Of a DNA stretch of 34,121 nt, positions 1 through 34,121 are shown one piece after another. Positions within the stretch are counted from its first letter, which is position 1, and each line of letters starts with the position of its first letter. Both the position numbers and the translations under genes were made by a program. The DNA is from a virus. Location of the stretch: positions 1 to 34,121 of IMG/VR virus record IMGVR_UViG_3300025508_000075. The stretch is one strand, 5' to 3'. The notes beneath the pieces are model-generated. The model did no database searches, was not told the DNA's origin, and saw nothing but the letters and a program-made list of their open reading frames with translations.

Positions 1-2957
1 TTAAATTGTCCTCCACCTGTTGCACCGAAGCTAGAAGTTAAGCTAAATGCTCTATCAACTGTTTGTGCTTCGGCATCTGTAATTCTTAAAGTAAAATTAT
101 AAGTTGTTGGTGTAGTTGAACTACCACCAAAATCACTTGTTGTTATCACACCTGTAGATGAATTTAAAGTACAATTTGCTTGTGAGGCATTTGTTAATAC
201 AGATGTTACTTCAGAAAAAGTTATTGAACTATCAGAAGAACCTGCAACTGTTGCTACAGTTCCTGAAAAATTACCAGCAATCGTACCTAATGATCCTGCT
301 GCTGTAGAAAAACTAGGTGCAGTTGAAGCTGTAATAATATTGTTTGTTGATCTTCCAGCATTACCATCTGGATTTTCAACTCTAACATAATAATTGCCAC
401 TTGCTAAAGTTACATTAACTGAAAGTGTCGTTGCGTTTGTAAATGAAACTGTATTAGAATTTGTAATAGCACCTGTTGAACCATTAACAAATTCAACAGA
501 GGGTATTGAAACAAAGTTTGTTCCTGTAATACTTATTGTTGTAGCTGAAGCTGGAGCAATAGTTTGAGATACATTGGCTACTGTTGGTTTAGTTTCTGCT
601 GCATCAATCCAAGATAATTGGTTTGTGCTTGAACCATTACTAGCTAAAACTTGATTTGCTGATCCAACTGATGTTGGTAAAATTAAAGTGTATGATTGTC
701 CAGCAGAGTGAGCTGGAGATTGTATTTTAACTCCATGAGAATTTTGTGAACAATTTAAAGTAATCTTACCATCTGCTGAAGAACCATCTCCTCTTGCAGT
801 TAAACTATTAGCTTCTACTGTAGCAGTAGTAAGAGTTTTACCTGCCATTGTCGTAGGTAATCTTGCATCATTTAAAGTTCCTGATGTAATATTTGATGCA
901 GCTATACTTGCAACATTGAATGTTCCAAAACCAACTATATCAATAATATCTGCTTGTGTTGCACCAGTTGCTAATACTACTGATGTTCCTGAAGTTACAG
1001 TTACATCTGTACCATTAACTAATTTAACACCATTTAAATATACATCTATAAATCCTGCATCATAAGCAAGTGTATTGCCATTATCATCTGATCCTGTAAA
1101 TGTAGTTTGATTTGCAGAAGCTGTGTATTTAAATCTTGCAGATGTTCCATTAACTGTAGAACCTGCTGCTGCCCAACCAGATGATTTATAAACTTTTAAT
1201 TCATTAGCAGTAGTGTCAAAATATAAATCACCCACATCCAAAGAACTACTTGGTGCTGAACTTGCAACTCTATATCTTTCACCAAAACTATTAACACCAG
1301 TAATATTTGCTGCTGTTGTATTAACATTTGATATTGAACCAGCTACAGTATTAACATTAGAAATAGAACCACCTACATTAGTAACATTAGTATTGTTAGA
1401 TGCTACTGTATTAATGTTAGTTGAGTTACCAGCAACTGTATTTACATTTGCTATTGATCCACCAACATTTGTTACATTAGTATTATTAGATGCAACTGTA
1501 TTTATGTTTGTAGAGTTTCCAGCTACAGCAGTAATGTTAGAATCATTATTTGCAACTGTTGTAATATTAGAACTGATTGCAGCTACTGTTGAAACTTCTG
1601 TAGCTTTAGGAGTTAATCTATGAAAAGTGTAAGTATTTAATGTTGTAGTTGTTTCTACAAGTACACCAAATCCTGCTGTTAAAACTGTAGAACCACATCC
1701 AGTTATTGTTACTGTAGAACCACCTACAGTTCCACTTGATATACTAACAGTTCCTCCAGAGGGTGTTCTTGTACTTGATATTGCTTGTATTGAAACGATT
1801 GTTCCTGCACCATCATTTACATCTGGATTTGTATTTGGAAAACTTGTTTCATTTGCTATAGGAAAAAAACCACCTACATCATCTACTAAATCTATAACTC
1901 TTGCATTGATAGCAGCAGTTGTTGCTATGAAGTCATCACTATTAGACCATGATTGACCAGAGTTAATTAATTCAGATGTATCTTTATTTAAAAATCTAGT
2001 GTCAGATGCTGATGTTGTATAGAAAGTATTATTGTCTGGTGTATGAGATGCTTGTTCTGAACTTGTAACTATAGCTGCATCTGCAATCTTACCAATCGTT
2101 ACAGCATCATCTGCTATCTTTGCAGTAGTTACATTAGTATCAGCTATCTTTGCTGTTGTAATTTGTGAGTCTGCAATATGTGCAGTATCAATACTACCAT
2201 CTACATAATGTTCTGAATCTATACTATCATCTGCAATCTTACTTCCATTAACTGCGTCTGCATTTATTTTAGCAGTTGTAATTCCATTGTCAGCTATTTT
2301 AGCTGTTGTAACATTTGCATCTGTAATTTTTGCAGTAGTAATTGCATTGTCTGCTATTTTAGTTGTAGTAACTGCATTAGCATTTATCTTTGCTTCTGTA
2401 ACTGCATTAGCATTTACTTGTGATGCTTGAACTGCATTGTCAGCAATCTTTGCATTAGTAACTGCATCATCTGCAATTTTAACTGTAGTAACAGAACCAT
2501 CTGCTAATGTTATAGTTGTAACAATTCCAGTTGGAATTGAATTACTTGTTTTAGATAATATACCAATATAAACATTTGAGATAGAACCTGATGTAAGAGT
2601 TCCAGAATCAAAAGTAACATTGATTGTTGTATTAGAAGAAAATGAAGATGAAGCTATTGTTCCAACTAAAGTATTAGCTGAATCTATAATTTTAATTCTT
2701 CTACCTGCATGATAGATTGCACTTACATCTACACCATTAATTGTAAAAGAAGTTGCTGATGCGTAAGCTGCTGTATAAGCACCATCACCATCACCATATT
2801 CTATCCATTGTGCATCATTGAACCACTCTCTAGTATTCTTCATCAATGCTCTGATTGCATTGTTTAGATTAGAAGGTAGCATTCCTTCTGCAACAGAAAT
2901 ACCATTTAATGATGTGTTACTAGCTTGTGTTGTTGAATAATCTTTTATACCTGCCAC
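1..2957 (-). CDS. Tail fibre protein, 3' end cut by window edge
   Basis: Long repetitive fibre, 985 codons visible and no stop before the edge. The GTG start at 2957 follows a good Shine-Dalgarno (AGGAG) that overlaps the end of the 49-aa gene upstream. The N-terminus (AGIKDYSTTQASNTS, then LPSNLNNAIRALMKNTREWF) looks like the virion-attachment end of marine podovirus fibres. A block of about 14 decapeptides built on T-x-KIAD follows, then a second decapeptide block (N-I-N-T-V-A type), then a beta-rich region with two Ig/cadherin-like segments. The last visible residues are GGGQF; by comparison with the gene at the right edge, the natural end is probably one Asn codon and a stop away. Role: host attachment, inferred from position after the nozzle gene and from the repeats. 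A plus-strand reading frame over 1213-1623 is only a shadow of the repeats. Confidence 0.85.
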   Translation of the reverse strand, partial: MAGIKDYSTTQASNTSLNGISVAEGMLPSNLNNAIRALMKNTREWFNDAQWIEYGDGDGAYTAAYASATSFTINGVDVSAIYHAGRRIKIIDSANTLVGTIASSSFSSNTTINVTFDSGTLTSGSISNVYIGILSKTSNSIPTGIVTTITLADGSVTTVKIADDAVTNAKIADNAVQASQVNANAVTEAKINANAVTTTKIADNAITTAKITDANVTTAKIADNGITTAKINADAVNGSKIADDSIDSEHYVDGSIDTAHIADSQITTAKIADTNVTTAKIADDAVTIGKIADAAIVTSSEQASHTPDNNTFYTTSASDTRFLNKDTSELINSGQSWSNSDDFIATTAAINARVIDLVDDVGGFFPIANETSFPNTNPDVNDGAGTIVSIQAISSTRTPSGGTVSISSGTVGGSTVTITGCGSTVLTAGFGVLVETTTTLNTYTFHRLTPKATEVSTVAAISSNITTVANNDSNITAVAGNSTNINTVASNNTNVTNVGGSIANVNTVAGNSTNINTVASNNTNVTNVGGSISNVNTVAGSISNVNTTAANITGVNSFGERYRVASSAPSSSLDVGDLYFDTTANELKVYKSSGWAAAGSTVNGTSARFKYTASANQTTFTGSDDNGNTLAYDAGFIDVYLNGVKLVNGTDVTVTSGTSVVLATGATQADIIDIVGFGTFNVASIAASNITSGTLNDARLPTTMAGKTLTTATVEANSLTARGDGSSADGKITLNCSQNSHGVKIQSPAHSAGQSYTLILPTSVGSANQVLASNGSSTNQLSWIDAAETKPTVANVSQTIAPASATTISITGTNFVSIPSVEFVNGSTGAITNSNTVSFTNATTLSVNVTLASGNYYVRVENPDGNAGRSTNNIITASTAPSFSTAAGSLGTIAGNFSGTVATVAGSSDSSITFSEVTSVLTNASQANCTLNSSTGVITTSDFGGSSTTPTTYNFTLRITDAEAQTVDRAFSLTSSFGATGGGQF
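1283..1610 (-). repeat. Second decapeptide block, partly a 90-bp repeat
   Basis: Ten-residue units such as TNINTVASNN, TNVTNVGGSI and NVNTVAGNS. Three of these make a 30-residue (90-bp) super-unit that occurs twice almost unchanged, with further diverged units on both sides. Limits are approximate. Probably a coiled or beta-helical shaft segment. Confidence 0.75.
2069..2496 (-). repeat. Decapeptide (30-bp) tandem repeats in fibre
   Basis: Reading the minus strand, about 14 consecutive ten-residue units follow the pattern x-T-x-KIAD-x-x-V/I (for example TTAKIADDAV, TTTKIADNAI). Units near the middle have drifted (EHYVDGSI, QVNANAV). The DNA period is 30 bp. Limits are approximate. Such arrays form extended fibre shafts and can change copy number by slippage. 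Confidence 0.8.
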
Positions 2958-2958
2958 T

Positions 2959-3108
2959 TTATTCTCCTATGAACCAAGCAAATGCTTTATTGTTTTCTTG
3001 ATTCTTTTCGTTAATCAATGCGTTGATAGCTTCTTCAATTTGTCTTTGAAAGAACTCTTGAGTTTCAAAACTGTATCTCACATTATCTATATCACTTTTA
3101 TCTGTCAT
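2959..3108 (-). CDS. Small conserved-looking virion-region protein (49 aa)
   Basis: Begins MTDKSDIDNVRYSFETQ and ends AFAWFIGE. The ATG at 3108 is chosen because it overlaps the stop of the nozzle gene (ATGA), the usual coupling in this genome; the frame stays open upstream to 3159 but that would overlap the nozzle gene by over 50 bases. The sequence FFQRQIEEAINALINEKN suggests an amphipathic helix. It lies between nozzle and fibre genes, so it could be a small tail assembly or connector protein. Similar short proteins sit next to fibre genes in marine podoviruses; the function is unknown. Confidence 0.7.
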   Translation of the reverse strand: MTDKSDIDNVRYSFETQEFFQRQIEEAINALINEKNQENNKAFAWFIGE

Positions 3109-4571
3109 CTCAAGCCTGATCTTGATGCAACAATATCTATTCCTTGTGCATCTTTCCAAGCTCCTCCACTTGGTATTTTTACATTAAATTTTACATATCT
3201 TCCAGATTGTCTTACTGGATTAATACCTGTTGTATTCATACTTGAAACAGATGATTCTGTACTACTATCTGCTAGTTTATCTCTAGTTTTTATAGTTACA
3301 GTAGCTTCAGCATCTACAATAGGTCTTACACCTATTATATTTGATCTTGTTCCTGGAAACAACTCAATTTCTGAAGTTTCTATTTCTCCTACATTTGCAG
3401 TACCAGAAAAGATAGCTGCTTTAAAATTATTATCTATTGCACCTAATAGTAATTGTCCTCCAGACCAAAAGTCAGTATCTAAAGCAATATTAATTTGATC
3501 CAAGTTTTGAGATATAATATCCATTAACTCTACTGTATATGCACCAACAAACTGTGAAAATATTGTACTAGCATTAGCTTCAGCAGTTGACCATTTTTGT
3601 GTAGCATAATTATAAATTAATATTTTATCACAAATACCTGTAGTGTTAGATGTATTAGAAGCTGAAGGATATAACCACATAGCAAGTTGATTAAATGGAT
3701 CAACAGCAGCACATATTCTATCAGCAAATGCTTTATTTAAATCTACATCAAAAAATCTATTTACTTTTTCTGCACCAATAGAAATAACTTGATCGCCATT
3801 GATTTCAAAGAAACCATCATCTGCATAAAAGAATACTCTACGATTATCTTGACAAACTGTTCTACCATATACTGCACCTCTGTTAGGTGATATTACTGAT
3901 AATCTAAATACTGTTGCACCACCTACATAGTCCATACGAACTATTTGATTTTGCCTAAACACATAACCAATCTCTCCTGATGTTATGTGTGTAATCTGTC
4001 CACCTGAACCTGGTAGGTCTTGCAAGTCTGATTGTTTAGTTCCAGGCGACCAAGTTCCAATATCATTGATACCTGACCATTGTATTCTATTAGATGCGTT
4101 ACTATGATTTCCTGTAACTAAAAAATCTCTAATAACTCCTGATACTCTAAAGTTAGGTAAAGTACCACTTGTTGTAATAGTAGATAAATTTGCAAAATTA
4201 GTTGATGTACCCATTAAAAAATATTGTGGAGCATCTACACCATTTGTTGCAATTATATAATTACCAAATTGTGTAAAAGTCCAAAAGTCATCATTAGAAC
4301 CTGTAAGACTTCCTTTTCTTGAAGTAAAAGTACCACCAGCTAATTGATATATATTTGTGTTTGTAGAAACAAAATTAAAAACTGTATTTGAATTATCTCT
4401 AAATGAACCAGCACCTCTACTATCAGCAGCAATATTATTTGATGAATAACTTACTAATGATGGAAATCTTTTATAGGATTGTCTTGCAAAATAAACATTG
4501 TTAGCAACATTAGCACCAGGATTATTATGCTCTGGTTGGTCAGGAAGCCATTCGCCAAAAGGTACTTGCAT
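3105..4571 (-). CDS. Tail nozzle / P22 gp10-like tail tube protein
   Basis: 488 aa, beginning MQVPFGEWLPDQPEHNNPGA, an opening typical of podoviral tail-nozzle or head-completion proteins just after the adaptor gene. The body is rich in beta strands and turns (FRDNSNTVFNFVSTNTNIYQ; IQWSGINDIGTWSPG), as expected of a beta-propeller, with a C-terminal beta domain. It is expected to extend the portal-adaptor channel and carry the fibres. A Shine-Dalgarno (AGGAG) lies 5 bases before the ATG; the adaptor stop is 7 bases upstream. Function comes from gene order and general sequence character; a specific family match was not computed. Confidence 0.75.
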   Translation of the reverse strand: MQVPFGEWLPDQPEHNNPGANVANNVYFARQSYKRFPSLVSYSSNNIAADSRGAGSFRDNSNTVFNFVSTNTNIYQLAGGTFTSRKGSLTGSNDDFWTFTQFGNYIIATNGVDAPQYFLMGTSTNFANLSTITTSGTLPNFRVSGVIRDFLVTGNHSNASNRIQWSGINDIGTWSPGTKQSDLQDLPGSGGQITHITSGEIGYVFRQNQIVRMDYVGGATVFRLSVISPNRGAVYGRTVCQDNRRVFFYADDGFFEINGDQVISIGAEKVNRFFDVDLNKAFADRICAAVDPFNQLAMWLYPSASNTSNTTGICDKILIYNYATQKWSTAEANASTIFSQFVGAYTVELMDIISQNLDQINIALDTDFWSGGQLLLGAIDNNFKAAIFSGTANVGEIETSEIELFPGTRSNIIGVRPIVDAEATVTIKTRDKLADSSTESSVSSMNTTGINPVRQSGRYVKFNVKIPSGGAWKDAQGIDIVASRSGLR

Positions 4572-4578
4572 TATTCTC

Positions 4579-5259
4579 CTATTGGTTATTATTTGTTATT
4601 GCAACATAATTATCATTAAAAGAACTTGCTACAGTTACATCTGATCTTTGTTGTAATGGTGCATTACCATATTGATCTTCTCTGTCATTTCTCTCAAGTC
4701 TTTCAAGTGCTGTTACATATTGTTGTTGCCATTGTTGTACCTGTCTTGGTTCAATGCCACCTAAAAAATTAGCAGCATGATATAAAGCACCATATAAATA
4801 AATTGAAGGATGATTTGATAAAATATAATTTGATGTATTAGTTGATGATAAAGGATCAAACTCCTTATAATAATTAATTGTTGCTGTATATGTAGATGCT
4901 GGTGTTGGAGCAAATCTAAAGTTATCTCCTAATATTGTAAATGTGCTTGGCATACCAGAAGTTGAACTACCTTTTATTTGATCCATTTGAGCTGGAGTAA
5001 TATATTTTAAAGCATATTTAGTTCCACCTTCTACAATATACATATCTCTTAATTGTAAAAATCCTGTAGGAAGTGCAACTGTTTCTGCATTAATAGTAAA
5101 TGAAGCATCTGTTGCATTCATTTTTCTTATTCTTAATTTTGAGTTGAAATCTTTTTCAGCCAACACTATAAAATCTTCGGCTATCTCTGATGTTAAATCT
5201 GTTCTATTTAACCAATTTGCTATTGATGTTTTTAATTCTGTGTATGTAGATAAAGCCAT
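4579..5259 (-). CDS. Head-tail adaptor protein (SU10-type)
   Basis: 226 aa. The N-terminus MALSTYTELKTSIANWLNRTD is the characteristic opening of the SU10-type podoviral adaptor family: a helix followed by an acidic helix (IAEDFIVLAEKDFNSKLRIRKM), then a beta region with LPTGFLQLRDMYI. The helical C-terminal half ends in a Gln-rich segment (QVQQWQQQYVTALERLER). Adaptors form a dodecameric ring beneath the portal and seat the nozzle. The ATG overlaps the preceding stop by one base (TAATG), so translation is probably coupled. Confidence 0.85.
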   Translation of the reverse strand: MALSTYTELKTSIANWLNRTDLTSEIAEDFIVLAEKDFNSKLRIRKMNATDASFTINAETVALPTGFLQLRDMYIVEGGTKYALKYITPAQMDQIKGSSTSGMPSTFTILGDNFRFAPTPASTYTATINYYKEFDPLSSTNTSNYILSNHPSIYLYGALYHAANFLGGIEPRQVQQWQQQYVTALERLERNDREDQYGNAPLQQRSDVTVASSFNDNYVAITNNNQ

Positions 5260-5591
5260 TATATATTACCTTCTGCTGTTTTGAAATATCTAAACTCTGT
5301 TGAATTTAGTTTTTTCTTTAATATTTTTTTTTGTACTTCTGGTGGTAGTCCAAACCAATTATTACTTCCATTATACTCATTTGCCCAAACAGATAAAGCA
5401 ATAGTTGGAATACTAGCCACTCTCTTTAAATCTCTGGATTTAGAATATCCATCATTTAAATTAAGTAATCTTTTATTGTGTTTAAGATGTGGATCAATAT
5501 TAACTTCTTCCTTAACAGCAATTTTACCTTCCATGTCATCTTTCATGTAGGTAGTTTTATTTAAACCATCAATAGTAATATCTTTTCTCAT
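5259..5591 (-). CDS. Uncharacterised protein between 44-aa gene and adaptor (110 aa)
   Basis: Starts MRKDITIDGLNKTTYMKDDMEG; the C-terminal half has a well-formed segment (SIPTIALSVWANEYNGSNNW, then FGLPPEVQKKILKKKLNS) with a helix and exposed aromatics. It overlaps the upstream 44-aa gene by ATGA and the adaptor gene by TAATG. Lying between capsid-associated genes and the adaptor it is probably a virion assembly factor, but no domain is recognised. A plus-strand frame at 5281-5550 is its shadow. Confidence 0.75.
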   Translation of the reverse strand: MRKDITIDGLNKTTYMKDDMEGKIAVKEEVNIDPHLKHNKRLLNLNDGYSKSRDLKRVASIPTIALSVWANEYNGSNNWFGLPPEVQKKILKKKLNSTEFRYFKTAEGNI

Positions 5592-5722
5592 CTTCCTTGT
5601 CCTTTGTACCTAGTTAGTTTTTTTTGTCTTTTTTCACTTTTGTTCAAAGATTTTTTATGAACACCTGGTCTTTTAGGTGGTTTATCTCTTGGAACAAAGT
5701 GGACAAACTTTTGTCTTGCCAC
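5588..5722 (-). CDS. Small basic protein (44 aa), GTG start
   Basis: Reads M(GTG)-ARQKFVHFVPRDKPPKRPG and ends KLTRYKGQGR. It is very basic, with many Lys and Arg and few acids. The GTG shares one base with the stop of the gene above (TAGTG) and its TGA overlaps the next ATG (ATGA), so it fits perfectly between two coupled genes. Short proteins with this RPGxHKKSLNKSEKR pattern are familiar from marine phages, in my recollection; the function is unknown. DNA or RNA binding in the virion is a guess from charge. Confidence 0.75.
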   Translation of the reverse strand: MARQKFVHFVPRDKPPKRPGVHKKSLNKSEKRQKKLTRYKGQGR

Positions 5723-6000
5723 TACGCACTCATTTCAGTTACATAGACATCTGTAGATGAACCATGAAATACTGCAATCTTTTCGCCAGGTGAAACTTTT
5801 AATATTTCTATTTCTCCAGATGGTAATAAAGCTGATGTTGCACTTGCAGTAGGTGAAGCACCTAAAACAAAATGGAAATTAGCTGAACCAACTATTCTAA
5901 TATATTCAGTTTGTGAACCAAATGCACTAGATGCTGCTGAAGAATTATTGGTATTAATTTTTTGTGTAGTACCAGGTCTTAAAGCATAATTATAACTCAT
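5722..6000 (-). CDS. Beta-rich virion protein (92 aa)
   Basis: MSYNYALRPGTTQKINTNNS followed by an Ala/Ser-rich stretch and a compact beta domain (EYIRIVGSANFHFVLGASPT; LKVSPGEKIAVFHGSSTDVY) ending VTEMSA. The jelly-roll-like strand spacing and position just after the capsid genes suggest a capsid decoration or fibre-associated protein. Shine-Dalgarno AGGAG lies about 9 bases before the ATG, on the 3' side of a possible hairpin (see 6020-6053). Confidence 0.7.
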   Translation of the reverse strand: MSYNYALRPGTTQKINTNNSSAASSAFGSQTEYIRIVGSANFHFVLGASPTASATSALLPSGEIEILKVSPGEKIAVFHGSSTDVYVTEMSA

Positions 6001-6008
6001 ATTTTTTC

Positions 6009-6053
6009 TCCTAATTTTTTAGGGGGGAAGTATCGCTAGACAAGATCCCCCCA
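6009..6053 (-). other. Intergenic G6/C6 hairpin with overlapping small hairpin
   Basis: Six G (sense, 6052-6047) pair with six C (6027-6022), plus one A-U pair inside, closing a loop of about 17 bases. Immediately downstream a second stem CCTAA-AAAA-TTAGG would use the last two C and cover the first bases of the Shine-Dalgarno of the 92-aa gene. The two stems cannot both form completely. No U-run follows, so this is not a classic terminator. Confidence 0.5.
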
Positions 6054-6061
6054 GTTAGTAT

Positions 6062-6409
6062 TTATCTTCTTATAACAAATGTCACAAGTAATTTTTTAGC
6101 TCCAGTAGAACCACCATCTGTAATTAATTCAATAGTTCCATTTTCTTCAACTCTATTAGCAGCAGTAGGTTCAGCAGAATCTACAGTACCAGCAGCAGAA
6201 CCAGAGTGTGCAACTGTGATTCCTCCACCAGTTACAGCAGTACCACCTATTTCAAAAGAAATAGCTGCGTTGCCACCAGAAATTGCACCTTGTAAAGCAG
6301 TAATAATTTTAATTATTTTACCACCATCAGGTACAGCAACAAAAGTTGATGAAGCTGTTGAAATATCTTCTATTTCAGCAGTTAAAAAGTAATCGTTTAA
6401 TGTTCTCAT
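6062..6409 (-). CDS. Putative capsid decoration protein (115 aa)
   Basis: MRTLNDYFLTAEIEDISTAS, then beta strands separated by Gly/Ala/Thr turns (DGGKIIKIITALQGAISGGN; ELITDGGSTGAKKLLVTFVI), ending RR. Length, composition and location directly after the major capsid gene match head decoration or head fibre proteins of marine podoviruses. Separated from the capsid gene by about 105 bases holding a hairpin. No specific family is claimed. Confidence 0.65.
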   Translation of the reverse strand: MRTLNDYFLTAEIEDISTASSTFVAVPDGGKIIKIITALQGAISGGNAAISFEIGGTAVTGGGITVAHSGSAAGTVDSAEPTAANRVEENGTIELITDGGSTGAKKLLVTFVIRR

Positions 6410-6486
6410 TTTTTATCCTATTTATTTGCTTCGTTCCGACTTCAAAATAAATCTTCAAAGACCAAACAAAATTGTTAATTGATTGA

Positions 6487-6504
6487 TGGGGGATTGCTCC
6501 CCCA
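6487..6504 (-). terminator. Perfect GNRA-loop hairpin after capsid gene
   Basis: In the sense (minus) RNA: UGGGGGA, loop GCAA, UCCCCCA, a seven-pair perfect stem closed by a GNRA tetraloop, 12 bases after the capsid stop. The sequence after it is AU-rich (UCAAUCAAUUAACAAUUUUG) but not a clean U-run. It may be a weak terminator or a 3' stability element that lets capsid mRNA outnumber downstream messages. Confidence 0.6.
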
Positions 6505-6516
6505 CCAGATTAAGTA

Positions 6517-7467
6517 TTATGAAGTAGTTAAGTCTGTAACTAATCCACTAGCTTTTTCGTTTCTTGACACAAGAGTGTACTCTGCCAACATAAATCTCTG
6601 ATCTGCATCAGCAGTTTGTGCTGGAGTTTGTAGAGCAAAATCTCTCAAGAAAGCAACTGCCCAGTAGTCCATCTCTAATACAAGAGCATCCTGACCTTTT
6701 TTAGCAGCAGTAGCATTTGCACCTCTGATAAATCGGTTTGGAGCAACTTGTAGAGTTCCGAAATCTGACTCATATACATCAATAGAAGTAACTAATCTTC
6801 TATCTTCTGCTTGGTCAAATCTAGTTGAACCACCAGTAAAGCCAGATAGTTTTTGTTTATTGAAAGCACCAACCATAATCATGTTTGGATTTCCACCTTC
6901 ATTAAAGCATGATCTCAATACACCTTTTAACTGATCTTCAGTAAAAGCTCTTTGAGTTCCATCTGTTCTAGCAGCACCATTTCCAGCACCAGAACCACCA
7001 GCACCTGCATCAACATTGGTTTCAATCCAAGTTTGACAGCCACCTAGTTTTCTAGCAGTAGAAGCATTACCAGCAGCTTTTGCTACATTAGATAAAAGAG
7101 CAGTTTCCATATCTCTTTTTAATTCTTTTGCAGATTTTGCTACTTGATAAGCTAACTCATTGTTTCTACCAGCAGCAGTTACAGCATCATTTGTTCCTGA
7201 TACTTGAACAGCTTTTGTAGAAATTTGAGTATGGTTTTCTTCTTTAGTAGTTGCACTCAATGTAGGGTAACTAATCGTTGCACCCTCAACTGCATGGTTA
7301 GCAGCAACATCTGCTAATGCATCTGTTTGCCATTGGTGAGTAGTTTGTGTTGCTTTTTCTTTAGCAACTCCAGACATAAAAGGTGTTTCAGTTGGTGATA
7401 TTGAATAAATAATATCTGCCAAATCTTCTCTTATGCCGACTGTTTGGTATGTTTGATATACAGCCAT
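6517..7467 (-). CDS. Major capsid protein (SU10/DUF5309-like)
   Basis: 316 aa. The opening MAVYQTYQTVGIREDLADII followed by YSISPTETPFMSGVAKEKAT is the hallmark of the SU10-type (DUF5309) major capsid family, which has an HK97-type fold. Also typical are HQWQTDAL near residue 44, the central GRNNELAYQVAKSAKELKRD helix (E-loop/spine region) and the C-terminal TLVSRNEKASG. Length fits the family. It assembles the procapsid with the scaffold encoded upstream. Shine-Dalgarno AAGGAG lies about 7 bases before the ATG. Confidence 0.93.
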   Translation of the reverse strand: MAVYQTYQTVGIREDLADIIYSISPTETPFMSGVAKEKATQTTHQWQTDALADVAANHAVEGATISYPTLSATTKEENHTQISTKAVQVSGTNDAVTAAGRNNELAYQVAKSAKELKRDMETALLSNVAKAAGNASTARKLGGCQTWIETNVDAGAGGSGAGNGAARTDGTQRAFTEDQLKGVLRSCFNEGGNPNMIMVGAFNKQKLSGFTGGSTRFDQAEDRRLVTSIDVYESDFGTLQVAPNRFIRGANATAAKKGQDALVLEMDYWAVAFLRDFALQTPAQTADADQRFMLAEYTLVSRNEKASGLVTDLTTS

Positions 7468-7494
7468 TGTTTATCTCCTTATTTAGGTTATTGT

Positions 7495-8496
7495 TTATAA
7501 ATAACGCATCAAAAGATCAGTTGCGTCTTTTGGACTTCCTGACTTTTTCAACGCTCTAATTTGATTCAACCTAGATTTAGAGTTTAATTCTTCTTTAGTA
7601 GATTTTGTGCCTGACTTAACAAACTTACCAGATGGTCTGATTTTTTTAGAAACTAAATTAGGTTTAACTTCTTTAGATTTCTTATAACCCATTCCATCCA
7701 TAATCACATCAAACATTCTTGAGTCATAAATTCTTGAAACATCCTCATTAGAGAATCCTTTAGAACTTAAATAACTAACAATATTTGATTTAACTGTTGC
7801 ACCCTTTATTGGGTCAGCTATCTCTGGATGTCTTAAGTGAAGTTTTCTTTGTTCTTCTCTTAATATTTCCTGAAATTGAGTTTGCTGATGCTCTCTCAAT
7901 TTTTGCTGTGCATCTTGTATCGTATTTTTTCGTTTCTGAATTCTACGATCAATCTTTGCAGCTTCAGTTGGATCTTCATCCCAAAGTTTATCTAGTTCTT
8001 TGGAATTCATATCGTTGTTAATTTCAGCATTCAAAGTAACTACCAAAGAGTTTAAATCATCCATCTTTGTTGAATACTGTTTTTTAAGACGATCTTCTTC
8101 AGATTTTAGCTCTCTTTTCTCAATCGCTATTTCTTCAGTCTTTCGTCTATAGTCGGCATCTTTTTGATAACCTGCTTTTAATTCTTCAAGGTCAACATCA
8201 ATCTTTTCACCATTAACTGTAACTTGGTGTAGATTGGTTGTTTGTTCTTCAATCGCATTTTCATCTTCTGATGCTTCTTCTTCGGCTGGAGCTTCTTGAG
8301 TTTCCTCTTGTTGAGCTTCAGGTTGTTGTTGAACTTCTTGATTATCTTCAGCTTTCGCTTCTGTTTCTTTCGGTTCAACTGGTGTTGCTTCTTCTTGTGG
8401 TTTGTTGATAACACCTTTGGTGTCCATCAAACCTTCAATATGTTTAGCAGCACCTTGTACTGAACTATTATTCAGTAAAGGGTTTGAGTCAGACAT
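7495..8496 (-). CDS. Capsid scaffold protein
   Basis: 333 aa from the ATG at 8496, which has GGAGG at ideal spacing; a second ATG at 8508 lacks one. Highly acidic and Gln/Glu-rich N-terminal third (EEATPVEPKETEAKAEDNQE and a run of QQQPEAQQEE type), then a long charged coiled coil (about residues 110-215) and a basic C-terminal tail with KKIRPSGKFVKSGTKSTK. An acidic disordered start, coiled coil and basic capsid-binding tail, located between portal and capsid genes, is the normal scaffold design. Expected to be absent from mature virions. Confidence 0.85.
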   Translation of the reverse strand: MSDSNPLLNNSSVQGAAKHIEGLMDTKGVINKPQEEATPVEPKETEAKAEDNQEVQQQPEAQQEETQEAPAEEEASEDENAIEEQTTNLHQVTVNGEKIDVDLEELKAGYQKDADYRRKTEEIAIEKRELKSEEDRLKKQYSTKMDDLNSLVVTLNAEINNDMNSKELDKLWDEDPTEAAKIDRRIQKRKNTIQDAQQKLREHQQTQFQEILREEQRKLHLRHPEIADPIKGATVKSNIVSYLSSKGFSNEDVSRIYDSRMFDVIMDGMGYKKSKEVKPNLVSKKIRPSGKFVKSGTKSTKEELNSKSRLNQIRALKKSGSPKDATDLLMRYL

Positions 8497-8550
8497 ATAG
8501 TCCTCCATAGTTAAGCTGTCTTACGACTTGGCTTATTCTAACCATTGTGG

Positions 8551-8847
8551 TTAAAATTTTGTATTATCTTGTTGTTTTCTAAAATCTTCTAATTGTTTTG
8601 AAGCAAGTTTCCCTGTTTCAATAACAGTCTGAAGATGTTGTTCTACTTTTCCAACAACATTATAAGCAATCCAAAGTTTTTCTCTGGTATCACTTTCTTT
8701 AGCACCAGTTTTCTCAAGTAGTGCTTCAGAGTAAAGTTTTTTTAGAGAATCAACAGCCTCTATAAAAATTTTACTCTCCAGTATTTGTTTGGCTTGGTTG
8801 GATCGGCTGATCTCCTCCGATCTCCTTGCCTGGTCTTTGATTTTCAT
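8551..8847 (-). CDS. Uncharacterised helical protein overlapping portal 3' end (98 aa)
   Basis: MKIKDQARRSEEISRSNQAK, then a helical body containing LWIAYNVVGKVEQHLQTVIE. The first 77 bases lie inside the portal gene in another frame. The ATG at 8847 has a good Shine-Dalgarno (AAGGA, then ACTAG), so the overlap seems genuine. Proteins of this size with the pattern 'KLWIAYNVVGKVEQHL ... GKLASKQLED' occur beside portal genes in other podoviruses, in my recollection; the role is unknown, perhaps portal or scaffold assembly. Confidence 0.75.
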   Translation of the reverse strand: MKIKDQARRSEEISRSNQAKQILESKIFIEAVDSLKKLYSEALLEKTGAKESDTREKLWIAYNVVGKVEQHLQTVIETGKLASKQLEDFRKQQDNTKF

Positions 8848-11002
8848 CTAGTCCTTGTACTTGTTTGCTGAACATATTAGCAGATTGTTGTGCTTTTTCA
8901 AGAATCTTGGATTGATTAGCCATCATAATCTTATCTAGGTCTGCATCAGCTTTTATTTTAGTAGTATCTAGTTGTGTATTATATTTTAAAGCTATTTCTT
9001 TTATCTTTGCTTCAAAATCTAAAGCCATTTCTTCTGATTTTTGTTGTAGCTCTTTGTATTTTAATTCAACATCAGCAATTTTTCTCTTATTCTCTGCATC
9101 AATTCTAGTAAATTCTATTTTTTCAATAGGAGTTAGAGGTGGTGGTTGAGGAGGTGGCATCATTTGTTTGCCTATATCAGGATCAACAAAGTAGCTTTCT
9201 ACATTTTTAAGTCCTGCATTCTCAATTACTTTAGTTAAAGTATTATAAATATTTTTTAATGTAACCATAGGCATTTCTTTTCCACCTTGTAATTGAAATG
9301 CTTGTATCTGTCTTTCTAAAATACTATTTAATGTAACTGTTTGTTGTTCTTTAGAACCTGTTCCAAGTCCTACAACGATTGATATATTAAATCTATCTTT
9401 CCATTCTGTAGGTTTTACAGGAACATACATATTATTAATCATTACAACTCTTTGTTTGTCTTGATACTTAACCATAAGTTCAAATATTTTTTTAAATAAA
9501 TCTTTAACACCTGTTTCAGCAAATATTCTTGCAATCAATTCTGATCGCATTTGTGTTTGTGTCATCAAAGCATTTACACCAGTTGCAGTTTTAGAATTTA
9601 ATGTATCTGCATCTAGTCCTTGTGCTGATTTTGTAATACCTGTTCTTGCTTCTCTTACAGTATCTAAATAAGATAATAATGGAAATGCTTGATTAGATAT
9701 TGGTTGAGCTTGTAAAGGTTGCATCACTTGATTCGGTGGTTGTTTAGTTCTAACTACACCACCAGGTCTAGTTGTTAATAGATCATCCATGTTCACCATG
9801 CCATCCATAACTGCAACTCTATTATTATTTGTTAGATACATATTATCTAATAGCTGTCGCATTACAGTTGATTTCATTAATTGAATATCTTCAACTAATT
9901 CAGAAACTGATCTACCATAAAATCTATGTGGCATTGGTATAGGTGTGATTGTTACAAATGGAATATTATCACATGGCATATTTTCTAACACCATAGAACC
10001 ATCATCTCCTGCTGAAATTATTTTTCGCAGTTCTGCAATACCATCTTCATCCTCATCATATCTGACATAAGATTCATAAATTAAAACTTTTGTGTTTTGA
10101 CCTTGAGTATAATTATCTACAGGATATTCATCTACATTTCTTTGCCTGACCATATCTTCGCTATTATAAATATCATCACTTGATGCAGGGATTTTATTTA
10201 CTTCATCTTCTGGATAACCCATAGCCACCAAGTCTGATCTTGACATTAAAACTTTATGAGAAACGAAATCTGCTTCTTGAATTGTTTTAGCATTACGATC
10301 AATTAAAAATTCTTCAGGGGGTACAGATTCAATTTTTATTTTACCAGTTTTTTTAATTCTTTTAATTTTACAATTATATAAAACAAAGTCAGGAGTTTTT
10401 ATTTCTGAAAGCTCTGTCATACCTTGAGCTTCATATTGTTCTATTACTTTTTCAAATTCTGCTTTAGCATCTTCATCTTCAAATTCTTCTTCTTCAATAA
10501 TTTCTATTTCATCTTTAGTATCAGATAATGCTTCCTTATCTTCCATTGATAAGTTCTCATAAGTTTCAAACTCAACAGTTTCAGATTCATCCCAATAAAT
10601 TTTTAAGAAACCATTTTTTTCAATCAATGCGTCTTTGAAAAAATTATATAATAATTGAAAGCCATCATTGTCTTTGTAAAATACATGATTTAAATATGCA
10701 GTTGCTTGTTCAGCTAAAGGTACATCTTCAGCAGTTACAGGTTCACATTTAACAACTTTATCGGATGCTGTAAATACTCTTAATAAATTTGGTAAGATAC
10801 TTTCAATCGTATCAGATACATCAGTTGATACTACTTGTGAACGACCATCTATTTCTGTTCCAAGTTTATCTCCTAAATAATATTCTATAGATTTTTTTCT
10901 ACCTTCAGAAAGATTACCACCTAAATATCCTAAAGCATTTTCTATGTGATTACCAAGAAGGCTTTTTAATTTTAAATCAAATTCTATTTTTTTATCTGCC
11001 AT
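8771..11002 (-). CDS. Portal protein (P22-like)
   Basis: 743 aa, in the range of P22/SU10-type portals. The N-terminal region (GRKKSIEYYLGDKLGTEIDG; VSTDVSDTIESILPNLLRVF) is typical of this portal class; an acidic insertion of mostly Glu/Asp lies near residues 150-185. The central MPHRFYGRSVSELVEDIQLM and the MRQLLDNMYLTNN wing/stem motif follow. The C-terminus is a long helical barrel with coiled-coil repeats and a Pro/Gln-rich tail. It forms the dodecameric DNA channel at one capsid vertex and binds TerL. The terminase stop (TAG) is one base from this ATG. Confidence 0.93.
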   Translation of the reverse strand: MADKKIEFDLKLKSLLGNHIENALGYLGGNLSEGRKKSIEYYLGDKLGTEIDGRSQVVSTDVSDTIESILPNLLRVFTASDKVVKCEPVTAEDVPLAEQATAYLNHVFYKDNDGFQLLYNFFKDALIEKNGFLKIYWDESETVEFETYENLSMEDKEALSDTKDEIEIIEEEEFEDEDAKAEFEKVIEQYEAQGMTELSEIKTPDFVLYNCKIKRIKKTGKIKIESVPPEEFLIDRNAKTIQEADFVSHKVLMSRSDLVAMGYPEDEVNKIPASSDDIYNSEDMVRQRNVDEYPVDNYTQGQNTKVLIYESYVRYDEDEDGIAELRKIISAGDDGSMVLENMPCDNIPFVTITPIPMPHRFYGRSVSELVEDIQLMKSTVMRQLLDNMYLTNNNRVAVMDGMVNMDDLLTTRPGGVVRTKQPPNQVMQPLQAQPISNQAFPLLSYLDTVREARTGITKSAQGLDADTLNSKTATGVNALMTQTQMRSELIARIFAETGVKDLFKKIFELMVKYQDKQRVVMINNMYVPVKPTEWKDRFNISIVVGLGTGSKEQQTVTLNSILERQIQAFQLQGGKEMPMVTLKNIYNTLTKVIENAGLKNVESYFVDPDIGKQMMPPPQPPPLTPIEKIEFTRIDAENKRKIADVELKYKELQQKSEEMALDFEAKIKEIALKYNTQLDTTKIKADADLDKIMMANQSKILEKAQQSANMFSKQVQGLDENQRPGKEIGGDQPIQPSQTNTGE

Positions 11003-11003
11003 A

Positions 11004-12272
11004 CTAAACTATGTAACTTGTGTTAATATCAATTTGCTCTTTCCAGTTAGTCATTTTGCCACCAACAAAAGTACAACCATATCTAAAAGCATCTGCTGGA
11101 TGACTGGCAAAGTTATGAATGGGTCTGTTTTTAAAACATTGGTTTTTATCATCCCACTTTTTTTGGTAAGCCTTCAAAGCCTCTACTCCTTGATATGTTT
11201 TATTTTTATCAAAATAACATTTAGGTAAGTCTTTTCTAACAGCTTCAATCCCATCTTCAATAGAAAGTTTTGGAGCTATATCAAAAGATATACCTAATTC
11301 AAGAGCTGATTCTAATCTTGATTTTCCGAAAGCTCCTAATTCCCTAACTTTTATATCATGTGGAGCTATATGTCTATCATATTTATAAGGTTTGGAGTCT
11401 AGCAGGTCAGCATAGAAATCTAATCCTTCTCCAGATGATTCTTCATAATCAATAACTCTAATTTCATCTTTATGCCTTTGGACAAACCAAATAGCTGTAG
11501 AGTCTTTTAATCCTAAATCCCACCATGTTTCCACATCTAAATTTTCATCATAAGGTACATCAGTAATTTTATTTGTCTTTTCTAATTCCTCAATGATTGC
11601 TCCATAGTATGATCCAGTAATTGCAGCTTGAAATGAACACTCAAATTCCTGGTCGTATAAATCTTCTGACATCATTTGTTTAGCAGAGTCTAATTCATCT
11701 TGATCTAGTATGTTAGTTTCACTTGCCTTAAACACCCCAGTCCACCAATCCTTCTGCTCTTGTGCATCTTTGTGTAATTTGTAAAAATAATTTTGTCCTT
11801 TGGGTGTGCCAATAAAAATACACCATCCCTTTCGGTCTGCCAATGCAGGTCTGATAATCTCTGGAAATATTGTTGGAGATATGCTTTGGGTTTCATCCAT
11901 GACACAACCATCTAAAAATATACCTCTCAATGCCTGATCGTTTTCTGCACCTAAAATTGTAATCCTTGCACCATTAGGAAAATCGCATCTTAATTCTGAT
12001 TCATTGAATTTAACAAATGGTATGTTCTTGCCGAAATTTTTTATGTAATCCCAAGCAGTAGATTTACCTTGTTTGAATGTTGGAGAAATAAAGGCATATC
12101 TTGGATTGGGTTTAGGGTTGGTCAAAGCATCTCTAATCATGTGATTAATACACATTACAGTCTTGCCAGACCTCCTATGTGCAACAACTACATTGAATCG
12201 GTGCTTAAGCATCTCATTGTGCAAAAATTTTTGTAGTTTTCTAGGTGTATATGGAATTGTGATTTCTGCCAT
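11004..12272 (-). CDS. terL: Terminase large subunit
   Basis: 422 aa, packaging motor ATPase plus nuclease. Walker A HRRSGKT at residues 32-38; Walker B hydrophobic strand ending in D126-E127 (VMDETQ); coupling motif FIGTP at 153-157. The nuclease domain has the WWDLGLKDSTA strand (first catalytic Asp, near residue 238) and a C-terminal HPADAFRYG motif with Asp394. All key elements are present, so it should be active. It translocates DNA through the portal and cuts the concatemer. An antisense-frame ORF at 11034 and another at 11705 are shadows. Confidence 0.97.
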   Translation of the reverse strand: MAEITIPYTPRKLQKFLHNEMLKHRFNVVVAHRRSGKTVMCINHMIRDALTNPKPNPRYAFISPTFKQGKSTAWDYIKNFGKNIPFVKFNESELRCDFPNGARITILGAENDQALRGIFLDGCVMDETQSISPTIFPEIIRPALADRKGWCIFIGTPKGQNYFYKLHKDAQEQKDWWTGVFKASETNILDQDELDSAKQMMSEDLYDQEFECSFQAAITGSYYGAIIEELEKTNKITDVPYDENLDVETWWDLGLKDSTAIWFVQRHKDEIRVIDYEESSGEGLDFYADLLDSKPYKYDRHIAPHDIKVRELGAFGKSRLESALELGISFDIAPKLSIEDGIEAVRKDLPKCYFDKNKTYQGVEALKAYQKKWDDKNQCFKNRPIHNFASHPADAFRYGCTFVGGKMTNWKEQIDINTSYIV

Positions 12273-12290
12273 TTTTAAATAAAACCCCCC

Positions 12291-12473
12291 TTAATGAATA
12301 GTTCTATTCAAAGTATATTGCAATGGGTTTATTCCTAGTTCTTCAATCATGTAATCGCTAAAGTCATGTGCTTCGTTTAAATCGTTAAAGCCATCAAAAT
12401 GTATTATGACAGAATTAGTTGATTCTGAAATAACAACTAACGCATTAATCTTTGGTTTATCTGTTTTGAACAT
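12291..12473 (-). CDS. Small uncharacterised protein before TerL (60 aa)
   Basis: MFKTDKPKINALVVISESTN, then VIIHFDGFNDLNEAHDFSDY and a C-terminal LGINPLQYTL. An alpha/beta pattern (strand, strand, acidic helix) is visible. Shine-Dalgarno AGGAG lies 8 bases before the ATG. It is the first gene after the long non-coding gap and precedes TerL by 18 bases. Position suggests a packaging or late-expression accessory, but no family is recognised. Confidence 0.7.
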   Translation of the reverse strand: MFKTDKPKINALVVISESTNSVIIHFDGFNDLNEAHDFSDYMIEELGINPLQYTLNRTIH

Positions 12474-12784
12474 TATCGGCTCTCCTTGTTTAGATATATA
12501 TACCTCCTAACGTAATATACGCAACGCAAAATGTCCTAGAAGGGAACACCCTTTTCAAAACCCCCCATAAAAACTATGCTCTTTCTAGTTTGCAGTGATA
12601 ACGATCTAGTATCAGAAGCGACTTACAAGCGAATAAATTAAATTATATTAACGCAACAAGTGAAAACAGGCACAACTTACAAAAAAAATTGCTTATATAA
12701 TGTGAAGGCAACTTTTTGTGTAAAAGTTCAGAGATAGTAGGTCTATCAAGGATATTAATATTGATTTTATTGAATTAATTTAAA
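12474..12784. other. 311-base non-coding gap between TerS and TerL module
   Basis: No credible reading frame on either strand. It contains a short hairpin (AAGGG-AACA-CCCTT followed by TT, 12539-12553), a C6 run near 12563, a repeated ACGCAAC word (near 12525 and 12651), and a TATAAT on the plus strand at 12696-12701. It is the longest gene-free stretch and lies where a packaging (pac) site, late promoter or origin is often found. Confidence 0.7.
12696..12724 (-). promoter_or_regulatory. Weak candidate late promoter
   Basis: On the minus strand a TTTACA (12724-12719) stands 17 to 19 bases before AT-rich hexamers (TTATAT/TATATA around 12702-12694). It would drive the 60-aa gene, TerL and the structural genes. 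Match to the -10 consensus is poor, so this is tentative. Confidence 0.25.
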
Positions 12785-13189
12785 TTAATCTTTAGACCAT
12801 TTAACAATTAATGGCTTATTATCAGCATTTGAAAGTTGTAGTTTCTGTGCATTGTCGTTGTATTTTGGCAACAATTTAGATGCTTTCCATTTAGTTAGTG
12901 CTACTGCTTCCTTAATTAAATGGCTTGTTGCAAGATCACCTTTTCCATTTGCTTTGAAATCTTCTATCGCTTCTCTTAATTGTGTTGCAGTTTCTGATAA
13001 TAAATAATCTACACCATCTTGTTTGGCTAATTCGTATTGTTCTCTAACTTTGGGTTTTTTGTGCATTAGCTTTCTAAATCCTTCCCATGATAGATTTAAG
13101 TCTTTTAATATGTTTTTAATTCCATTACCCAAAGCTAATTGGCAGTAAATTTGATCTAAAATTTCATTTGTAAATTTAATATTATTCAT
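12785..13189 (-). CDS. terS: Putative terminase small subunit
   Basis: 134 aa. An N-terminal helix-turn-helix type region (FTNEILDQIYCQLALGNGIK; LNLSWEGFRKLMHKKPKVRE) is followed by a long helix (YELAKQDGVDYLLSETATQL) and a basic segment ending KASKLLPKYN. This N-terminal DNA-binding plus oligomerisation-helix layout, and the 'KKPKVREQYELAKQDG' pattern, are typical of small terminases that recognise the phage DNA for packaging. No good Shine-Dalgarno precedes the ATG. Separated from TerL by a non-coding gap and a 60-aa gene. The start is divergent from the early operon. Confidence 0.8.
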   Translation of the reverse strand: MNNIKFTNEILDQIYCQLALGNGIKNILKDLNLSWEGFRKLMHKKPKVREQYELAKQDGVDYLLSETATQLREAIEDFKANGKGDLATSHLIKEAVALTKWKASKLLPKYNDNAQKLQLSNADNKPLIVKWSKD

Positions 13190-13201
13190 GTTATTTATCT
13201 A

Positions 13202-13241
13202 TTGACAAGCTATTGACAATAATATATTAAGTTGTTATGTT
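13202..13241 (+). promoter_or_regulatory. Two overlapping sigma70-type early promoters
   Basis: TTGACA at 13202-13207 with TATTAA at 13225-13230 (17-base spacer), and a second TTGACA at 13213-13218 with TATGTT at 13236-13241 (17-base spacer, preceded by TG one base upstream as in extended -10 sites). They sit before the first early gene. Both -35 boxes are inside copies of the word CTATTGACAA. Confidence 0.65.
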
Positions 13242-13281
13242 TAATTTATACATAATAAAACAACAAAAAGAAAGGTAAATT

Positions 13282-13572
13282 ATGAAAGATACAATTACAC
13301 AAAGTCAATTTGTAGATGAAATGTCAAAAAAGAATCATGGTTTCAGCTATGAAGGTGCAAAGGCTCTATTTGAACATTTAAGCCATTATGAAGATGATTG
13401 CGATCATGAGCTTGAATTTGATCCTATTGCTTTTAGATGTGAATATTCAGAATATGATAATTTAGAAGAAGTTAAAAATGATTACGATTTTGAAGATTTA
13501 GAAGATTTAGAAAGAAATACAGTAGTAATAAAAGTACCTGACAGTAATAAATTAATAATACAGGCTTATTAA
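13282..13572 (+). CDS. Acidic first early protein (96 aa)
   Basis: MKDTITQSQFVDEMSKKNHG, then FSYEGAKALFEHLSHYEDDC and a stretch of mainly Asp/Glu (YDFEDLEDLE), ending KLIIQAY. I count 25 acidic and 9 basic residues, net about -16. Shine-Dalgarno AAAGG lies 7 bases before the ATG. It is the first gene behind the strongest-looking promoters. Proteins with the FSYEGAKALF and FDPIAFRCEYSEYD patterns recur in phages and plasmids as an uncharacterised family. An antirestriction or DNA-mimic role is inference from charge and position only. Confidence 0.85.
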   Translation: MKDTITQSQFVDEMSKKNHGFSYEGAKALFEHLSHYEDDCDHELEFDPIAFRCEYSEYDNLEEVKNDYDFEDLEDLERNTVVIKVPDSNKLIIQAY

Positions 13573-13574
13573 TG

Positions 13575-13610
13575 CTATTGACAAACAATAAATATAATGC
13601 TATTGACAAT
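13575..13610 (+). repeat. Two further GCTATTGACAA copies
   Basis: The word GCTATTGACAA occurs at 13574-13584 and 13599-13609, 25 bases apart, between the acidic early gene and the next microgene. Neither TTGACA has a good -10 at 16-18 bases, although TATAAT lies at 13593-13598. They may be regulator-binding sites rather than promoters. Confidence 0.5.
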
Positions 13611-13627
13611 TAAAAGAAAGGATAACA

Positions 13628-13798
13628 ATGACTAAATATAAAATAGTTGACTGGATGAACAACAGAATATTCCCTGACAAGATATTCAATACCTTTGAAG
13701 ATGGATGGGAATATATTTACAATAAATTTAATAATGAAGAAGATCATCAAGAATATTATGTTGTTGATTTTAATCAAAAAGAAAGGGGTCAAATATGA
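13628..13798 (+). CDS. Early microprotein (56 aa)
   Basis: MTKYKIVDWMNNRIFPDKIF, then TFEDGWEYIYNKFNNEEDHQ and QEYYVVDFNQK near the end. Good Shine-Dalgarno (GAAAGG, 6 bases before the ATG). Its TGA overlaps the next ATG (ATGA), the first link in a chain of coupled microgenes. Mixed acidic and aromatic composition; no family recognised. Confidence 0.7.
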   Translation: MTKYKIVDWMNNRIFPDKIFNTFEDGWEYIYNKFNNEEDHQEYYVVDFNQKERGQI

Positions 13799-13902
13799 AC
13801 GACTTAAAATGGATGCTTATTTTTGGCTTAACCTTTGTGATAGGTTTTACAAGTTTGGGGATGTATATTTTACATCTTTGGGCGATTGGGGGTTTGCAAT
13901 GA
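13795..13902 (+). CDS. Single-span membrane microprotein (35 aa)
   Basis: MNDLKWMLIFGLTFVIGFTS and on to HLWAIGGLQ: one hydrophobic span over most of the length with Asp/Lys before it. Shine-Dalgarno AAAGGGG lies just upstream; start and stop both overlap neighbours (ATGA). Probably inserted in the host inner membrane early in infection. Function unknown. Confidence 0.65.
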   Translation: MNDLKWMLIFGLTFVIGFTSLGMYILHLWAIGGLQ

Positions 13903-14051
13903 TTAGAGCAATATATTTTTCTCTTTGCTATTGTATGGCTATGTTTGGGTTATTGGTTATTACTCAAATTGATTTTAAATGGGGGTTCTTTATGTTCCTC
14001 TTATTTCTTGTAAAATTTTTATTAATGATACCAAAATATCAGGGGGAATAA
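13899..14051 (+). CDS. Two-span membrane microprotein (50 aa)
   Basis: Two hydrophobic segments (AIYFSLCYCMAMFGLLVI and WGFFMFLLFLVKFLLMI) joined by TQIDFK, with a short polar tail PKYQGE. The frame is open upstream but the ATG at 13899 overlaps the preceding stop (ATGA), so it is preferred. Ends TAATG with the next gene. Hairpin-type inner membrane protein; possibly a superinfection or host-membrane effector (inference). Confidence 0.65.
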   Translation: MIRAIYFSLCYCMAMFGLLVITQIDFKWGFFMFLLFLVKFLLMIPKYQGE

Positions 14052-14254
14052 TGAAACCATTTATTAAAATTAGAAAAGTTATTGATTATAATAAATACTG
14101 TTTAATTAAATTTAAAGATTATTATTTTCATACATTTAATAAAAAATATGGTTATGTTTTATATGGTTATAATTCTTTAAATACAAAAAATGATTTTGCT
14201 TTTTGGTTTAAAACTAAAAAAGAAGCTATTAATAAATTAAAAGAGGGGGAATAA
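14051..14254 (+). CDS. Aromatic-rich early protein (67 aa)
   Basis: MKPFIKIRKVIDYNKYCLIK, then FHTFNKKYGYVLYGYNSLNT and FAFWFKTKKEAINKLKEGE. Rich in Tyr, Phe and Lys; probably a small beta sheet with a C-terminal helix. Preceded by GGGGG-AAT as Shine-Dalgarno and coupled by TAATG on both sides. No recognised family. Confidence 0.7.
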   Translation: MKPFIKIRKVIDYNKYCLIKFKDYYFHTFNKKYGYVLYGYNSLNTKNDFAFWFKTKKEAINKLKEGE

Positions 14255-14424
14255 TGAAAACATACGAAATAACAATATCTTTAAGAACATATCAAAAAGC
14301 ATATTTTAAAGCTAATAATAAAAAAGAAGCATTAAAAAAAGCTGATGATTGTATAGATTGGCAAGAGATTGGGGATAGTAATCAAGTACATACTGAAAAT
14401 ATAAAATTAATAAATGAGGAATAA
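14254..14424 (+). CDS. Early microprotein (56 aa)
   Basis: MKTYEITISLRTYQKAYFKA, then NNKKEALKKADDCIDWQEIG. The strand-strand-helix pattern with a trailing acidic segment resembles small DpnD/PcfM-like phage folds, but no match can be claimed. Coupled to the upstream gene by TAATG, with GAGGGGGA as Shine-Dalgarno; the next ATG follows its TAA immediately. Confidence 0.7.
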   Translation: MKTYEITISLRTYQKAYFKANNKKEALKKADDCIDWQEIGDSNQVHTENIKLINEE

Positions 14425-14595
14425 ATGACAGATAGAACAAGACATGAAATAGATTTGATTGATAGTGCTAACAAGCACATGACATATGAAAAAAAGAAAA
14501 AAGCATTAGAGCAACTTCAGGATTTATTAAAAAACTATAGCTCTGACACCTTAATTGATATGATTATGAAAGAAAGTCAGAACAATAAAAAATGA
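14425..14595 (+). CDS. Early helical microprotein (56 aa)
   Basis: MTDRTRHEIDLIDSANKHMT, then YEKKKKALEQLQDLLKNYSS and DMIMKESQNNKK. All helical, with a mid-section likely to form an amphipathic or coiled helix. Shine-Dalgarno GAGGAA overlaps the previous stop; ATGA overlap with the following tiny frame. Unknown function. Confidence 0.7.
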   Translation: MTDRTRHEIDLIDSANKHMTYEKKKKALEQLQDLLKNYSSDTLIDMIMKESQNNKK

Positions 14596-14651
14596 TTGAA
14601 GTATTAATAATCGCTGATCTATTATTTTTAAGCTACTATTTATTACAATGA
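14592..14651 (+). CDS. Possible 19-aa hydrophobic peptide
   Basis: Reads MIEVLIIADLLFLSYYLLQ, almost entirely hydrophobic. It begins and ends with ATGA overlaps to its neighbours, which is why it is listed despite its size. It might be a real membrane micropeptide or merely keep ribosomes coupled to the next gene. Confidence 0.4.
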   Translation: MIEVLIIADLLFLSYYLLQ

Positions 14652-14752
14652 TTATATTTAATAAAGCAATACACAGAAAGAAAGTAAGGCTATTTATGGT
14701 ATTATTTACAATACTATTGACAAGTCTTGCAACATTAATAATATTAGTATAA
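14648..14752 (+). CDS. Single-span membrane microprotein (34 aa)
   Basis: Basic N-terminus (MIIFNKAIHRKKVRLFM) followed by one span VLFTILLTSLATLIILV reaching the stop. Start overlaps the preceding stop (ATGA) and its stop makes TAATG with a 26-codon frame at 14752-14832 that I consider less likely to be real than the larger gene starting at 14762. Confidence 0.55.
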   Translation: MIIFNKAIHRKKVRLFMVLFTILLTSLATLIILV

Positions 14753-14761
14753 TGAAAGTTA

Positions 14762-14983
14762 ATGAAAGAAAGGATCAAAGGTTATTTAGAATACAAATTA
14801 GACCTAGAATTATGTGGGGTAAATACCTTTGAGAAAGACCATGAAATCAGAAAGAGATATGAAAAGTATTTGCAAGATCAACAACAAGCTAACAACGATA
14901 TTCCAACAAGCGATACAAACGAAGCAGCAAAGACAATTGATAGCACAGACTTATTGGAATATAAAAAAGGGAAGAAGGTCTAA
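14762..14983 (+). CDS. Charged early protein (73 aa)
   Basis: MKERIKGYLEYKLDLELCGV, then FEKDHEIRKRYEKYLQDQQQ and a polar tail with DTNEAAKTIDSTDLLEY ending KKGKKV. Two helices and a disordered tail. Only a weak Shine-Dalgarno precedes the ATG (GAAAG), so coupling to the upstream genes is likely. Followed directly, in the same frame, by the lipoprotein start TTG after the stop. Unknown role. Confidence 0.7.
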   Translation: MKERIKGYLEYKLDLELCGVNTFEKDHEIRKRYEKYLQDQQQANNDIPTSDTNEAAKTIDSTDLLEYKKGKKV

Positions 14984-15094
14984 TTGATTAAGTATATAAT
15001 TATTTTAATCTTGCTGACTGGGTGTTCAGCAAAGGAACTTGACCTTAATCCTACAACAACAATACTAAAGCAACTAATGAAAGGGAAACAATGA
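14984..15094 (+). CDS. Small lipoprotein (36 aa), TTG start
   Basis: M(TTG)-IKYIIILILLTGCSAKELD and on to KQLMKGKQ. A Lys-containing start, a hydrophobic run and a lipobox LLTG|C with Cys14 as the lipidated residue, leaving a mature peptide of 23 residues. Shine-Dalgarno AAGAAGG lies 6 bases before the TTG. The next ATG overlaps its TGA (ATGA). It could be an outer-membrane or periplasm-facing lipoprotein such as a superinfection exclusion factor or an Rz1-like o-spanin; the early position favours the first. All functional statements are inference. Confidence 0.65.
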   Translation: MIKYIIILILLTGCSAKELDLNPTTTILKQLMKGKQ

Positions 15095-15324
15095 AAGAAA
15101 TGATACAAATAGAAAAGTATGTAGCAAATATTCATAAAAAATTTATGGAAGTAAAAACCACAAGTAAAGATCACATGACTAGAGATTTGTGGTTCACAAT
15201 GAATATATTAACTATGGCTTTTAATAATTTAGAAAGATGGTCGCAAACAACAACAACACCAAATAAAGCATTTAAGGATTTGATAAAAGCACAATTAAAA
15301 AAATATAAAATAAAGTTAAATTAA
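15091..15324 (+). CDS. Early helical protein (77 aa)
   Basis: MKEMIQIEKYVANIHKKFME, then DHMTRDLWFTMNILTMAFNN and a basic C-terminus (LIKAQLKKYKIKLN). All-helical; Trp-containing central helix. Shine-Dalgarno AAAGGG lies within the end of the lipoprotein gene. Last gene of the first early block, ending just before a strong hairpin. Not recognised. Confidence 0.75.
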   Translation: MKEMIQIEKYVANIHKKFMEVKTTSKDHMTRDLWFTMNILTMAFNNLERWSQTTTTPNKAFKDLIKAQLKKYKIKLN

Positions 15325-15328
15325 AGGA

Positions 15329-15375
15329 GGATAGGGGATCATAGAAAGAAAGGTATGAAAGTGATCCCCTTATCC
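15329..15375. terminator. Convergent hairpin terminator
   Basis: GGATA-GGGGATCA (15329-15341) pairs with TGATCCCC-TTATCC (15362-15375): 13 pairs with one bulged base, loop of about 20. It separates the plus-strand early genes (end 15324) from a minus-strand gene ending at 15397. No clear U-run on either side, so termination may be partial or may depend on another factor; the position is typical of a bidirectional terminator. Confidence 0.65.
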
Positions 15376-15396
15376 AGTAATATCTAGATATAGTGT

Positions 15397-15678
15397 TTAA
15401 ACTTTTCTATTGTACTTCATCTTGATTTCATTCACAATATCTTTTTCAAACTTATTATTCTTTTCCACACTATTCCAATATTCAGCGACCATGCGATCCA
15501 CATCCTTTTCTGAATAATTGTTTTTTCGCATGAAATCAACTAGGATTAACAGGGGGGGGTGCTTAACTTGATTTTTACGATTTCTATCTATGGCTCTTTT
15601 GTATTGAAAATTAGAATGCTTTCTAATTTTACTTAATTCATACTTTATAGTTTCTATTGGAACATATTTCTTATTCAT
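15397..15678 (-). CDS. Uncharacterised basic protein (93 aa)
   Basis: MNKKYVPIETIKYELSKIRK, then RAIDRNRKNQVKHPPLLILV and a helical acidic-basic C-terminus (VNEIKMKYNRKV). The frame crosses a run of eight G on the plus strand near 15551-15558, a site where sequencing or replication slippage could break it. Last gene of a minus-strand trio. Possibly a DNA-binding or replication accessory; not recognised. Confidence 0.7.
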   Translation of the reverse strand: MNKKYVPIETIKYELSKIRKHSNFQYKRAIDRNRKNQVKHPPLLILVDFMRKNNYSEKDVDRMVAEYWNSVEKNNKFEKDIVNEIKMKYNRKV

Positions 15679-15720
15679 ACTTACTAACTAGTTATATCTA
15701 TATTACTAATTCTTTATTTA

Positions 15721-15760
15721 GGTACATTTCATGTACCCCTACCAGTACAAAAAATGTACT
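15721..15760. promoter_or_regulatory. Tandem GTACA-N5-TGTAC palindromes (operator-like)
   Basis: Two perfect dyads with identical arms and 5-base spacers: GTACA-TTTCA-TGTAC at 15722-15736 and GTACA-AAAAA-TGTAC at 15745-15759, centres 23 bases apart (about two helical turns). They lie between the winged-helix gene and the 93-aa gene, upstream of the latter. I saw no further copies of the full dyad in the window. Confidence 0.6.
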
Positions 15761-16166
15761 ACCTAACTAACTTTATCCCCTTCTTATCCACAAAATTCTT
15801 CCTCACTTTATCCACATATATTTGTTTATGCTTATTAGACATAATCTTTCTTAATTTAAGATTGTTATTTAAAATAGATTGAAAGTTATCATCCCCTCTA
15901 AAGTAATATTTATTAGTTTTATTCTTACCCCTATTTTGCCATGTAATATAGCCAAATAATTGTAGCCTATCCAAATGCCTAACTAATGTTCTTTTGTCTT
16001 TTAAACCCATTTTTTTTAAAAGGTAAGCATGACTAGGCACACACCCTCTTTTCGCAGTCTGAAGCCTTGTCAGAAGCATATAGAGGCATTTTTCATGAGA
16101 GGTAAGAACCTCATTATCCAATAAAGAATGGGGTACTTTTAAGAATGGTTCTAAACTAGCTTTCAT
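15759..16166 (-). CDS. Winged-helix DNA-binding protein, replication-initiator-like
   Basis: 135 aa. Residues about 8-95 form a winged helix of the kind found in replication initiators (HTH_36-like): VPHSLLDNEVLTSHEKCLYM, then GCVPSHAYLLKKMGLKDKRT, VRHLDRLQLFGYITWQNRGK and the wing KTNKYYF. The C-terminus is basic. It could start replication by recruiting host proteins or act as a regulator; the tandem dyads just past its stop are possible binding sites. Start overlaps the upstream gene by 11 bases. Confidence 0.7.
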   Translation of the reverse strand: MKASLEPFLKVPHSLLDNEVLTSHEKCLYMLLTRLQTAKRGCVPSHAYLLKKMGLKDKRTLVRHLDRLQLFGYITWQNRGKNKTNKYYFRGDDNFQSILNNNLKLRKIMSNKHKQIYVDKVRKNFVDKKGIKLVR

Positions 16167-16662
16167 TTATAAATTCTGTAATAGGTTTAAGTTTATCCAA
16201 TGGGATTGACCAAACAAAAGGTCTATCATTCTTTCCAAAGTTAGTCCAAGTGCCACATTTCTGACAATCTTTTGCTTGAATGTAGCCATGAAAATAAAAG
16301 GTTGGGGTATCATCTGATACATAGAAATAATAATCTTCAGCTTTAAATCCTTTTCTTATTATCAATGACTTGTAAGATTTGGAAAATAATTGTGATCTTA
16401 CTTGAACTGGCTTATCATTAATAATTAAATCCTTACCTTGAAAGTTATTAACAGAATGTGTAAAATACGATTTCATAATTTTAGCCAAAGCCATCTCTGC
16501 AAGACAACCTGAAATTGTTTTACCCCACTTTTGATACCTATCAAATGAAGCACCATGACCCCATTGAATATTAGCTTTTAGGCTTTCTGTTTCCCTGACA
16601 ATCCCAGTAATTGCACCTGATAATATTTCTTCCCAATTTAAATCTACCTTTTCCAAAGACAT
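16156..16662 (-). CDS. PD-(D/E)XK-like protein, possible nuclease (168 aa)
   Basis: MSLEKVDLNWEEILSGAITG; GCLAEMALAKIM (E56) and GKDLIINDKPVQVRS (D78, Q87-V88-R89) follow the order of the PD-(D/E)XK core, glutamate helix, then Asp, then a strand with E-x-K. Here the last pair is Q and R rather than E and K, so activity is uncertain. A CQKC pair lies near residue 135. It opens the minus-strand trio, divergent from the exonuclease. Alternative: a DNA-binding protein with a degenerate nuclease fold. Confidence 0.5.
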   Translation of the reverse strand: MSLEKVDLNWEEILSGAITGIVRETESLKANIQWGHGASFDRYQKWGKTISGCLAEMALAKIMKSYFTHSVNNFQGKDLIINDKPVQVRSQLFSKSYKSLIIRKGFKAEDYYFYVSDDTPTFYFHGYIQAKDCQKCGTWTNFGKNDRPFVWSIPLDKLKPITEFINES

Positions 16663-16744
16663 TTATACTACATACACAATAAAATAAATAAAGCAAATAA
16701 AAGTATTGACTTATTTGTAAATAATCTGTAAATAACCAAATCAG
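16663..16744. promoter_or_regulatory. Divergent promoter region
   Basis: Between the minus-strand trio and the plus-strand recombination genes. On the plus strand TTGACT (16706-16711) is followed after 17 bases by TAAATA (16729-16734); a direct repeat TGTAAATAA occurs twice, 11 bases apart, at about 16716 and 16727. On the minus strand TATAAA near 16668 could serve the 168-aa gene. Confidence 0.4.
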
Positions 16745-17695
16745 ATGAAAGAAAGATTTACAGATACAGCTTGGACAGAAGGTGATTTTAATAAAGCAAC
16801 AAGCTCACCTAGTCAAACAGCATTAAGTAATTGGGTATGGTTTATTAAATATCATCTATCCCCACATTTAAAATTTAAATCAGAAAGACCATCAATAAGT
16901 TTTAAAGCTGGTACATTTATCCATGAATGGTTTCAAAACATATTAGTAGGTCAGGCAAAGATTGAAGATGTTGAGCATCATTTTAAAAATCATATAGATC
17001 AGTTTGAATTTAGTGAGAATGAAGGTATCAAAGCACAATTTATTTTAAAGTATGTCAAAGGCTATGTTGAAAGACACTTGGAAGCTATCAATGAAGTATC
17101 AGATAACTTTTCAGGTTGGAAAATAGAAATACCTTTTTCTGATTGGTATGATGATAAGTATATGGATCAAACATTAAATATTGCAAGTGAAGGTTATATT
17201 GATTGTGTTAATGATAATGAAAATAAAATAACAGAACATAAAAATAGGTTTGGTAGTGTCAGAAAATCACCACTCAAAGTAAATAGAAAAGATAGTAATA
17301 TAAATAGAATTGGGGATTGGGTGTATTCTAAATCACAATTAATAAAACAACCTCAATTTACTCATTGCATACAAACAGCAGTCTATTCAAAACATTTTAA
17401 TAACAAATATAAACCATATTTAATTTATGTATCAGAAGCTGATTATACAATTTTTACAGCTGATAATTGTTGGGAACTTACCCCAAAAGGTTTGGAATAT
17501 TTTTTTAGAAAATTCATACAAATAAACATAAAAAGACAAGAACTATTAAGAGCTGCCAATGGTAGCATTAAAAGATTGGCTTGTTTAATTGATGTGGATT
17601 GGTCTGAAATTAGAAATTATAAATCTAATTTTATGCTAAAGAACTATGAAGAAGAAGATATGCAAAGGTTGGAGGACTTTTATGAAAAACTATAA
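16745..17695 (+). CDS. Cas4/RecB-type PD-(D/E)XK exonuclease
   Basis: 316 aa. Motifs in order: GTFIHEW at 56-62 (the His-containing first motif), GYIDCV with D153, ITEHKNR with E164-x-K166, and QTAVY (Q210 to Y214), the QxxxY motif of RecB/Cas4-like nucleases. It is immediately followed by a coiled-coil protein and an annealing protein, the usual exonuclease/annealase pair of phage recombination (lambda exo/beta logic). It should resect DNA ends for recombination-dependent replication or packaging concatemers. No clear Shine-Dalgarno at the ATG. Confidence 0.8.
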   Translation: MKERFTDTAWTEGDFNKATSSPSQTALSNWVWFIKYHLSPHLKFKSERPSISFKAGTFIHEWFQNILVGQAKIEDVEHHFKNHIDQFEFSENEGIKAQFILKYVKGYVERHLEAINEVSDNFSGWKIEIPFSDWYDDKYMDQTLNIASEGYIDCVNDNENKITEHKNRFGSVRKSPLKVNRKDSNINRIGDWVYSKSQLIKQPQFTHCIQTAVYSKHFNNKYKPYLIYVSEADYTIFTADNCWELTPKGLEYFFRKFIQINIKRQELLRAANGSIKRLACLIDVDWSEIRNYKSNFMLKNYEEEDMQRLEDFYEKL

Positions 17696-17703
17696 GGATA
17701 GAT

Positions 17704-17934
17704 ATGTCAGATAAATTAATGCAAACATTAGCTCAATTACAAACAGAGAATAGAAAATTTAAACAAGAATTAAAAATTAGGGATCAGAAACTTCTTGAAA
17801 GGGATGAAACTATGAAGATTGCTAATGAAGAATATCAAAAATCTTTGGCTAAATTAAAGGATGATTTAGCTTTTAAAGATAAAGTCTTAAAATCATTAAG
17901 ACCCAAACCAAAAATAAGAAAGGTAAAAAAATGA
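17704..17934 (+). CDS. Coiled-coil protein between exonuclease and annealase (76 aa)
   Basis: MSDKLMQTLAQLQTENRKFK, a long charged helix with heptad-like Leu spacing, then a short basic tail (RPKPKIRKVKK). Shine-Dalgarno AAGGA precedes the ATG and its stop overlaps the next ATG (ATGA). Possibly bridges the exonuclease and annealing protein or oligomerises DNA; inference from its place. Confidence 0.75.
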   Translation: MSDKLMQTLAQLQTENRKFKQELKIRDQKLLERDETMKIANEEYQKSLAKLKDDLAFKDKVLKSLRPKPKIRKVKK

Positions 17935-18560
17935 AGATTGATCCTATCGTAAAAGATATTTTAAATGAATTAAAGTTTAATCCATCTGAATGCTTATGGG
18001 AAAAACATGGTGCTACTTGTATGAAGCATAGATACATAGAAATAGCAGGACAAAACAAAGGTGTTTCCATAGATAGTTTAGATGAAGTTGAGAAAAATTC
18101 AGCAGAAGGTGTGGTTGCAATTAAATGTACTGCTAGTCTTGGCAAAGCAAAGGTTATAACTTATGGCGAAGCCACACCAAAGAATAATAAAAATGGTTAT
18201 CCTTATGCAATGGCAGAGAAAAGAGCAGTTGATAGAGCTATATTAAAATTGATTGGCATACATGGTTTTGTTTATTCAGATGATGAAGTGGATGATAAGT
18301 TTGAAAATGTTCAAGTAAAAAAAATAGAAGTAAAGCAAGAACCAAAGAAAGACAATATAGATAAAATTTATATTGCTGGTGCTTTAGAAAAAATAAAAAA
18401 TAACAAAGATAAAAAAAATTCTTCGGTCTTAAGAAGTGATATTGAAAGTCTTAAAACCAGAATAAATCAGTCTATGGGTTGGGATGCGTTCACAAAGACA
18501 GATCAATTTAAAACATTTAACGCATTAAGAAATCAAATAACCAAACAAAGAAGGAGTTAG
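17931..18560 (+). CDS. Erf/Rad52-like ssDNA annealing protein
   Basis: 209 aa. The diagnostic segment is YPYAMAEKRAVDRAILKLIG at 90-109, the shared helix motif of Erf/Rad52-type phage annealing proteins, preceded by a beta region (VVAIKCTASLGKAKVITYGE). The C-terminal part is Lys-rich and low in conservation signals (KKDNIDKIYIAGALEKIKNN), probably a tail for host SSB or partner contacts. Pairs with the exonuclease upstream. Erf, Sak and RecT-type relatives cannot be separated by eye. Confidence 0.7.
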   Translation: MKIDPIVKDILNELKFNPSECLWEKHGATCMKHRYIEIAGQNKGVSIDSLDEVEKNSAEGVVAIKCTASLGKAKVITYGEATPKNNKNGYPYAMAEKRAVDRAILKLIGIHGFVYSDDEVDDKFENVQVKKIEVKQEPKKDNIDKIYIAGALEKIKNNKDKKNSSVLRSDIESLKTRINQSMGWDAFTKTDQFKTFNALRNQITKQRRS

Positions 18561-18563
18561 ACT

Positions 18564-18758
18564 ATGGCTTTTGAACTAAAAGAAGGCGAAGGTTATCTAA
18601 ACAGAGATAATGAAAATCCTGAAAAATTTTGGGGATCATTTAAGGTCAGCCAAGATTTAAAAAAAGGTGATACCATCAATCTTACTGAATGGATTAATAC
18701 CAAAGATGATGGCAAAGTTGTTCATAAATTACAAGAAAGAAAACCTAAACAAGGTTAA
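18564..18758 (+). CDS. Small protein following annealase (64 aa)
   Basis: MAFELKEGEGYLNRDNENPE, then WGSFKVSQDLKKGDTINLTE and a beta end (KVVHKLQERKPK). The pattern 'FELKEGEG ... KFWGSFKV ... W' resembles a group of small phage proteins often found near recombination genes, perhaps an OB-like single-strand DNA partner. Shine-Dalgarno AAGGAG. Function not established. Confidence 0.7.
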   Translation: MAFELKEGEGYLNRDNENPEKFWGSFKVSQDLKKGDTINLTEWINTKDDGKVVHKLQERKPKQG

Positions 18759-18769
18759 TTGTAATAGAT

Positions 18770-18845
18770 GGGGTGGTAGTTTTTGTTAAAACAAGCCTCT
18801 TGTTTTAGCTCCCTTGATCGGTTAGTTAGCTCTGCCACCCCTTTT
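18770..18845 (+). ncRNA. Structured element, branched hairpin (terminator or small RNA)
   Basis: An outer 10-pair stem GGGGTGGTAG/CTGCCACCCC (18770-18779 with 18832-18841, one G-U pair) encloses a perfect 9-pair hairpin TAAAACAAG-CCT-CTTGTTTTA (18787-18807) and a further AGCT/AGCT stem; TTTT follows. It fills the gap between two early genes. It could be an intrinsic terminator, a leader structure or a small RNA. It does not fold as a normal tRNA. Confidence 0.55.
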
Positions 18846-18850
18846 AAACT

Positions 18851-19057
18851 ATGGAACTTATAATATTAAATGATGGTCTTTATCATCTTATACCAATCAC
18901 AAGTAATATGGTTGAAGATATAAAGTTATTTAATGAGATTGATTGTATGGACTTGTGTAATTTATTAAGAATTAAATTAACTGGTTATGTAGATACTTTA
19001 AATCTACACATGATGAATGATAATACTGGTGCAATGATGGGTTGTATCTGCAAATAA
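18851..19057 (+). CDS. Small early protein after structured element (68 aa)
   Basis: MELIILNDGLYHLIPITSNM, then DIKLFNEIDCMDLCNLLRIK and a tail MMNDNTGAMMGCICK. Strand-turn-strand followed by helices; four Cys. No Shine-Dalgarno, and the ATG lies only 6 bases after the TTTT of the structured element; ATG at 18908 is an alternative start. Unknown function. Confidence 0.55.
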   Translation: MELIILNDGLYHLIPITSNMVEDIKLFNEIDCMDLCNLLRIKLTGYVDTLNLHMMNDNTGAMMGCICK

Positions 19058-19072
19058 AATTAAAGGAGTAAT

Positions 19073-19411
19073 ATGGGAAAAGACGATAATATAAAATGGA
19101 TAGACATTGGCGAAAAAATGGTCAAGCAAATGTTAGAGAAGAAACAAAAAGAATATGGAAGTTTTGATAACAACGCATACATCATGGCTAACTTTTTACA
19201 ATCAGCACTAGAAATAGTTAATGGATATAAGGTTAAAGTACCTATTACAATCATACCACAACTAATGATTGTTCTTAAATTGACAAGAACTATTGATGAT
19301 GGTAGTGGGAAAGATATATACAAACTAGATACCCATAAGGATATTTCTGGGTACAACGACCTATTAAAAGATATGCTATTAAAAATGAGAAGCAAGGAGG
19401 ACAATGACTAA
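19073..19411 (+). CDS. DUF6378-like phage protein (112 aa)
   Basis: Contains KKQKEYGSFDNNAYIMANFL (the YG-S motif), then VPITIIPQLMIVLKLTRTID and a final HKDISGYNDLLKDMLL. This 'KxxxYG ... LKLTR ... D...DISGY' pattern matches the DUF6378 family of phage proteins, helical and of unknown function, often in early regions. Shine-Dalgarno AAAGGAG. Family name from recall, not search. Confidence 0.75.
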   Translation: MGKDDNIKWIDIGEKMVKQMLEKKQKEYGSFDNNAYIMANFLQSALEIVNGYKVKVPITIIPQLMIVLKLTRTIDDGSGKDIYKLDTHKDISGYNDLLKDMLLKMRSKEDND

Positions 19412-19664
19412 AATATTTTATAGTCCTAGAATTAAAGAAATCATTGATTTTATGGCTGTTTATTATGATGAACATGATTGTTTCCCCAAGCTAGATGAGA
19501 TAGGTAAGGCATTAAATTTAACTAAACAAAGGGTAGGTATTCTATTAAAGAATGCTGAAAAATTAAAGTTGATAAAGTCTGACAATGTTTTCATGCGAAA
19601 GTATATGTTGACTAAACAACCTAAAATTAGTAAATTAAAAGTCAACAATTACTATGAGTTGTAA
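19404..19664 (+). CDS. LexA-type winged-helix regulator (86 aa)
   Basis: MTKIFYSPRIKEIIDFMAVY, CFPKLDEIGKALNLTKQRVG and LKNAEKLKLIKSDN give a LexA/MarR-like winged helix: helix 1, helix 2 with 'P-x-x-x-E-I-G-K-A-L', recognition helix TKQRVGILLKNAEKL. No catalytic domain, so a DNA-binding regulator only. Shine-Dalgarno AAGGAGG; overlaps the upstream gene by 8 bases. Confidence 0.75.
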   Translation: MTKIFYSPRIKEIIDFMAVYYDEHDCFPKLDEIGKALNLTKQRVGILLKNAEKLKLIKSDNVFMRKYMLTKQPKISKLKVNNYYEL

Positions 19665-19836
19665 AAAAATATATTACTACGAATTTTCTGCAACTTTAGA
19701 AGAAGAATTTGATTCTGTTGAGAAAGCAGCAGATCAAAGGAATGCTAGTGAAAAGGCAGTTGTTAAAGAGATAACTAATAAAAGCCTTCAGCATTCTATA
19801 ATTAAAAAGGAGGATAGGAATGAACCTAACCAATGA
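19654..19836 (+). CDS. Small early protein (60 aa)
   Basis: MSCKKIYYYEFSATLEEEFD, then a helical part (VEKAADQRNASEKAVVKEIT) and an acidic tail. Overlaps the regulator before it by 11 bases and the next gene by 17. No recognised family; lacks a good Shine-Dalgarno and probably depends on coupling. Confidence 0.6.
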   Translation: MSCKKIYYYEFSATLEEEFDSVEKAADQRNASEKAVVKEITNKSLQHSIIKKEDRNEPNQ

Positions 19837-20005
19837 ACTTCCTAGATTGTATGGGAAGCTACAAAAGTGCCATAACAATATCATGGCTTCTATTGATAGC
19901 AGAATGTGTGTCCATACACTTCAGGATTATGTTGAGTACAGACAATTAGTAAGAAGAATTGTTAATGCTCAAAACAAAGAAGCAAAAGTTATTTACGAAA
20001 GATAA
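19820..20005 (+). CDS. Small helical early protein (61 aa)
   Basis: MNLTNELPRLYGKLQKCHNN, then MCVHTLQDYVEYRQLVRRIV and a basic end. All-helical with two Cys. Very strong Shine-Dalgarno (AAAAAGGAGG) makes it a real gene. Not recognised. Confidence 0.65.
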   Translation: MNLTNELPRLYGKLQKCHNNIMASIDSRMCVHTLQDYVEYRQLVRRIVNAQNKEAKVIYER

Positions 20006-20044
20006 ATAACCGATAACAAAAACGATAAGAAAGGAAGGCTATCT

Positions 20045-20461
20045 ATGTCTGCAAAAGAAAAAGACCCCAATAAACTAAAACTTGATAAGCATATTGGTAT
20101 CAAATTAAGAAACAAAAGAGTAGAAAGAAAACTCAATCAAACAAAAGTTGCTGATGTACTGGGTGTAACATTTCAACAAGTTCAAAAGTATGAGAAAGGA
20201 AGCAATGGAACAAATGCTTTTATTCTTTTATTACTATCTGAATTTTTTAAAGTACCAGTATCATATTTCTTTGAAGGTTTTAATCCAAGAACATTTGAAA
20301 GTAGCATAACTTACCATGACAGATTTCCAGAGATACATAGAGGTAATCAGGTCAAGAATGAAAACTTATATCCTAATCCCAACTCTATGAGTAGTTTAGG
20401 TAATAAGATGAAAGATGTTTTCTTGCTTGAAGAAACATTAAACAAAGAAGAAATATTATAA
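20045..20461 (+). CDS. Xre/CI-like HTH repressor, alphaproteobacterial type
   Basis: 138 aa. HTH: IGIKLRNKRVERKLNQTKVA, DVLGVTFQQVQKYEKGSN, then LLLLSEFFKVPVSYFFEGFN. The segment 'TFQQVQKYEKG ... VPVSYFFEGF' is the typical sequence of HTH regulators of Alphaproteobacteria. The C-terminal half is not a peptidase, so it is not cleavable like lambda CI. Likely controls the early promoters or host genes. Shine-Dalgarno GAAAGG; the next gene begins 6 bases after its stop. Confidence 0.85.
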   Translation: MSAKEKDPNKLKLDKHIGIKLRNKRVERKLNQTKVADVLGVTFQQVQKYEKGSNGTNAFILLLLSEFFKVPVSYFFEGFNPRTFESSITYHDRFPEIHRGNQVKNENLYPNPNSMSSLGNKMKDVFLLEETLNKEEIL

Positions 20462-20466
20462 CAATC

Positions 20467-20643
20467 ATGTCATTGGGTCAGTCAAATAAAAAGTTTGATT
20501 GGCTCAATGATTTAACAATTAGAGATAAAGATACATCAAGATTAGATGAACTAGCAAATCTTTATAATAAAACTAAAGATAAAAAATATTCTAAAGAGTG
20601 GTATGTGTTAGTTCAAAAAATTACTAAACAACTTAATTCTTAA
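20467..20643 (+). CDS. Small early protein (58 aa)
   Basis: MSLGQSNKKFDWLNDLTIRD, then RLDELANLYNKTKDKKYSKE and VQKITKQLNS. It follows the HTH gene by 5 bases and converges with the zinc-ribbon gene, overlapping it by 11 bases. Helical; no family recognised. Last plus-strand gene. Confidence 0.6.
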   Translation: MSLGQSNKKFDWLNDLTIRDKDTSRLDELANLYNKTKDKKYSKEWYVLVQKITKQLNS

Positions 20644-20824
20644 CTTCATTTTCATAAGTCTTATCATCATCAGCTTTACGCATACATTGATAATGAGCTT
20701 TACCTTTGGGATAGAAAGCAACAAAGCTATCTTGGTTGGTCATGTCTTGACCACAATATTTACACTTTCCTATGTCTATGATTATTACTTTTGGTTTCTT
20801 CCAGACTTTCTTATGTTTTGGCAT
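20633..20824 (-). CDS. Zinc-ribbon protein (63 aa)
   Basis: MPKHKKVWKKPKVIIIDIGK, then CKYCGQDMTNQDSF and HYQCMRKADD. CxxC with later His/Cys gives a possible zinc site; N-terminus strongly basic. Last gene of the late minus-strand block, overlapping the basic protein gene upstream by 14 bases. Perhaps a nucleic-acid binding protein. Confidence 0.7.
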   Translation of the reverse strand: MPKHKKVWKKPKVIIIDIGKCKYCGQDMTNQDSFVAFYPKGKAHYQCMRKADDDKTYENEVKN

Positions 20825-21050
20825 AGTTAGGTCTTTTGCCTTTTCTGGATTTTCTTTCAGCTTTCTTTTTTCTTGAAACAGCAGAGGCTCTTTGACTTGC
20901 AGACATTGATCTAGCTTTTGCTAGTGGTACACACTTTGGATAATTTTTTCTTTTCTCTCCTTTTGATCTACCACATGGAGGAAAGCCACCACCTTTTTTA
21001 CGATTGGCAATGTCCACCCATTTTTCTGATGTCCACTTTCTTAAACTCAT
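20811..21050 (-). CDS. Very basic phage protein (79 aa)
   Basis: MSLRKWTSEKWVDIANRKKG, then GGFPPCGRSKGEKRKNYPKC and KARSMSASQRASAVSRKKKA, ending with many Lys and Arg. The 'KWVDI ... KKGGGFPPCGR ... YPKCVPLAKARSMS' pattern recurs in marine phages (I recall it as DUF5872). Very positive charge and two Cys suggest DNA or RNA binding. The overlapping frame 20918 on the plus strand is a shadow. Confidence 0.8.
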   Translation of the reverse strand: MSLRKWTSEKWVDIANRKKGGGFPPCGRSKGEKRKNYPKCVPLAKARSMSASQRASAVSRKKKAERKSRKGKRPNYAKT

Positions 21051-21184
21051 CTTTTTCTTTTAGTTTTCTTTTTACCAACTTTACCTTTGCAATACTTACT
21101 TGCCCACATATTTGCATAAGCAGATGGATATACTTTAAATTTTCGCTTCGCTGCAGCTTTACCAGCAGCACATAATTTAGCCAT
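21047..21184 (-). CDS. Basic microprotein (45 aa)
   Basis: MAKLCAAGKAAAKRKFKVYP, then SAYANMWASKYCKGKVGKKK and a basic end. 13 Lys, 3 Arg, no Asp or Glu. ATGA overlap with the basic gene downstream and an 8-base overlap with the gene upstream. The 'CAAGKAAAKRKFKVYPSAYAN' style is familiar in marine phages; function unknown, possibly nucleoprotein. Confidence 0.75.
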   Translation of the reverse strand: MAKLCAAGKAAAKRKFKVYPSAYANMWASKYCKGKVGKKKTKRKR

Positions 21185-21380
21185 TATCTAACTCCTTTAC
21201 AATTTTTAATTTTTCTTCAGCAGTTGCAATCTTTTCTACTAACTTATCTACTTCATCTATGTGTTGTGGGTGTTCTCCAATACCAACACTATTGTTAAAA
21301 TATATTTTTATTGTTGCTTCAGCTTCACAAATTTGAGCTTCATATCTTTTCTCTAATGCTTTTAAGATATGTTGCTTCAT
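21177..21380 (-). CDS. Helical protein with GIGEH motif (67 aa)
   Basis: MKQHILKALEKRYEAQICEA, then IKIYFNNSVGIGEHPQHIDE and a long helix ending LKIVKELDNG. The 'YFNNSVGIGEHP' segment recurs in a phage protein group of unknown function, in my recollection. It is the one acidic-neutral member inside an otherwise basic cassette, so it may partner the basic proteins. Confidence 0.75.
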   Translation of the reverse strand: MKQHILKALEKRYEAQICEAEATIKIYFNNSVGIGEHPQHIDEVDKLVEKIATAEEKLKIVKELDNG

Positions 21381-21523
21381 GCACTATGTCTTTTTTGTAC
21401 CATAAATTTAGCTGTCTTGACAGCACCTTTGTGTGGCTTGTATGCACCTTTCATAAGTTTATATGAACTACCTTTTTTCATCCAATGAAATCCTTTAGGT
21501 GCTTTTACAGATTTTTTCATCAT
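21377..21523 (-). CDS. Basic microprotein (48 aa)
   Basis: MMKKSVKAPKGFHWMKKGSS, then YKLMKGAYKPHKGAVKTAKF and VQKRHSA. 13 Lys, no acids. Two adjacent ATG codons (21523 and 21520); the first fits the ATGA overlap with the preceding gene. The 'KAPKGFHWMKKG..YKLMKG..KPHKGA' pattern recurs in marine phages. Confidence 0.7.
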   Translation of the reverse strand: MMKKSVKAPKGFHWMKKGSSYKLMKGAYKPHKGAVKTAKFMVQKRHSA

Positions 21524-21645
21524 ACTTTTTTCTTTTTCTTTTTTCTTTTTTTCATAGCTTTAAAATCTGCACCTGTAATTTTATTTCTAGGTGGTGCAAC
21601 TCTTGCTAATTTTTTTTGCTTTGCACTATATTTACTAAATGGCAT
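21520..21645 (-). CDS. Lys-rich microprotein (41 aa)
   Basis: MPFSKYSAKQKKLARVAPPR, then NKITGADFKAM and a C-terminal run of nine basic residues. 14 Lys, 3 Arg, 1 Asp. Stop overlaps the following ATG. Weak Shine-Dalgarno (GGAGGGTTAAAA, rather distant). Pattern recurs in marine phages; probably nucleic-acid binding. Confidence 0.65.
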   Translation of the reverse strand: MPFSKYSAKQKKLARVAPPRNKITGADFKAMKKRKKKKKKV

Positions 21646-21696
21646 AATTTTTTAACCCTCCAACATTCCCATCTAACTAGTAGATACTCCTGATAA

Positions 21697-21768
21697 TTAA
21701 TATTTGTTTTTCATTTTTTTGCTTTTCTTCTTCTTTTTCTTTTTATCTTTTTTTTTCTTCATATACAT
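21697..21768 (-). CDS. Polylysine micropeptide (23 aa)
   Basis: Starts MYMKKKKD, continues with seven Lys in a row and ends KKMKNKY: 15 Lys of 23 residues. It has one of the best Shine-Dalgarno sites of the cassette (AAGGAGATAACT before the ATG), overlapping the stop of the gene upstream. Tiny, so not certain, but the ribosome site argues for expression. A DNA-condensing role is speculation. Confidence 0.5.
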   Translation of the reverse strand: MYMKKKKDKKKKKKKSKKMKNKY

Positions 21769-21770
21769 AG

Positions 21771-21902
21771 TTATCTCCTTTTATTTTTACGACCCATATA
21801 CCAATCTCCAGGTTCATAATTCCATCTTTTACCATGATGACCCCTTATATCAGCATATAGCATTCTAGCTCTCACTATTAATTTTATAATTGACCTTACC
21901 AT
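21771..21902 (-). CDS. Small basic protein (43 aa)
   Basis: MVRSIIKLIVRARMLYADIR, then GHHGKRWNYEPGDWYMGRKN and KRR. An amphipathic basic helix followed by a Trp/Gly motif; no other small gene here has it. Overlaps the preceding gene by 7 bases and precedes the polylysine peptide by two bases. 'RGHHGKRWNYEPGDWY' looks like a conserved block; unknown function. Confidence 0.7.
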   Translation of the reverse strand: MVRSIIKLIVRARMLYADIRGHHGKRWNYEPGDWYMGRKNKRR

Positions 21903-22135
21903 TTTTTGCAAGACCAATATCTAGCACTAAATACATCCTTTGCAGTAGCACACTTGTGTCTTGCTCTAAATGATTTTCTTCTAGCAGGATTAGATTTTTT
22001 AATAGTCATATTAGCATCACCATATCTAATAATCTTTTCTTTCCCACCTTTACAGGCTTTGACTACAAATTTTTTACCACCTTGTACTTGTCGTCTAGGT
22101 GAATTACATTTCATTTTTGATTTATCTATTGCCAT
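21896..22135 (-). CDS. Basic phage protein with RRKSFRARHKC block (79 aa)
   Basis: MAIDKSKMKCNSPRRQVQGG, then KKFVVKACKGGKEKIIRYGD and NPARRKSFRARHKCATAKDV, ending SARYWSCKKW. Four Cys and many Lys/Arg. The 'VVKACKGGKEKIIRYGD' and 'RRKSFRARHKC' blocks recur in phages of many hosts as an uncharacterised group, possibly binding zinc and DNA. TAATG-type junction with the gene before it. Confidence 0.8.
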   Translation of the reverse strand: MAIDKSKMKCNSPRRQVQGGKKFVVKACKGGKEKIIRYGDANMTIKKSNPARRKSFRARHKCATAKDVFSARYWSCKKW

Positions 22136-22317
22136 TAATCTATTTTATCAACTCCATCAAAGTATTTATAATCAAATTCTACAACTCTACAATCATGTTT
22201 TTTACGCATGGACTTTTGTTTGTCTGCAAATTCAATAGCTTTATCTTCAGATTGAAAGATTGTATTAGTGAACATCTTATATTTATCATCTTGTTTCCAT
22301 ACCACACAATAAATCAT
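22135..22317 (-). CDS. Small protein (60 aa)
   Basis: MIYCVVWKQDDKYKMFTNTI, then FQSEDKAIEFADKQKSMRKK and VVEFDYKYFDGVDKID. Strand-strand-helix-strand, like a small ferredoxin-like fold. ATGA overlap with the secreted protein upstream. Not recognised. Confidence 0.65.
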   Translation of the reverse strand: MIYCVVWKQDDKYKMFTNTIFQSEDKAIEFADKQKSMRKKHDCRVVEFDYKYFDGVDKID

Positions 22318-22550
22318 GCTTTTACTTTTGGTTTAGGTGGAGGTACTACTACTTCCTGACAACCAAACTTTGAATATATTTGAAATTGATTTGTTTCTTG
22401 TCTGCCTATTTCTTTAGTTTTATCTAATGATTTTTGGTAACCATCTAATAAACAATCATAATAACTATCATATACTTTTGGAAAAGTATGTGGGTCTAAA
22501 CAAGTGTTGGCTATGGTACTGCACATAACTATTGTTAGCATTATTTTCAT
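22314..22550 (-). CDS. Putative exported Cys-containing protein (78 aa)
   Basis: MKIMLTIVMCSTIANTCLDP resembles a short signal peptide; then YDSYYDCLLDGYQKSLDKTK, FQIYSKFGC, and a Pro/Lys tail (PPPKPKVKA). Cys at about 17, 33 and 64 could form disulfides in the periplasm. Lies next to a coiled-coil protein, holin and lysozyme, so it may belong to lysis (spanin-like?), but no motif proves that. Confidence 0.65.
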   Translation of the reverse strand: MKIMLTIVMCSTIANTCLDPHTFPKVYDSYYDCLLDGYQKSLDKTKEIGRQETNQFQIYSKFGCQEVVVPPPKPKVKA

Positions 22551-22750
22551 TTATCATCCTTCTTATCCTCCAACTTTTTGATCTTATCATTAGCATCTTC
22601 AAGGTCTTTGGTTAAATGTTCTAATTTTTGCAAACATCTTTTGTTTGCTGAATCTTTAGATTTACCAGCATCCTGTAATTCTGCAACCTCTTGTTTCAGA
22701 ATACGAACCTGATCTTTATATTCGTTTATTAAATCTATATTATCAGACAT
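22547..22750 (-). CDS. Coiled-coil protein next to holin (67 aa)
   Basis: MSDNIDLINEYKDQVRILKQ, then EVAELQDAGKSKDSANKRCL and a charged helix ending KKLEDKKDDK. Mostly one long charged helix with Leu/Ile heptads. Overlaps the holin stop by TAATG. Could be a lysis accessory with the exported protein; unproven. Confidence 0.65.
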   Translation of the reverse strand: MSDNIDLINEYKDQVRILKQEVAELQDAGKSKDSANKRCLQKLEHLTKDLEDANDKIKKLEDKKDDK

Positions 22751-23139
22751 TATTTTTTTTTAAAAGTAGAAACACCTTTGATACCTAGAATTGTAGAAAA
22801 TGCACCGACTACAAGAGCTTGATAAAACATTGGAAGATTTGCAAACTTGTCAAAAAATATATCTATCTTTGCTTGTATATCTGGATCATCACTAAACACA
22901 GACCAAGCTAATAAAAGCAGAGGAATTGAGATCAGCACCAAACAAAATTCGTCTTTCCAATCATTTCTATGTGAATCAATAACAGCTTTTTTAAATTCTA
23001 CCTCACCATTTGCCATGCGTTCAGCCAATTTTAATTCAGCTACTGACTCTAATTCTTTAGTCTTTCTTCTATTGGAAGCAATAGACATACCAGTTTTAAT
23101 CATACCTGGAACTAATTTAGATGCTATACTTAACCACAT
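22750..23139 (-). CDS. Holin (GTA 3TM holin-like)
   Basis: 129 aa. N-terminal amphipathic segment (MWLSIASKLVPGMIKTGMSI), a charged helix, RNDWKDEFCLVLISIPLLLL as first clear span, then FYQALVVGAFSTILGIKGV as second, ending in a basic tail TFKKK. This is the layout of the 'holin of 3TMs, for gene-transfer release' family of alphaproteobacterial phages and GTAs. It forms inner membrane pores that release or trigger the lysozyme encoded next to it. TAATG with the lysozyme stop. Confidence 0.85.
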   Translation of the reverse strand: MWLSIASKLVPGMIKTGMSIASNRRKTKELESVAELKLAERMANGEVEFKKAVIDSHRNDWKDEFCLVLISIPLLLLAWSVFSDDPDIQAKIDIFFDKFANLPMFYQALVVGAFSTILGIKGVSTFKKK

Positions 23140-23570
23140 TATGACTTTGCACTCCTCATTTTTCCAGCTAACTTACCTGCTCTAGCTGGTGTTTGTTTTG
23201 CCCAAAGTGAGTCTAGCATTTGGAATGATGCCTCACCATAATCTTCTCTATCTAAAGCAGACCACATATTTTTAAATTTAGATACACCCCCTTCGCCTAT
23301 CTGATAAACCATATTAACAATTACTTCTTTAGCAATATAATTAATATTTCTTTCACCTATTAGTCTTTCAGCAGCTTGTAGTGTTCTGTTAAAATCTTCT
23401 TCAAATACTTTTTCACCTTCTTCTTTAGTGTATTCTATATCACTTTCATAATCATCATCAGGTGTTATCTTATGTCCATAAAAGATAGTATCAAATCCTT
23501 CTGAACATTTATAAATCTTTGGAACATAACCTTCACATAATTTAATTTCTTCTTTTAGTTCTTCGTACAT
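23139..23570 (-). CDS. Endolysin, T4-like lysozyme (GH24)
   Basis: 143 aa. Compare T4 lysozyme: E13 aligns with catalytic E11 (CEGYVPKIYKCSEGFDTI), C22 occupies the place of D20, and T28 that of T26, followed by YGH. So the E-8-C-5-T triad is used, a known variant of this family. The C-terminal lobe has VNMVYQIGEGGVSKFKNMWS and ARAGK. No signal peptide, so release depends on the holin. Cleaves the glycan chains of peptidoglycan. Confidence 0.92.
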   Translation of the reverse strand: MYEELKEEIKLCEGYVPKIYKCSEGFDTIFYGHKITPDDDYESDIEYTKEEGEKVFEEDFNRTLQAAERLIGERNINYIAKEVIVNMVYQIGEGGVSKFKNMWSALDREDYGEASFQMLDSLWAKQTPARAGKLAGKMRSAKS

Positions 23571-23683
23571 TTTTTCTCTCCAAGTTTGTTGTTAATCTTA
23601 TTCTCCATCTCCAAACAAGACCATATAATCTTCTGCATAAACATTCTAGTATTATCATAAATCTCTCCATAATTACACCTCAT
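23555..23683 (-). CDS. Possible small protein (42 aa)
   Basis: MRCNYGEIYDNTRMFMQKII, then WSCLEMENKINNKLGEKKCT and KN. Lies in the space between the Cys-rich protein and the lysozyme and overlaps the lysozyme start by 16 bases. Three Cys. A GGAGAG within the frame fits the ribosome site of a later gene, so expression is uncertain. Confidence 0.4.
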   Translation of the reverse strand: MRCNYGEIYDNTRMFMQKIIWSCLEMENKINNKLGEKKCTKN

Positions 23684-23690
23684 AAAATCC

Positions 23691-23888
23691 TTAATGTTTG
23701 CAGTTATCACAAGCACAAAGATCACCATCATACCAATGTGTATGTAATTCTTCTTTACAATGGCAGTTGCATTTACAATCTTTGCATTTCTTTTTTCTTT
23801 TCTTTTTTGGTGGGAAAAATACTTTATCTAATTTTTCTGACCAAGTATCAAAGAAACCTAAAATTTTGTATATATATTTATCCATCAT
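23691..23888 (-). CDS. Cys/His-rich small protein (65 aa)
   Basis: MMDKYIYKILGFFDTWSEKL, then VFFPPKKKRKKKCKDCKCNC, HCKEELHTHWYDG and LCACDNCKH. Eight Cys and several His after a Lys/Arg patch strongly suggest zinc binding, probably two sites. The hydrophobic N-terminal helix could contact membrane. ATGA overlap with the gene upstream. Similar Cys-rich phage proteins occur in marine phages; role unknown. Confidence 0.75.
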   Translation of the reverse strand: MMDKYIYKILGFFDTWSEKLDKVFFPPKKKRKKKCKDCKCNCHCKEELHTHWYDGDLCACDNCKH

Positions 23889-24097
23889 TCTAATATTAAT
23901 TTTTTAATTGATTTACTACCATCTATATTATTTTCTAATTCTGCTTTTGATTTAATACATTGGTAAGAAACATTATTGTCTATTGATCTTGAGGCTACTC
24001 TTTTACCCTTTAAACATTCACTCATAGACACTTGTATTCTATGTTCTTTAATTTCATTATTTACTATCATTAATAAAGCTACAACTGTTTCAATCAT
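23885..24097 (-). CDS. Small protein with hydrophobic start (70 aa)
   Basis: MIETVVALLMIVNNEIKEHR, then SMSECLKGKRVASRSIDNNV, YQCIKSKAELENNIDGSKSI and KKLILE. A short hydrophobic helix then a small soluble domain with two Cys, perhaps disulfide-bonded. The pattern 'NNEIKEHR ... CLKGKR ... YQCIKSKAELE.NIDGSKSIKKLI' recurs in marine phages; unknown function. Confidence 0.75.
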   Translation of the reverse strand: MIETVVALLMIVNNEIKEHRIQVSMSECLKGKRVASRSIDNNVSYQCIKSKAELENNIDGSKSIKKLILE

Positions 24098-24258
24098 AAT
24101 ACTTTACCTTTGTTCTGACCTTGTTTGATAACATATTTTTGTGTACCATGTTTGCCAGTTTCTACTTCTTTTTTTAAATTTTTTACAAAGTTCATTTGCT
24201 TTGTTTTTCTTTCCATATCACTAATGTACTCAACTATTTTTCTAGTAACTCTTTCCAT
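24094..24258 (-). CDS. Small basic protein (54 aa)
   Basis: MERVTRKIVEYISDMERKTK, then QMNFVKNLKKEVETGKHGTQ and KYVIKQGQNKGKVL. Ends in the ATGA overlap with the next gene and overlaps the membrane/coiled-coil gene upstream by 17 bases. Helix then basic tail. No family recognised. Confidence 0.65.
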   Translation of the reverse strand: MERVTRKIVEYISDMERKTKQMNFVKNLKKEVETGKHGTQKYVIKQGQNKGKVL

Positions 24259-24619
24259 TTGCTCTAACCTTATCTTTTAAATCTTCAATATCACTTAATG
24301 CTTTTTCTAATTGATCTCTTAAAAATTCTATATTAACTTTGTTAGTCATATTCATTTCTTGAGTTTCTTCCATTTTTTCTACAGACTTATAAAGATCCTC
24401 TAATAAAAAATGTTGCTCTTGATCTACAGGCACTTGTTCTGATTTTTTAAGCAAATCATTTTCAAACAATTCTCTTGAAGTTTCTAAAGATACTAATCTT
24501 GAAGTTAGCTCTGTGTATGCAAATACACCCATAGCTACTAGAATAATTAAACTAACAACTGTTTTCATTGGCATTTGCACAGCAGCCGATTCAGATATGT
24601 TAAGTGGTTTATTTTTCAT
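24242..24619 (-). CDS. Single-span membrane coiled-coil protein (125 aa)
   Basis: NISESAAVQMPMKTVVSLII, then LVAMGVFAYTELTSRLVSLE: one membrane span (about residues 19-37) and a long coiled coil to the end (IEFLRDQLEKALSDIEDLKD). The same design, with the ISESAAVQMPMKT opening, occurs in cyanophages and other marine phages of unknown role. It could be a virion or lysis membrane protein. Confidence 0.75.
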   Translation of the reverse strand: MKNKPLNISESAAVQMPMKTVVSLIILVAMGVFAYTELTSRLVSLETSRELFENDLLKKSEQVPVDQEQHFLLEDLYKSVEKMEETQEMNMTNKVNIEFLRDQLEKALSDIEDLKDKVRANGKSY

Positions 24620-24983
24620 AATCTACCATTATTAATTTTATACCTAATTTTTTTTGTTCTTTTGTAGGACTTCTACATATTCTGTAAGAACCTTTAGGTT
24701 TGTTTTTTAAACTTTTACCTTTGTTTGTTTTTCTATAGGTATTTGTTTTTATGTCTAGCAGTTGTATTCTACCATCTTTATCTACTATAACAATATCAAA
24801 TGGACAGGCAGGATCACAACTTTTTGCTACATAAAATCCTTGTTTTGTTAGATTAGCAATAGCTTCATATTCACCCACCACACCTTTAATAGATGTTTTC
24901 TTTTGTCTTGCAGAAATATCTATTTGATTAGACTTAAGACTAGATTGACTAGACTTGATATGCTTAATGCAGCTACGAACCAT
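24609..24983 (-). CDS. PD-(D/E)XK endonuclease-like protein (124 aa)
   Basis: GVVGEYEAIANLTKQGF (E38), CPFDIVIVDKDGRI (D63) and LLDIKTNTY (D77-I78-K79): a complete E...D...D-x-K set in the right order and spacing, as in archaeal-resolvase-like nucleases. Two Cys (C56, C60) flank the first Asp. A Lys-rich loop and 'SYRICRSPTKEQKKLGIKLI' complete the fold. Likely acts on branched DNA or on the packaging substrate; alternative is a host-DNA nuclease. The N-terminus overlaps the upstream gene by 64 bases. Confidence 0.75.
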   Translation of the reverse strand: MVRSCIKHIKSSQSSLKSNQIDISARQKKTSIKGVVGEYEAIANLTKQGFYVAKSCDPACPFDIVIVDKDGRIQLLDIKTNTYRKTNKGKSLKNKPKGSYRICRSPTKEQKKLGIKLIMVDYEK

Positions 24984-25126
24984 AATATCTTATATATGTT
25001 ATTTATTTTTTCATCCATGTGAGCTAGATGATTGTTCTTAATGGTATCAATCTTTTGATGTATTAATTTTAATTCACCTTGTAATTTAATTATGTCTTGA
25101 GAATTTTTTTGAGATTGTGTTGGCAT
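24920..25126 (-). CDS. Coiled-coil plus membrane span protein (68 aa), XhlA-like
   Basis: MPTQSQKNSQDIIKLQGELK, then LIHQKIDTIKNNHLAHMDEK and ILWFVAALSISSLVNLVLSL. A soluble helix followed by one C-terminal span, the layout of XhlA-type haemolysin/lysis accessory proteins. TAATG with the 1110-aa gene. Overlaps the nuclease by 64 bases. Confidence 0.7.
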   Translation of the reverse strand: MPTQSQKNSQDIIKLQGELKLIHQKIDTIKNNHLAHMDEKINNIYKILWFVAALSISSLVNLVLSLIK

Positions 25127-28100
25127 TATTTTTGAAACTCCTTAATTAAATTATTTAAATAATCTTTACCAATAGCATCATGTATAATTTTCATTTGATC
25201 TTTTGGTACTTTAGAAAAACTATATTCCATTAAATAAGGAACTAAACTTGCATCACCTTGTAATTCTTCCATAGTTTCTTTTCTAGCACCTTTAATAAAT
25301 TCTTTTATAACTAATCTTTTCATATTAATATCTAAAGATTTATAACCAGTAGAATCTACTAATGCTGATAAACCTAAATGTATTTTAGGAGCAAATACAT
25401 TTTTAAATGCTCTATCTAAAACTGGAATACCTGTACTTCTGAATATTTCATTGTATCTAAAATTTAAAATATCTAATTCTTTTTCTGCTGAATTTTTTTC
25501 TTGTCTAATTGTAACACCAGTAAATTCTGTAAAAACAGTAGATGGTATTTCTTTTCCAAAAATATTTGCACTCTCACCTTTTATAGGTCTTGCTTTATAA
25601 GTTTTTCCATCCTCTGATAATACTGCATGAGTTACAGATGTTCTGTCAGGAAGTTCAGCAGGATTAAATATAGATTTTAAATTATTTTCAATAGAATAAA
25701 ATGGATTTAATTTTGCATTATCTAAATTAGAAGTTTTAGTATCTTTGGCAGCTTCTATGTTTCCATCTACTGCATCTAAAAAACCCATATAAGTTTTAAA
25801 TGGTGTAAAATATTGTGATGCTATTTGACCTACTAATTCATTAATAACTTTAAATCCTTTATTGCTATCAGTAGTTGCAATAGATTCTAATAATTGATCT
25901 ACAAGAAATAAACCTGAACCACCTCTTGTACCTAAAAATACTTTTGCAAAATCTTTTGTTGTTCCTGTTATAGTTCCCAATCTTCCATCTTGCCATCTAT
26001 CTACAAAATCAGCCACAAATAAATATGCAGCTAATGGATTGTATGGAAAAATATCTATTCTTTTATTTCCTACTTTTAATTCATTCCATTTTTCACCAGC
26101 TATTTTGGAATCTCTAATTTGCATAGCAGTTCCAAATAAACCCCAACCTACTAATGATTTAACCATTCCACTTGTTTCACCATTTTTTAATTTTTTAAAA
26201 AAACTTTTTGTAAAAGTTCCTTCAGTAGTAAAAGAAATTGCTGCTAAAGGTATATCTGCAACAGTTCTTACACCACCTACAAAAGTTGGTAATGGGGAAT
26301 ATTCATATAAAAATTTTAATGAATTAACTAAAAATCTTGGAAAAGGAATTGCAAGAGAAAGTGTAAATGGAATTTTATTAACAAAATCAACAAATGCTTT
26401 ACCTATACCTTTTTCAGGAGTCGCTGCATAAGTTAATTCTAAAGCATGATCTACAGCAGCAGCTATGTCTTGTTTTCTTAATCTATTAATTAAATTTGGA
26501 TTATTAACTATTTCAGCTAAAGTTCTACCACCATATATGCTTTTATTATTTCTAACGATTGCATCTAATGAAGATAAAAATATAGCTCTCCTTACAATAA
26601 ATTCTTGAAATTTATTTAAAAAATTTAAAAGATCAGCACCTTTTTTTGCAATATTTAATGGAGAAAATTTTTTAATTTTTGCAACACCATCTACAGCAGC
26701 ATTTAAAACATCAGAACTATATCTTAAAAACAAACGATCATATTCTTTTGGTAATGAAGCTAATATTTTATTTACATCAGCTTTTACTTTTTTATGTCTT
26801 AAAGGACTAATTTGTCTAAATATATTTAAAAAACCTTGCATAGCTGTTACAGGGTTTGCTGATCTTGCTAAAGTTTTACCACTTAATTTTTGCCATAATT
26901 GATCTGCACCATATTGAAATGATTGATTTAAAACATCTATTCCAACTCTACCAGTTTGAGATATAAAGTTTCTCATAGCAGTTGACCACCTTCCAACCAT
27001 AGCTGCTTTACGAACACCATCAAGTTCTTTCATAGTTCCATTTAATAAATCAGTTGCATCAATGCCTTGAGCATTTAATTCATCAACTAAATTTTTAGAA
27101 ACTTTTCCATCTTTTAAAAATTTACCATAGGCTTTAGATAGTTGTGATAATCTATTAAGATTTTGTGCAGATGTTCTTGCACCTGATCTAAAAAAATCTA
27201 ATAATTCATCTGCTGTAAGTTTATGTTTAGTTAGTAATTTGTTAAAATCAGTTTCTTTAATTAATCTAGGTGTAGTCATTACATCATATATTTGATCGCT
27301 TATTCTAATGTTAGGATTTCTTTTAACTTTACCACCTTTTAAAACATCTTCAAAAAATCCTTCTATTTTTTTGGATGTTTTTTGGCTAATAATTTTTTCA
27401 GATACATCATCTAATCTATCAAAACTTCTTAAATCAATATCACCTTCTAAAGATTTAGGTTTAATAGTAGTTGCTTCTTCTACTTTTTCTGCAAGTTGTT
27501 TTCTTTTAGTATTAAATTTTTTTACAGCCTCATCATTGTTTTTTATTTTTTCAGTTTTTAAATTATTTTTTTTACCTCTAACTGCAAAACTTAATAATGA
27601 ATCTAAAGTAACACCAATTATACCACCTTCTATTGCCATTTTAAATCTAGCCTTATCTTCAGAATCTTGATCTGTTGCTTGTAAATATTCTGTAATGGGA
27701 TTTGCCAATAGAGGAAAACTTTCTACAAGATTTGACATTCTTGCCTCATAAGGTGAAAAAGAAAATTGAGCTGCAACTTCTCCAATCAATGTATTTTTTG
27801 CAACAAACTGACTGAATGCTCCTGCTTTAGTTGTAGCTTTTGGTATCTTTGTAATTAAATTTAAACTGTTCGCAGCTTTAGTAAAACCAAAAAATGGTAT
27901 TGCAAACCCAGCTAAATCTCTTGAAAATGATCCACCAAAATAAGTTGGTTCTTTTATTTTATCAAACTTTACATTTTCTAAAGGTCTTTCATCAAAAAAT
28001 TTTTCACCTAAATAATTAGTAAAATCTACAGTTGCTTGACCAGTATCTCTTATTGCTCCTCCAAAAGTTCTTTTTAATAAATTTTCACTAAAATTTTCCC

Positions 28101-28458
28101 AACTGTAATAACCTTCTTTTTCAATTATTTCTTCTATGTCTGGTTCTAAAGTTCCACCATCTAATATAGAACCTTCCATTATTTTTATACCTGCATTTAC
28201 TTCTTCTAAACTTCCTGGTTTAGGTAATTCTTTTTTGATGTCTTTATTTTTTTCTTTTATCTGATCTATTAAATCTTTATCAGCATCTTTGGATAATAAT
28301 TCTAATGGAGATATTTTAATACCTGCTTCTTCAGCAGAAACAAAATCTTCTTCTTTATTTTCTTCTGCAAGAATTTTGTTAAGTTCTTCTATATTTGTAT
28401 TTTGATTACTGCTTTCAGTTTCTAGTAGTTTTTTATTAATTTCTTCTAGGGTAGCCAT
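25126..28458 (-). CDS. Large internal virion / DNA ejection protein
   Basis: 1110 aa, the largest gene. Acidic low-complexity start (EELNKILAEENKEEDFVSAE), then mixed helical body with several hydrophobic or amphipathic stretches: DLAGFAIPFFGFTKAANSLN, FVNKIPFTLSLAIPFPRFLV, VKSLVGWGLFGTAM, TEFTGVTIR near the end. No enzymatic motif seen. Size, amphipathic segments and place beside the Gly-rich and Gln-rich proteins suit podoviral internal core/ejection proteins that form a channel across the cell envelope (T7 gp16-like role; no sequence relation claimed). SD GGGAG precedes the ATG. Confidence 0.75.
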   Translation of the reverse strand: MATLEEINKKLLETESSNQNTNIEELNKILAEENKEEDFVSAEEAGIKISPLELLSKDADKDLIDQIKEKNKDIKKELPKPGSLEEVNAGIKIMEGSILDGGTLEPDIEEIIEKEGYYSWENFSENLLKRTFGGAIRDTGQATVDFTNYLGEKFFDERPLENVKFDKIKEPTYFGGSFSRDLAGFAIPFFGFTKAANSLNLITKIPKATTKAGAFSQFVAKNTLIGEVAAQFSFSPYEARMSNLVESFPLLANPITEYLQATDQDSEDKARFKMAIEGGIIGVTLDSLLSFAVRGKKNNLKTEKIKNNDEAVKKFNTKRKQLAEKVEEATTIKPKSLEGDIDLRSFDRLDDVSEKIISQKTSKKIEGFFEDVLKGGKVKRNPNIRISDQIYDVMTTPRLIKETDFNKLLTKHKLTADELLDFFRSGARTSAQNLNRLSQLSKAYGKFLKDGKVSKNLVDELNAQGIDATDLLNGTMKELDGVRKAAMVGRWSTAMRNFISQTGRVGIDVLNQSFQYGADQLWQKLSGKTLARSANPVTAMQGFLNIFRQISPLRHKKVKADVNKILASLPKEYDRLFLRYSSDVLNAAVDGVAKIKKFSPLNIAKKGADLLNFLNKFQEFIVRRAIFLSSLDAIVRNNKSIYGGRTLAEIVNNPNLINRLRKQDIAAAVDHALELTYAATPEKGIGKAFVDFVNKIPFTLSLAIPFPRFLVNSLKFLYEYSPLPTFVGGVRTVADIPLAAISFTTEGTFTKSFFKKLKNGETSGMVKSLVGWGLFGTAMQIRDSKIAGEKWNELKVGNKRIDIFPYNPLAAYLFVADFVDRWQDGRLGTITGTTKDFAKVFLGTRGGSGLFLVDQLLESIATTDSNKGFKVINELVGQIASQYFTPFKTYMGFLDAVDGNIEAAKDTKTSNLDNAKLNPFYSIENNLKSIFNPAELPDRTSVTHAVLSEDGKTYKARPIKGESANIFGKEIPSTVFTEFTGVTIRQEKNSAEKELDILNFRYNEIFRSTGIPVLDRAFKNVFAPKIHLGLSALVDSTGYKSLDINMKRLVIKEFIKGARKETMEELQGDASLVPYLMEYSFSKVPKDQMKIIHDAIGKDYLNNLIKEFQK

Positions 28459-28466
28459 ATTACTCC

Positions 28467-29198
28467 CTATTGTGATTCAAGATATTTTTTGTATGGTATT
28501 AATTGTTTTGACTTATCATCATATACAACTGCTTGACCATTTAAATTATATACTATTCCTGGATTTACTTTACTTACATCAAGAGAACCATCCACCATAG
28601 GTATAGGAGGTGCTGTTTCTAATATTTTTTTTTCTTGTTTTTCAACAAATTCAAATGATGCTTGTAAAGAATTTAAATTAGGTTTTACTTGTTTATTGTA
28701 TAAATCTTTTTCAGCTTTATTTAAACCATCAAACCAATTATTAAAATCATCACCAGCAGCTTGTCCTTGTTTATACAAGGTTAATGCTTCTTTAGATAAT
28801 GTATTTGTTTTTCCTTTATTAAGATAAGCATTTAAAGCAGCTTTATATTCTTCACTTCCAGCTTTATAACCAGCAGCTTCTAAATTTTTTTGTAATTCAG
28901 TTTTAGCAGGAGTAGTTAATTTTTTAAGTTGTGCAGCCTGTGTTACTGCTGGAAAAGCACTTTCTAATGGGTCTTTACCTTTTAAACCTTGACCATATAA
29001 AGCAGCACCTAATAAAGCACCTTCAGGTATATTGCTTAATAATCCACCTTCAACATTATTCATTTTAGAAAAATTGTCTTGAAGTAATCCACCACCCATT
29101 GATCCACTTTCTCCAAGTAATCCTTGAGTTCCAACTTGTCCATAATCCATTCCTGGTGAACCATAAAGGTATCTTTTTAAATTATTTAATAATGACAT
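28467..29198 (-). CDS. Putative internal virion protein (243 aa)
   Basis: Gly/Leu-rich start (MSLLNNLKRYLYGSPGMDYG; GLLSNIPEGALLGAALYGQG), then a helical domain (ELQKNLEAAGYKAGSEEYKA; FNNWFDGLNKAEKDLYNKQV) and a small beta end (VYNLNGQAVVYDDKSKQLIP). The mixture of Gly-rich N-terminus and helices is like podovirus ejection proteins. Overlaps the 227-aa gene (TAATG). Confidence 0.7.
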   Translation of the reverse strand: MSLLNNLKRYLYGSPGMDYGQVGTQGLLGESGSMGGGLLQDNFSKMNNVEGGLLSNIPEGALLGAALYGQGLKGKDPLESAFPAVTQAAQLKKLTTPAKTELQKNLEAAGYKAGSEEYKAALNAYLNKGKTNTLSKEALTLYKQGQAAGDDFNNWFDGLNKAEKDLYNKQVKPNLNSLQASFEFVEKQEKKILETAPPIPMVDGSLDVSKVNPGIVYNLNGQAVVYDDKSKQLIPYKKYLESQ

Positions 29199-29881
29199 TA
29201 TATTAATCCTTTTAAATTTAAGTTTAATAGGTTTGGTTGTGCAACATATCCATACTGATCTTCTACAGATTTTAAGTTTAGTATGTTGGTAATGTTACTT
29301 TTAGCACTATTGTACCTTGTTTGCAAATCAGAAGATGCTTGTTGACCTATGTTTAAATTAGCAAAATACTCATTAACTATTGATGGTGTTGCTTCTGTTT
29401 GTGTTATTGCAAAAGGAGCTTGAGAAATAACCTGTGTTTGTATATCTCTATTATCTCCATCACCTCTTAAATTTTCAATATCTTCTAATGTAGGCTCACC
29501 CCCTTCAAATATACCTGCAAAAGGATTTTGAACACTATATCCCATAGCTGTTGCATTTTTATAAGCACCAAAAAGAGTACCACCAAAAGGTACAAGTAAA
29601 TTTAATCCTAAAGCAATAGCTTTATTTTTAGGATCAGTCATAGGACTAATCTCATATTGAGCTTTTTGTCTTTGTGCTGCTAATGCTTCTTTTGCTTCAG
29701 GTGAAAGTGGTGGTGTGTTTTGATATTGTACTGTAGGATCTTTATTATCATTATTACCACCAGCACTAGGTGGACTAAAATCTGGTTGAGAAGCATCTCT
29801 GCCTCCACCTTGACCACCAGAATATCCTCCTGATGATGATCCTCCAAAATCAGATTGTGAAGCATCTCTACCTCCACCCAT
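29198..29881 (-). CDS. Gly-rich putative internal virion protein (227 aa)
   Basis: N-terminus is two copies of GGGRDASQ(S/P)DF around a GGSSSGGYSGGQ linker (residues 2-34), then a disordered Pro/Asn stretch, a helical hydrophobic segment (NKAIALGLNLLVPFGGTLFG) and a soluble C-terminus (FANLNIGQQASSDLQTRYNS). Probably ejected with DNA. Good Shine-Dalgarno AAGGAG. The smaller frame 29680 in the other phase is a shadow. Confidence 0.7.
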   Translation of the reverse strand: MGGGRDASQSDFGGSSSGGYSGGQGGGRDASQPDFSPPSAGGNNDNKDPTVQYQNTPPLSPEAKEALAAQRQKAQYEISPMTDPKNKAIALGLNLLVPFGGTLFGAYKNATAMGYSVQNPFAGIFEGGEPTLEDIENLRGDGDNRDIQTQVISQAPFAITQTEATPSIVNEYFANLNIGQQASSDLQTRYNSAKSNITNILNLKSVEDQYGYVAQPNLLNLNLKGLI

Positions 29882-29891
29882 AAATATCTCC

Positions 29892-30002
29892 TTATATAAT
29901 TATTGCGATTGCAACTAAAATATATAAAACAAAAATGTGTGTTGAAGGTTTGTTTTTAATTTTAGTTTGAATGTCATAAATAATTTTATTAATTTTATCC
30001 AT
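29892..30002 (-). CDS. Single-span membrane microprotein (36 aa)
   Basis: MDKINKIIYDIQTKIKNKPS then THIFVLYILVAIAIII. Basic helix, then one span reaching the stop. Its ATG shares a base with the stop of the 236-aa gene (TAATG). Among ejection genes, so perhaps a small envelope-spanning or virion component. Unknown. Confidence 0.55.
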   Translation of the reverse strand: MDKINKIIYDIQTKIKNKPSTHIFVLYILVAIAIII

Positions 30003-30712
30003 TATAATAACCCTCCTAATAATCCACCAATTCCACCAAGTAAAGCACCTTGTCCTCCACCAAATTGTCCACCAACCAATGCACCTCCTAGTGCAGTTGT
30101 AAAAGGATTAGCTTGTGATTGTGTTTGTGCAGTTGTTACTGGAAATCCAGATGCAATAGGTGAAACTATTCCTGCATATTGTTGTAATGCTTGTAATGGA
30201 GCAAGTTGTTGTTGTCTTTGCAATGCTTCTAATTGTTGTCCTGTTTGAACTAAAGTTGGAGCTTGTGATGCAACACCAAGTTGTCTTGATCTTTCTTGTC
30301 CATAAGATTGAAATGCTAAAGGTAATGCAGCTTGTGCAACTTGAGCTAATGCTTGTTGTTGTGCCATAGGACTTGTTGGAGTTCTACCTGCACCACTAAA
30401 TTGTGATTGAACACCAGTTGAAATATCTGCTGCTGATTTTTGAATTAAAGGTGAAAGAAAAGGATTTAAATATTGTCCACCAAGAGTTGCTGCTAATTGT
30501 TGTTGTGCAGCATTTGCCATTGTTTCTTGTCCAGCTAAACCTGTTAATGTCTGTTGTGATGGTGGTACATATCCAGTTGCACCTACACCTTGACCATAAA
30601 GATTTGTAGATTCAGAAAGTATTTGTCCTAATGCTGGTTCGGCTGCTGCGTAAGGTGTTACACCTTGTGTTGTTGCTTGATTTCCTCCAGATGATCCTCC
30701 TCCAAAACTCAT
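30002..30712 (-). CDS. Gln/Ala-rich virion protein (236 aa), ejection-type
   Basis: Starts MSFGGGSSGGNQATTQGVTP; contains TNLYGQGVGATGYVPPSQQT, IQKSAADISTGVQSQFSGAG, RTPTSPMAQQQALAQVAQAA, and ends with a glycine zipper (GALVGGQFGGGQGALLGGIG, GLLGGLL). Rich in Gln, Ala, Gly with amphipathic helices, like ejection proteins that insert into membranes. The plus-strand frames over 30160 and 29967 are shadows of its Gln codons. Confidence 0.75.
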   Translation of the reverse strand: MSFGGGSSGGNQATTQGVTPYAAAEPALGQILSESTNLYGQGVGATGYVPPSQQTLTGLAGQETMANAAQQQLAATLGGQYLNPFLSPLIQKSAADISTGVQSQFSGAGRTPTSPMAQQQALAQVAQAALPLAFQSYGQERSRQLGVASQAPTLVQTGQQLEALQRQQQLAPLQALQQYAGIVSPIASGFPVTTAQTQSQANPFTTALGGALVGGQFGGGQGALLGGIGGLLGGLL

Positions 30713-31152
30713 GTATTCTCCTCTTGTTTAATTTCTTTTTCTAAAACAACATGGGTTCTTTTGTACCCATAATTGTTATAAACTTTTTGCCAACCTGGTC
30801 TAGCAATTATTTCCATTTTTTTACATTGTTGTTCTTTAGCAAACTTTTCAATATCATTAATTAAGTGTTGCCATTTATGTTTTTGTCTGCCAGTTGCAAT
30901 ATAGATATTACAAACTTTACCAAGTTTTCTTTGTATTATCTCTGTTACAACAACACCAAAATACTTATCAATCGTCTTTTGTTTATCTTTATCCCAGATA
31001 ACCCAAATTTGAAATTTGCTTTCTCTAGCAACTTGTAAAACAAAATCTGAATCGGTAAGTTGACTTGAATAAGCTAAAGCAGACTTAATATCTTTTTCTA
31101 CTAATGACCAAACTTTATCAAGTTCTTTAATTGGTATTTGTACTAAATTCAT
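30709..31152 (-). CDS. GNAT-fold acyltransferase-like protein (147 aa)
   Basis: Conserved-looking body: YFGVVVTEIIQRKLGKVCNI, FAKEQQCKKMEIIARPGWQK, VYNNYGYKRTHVVLEKEI. The end fits the GNAT motif B region, with 'R-P-G-W-x-x-x-Y-x-x-Y-G-Y' typical of phage GNAT-like proteins beside ejection genes. The acetyl-CoA-binding Q/RxxGxG/A signature is not evident, so it may be non-enzymatic or use another donor. Four-base overlap (ATGA) with the 236-aa gene. Confidence 0.65.
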   Translation of the reverse strand: MNLVQIPIKELDKVWSLVEKDIKSALAYSSQLTDSDFVLQVARESKFQIWVIWDKDKQKTIDKYFGVVVTEIIQRKLGKVCNIYIATGRQKHKWQHLINDIEKFAKEQQCKKMEIIARPGWQKVYNNYGYKRTHVVLEKEIKQEENT

Positions 31153-31160
31153 AAATACAT

Positions 31161-31193
31161 TAAAAAATGCTTAATAACAATATATAATTAAGC
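31161..31193 (-). terminator. Intrinsic terminator
   Basis: Minus-strand RNA: GCUUAAU (31193-31187), an 11-base loop, AUUAAGC (31175-31169), then AUUUUUUA. Seven perfect pairs and a six-U run, just at and after the stop of the beta-rich 113-aa gene. AU-rich, so only moderately strong. Confidence 0.55.
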
Positions 31194-31529
31194 ACTCTTT
31201 TCGTCAAATATTTCTAAATAACTTACTATCCCTGCTATGTTATTTGCAGAACCTGCTTTTATTTTTAAGGTATCACCTGATTCTAAAACCATAGTTCCTT
31301 TAACAAGATTATCTACTGTTTTAGATGCTAAATTAATATGTGCCACTTCATGCTCTGCATTAGATGCTGAACTATCTGTAGTAAATGCTTCTACTTCAAT
31401 ATTACCAGAGTGAATATTTGTAATCTGTATTGATTTAATTAATGCAGTTCTGTTAGTTGGACAAGTATATACAGTTGTTTTGTTTGTCGTTGTCAGATCA
31501 AACATAGAATTTTTATAGACATTAGCCAT
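31188..31529 (-). CDS. Beta-rich virion protein (113 aa)
   Basis: MANVYKNSMFDLTTTNKTTV then TALIKSIQITNIHSGNIEVE and TLKIKAGSANNIAGIVSYLE. Jelly-roll-like strand pattern as in small fibre-cap, head-fibre or adhesin-accessory proteins of marine phages. Stop lies in the terminator stem. No good match named. Confidence 0.7.
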   Translation of the reverse strand: MANVYKNSMFDLTTTNKTTVYTCPTNRTALIKSIQITNIHSGNIEVEAFTTDSSASNAEHEVAHINLASKTVDNLVKGTMVLESGDTLKIKAGSANNIAGIVSYLEIFDEKSA

Positions 31530-31531
31530 AA

Positions 31532-32587
31532 TTATCTTGCAGTAGCTGGTATTGAAGCACCTACATTAGCTACAAGAGGTTCTTCTGCAAAAGCCATGTA
31601 GATGTATGTTCCACCACTTTCATTATGACCTGTACCACTTGCTCTTAATTTAAAACCATTTGATAATATATCTATTTCTGTACCACCAGTTTCTGCTGCT
31701 GATAAATTTGGACTTAAATAAGGATTATCATTATTGTATCCATCTCTTTTACTATCATGAAGATACCAATTTTTTGCTGTATCAGTTCTTTTAATAATAA
31801 TCATAGCTGGTTTAAATCCTAAATATGTAAATGTTCCATCAGTAGAACCATTACCAGTATAAGAACCAATCTTGCTATAACCAGTTTTTTCTGCGAAGCA
31901 GTAGGCAACATAAGTCACACCACTTTTATTTGTTCCACTATCATTATTTCCTAAATAAAATACAGAAGAAGTTGGCTCTTGGTCATTCCAAACATTAGTT
32001 GCTGTATATGGTACATTAGTTAAATTTAAGTATAATTCTTTAGTTGCACCTACTGATTTGTGATATACTCTCCAAGCATGAGCTTCAGATAAACTTTTTA
32101 CTAAAATCATTTTTGGTGCTACTCCCAAACCATGACCTACACTAGCACCAGAAGTTTGATTTCCTGTATATTTAACAATACTAAATCCTGCTGTAGTATT
32201 AACAGAAGTGTAAGTAGTGTTTATAGAGCCATCAGTATTTGATGAACCTTGACCACCACCTGCTTTCCAGTTCCATGATGCATATGTTTCTGAATTTTGA
32301 TTAGCTGCATAATTTGAAGCATCTGCACCTAAAGTAAATCCATCACTATTAAAAGCTGTTAAAGTATCTGCTGCTGTAACTTCGGCAGCACTATCAGAAC
32401 TTCTAACAAATTTAGTAGCTGTTCTAACTGCATCAAATAAAAGACCTGCACCTGCAGAACTTCTTTCTTTCAACCAAACTAAATCTGGTTGATGACCAAC
32501 AGATGAAATAGCATTTGTTGAACCATTACCTGTATAAAGTTTAGTATTAAAATGTAAGCTAGGTTTTGTAATTGATGAGTATGCCAT
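31532..32587 (-). CDS. YTGN-repeat appendage protein (351 aa), DUF7483-like
   Basis: Three divergent repeats: LYTGNGSTNAISSVGHQPDL with VWLKERSS; IVKYTGNQTSGASVGHGLGV with KMILVKSLSEAHAW; IGSYTGNGSTDGTFTYLGFK with AMIIIKRTDTAKNW. Each has a YTGNG start and a later strand with K(R/S). The form is that of DUF7483-type phage appendage proteins, from recall. Ends IPATAR. Probably part of the receptor-binding apparatus. Confidence 0.75.
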   Translation of the reverse strand: MAYSSITKPSLHFNTKLYTGNGSTNAISSVGHQPDLVWLKERSSAGAGLLFDAVRTATKFVRSSDSAAEVTAADTLTAFNSDGFTLGADASNYAANQNSETYASWNWKAGGGQGSSNTDGSINTTYTSVNTTAGFSIVKYTGNQTSGASVGHGLGVAPKMILVKSLSEAHAWRVYHKSVGATKELYLNLTNVPYTATNVWNDQEPTSSVFYLGNNDSGTNKSGVTYVAYCFAEKTGYSKIGSYTGNGSTDGTFTYLGFKPAMIIIKRTDTAKNWYLHDSKRDGYNNDNPYLSPNLSAAETGGTEIDILSNGFKLRASGTGHNESGGTYIYMAFAEEPLVANVGASIPATAR

Positions 32588-32595
32588 ATTATTTG

Positions 32596-33963
32596 TTATC
32601 CATAAGTGTTAATATTTTTTGTATTTAATGCGTAGTATCCAGATGGTACATCATATTCAAATAAACTTCCATTACCATTTGAACCAGCAGAACTAATAGG
32701 TGTAGTACCAAAAAATCCATTGCCGAAGTTTATGCTTTGTTTATCACCATTTCCATAAACATCAAAAAATGGAGTAGCTGCACCACTAATCCAAGATGCA
32801 CTTAATTTACCATTAATGCTAGTTCCTGGAAATGCTTGGTTGTTATTACCACTACCATCTGACCATGTGCTATCACTTGCACCACCATTTTTTGACATAT
32901 AAATATTTCCATTAGTTACATCTAATGCAACACTTATAATATCTCCTGCTGTATATGATGACATATAAGTTGTTGATGAGCCATTGTAATATATTTGTCC
33001 ATTTTGATGTATGTAAAAAGCATTTGCACCATAATAATAACTACCATTATGTGTTTTATTATTACCAAAAAACACACCTATTCTATGACCATTTGAGGGT
33101 GCTGCATCTATTTTCATTTCATAATACCATTTTCCAGTTTCAGGAGAGATAGTTGCAAATGCTTGTCTGTTATCATCAACACCATTAGCCATAGTTAAAT
33201 TACCATTTGAATATGTTGGTTTTAAAATTCCAGTACCACCATTCATTACATCATTAGGATTTAATGTAGCATAAGTATTTGATGGTGTATCAAGTGATTG
33301 TTTTAAATTTCCATTAACTGCAAATGTGTTTGAGTTACCAGAACTATCTGTACCCATAGCACCAGAGTTTTCAAATTTTAAATGAAAACCATTAGTACCC
33401 CAAGTAACACCAGATGGTGATTTAAATTTCCAAATACCTGATGTTGAATCTGTTTCACCAAATACTGTTGGTGCTAATGCTGCACCATCCACTATTGCAA
33501 CATGGCTTAAATAACCCTCAAAATAACTACTTGTGCCTTTTCTTAAACCTACAAGACTATCTACAGCAGAATTAATTGCTGTATCATAGTTTTGTGATGG
33601 ATATGTTGCTTCAGAAAAAGAAGTTTCTTGAACTCCATTTACATAAACTTTTACTCTATTTGAAGCTGTCGCTTGTGTAGTATCAACAGCAGCCATTACA
33701 TGATACCAAGCTGAAGTATCTCTAAATTTTCTATTTGTATGAAGCCTAAAATCCTTACTTCCATTTGAAGCATAACCAGATATATTAAATTGGTCATTTG
33801 AATCAAATTTAAATTGTGCCATTTGGTCTTGATTATATTCTCCAGCAGTAACCATATAAGCATAATCATAACTTAATTTTGACCTTTTTACCCAAACTGA
33901 AATAGTAAATGTTTTTCTATTCCCTGCTGATGATGGTGTTCGTACTAAATAACTGTTTGCCAT
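32596..33963 (-). CDS. LamG plus SPRY-type adhesin (455 aa)
   Basis: Residues about 10-165: concanavalin/LamG-like (KTFTISVWVKRSKLSYDYAY; SAWYHVMAAVDTTQATASNR; KVYVNGVQETSF; LVGLRKGTSSYFEGYLSHVA). Residues about 235-420: SPRY/B30.2-like (ISPETGKWYYEMKIDAAPSN; GDIISVALDVTNGNIYMSKN; WISGAATPFFDVYGNGDKQS). Such two-domain carbohydrate-binding proteins decorate marine phage tails. Lies directly behind the second fibre gene, so it is likely a fibre tip or accessory receptor-binding protein. Confidence 0.8.
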   Translation of the reverse strand: MANSYLVRTPSSAGNRKTFTISVWVKRSKLSYDYAYMVTAGEYNQDQMAQFKFDSNDQFNISGYASNGSKDFRLHTNRKFRDTSAWYHVMAAVDTTQATASNRVKVYVNGVQETSFSEATYPSQNYDTAINSAVDSLVGLRKGTSSYFEGYLSHVAIVDGAALAPTVFGETDSTSGIWKFKSPSGVTWGTNGFHLKFENSGAMGTDSSGNSNTFAVNGNLKQSLDTPSNTYATLNPNDVMNGGTGILKPTYSNGNLTMANGVDDNRQAFATISPETGKWYYEMKIDAAPSNGHRIGVFFGNNKTHNGSYYYGANAFYIHQNGQIYYNGSSTTYMSSYTAGDIISVALDVTNGNIYMSKNGGASDSTWSDGSGNNNQAFPGTSINGKLSASWISGAATPFFDVYGNGDKQSINFGNGFFGTTPISSAGSNGNGSLFEYDVPSGYYALNTKNINTYG

Positions 33964-33972
33964 AATATTATC

Positions 33973-34121
33973 CTAGTTAAACTGTCCAGAGTTGTTAGCT
34001 CCTAAATTAATTGTTATTGTAAATGCTCTATCAGCAGTTTGACCTTGAGCATCTGTAGCTCTCAAAGTAAAACTAAATGTTGTATCTGATGTTGTGCCAC
34101 TCTCTGTACCACTTATCACAC
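33973..34121 (-). CDS. Second fibre protein, 3' end only
   Basis: The visible 49 complete codons read VISGTESGTTSDTTFSFTLR, then ATDAQGQTADRAFTITINLG and ANNSGQFN with a TAG stop. This is an Ig/cadherin-like C-terminal domain, paralogous to the end of the fibre at the left edge (NFTLRITDAEAQTVDRAFSL ... GGGQF). The upstream part lies outside the window. Ends 9 bases before the LamG+SPRY start. Confidence 0.8.
   Translation of the reverse strand, partial: VISGTESGTTSDTTFSFTLRATDAQGQTADRAFTITINLGANNSGQFN

Follow-up and report, generated by a model that had tools for sequence, protein, structure and literature searches.

The window analysed here is a stretch of 34,121 nt of DNA (IMG/VR record IMGVR_UViG_3300025508_000075) from an uncultured phage of the Pelagibacter type, which is related to Pelagibacter phages. 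Within it, a chain of very small genes is bounded by the terminase gene and a conserved hairpin, and comparison with related contigs shows that this chain represents one allele of an operon with mosaic gene content. The block carries an asymmetric 10-bp motif, CTATTGACAA, which is oriented with transcription and nearly confined to the operon block. The preliminary description had reported a chain of coupled early microgenes; both the allelic nature of the chain and the motif repeated across the block were absent from it. The block is probably an early accessory operon of host-takeover or anti-competition genes, transcribed by the host polymerase, partly coupled by stop-start junctions and reshuffled at shared regulatory DNA.

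Organization of the gene chain

All eleven frames first listed (56, 35, 50, 67, 56, 56, 19, 34, 73, 36 and 77 aa; here m1 to m11) were found at 13628-15324, on the + strand like the other genes, sites and the hairpin of the operon and the two candidate regulator genes described below. The operon starts one gene upstream of the chain as first reported, with g0 (13282..13572; 96 aa; phrog_9974, of unknown function). Nine of the ten junctions were of the kinds described, namely ATGA overlaps (m1/m2, m2/m3, m6/m7, m7/m8 and m10/m11), TAATG overlaps (m3/m4 and m4/m5) or a stop adjacent to a start without overlap (m5/m6 and m9/m10), whereas m8 and m9 were separated by a 9-nt gap (14752 to 14762). 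In 13231-15330 the highest-scoring gene chain reached 419, whereas 200 dinucleotide shuffles averaged 63 and never exceeded 159; the reverse strand of this interval gave 61. Seven coupled junctions were counted in the same interval, while the shuffles had 0.4 on average and at most 4. In this scoring m7 was omitted and m8 was shortened to an internal ATG, because neither has its own Shine-Dalgarno site. The chain is far beyond chance, score and junction count exceeding those of all shuffles. The written frames were constrained as well (see below). The earlier claim of a real chain of coupled small genes stands. Such tiny genes are easily missed by gene callers. No tRNA was found, and no Rfam family reached its gathering score in 12500-17000.

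The chain had also been called early and adjacent to promoters. Promoter-like sequence does adjoin it; the word early derives solely from the layout, in which chain and late genes diverge, and a replication initiator and a sigma-70-like site at 13213-13241 lie alongside the chain.

Coding evidence and single genes

IMG/VR contigs held relatives of 10 of the 11 frames. The pN/pS ratio was calculated on aligned relatives, using pairs with 70% identity or more and rows that cover 60% or more of the codons. Counts among relatives, here and below, are not independent because the relatives share descent. In the seven genes with enough sequences (m1, m2, m3, m6, m8, m9 and m10), the written frame is under purifying selection, with ratios of 0.19-0.57 and no internal stop, while the shadow frames of these genes look free of constraint or broken by stops (0.56-3.44, stops present). 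Frames broken by stops were looked for in relatives, and no internal stop was found in the aligned homologues of m1-m3, m6-m8, m10 and m11. For m9, a stop was present in 22 of 42 aligned sequences but never within the first 43 codons; comparison of the frames showed that these are relatives ending earlier in the variable tail. Evidence of coding from multiple sequences is available for m1, m2, m3, m6, m8 and m9; the support is thinner for m7, m10 and m11, and there is hardly any for m4 and m5.

The ratio for g0 was 0.08, from a single pair (two sequences). The soluble 56-aa protein m1 (13628..13798; pN/pS 0.19) is a homologue of the annotated gp03 of phage HTVC204P (82% aa identity). Its structure model reached a pLDDT of 81; the best match of the fold to the PDB was no better than E 3.8, and a viral library gave one match below 0.001, a 56-aa protein 82% identical to m1 and presumably the HTVC204P homologue. 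The 35-aa m2 (13795..13902) has one membrane span and belongs to a family (F4) present in 13 of 19 complete regions (pN/pS 0.20), while the 50-aa m3 (13899..14051; family F8, in 8 of the 19; pN/pS 0.30) probably has two. For m4 (14051..14254; 67 aa), relatives were not found in the IMG/VR contigs, and for m5 (14254..14424; 56 aa) only weak ones were recovered (one tblastn relative at 36% identity and weak blastp matches). The soluble m6 (14425..14595; 56 aa) gave a ratio of 0.27 from 28 distinct sequences. The lipoprotein m10 (14984..15094; 36 aa, TTG start) carries the lipobox LTGC, gave a ratio of 0.30 from 5 distinct sequences and matched Pfam LPAM_1 below the cut-off (E 0.056). The evidence for m11 (15091..15324; 77 aa) consists of two sequences; the single other contig found encodes the same protein, two synonymous changes apart. 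The view that the chain holds several membrane peptides and one lipoprotein is supported.

The 73-aa m9 (14762..14983) was matched in 20 of 20 complete regions; its N-terminal 40 aa are conserved, its tail is variable, and the ratio over the first 43 codons was 0.21. Its structure model was weak (pLDDT 69). Matches to the phage collection were weak both for the m9 of the window (HTVC112P, E 0.2) and with another m9 as query (HTVC028P, 4e-3; HTVC112P, 1e-2). A scan of genome contigs for prophage or host copies of m9 gave one relative among 195 pattern matches, on a contig binned as uncultured Campylobacteraceae, which is probably a misbinned phage contig. A second frame overlapping m9, in two parts (14752-14832 and 14829-14987), is open in many relatives and was chosen by the gene-chain scoring at several loci, including the window. 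Dual coding at 14752-14832 was rejected (pN/pS 3.59, stops in 4 of 28 sequences); the frame 14829-14987 (0.58, no stop in 39 sequences) is regarded as a probable shadow, and over the first 43 codons of m9 the ratio of one shadow frame was as low as 0.56, in spite of many stops. The conserved stretch GAATATAAAAAAGGGAAGAA looks like the ribosome-binding region of whichever gene comes next.

When ten chain proteins and m8 were scanned against Pfam, PHROGs and PADLOC (m7 being too short to scan), only weak matches below the curated cut-offs were obtained, none of which indicated function. Those not believed were BamE for m1 (E 0.0034; 17.6 bits, the cut-off being 23.2), phrog_10677 for m5 (0.0028) and phrog_4601 for m6 (0.006), both of unknown function, PADLOC LmuC for m6 (0.0061), DUF1146 for m8 (0.0063, below cut-off) and Dynamin_M for m11 (0.013).

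Mosaic gene content and the closing hairpin

The ends of the operon were fixed among relatives, by the terminase small subunit side and by the conserved hairpin, and the gene content between them was reshuffled. The census covered complete regions, leaving aside 72 partial ones, cultured-phage loci and locus L002, and one near-duplicate locus (L013; 6 differences in 3170 nt from L012) was dropped beforehand. The 19 remaining regions held 257 called ORFs in 79 families, of which 39 were singletons. A second near-duplicate (L037; 7 differences in 3887 nt from L036) was also dropped for the counts of motifs, -10 hexamers and hairpins. In 18 of 18 regions, when searched near the 3' end, a hairpin was present at the operon end; in the window it lies at 15329..15375. 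Its arms change between relatives while the Shine-Dalgarno-like loop (AGAAAGAAAGGT) is shared; the loop is 13-21 nt long and no U-run is present. No canonical intrinsic terminator was detected by a scan of 12700-16800, and inspection by eye of the motif contexts at internal junctions revealed no such hairpin there.

The 3' end of m8 and the next gene were found to switch together at the motif, and one contig carried a truncated m8 copy directly before an intact m8. Homologous recombination at common regulatory DNA, the motif within m8 included, would exchange the cassettes.

The motif, promoter-like sites and candidate regulators

The motif occurs at three sites in the window. Site P1 (13199..13219) holds CTATTGACAA twice in direct orientation at a spacing of 11 bp and is overlapped by a sigma-70-like promoter (13213..13241; TTGACA-17-TATGTT, with TG before the -10). 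Site P2 (13575..13609) holds two direct copies 25 bp apart with TATAAT between them, and site P3 (14714..14723) is a copy within the m8 codons Leu-Leu-Thr (CTA TTG ACA), with a promoter-like TTGACA-16/17-(-10) arrangement at 14717-14745. The promoter match at 13213-13241 is weak when taken alone, because the scan of 12700-16800 found 31 sites against 28 in shuffles. As shown by the motif counts, CTATTGACAA was present in 33 copies in 10 contigs, with 1-5 exact copies and a single direction within each contig, and no exact copy was found outside 13199-14723 in the 34-kb window. In 50.6 kb from 18 early regions the 9-mer CTATTGACA occurred 59 times forward and 4 times reverse; 106 kb of flanks held it once.

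One might take CTATTGACAA for a strong -35 box and not a regulator site, an alternative to which we give a real but minority chance; it contains a perfect TTGACA, and for some copies a good -10 lies at a distance of 17 bp. However, a -10-like hexamer at 16-18 bp accompanied 26 of 73 copies of TATTGACA (against 16% at random positions), so that many copies are not promoters as drawn, 47 having no such hexamer at the right distance. Moreover, motif pairs lie 11 or 25 bp apart, inverted pairs surround a -10-like hexamer, and conservation extends to bases outside TTGACA.

Host RNA polymerase would transcribe the block from the TTGACA-type sites soon after DNA entry, and a phage helix-turn-helix (HTH) protein may bind CTATTGACAA, shutting down or timing the operon. 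Two candidate binders were located. The first is an 86-aa protein, possibly a winged HTH (19404..19664), with sub-threshold HTH matches only (HTH_36, E 0.017) and no PHROG match; the second is a 138-aa HTH_3 regulator (20045..20461). Each was present in 7 of the 10 motif-bearing contigs, and 3 of the 10 showed neither, though these contigs may not reach that region.

The m7 and m8 peptides

The hydrophobic 19-aa m7 (14592..14651) has conserved acidic residues (MIE[AV]xI..[ED]), and its family (F3) was found in 14 of the 19 complete regions. The same 19 residues occurred in 13 loci, some of which are the same contig. Counted with the stop codon, these loci show five variants at the DNA level, which differ at just two codons and only by synonymous changes; the gene is too short for a ratio test. 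The 34-aa m8 (14648..14752) combines a basic N-terminus (MIIxGxPIHRKKVR) with one membrane span, and its family (F2) was present in 18 of the 19. The m8 of the window had no match in the phage-collection search. Selection on m8 is moderate, with a pN/pS of 0.57 in the written frame.

Of 38 distinct sequences, 35 have an upstream frame, open for 15 codons or more, whose stop is overlapped by the m8 start, a count weakened by the fact that Met-Ile always spells ATGA; 29 of these 35 were without a Shine-Dalgarno-like trinucleotide. The gene upstream of m8 varies between relatives. Stop-start coupling is tight in the chain, most clearly at m8, and translation of m7 and m8 would begin by termination-reinitiation. 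For m8, which mostly lacks a Shine-Dalgarno site, a promoter of its own with leaderless translation was considered and set aside; by eye, TATAAA was seen about 8 nt 5' of the m8 ATG in several relatives, and not in the window or in others.

Short ORFs of the m7/m8 type could be recombination or regulatory DNA that is open by chance and encodes no functional peptide. The motif within m8, the gene switches that coincide there and a variation in m7 too scant to prove coding are in line with this explanation, which we nevertheless find improbable: frame 0 of m8 was constrained (0.57, the other frames giving 1.88 and 1.34), 23 distinct sequences contained no internal stop, and m8 stays an ORF in a clade without the motif inside m8 and also in HTVC204P. 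In the clade with the motif inside m8, TTG ACA was invariant (20 of 20 distinct sequences) and CTA was kept in 19 of 20, while neighbouring codons mostly vary. A more elaborate and distinctly tentative proposal joins several claims, namely that the operon is a combinatorial rack of micropeptides with a near-fixed m7/m8 pair, that m8 is coupled to any upstream gene and doubles as regulatory and recombination DNA, and that CTATTGACAA is an operator or promoter element written into the codons of the m8 membrane span. If all this were true, one phage regulator would control every cassette swapped in, and each exchange at m8 would retain both the peptide and the control site.

Possible functions of the chain proteins

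For the accessory operon that we favour, the soluble chain proteins may act as host-takeover or counter-defence factors. The membrane peptides, in the inner membrane, would act against envelope processes of the host or of a competing phage, the proposed targets being the DNA entry of a second phage and membrane-bound defences.

The preliminary description had suggested that the chain could modify the host envelope, for example by blocking superinfection or adjusting membrane potential. The first of these roles, superinfection exclusion, would have the membrane peptides together with the lipoprotein prevent receptor function or the entry of a second phage's DNA. One operon does combine several conserved membrane peptides with a lipoprotein, and the superinfection-exclusion agent of phage T5 is a small lipoprotein, Llp. 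Exclusion by T5 is the subject of PMC9586334. The lipobox known from such a lipoprotein is present in m10 (LTGC), but no named exclusion protein was matched by the chain in the Pfam, PHROGs and PADLOC scans, in which m10 likewise showed no homology to known exclusion proteins. In addition, m10 cannot be a general function because it was found in few relatives (5 distinct sequences), and m7 and m8 are more constant than expected for strain-specific exclusion. We consider this role rather unlikely.

Lysis control, with the peptides as parts of a holin, antiholin or spanin, would suit their size and hydrophobicity, and Rz-like spanins were matched by m10 weakly and without significance (E 0.2 and 0.27). 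It is very doubtful, however, since a lysozyme (23139-23570) and a two-span gene that reads as holin-like lie together in the late block (22750-23570); the chain is not located with the endolysin and is divergent from the late genes.

Comparison with known systems

HTVC204P (MW273926), whose recorded host is Candidatus Pelagibacter sp. FZCC0015, is a cultured pelagiphage placed in the Ubiqueviridae by PMC10504331. It has a row of small + strand genes at 1-2610, in which m1 (gp03), m8 (a homologue at 1766-1873) and an m2-like ORF (281-367) are held in common at the same place; the last two are unannotated, and both have a Shine-Dalgarno-like site. In contrast, tblastn of the chain genes against HTVC204P matched only m1, m8 and, weakly, m2, and exact CTATTGACAA was not found there, so this arrangement does not always come with the motif.

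The T4-type PeSL (promoter early stem-loop) cassettes resemble the operon in being exchanged between relatives at repeated regulatory DNA (PMC4503421); here, 79 families in 19 regions, the motif at P1, P2 and P3 and the joint switch of the m8 3' end and next gene were found. The stem-loop found, however, closes the operon and, as far as inspection of the motif contexts by eye shows, is not paired with each promoter. The operators and stoperators of cluster A mycobacteriophages are asymmetric sites whose direction follows transcription and which lie in promoters and between genes (PMC9283540). The present repeat is likewise asymmetric and transcription-oriented (33 copies; 9-mer 59 to 4), but instead of a genome-wide scatter there are 1-5 exact copies per contig in one operon, with none outside 13199-14723 of the 34-kb window, and the repressor is a candidate only. 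The ORFanage of cyanophage S-PM2 is also a contiguous block without known relatives in a marine phage. That block disappeared during passage, and its genes were considered to be independent acquisitions (PMC4503421), whereas here ends, order and several families are conserved. Among the matches listed in literature searches on pelagiphages, early genes, promoters, exclusion, stoperators and shuffling, none describes this operon or motif.

Significance

In the sea, Pelagibacter and its phages rank among the organisms and viruses of greatest abundance, and to our knowledge the early genes of Pelagibacter phages are largely unexplained. Ubiquity is also stated in PMC10504331. Membrane peptide families of 19, 34, 35 and 50 aa that are kept in related phages offer something concrete and testable, and the m8 and m2-like families, unannotated in a cultured phage, are open to laboratory study. 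With a control motif confined to one operon, and one copy of it inside a peptide gene, both early-gene regulation and shuffling become directly testable.

Genomic context and the chain of small frames

The window, an IMG/VR virus record of 34,121 bases, is classed as a pelagiphage on the basis of its relatives. Plus-strand genes occupy its central part, and minus-strand structural genes (portal, terminase, internal virion protein) lie on the flanks. The nearest cultured match was HTVC204P for the early region and HTVC106P for the late genes and the terminase small subunit (27% identity for the latter). The chain of small frames is bordered on one side by the terminase small subunit gene (12785-13189, minus strand), and on the other by a convergent block containing the gene of a replication-initiator-like HTH protein (15759-16166, minus strand). 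A lysis pair was found outside the chain at 22750-23570, namely lysozyme (PF00959, 23139-23570) and a two-span protein read by eye as holin-like (phrog_2524, function unassigned; 22750-23139).

The preliminary description had proposed eleven consecutive, tightly joined early frames at 13628-15324. All eleven (m1 to m11) were present, with a 96-aa gene (g0) ahead of them, and nine of the ten junctions were of the kinds described, the m8 and m9 frames being separated by 9 nt. The region reached a chain score of 419. In 200 dinucleotide shuffles the mean score was 63 and the highest 159, and the other strand scored 61; the script behind these values left m7 out and made m8 shorter. The chain of small genes was thus confirmed as described, and the interpretation given with it was supported in part; early timing is suggested by the layout and a promoter-like site at 13213-13241.

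Coding evidence for the individual frames

Relatives were gathered with five queries (m1, the terminase small subunit, m8, m9 and m6), and pN/pS was calculated from alignments, using pairs at least 70% identical, for the written frame and the two shadow frames. The ratio was 0.19 for m1 (shadow frames 3.01 and 1.33; 13 distinct sequences), 0.20 for m2 (3.44 and 2.12; 8), 0.30 for m3 (0.93 and 3.27; 13), 0.27 for m6 (1.12 and 1.96; 28), 0.57 for m8 (1.88 and 1.34; 23), 0.21 for the first 43 codons of m9 (0.56 and 3.09; 39) and 0.30 for m10 (2.37 and 0.71; 5). No stops were found in these written frames in the same alignments. With two sequences each, g0 gave a pN/pS of 0.08, and m11 showed two synonymous and zero amino-acid changes. 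The 19 residues of m7 were identical across five DNA variants (stop codon included), in which two codons vary, changes too few for a ratio; the m7 relatives of other clades, hydrophobic and 17-20 aa long, retain MIEA and a second Glu. One tblastn relative of m5 was found (36% identity), and in the gene-content census m5 clustered with five other ORFs, two of which match it directly (E <0.001). No relative of m4 was detected by tblastn or by family clustering of 19 complete regions. The m4 and m5 frames therefore rest mainly on their position in the chain and on upstream ribosome-binding-like sequence. A DNA stretch, GAATATAAAAAAGGGAAGAA (14961-14980), is kept past the end of shorter m9 versions, and apparently serves as the ribosome-binding region of varying downstream genes.

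The m8 protein has a conserved, mostly basic head (MIIxGxPIHRKKVR) followed by one membrane span. Among 38 distinct sequences, m8 started within ATGA in 32 and in an overlap of 1 in 3, the overlapped frame upstream having at least 15 open codons; GGA, GAG or AGG was absent just upstream in 29 of these 35 overlapping starts. The ATGA is little informative because Met-Ile always spells it; the informative feature is the open upstream frame, which comes from different genes in different relatives.

A mosaic operon in relatives

Complete regions from the terminase to the convergent gene were obtained in 20 distinct versions, and a tblastn match to m9 was present in every one (20/20). With one near-duplicate removed, 257 ORFs called in 19 regions fell into 79 families (39 singletons), as delimited by a crude ORF caller that misread m9 in some loci. 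The m8 family occurred in 18 of the 19 regions, m7 in 14, m2 in 13, m6 in 12, m3 in 8 and m1 in 7. After removal of a further near-duplicate, 18 regions held 244 ORFs with a median length of 56 aa. Of 226 junctions between them, 141 had a 4- or 1-nt overlap or lay within 3 nt, a count that leans high since the caller rewards such junctions. A comparable small-gene block is found in HTVC204P. Two membrane ORFs with Shine-Dalgarno-like sites are unannotated in its GenBank record, an m8 relative (L001:1766-1873) and an m2-like ORF of 28 aa (L001:281-367). An m9 relative is borne by CAKZOX010000206.1, a contig in a MAG named uncultured Campylobacteraceae; this contig probably comes from a phage and was misbinned.

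A hairpin at the operon end (15329-15375) was found in 18/18 regions when at least nine pairs and AAAGG in the loop were required. When end windows were folded freely, 17 of 18 showed the hairpin; the remaining one (L014) had been placed too far downstream. The arms are clade-specific yet keep their pairing, and the SD-like loop is AGAAAGAAAGGT or near-identical; AAGGAGG precedes the hairpin in the window. The hairpin has no U-run, and a terminator scan found no terminator.

A directional motif and cassette exchange

The window holds five copies of the asymmetric 10-mer CTATTGACAA, all on the plus strand and within 13199-14723; its inner 9-mer TATTGACAA was likewise counted five times versus 1.1 expected. 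In ten whole records, 33 copies of the 10-mer were found, in a single direction per record, versus one for a reversed control pattern. For the 9-mer CTATTGACA, the 50.6 kb of 18 early regions contained 59 forward and 4 reverse copies, versus a single copy in 106 kb of flanks. HTVC204P has zero exact copies of CTATTGACAA; HTVC106P has a single one near the record start (L082:399-408).

Ahead of the second gene block the motif forms a direct pair, or an inverted pair flanking a -10-like hexamer; further copies stand ahead of the first gene and within m8 or shortly past its end. In the clade whose m8 contains the motif, CTA (19/20), TTG (20/20) and ACA (20/20) are constant, and most neighbouring codons vary. 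A -10-like hexamer lay 16-18 bp from TATTGACA at only 26 of 73 copies, versus 16% at random positions, which makes it unlikely that the motif is just a -35 box. Of 10 motif-bearing records, 7 encode two candidate DNA-binding proteins that may bind the motif; an HTH_3 domain is clear in one protein, and the other has sub-threshold HTH matches only.

Among relatives, the next gene switches together with the m8 3' end, and the switch point, judged by eye, is the motif. One contig (L027/L093) carries a truncated 18-codon m8 copy directly 5' of an intact m8, likely a recombination scar of the sort that exchange at m8 would leave. T4-type PeSL shuffling, as described in passages of PMC4503421, offers a parallel to the cassette exchange, though no stem-loop was apparent by eye next to the motif's internal copies. 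The directional motif is similar to stoperators as portrayed in excerpts of PMC9283540, but it is almost wholly restricted to one operon.

Possible function

No function was named when chain proteins were scanned against the family libraries Pfam, PHROGs and PADLOC, the matches being weak. In its general working, the chain is like other phage early accessory blocks. Its most likely use would be one in which the soluble small proteins serve host takeover or counter-defence and the membrane peptides act on processes at the envelope; superinfection exclusion would be one candidate form of such use.

Follow-up and report, generated by a model that had tools for sequence, protein, structure and literature searches.

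A conserved cassette of small, mostly basic genes in a marine phage, one of them homologous to part of a probable cyanophage virion protein

Why should a marine phage encode its seven most basic proteins side by side, none longer than 79 residues, and what might they do? The window, meaning the whole stretch of DNA analysed here, is a 34-kb virus record (IMG/VR record IMGVR_UViG_3300025508_000075, 34,121 nucleotides, 31% GC). Between positions 20811 and 22135 the initial annotation listed eight small open reading frames of 79, 45, 67, 48, 41, 23, 43 and 79 residues, and all eight are confirmed, on the minus strand. Seven had been described as very basic microproteins, two of them free of acidic residues; these seven occupy ranks 1 to 7 by charge per residue in the 58-gene list of the window, and C and E contain neither Asp nor Glu. 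The 67-residue protein with a GIGEH motif that lies inside the run (D) is indeed non-basic, with a net charge of -3 and charge rank 52. The short joins are also as described, with 4-nucleotide ATGA overlaps at D/E, E/F and C/B, 8 nucleotides at D/C and 7 nucleotides at I/H; H and G are separated by 2 nucleotides and G and F by 51. The extent of the cassette had been drawn too narrowly. The conserved unit has the order M-L-K-J-I-(H)-(G)-F-E-D-C-B-A and runs from 20633 to 23139, taking in A at one end and J to M at the other. The genes, together with an adjoining endolysin gene (N) that lies outside the conserved set, are as follows.

A, 20633..20824, minus strand: 63 aa, zinc-ribbon-like (CKYC...HYQC), net +6, the last gene of the unit; Pfam DUF2175 at 25.1 bits, equal to its cut-off
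B, 20811..21050, minus strand: 79 aa, net +22, DUF5872-related, W..EKWVD...PCGRSKGEKR.YPKC.P; near-full-length match to phrog_23735 (2.3e-25)
C, 21047..21184, minus strand: 45 aa, net +16, core KFKVYPSAYAN; near-full-length match to phrog_27331 (1.2e-21)
D, 21177..21380, minus strand: 67 aa, acidic, with the internal GIGEH motif; near-full-length match to phrog_1811 (1e-20)
E, 21377..21523, minus strand: 48 aa, net +14, KAPKGFHWMKKG..YKLMKG.YKPHKGAV; no match in PHROG and Pfam searches
F, 21520..21645, minus strand: 41 aa, net +16, YSAKQKKLARVAPPRNKITGADF followed by a Lys tail, Shine-Dalgarno GGAGGG; at most one PHROG match, weak and in one relative
G, 21697..21768, minus strand: 23 aa, 15 of them Lys, Shine-Dalgarno AAAAGGAG
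H, 21771..21902, minus strand: 43 aa, net +9, Arg-rich
I, 21896..22135, minus strand: 79 aa, net +20, DUF5754/Tlr6F-related, IRYGDANMTIKKSNPARRKSFRARHKC...ARYWSCKKW; near-full-length match to phrog_7595 (1.9e-17)
J, 22135..22317, minus strand: 60 aa, neutral; 59 locus-level hits, order conserved
K, 22314..22550, minus strand: 78 aa, hydrophobic N-terminus, contains Cys; phrog_19893 (4.2e-14), order conserved
L, 22547..22750, minus strand: 67 aa, charged, coiled-coil-like; found in 74 loci, HTVC106P copy 88% identical
M, 22750..23139, minus strand: 129 aa, membrane segments at the C-terminus; phrog_2524
N, 23139..23570, minus strand: lysozyme-type endolysin; phrog_7 endolysin (1.6e-15) and phrog_13211 (1.4e-21)

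The PHROGs matched by B, C, D and I are all four of unknown function.

Both selection and gene order indicate that these frames are genes. The collection of relatives from IMG/VR was seeded first on B and I and extended later by alignments of I and C, named phage records were added, and the families were followed by iterated HMM searches. Homologues among the first 172 sequences, a sample seeded on B and I, number 138 for B, 137 for I, 118 for C, 97 for A, 80 for F, 48 for E, 37 for D and 28 for H. Values of pN/pS range from 0.19 to 0.33 (I, 0.19; D and E, 0.22; C, 0.25; B, 0.26; F, 0.28; H, 0.33), third codon positions account for 53-61% of substitutions, and E keeps 26 invariant columns across 9 representatives. 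G is the weakest gene call of the cassette: it was found in 9 loci as three distinct proteins, all from close relatives. Its few variants consist for the most part of exchanges between AAA and AAG, with a single codon inserted in frame, and a good Shine-Dalgarno sequence, AAAAGGAGATAACTATG, precedes it. All cassette members are conserved and under purifying selection, a statement that for the 23-residue G draws on few variants.

Gene order is similarly constrained. The order of the window, from M to A, recurs in IMG/VR contigs with members missing and few rearranged; across 318 loci, 105 of 3906 same-strand gene pairs depart from it, and of 201 loci 192 have C as the gene just ahead of B. These counts are not unbiased frequencies, because B, I and C served as seeds and some loci overlap on one contig. 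Overlaps of -1, -4, -7, -8 and -14 are kept among relatives, including the -14 overlap of A with B in 68 of 78 cases and the -7 overlap of H with I in 27 of 27. Clear Shine-Dalgarno sequences precede C and the two genes that come after gaps, F and G; B, D and E, each overlapping an upstream gene, have no clear one. By sequence comparison the run is conserved over hundreds of marine virus sequences. The initial annotation had said that its proposal would fall if the frames were not conserved, and pN/pS and locus order both confirm that frames and order are. A further correction is that most members had already been called as genes in the Pelagibacter phage HTVC106P.

The charge requires separate scrutiny, since the coding strand is 45% A. 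Random codons drawn at the base composition of the cassette yield +0.13 per residue (sd 0.08), compared with +0.21 to +0.61 observed. Moreover, relatives of B and I encoded on contigs of more than 42% GC still carry about +0.2 to +0.3 per residue. The charge of C drops as GC rises (r = -0.78), and for E and F no relative lies above 42% GC, which leaves the GC-rich test weak or missing for C, E, F, G and H. Basic charge is not only a by-product of A-richness, a conclusion for which B and I carry the GC-rich test.

The genomic setting gives some indication of when the cassette is expressed. The phage is a relative of HTVC106P, with the ocean's commonest bacteria as hosts; the terminase-head module shares 82% DNA identity with that of HTVC106P across 86% of the query, and the portal protein is 81% identical. 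Internal virion, tail and head genes lie further upstream of N, all leftward, and rightward, early-type genes converge on A. With this arrangement, the cassette looks like the 3' tail of one long late operon, which would place its expression late in infection. A promoter and terminator scan found no enrichment above shuffles, and a search of the window ends for direct repeats found none longer than a single 14-base match.

Comparison with isolated phages shows which features of the cassette are constant. In HTVC106P, gp24-gp35 (MN698244) follow the same order as the window, M L K J I F E D C B A, and the copies of B, C, D, E, F and I are 72-91% identical; these genes are known singly and mostly annotated as 'hypothetical protein'. 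G and H were not detected in HTVC106P, where J and I are separated by an M15A peptidase gene, in contrast to the lysozyme upstream of M in the window. HTVC027P gp44-gp52 (MN698241) retain the adjacent C-B pair and an M homologue, along with further small, strongly basic proteins (+15 to +27) and a DUF6321 protein, and lie between portal (SU10_portal) and GroES/capsid genes; homologues of I, E and F were not found in the stretch searched. The HTVC041P relative of I lies between the scaffold and capsid genes; in CRP-3 the relative is near the terminase genes, and in HTVC202P it is four genes ahead of the terminase. HTVC008M has its copy next to a cytidyltransferase gene, S-CRES1 close to a lysozyme gene, and elemo phages beside GroEL. 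The neighbourhood is therefore usually, though not always, one of structural, packaging or chaperone genes, and lysis genes appear in only some of these phages.

On sequence grounds, the cassette proteins form marine-phage families, and B and I belong to wider viral families as well. B scores 17.4 bits against Pfam DUF5872, below the gathering cut-off of 27.5, with a match confined to the profile's second half; 12 of 20 relatives of B do match, the best at 4e-15. Since its relatives match while the window copy stays below the cut-off, B is described here as related to DUF5872 and not as a member. Similarly, I scores 12.7 bits against DUF5754, below the gathering cut-off of 27.4, and 8 of its 14 relatives match that profile. 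A link is provided by an elemo phage protein that is found with I by tblastn (1e-5) and that itself matches DUF5754 at 44.4 bits (1.7e-11). DUF5754 corresponds to Tlr6F (PMC12220804), flagged in 2015 as conserved among unrelated DNA viruses with no known role: nearly every polinton-like virus has it, as do several virophages, many giant viruses and a number of phages (PMC4642659). Two relatives of I also match phrog_220, 'minor head protein and DNA pilot', at best 1.1e-5; this match is left out of the argument because which two relatives they are is not shown. A tblastn search of C against phages gave no match, probably because of the low-complexity filter. Separately, a search of genome contigs with one alignment (A6) returned 35 matches, nearly all in metagenome-assembled genomes, and indicated no cellular pathway.

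Structures were predicted for I and B, from alignments of the window and IMG/VR loci. In the AF2 model of I two helices come after a beta hairpin (pLDDT 82), and that of B consists of short helices and strands (pLDDT 78); neither has a significant match in the PDB, which for I fits the literature statement on Tlr6F. An AP2-type or integrase arm-binding domain was considered for I and rejected, because Foldseek gave non-significant rows only and VIA-align did not uphold them. No cassette protein has a Pfam match to a histone-like domain, and neither I nor B has a fold match to one.

The informative relative of the cassette lies in T4-like cyanophages. Their T4-GC119 is a large basic protein with a net charge of +34 to +63 (P-SSM2 gp114, +38; S-SM1_115, +54; S-P4, +63), and one of its segments is homologous to full-length B (hhalign 97.3%, E 2.6e-11). 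Another segment, KSRYSVWPSAYASGALVKC, resembles the core of C at a level that is not firm (hhalign 28.9%), and its C-terminal DUF6321 looks like I (RRxSFCAR, final W.C) with a similarity that is not significant (2.8%). An equation of I with DUF6321 was accordingly dropped as a motif-level likeness. With C and I alike only in motifs, the notion of a cassette fused into one protein is firm for B only, and no protein in the window combines B-like, C-like and DUF6321 segments in one polypeptide.

Is T4-GC119 a virion protein? Its genes lie among packaging and tail genes, next to gp16/gp17. The records of S-SM2, S-SSM5 and P-SSM7 tag it as 'similar to Synechococcus phage S-SM1 protein'; in a 49-kb stretch of S-SM2, the other 12 genes with an S-SM1 tag comprise VrlC and T4-type virion genes, and replication genes carry no such tag. 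The S-P4 record names it 'Phage T4-like structural protein, T4 GC0119'. Sullivan et al. (2010, PMC3037559) report that mass spectrometry of purified S-SM1 virions identified 41 proteins, which were projected onto the other genomes; at another point their text refers to T4-GC119 as a hypothetical protein. Taken together, the record notes and names suggest that T4-GC119 is probably present in virions. A literature search for the phrase 'T4-GC 119' returned no paper, and one for a virion proteome of this pelagiphage group likewise returned none. Evidence from a further phage is less favourable: S-SZBM1_192, a DUF6321 protein, and the basic S-SZBM1_194 are absent from the 30 proteins reported from S-SZBM1 virions. 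The N-termini of S-SZBM1_192 and P-SSM7_194 resemble the T4 capsid-targeting sequence. In a 50-kb stretch of S-SZBM1 three proteins fit this pattern, one of them a cytidylyltransferase detected in virions; since the pattern was written after the examples had been seen, it is a lead and not a test. No open reading frame in the window fits it, and the window proteins do not class as capsid-targeted internal proteins of the T4 type.

Several explanations of the cassette can be weighed against these observations. A conserved run, together with the recurrence of B in a probable virion protein, makes it most likely that the proteins act on viral DNA during or after packaging. In the reading we favour, held tentatively and with slightly less than even confidence, they would be late-made nucleic-acid-binding proteins that act on viral DNA in the head and are probably packaged. 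Small, strongly basic proteins would be made in one run, partly by coupled translation, and would bind nucleic acid; they may then neutralise, condense or organise the viral DNA in the head or on its way there, and some may end up in the particle and be carried along with the DNA into the next cell. The clustering of the seven most basic listed proteins at the end of the leftward structural-gene block argues for action in the head, and the position of cassette members beside lysis genes in S-CRES1 and HTVC106P argues against it. Of the functions first suggested for the cassette, DNA condensation or service as ejected cargo is plausible and gains indirectly from the homology of B to a T4-GC119 domain and from the presence of members in the head and packaging blocks of several phages. 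The Pfam search showed no histone-like domain, and the DUF6321 protein missing from the S-SZBM1 virion proteome counts against these suggestions as a group.

Alternatively, the proteins could stay out of the particle and, inside the infected cell, bind ribosomes, RNA polymerase or the nucleic acid of host or phage, with roles in takeover, nuclease protection or nucleoid remodelling. This is unlikely, yet deserves serious consideration: their high charge would suit such roles, the S-SZBM1 virion data lack a DUF6321 relative, and early genes in HTVC027P are all of unknown function (PMC12753301), so early timing of such genes is possible. However, the window genes end the structural-gene block and stand apart from the rightward early-type genes, and the T4-GC119 records point to the virion. 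A helper role in head assembly or packaging, in the prohead or with terminase and portal, would leave the proteins absent from mature particles or present in traces. Portal, scaffold, capsid and terminase neighbours in HTVC027P, HTVC041P, CRP-3 and HTVC202P, and the adjacency of T4-GC119 to gp16/gp17, are consistent with such helpers, but the S-SM1 note suggests that T4-GC119 is in finished virions and the window cassette itself lies far from the head genes; on balance this role is distinctly improbable.

Lysis-linked cationic peptides, perturbing the outer membrane as infection ends, would resemble disruptins, which are short cationic amphipathic phage peptides (PMC12819732). The window unit does come after an endolysin gene and includes the membrane protein M, the HTVC106P unit contains its M15A peptidase gene, and the phiKT disruptin is likewise small, cationic and encoded by a late gene near lysis genes. 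The cassette differs from it in being multi-family and conserved, with hydrophilic helices, and in showing no linkage to lysis genes in HTVC027P, where the M15 peptidase gene lies ~18 kb away. For B, C, F and G, even the best 18-residue helix is hydrophilic and weakly amphipathic; helical moments are 0.25-0.55 with negative mean hydrophobicity in B, C, E, F, G and I, H being the exception (0.50, mean +0.10). Conserved Trp, Cys and Gly motifs do not fit such peptides either, and some relatives occur in viruses of algae, hosts with no outer membrane to break. A lysis role is very unlikely. Finally, chance or low-complexity frames are hardly credible: random codons on so A-rich a strand are already basic and G is almost pure lysine, but purifying selection, conserved order, PHROG families and charge kept in GC-rich relatives speak against them, and selection, order and GC-rich charge rule out chance Lys-rich frames for B, C, D, E, F, H and I.

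The preferred reading remains one in which the proteins act on viral DNA inside the head, and it would bear on a general view of phage DNA. In tailed phages the neutralisation of packaged DNA is usually ascribed to polyamines and metal ions and not to basic proteins, so that basic proteins bound in the particles of abundant marine phages would be notable, if true. Three things are new, as far as could be found: the recognition of A-M as a conserved unit, how far that unit extends, and the connection between B and T4-GC119. In this fixed cassette, I, a phage relative of Tlr6F/DUF5754, stands with B, and a close relative, HTVC106P, has been isolated. The homologue of B forms part of a cyanophage protein that is probably in the virion, which makes the particle interior a concrete place to look.

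Known systems resemble the cassette in part. T4-GC119 has in common with it the B domain, a C-like WPSAYAS motif and high net charge, but is a single large polypeptide encoded by the terminase genes, whereas the window has separate genes. The I family is linked to Tlr6F/DUF5754 through intermediates, and both are small proteins. DUF5872 occurs, for example, in Chrysochromulina parva virus (BQ1_105), and that algal virus has both DUF5872 and DUF5754. It is conceivable, though doubtful, that a common set of very small basic proteins organises DNA in marine tailed phages, in polinton-like viruses and in giant viruses of algae, kept as separate overlapping genes in pelagiphages and partly fused into a virion protein in T4-like cyanophages, which would form a nucleoprotein in the head and enter the cell with the genome.

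Around the same cassette of small, strongly basic proteins, the endolysin has been swapped between the window and the Pelagibacter phage HTVC106P, and its position differs, lying beside the cassette in the former versus inside it in the latter.

Window 23139-23570, lysozyme-type endolysin.
HTVC106P, L002:4357-4809, M15A peptidase.

By-eye judgement only makes two other products of the window possible spanin or internal membrane candidates.

Window 24242-24619, small protein with one hydrophobic segment, then a coiled-coil-like stretch.
Window 24920-25126, small protein with one hydrophobic segment.

Additional basic small proteins, both widespread, are found in HTVC027P; relatives of gp52 occur in 336 phage records, the majority from cyanophages.

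L318:28689-28955, gp44, starting KKPGSLRKSLGIKKG, net charge +25.
L318:30722-31000, gp52, a DUF6321 protein, net charge +27.

In HTVC023P/027P-like contigs, unrelated small proteins, including relatives of cassette proteins B and C, share recurrent C-terminal tails (L285, L295, L299, L302, L303, L306 and L310; also L003 and L308), which may constitute a common sorting or packaging tag. Simple regex counts among 11703 ORFs were as follows.

RGxGAAIxGxxFxGvF, 9 ORFs.
xYYGGMI or KYYKGMI, 21 ORFs.
GCGxVMxxRRKxT, 16 ORFs.

Three S-SZBM1 proteins have N-terminal starts that resemble a T4-type capsid-targeting sequence, the pattern having been drawn up once examples were in view. The cytidylyltransferase _140 was detected in S-SZBM1 virions, as was its neighbor _139.

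L322:989-2362, _140.
L322:2390-3478, _191.
L322:44312-45126, _192.

A CW.GY..KG..KKG...VPNCVP-type motif precedes the B domain in HTVC023P-like contigs L302 and L296. The motif likewise accompanies the B domain in T4-GC119, the large basic protein of T4-like cyanophages (S-SM1_115, S-SSM5_108), and this shared association is one more sign that these modules are shuffled together.
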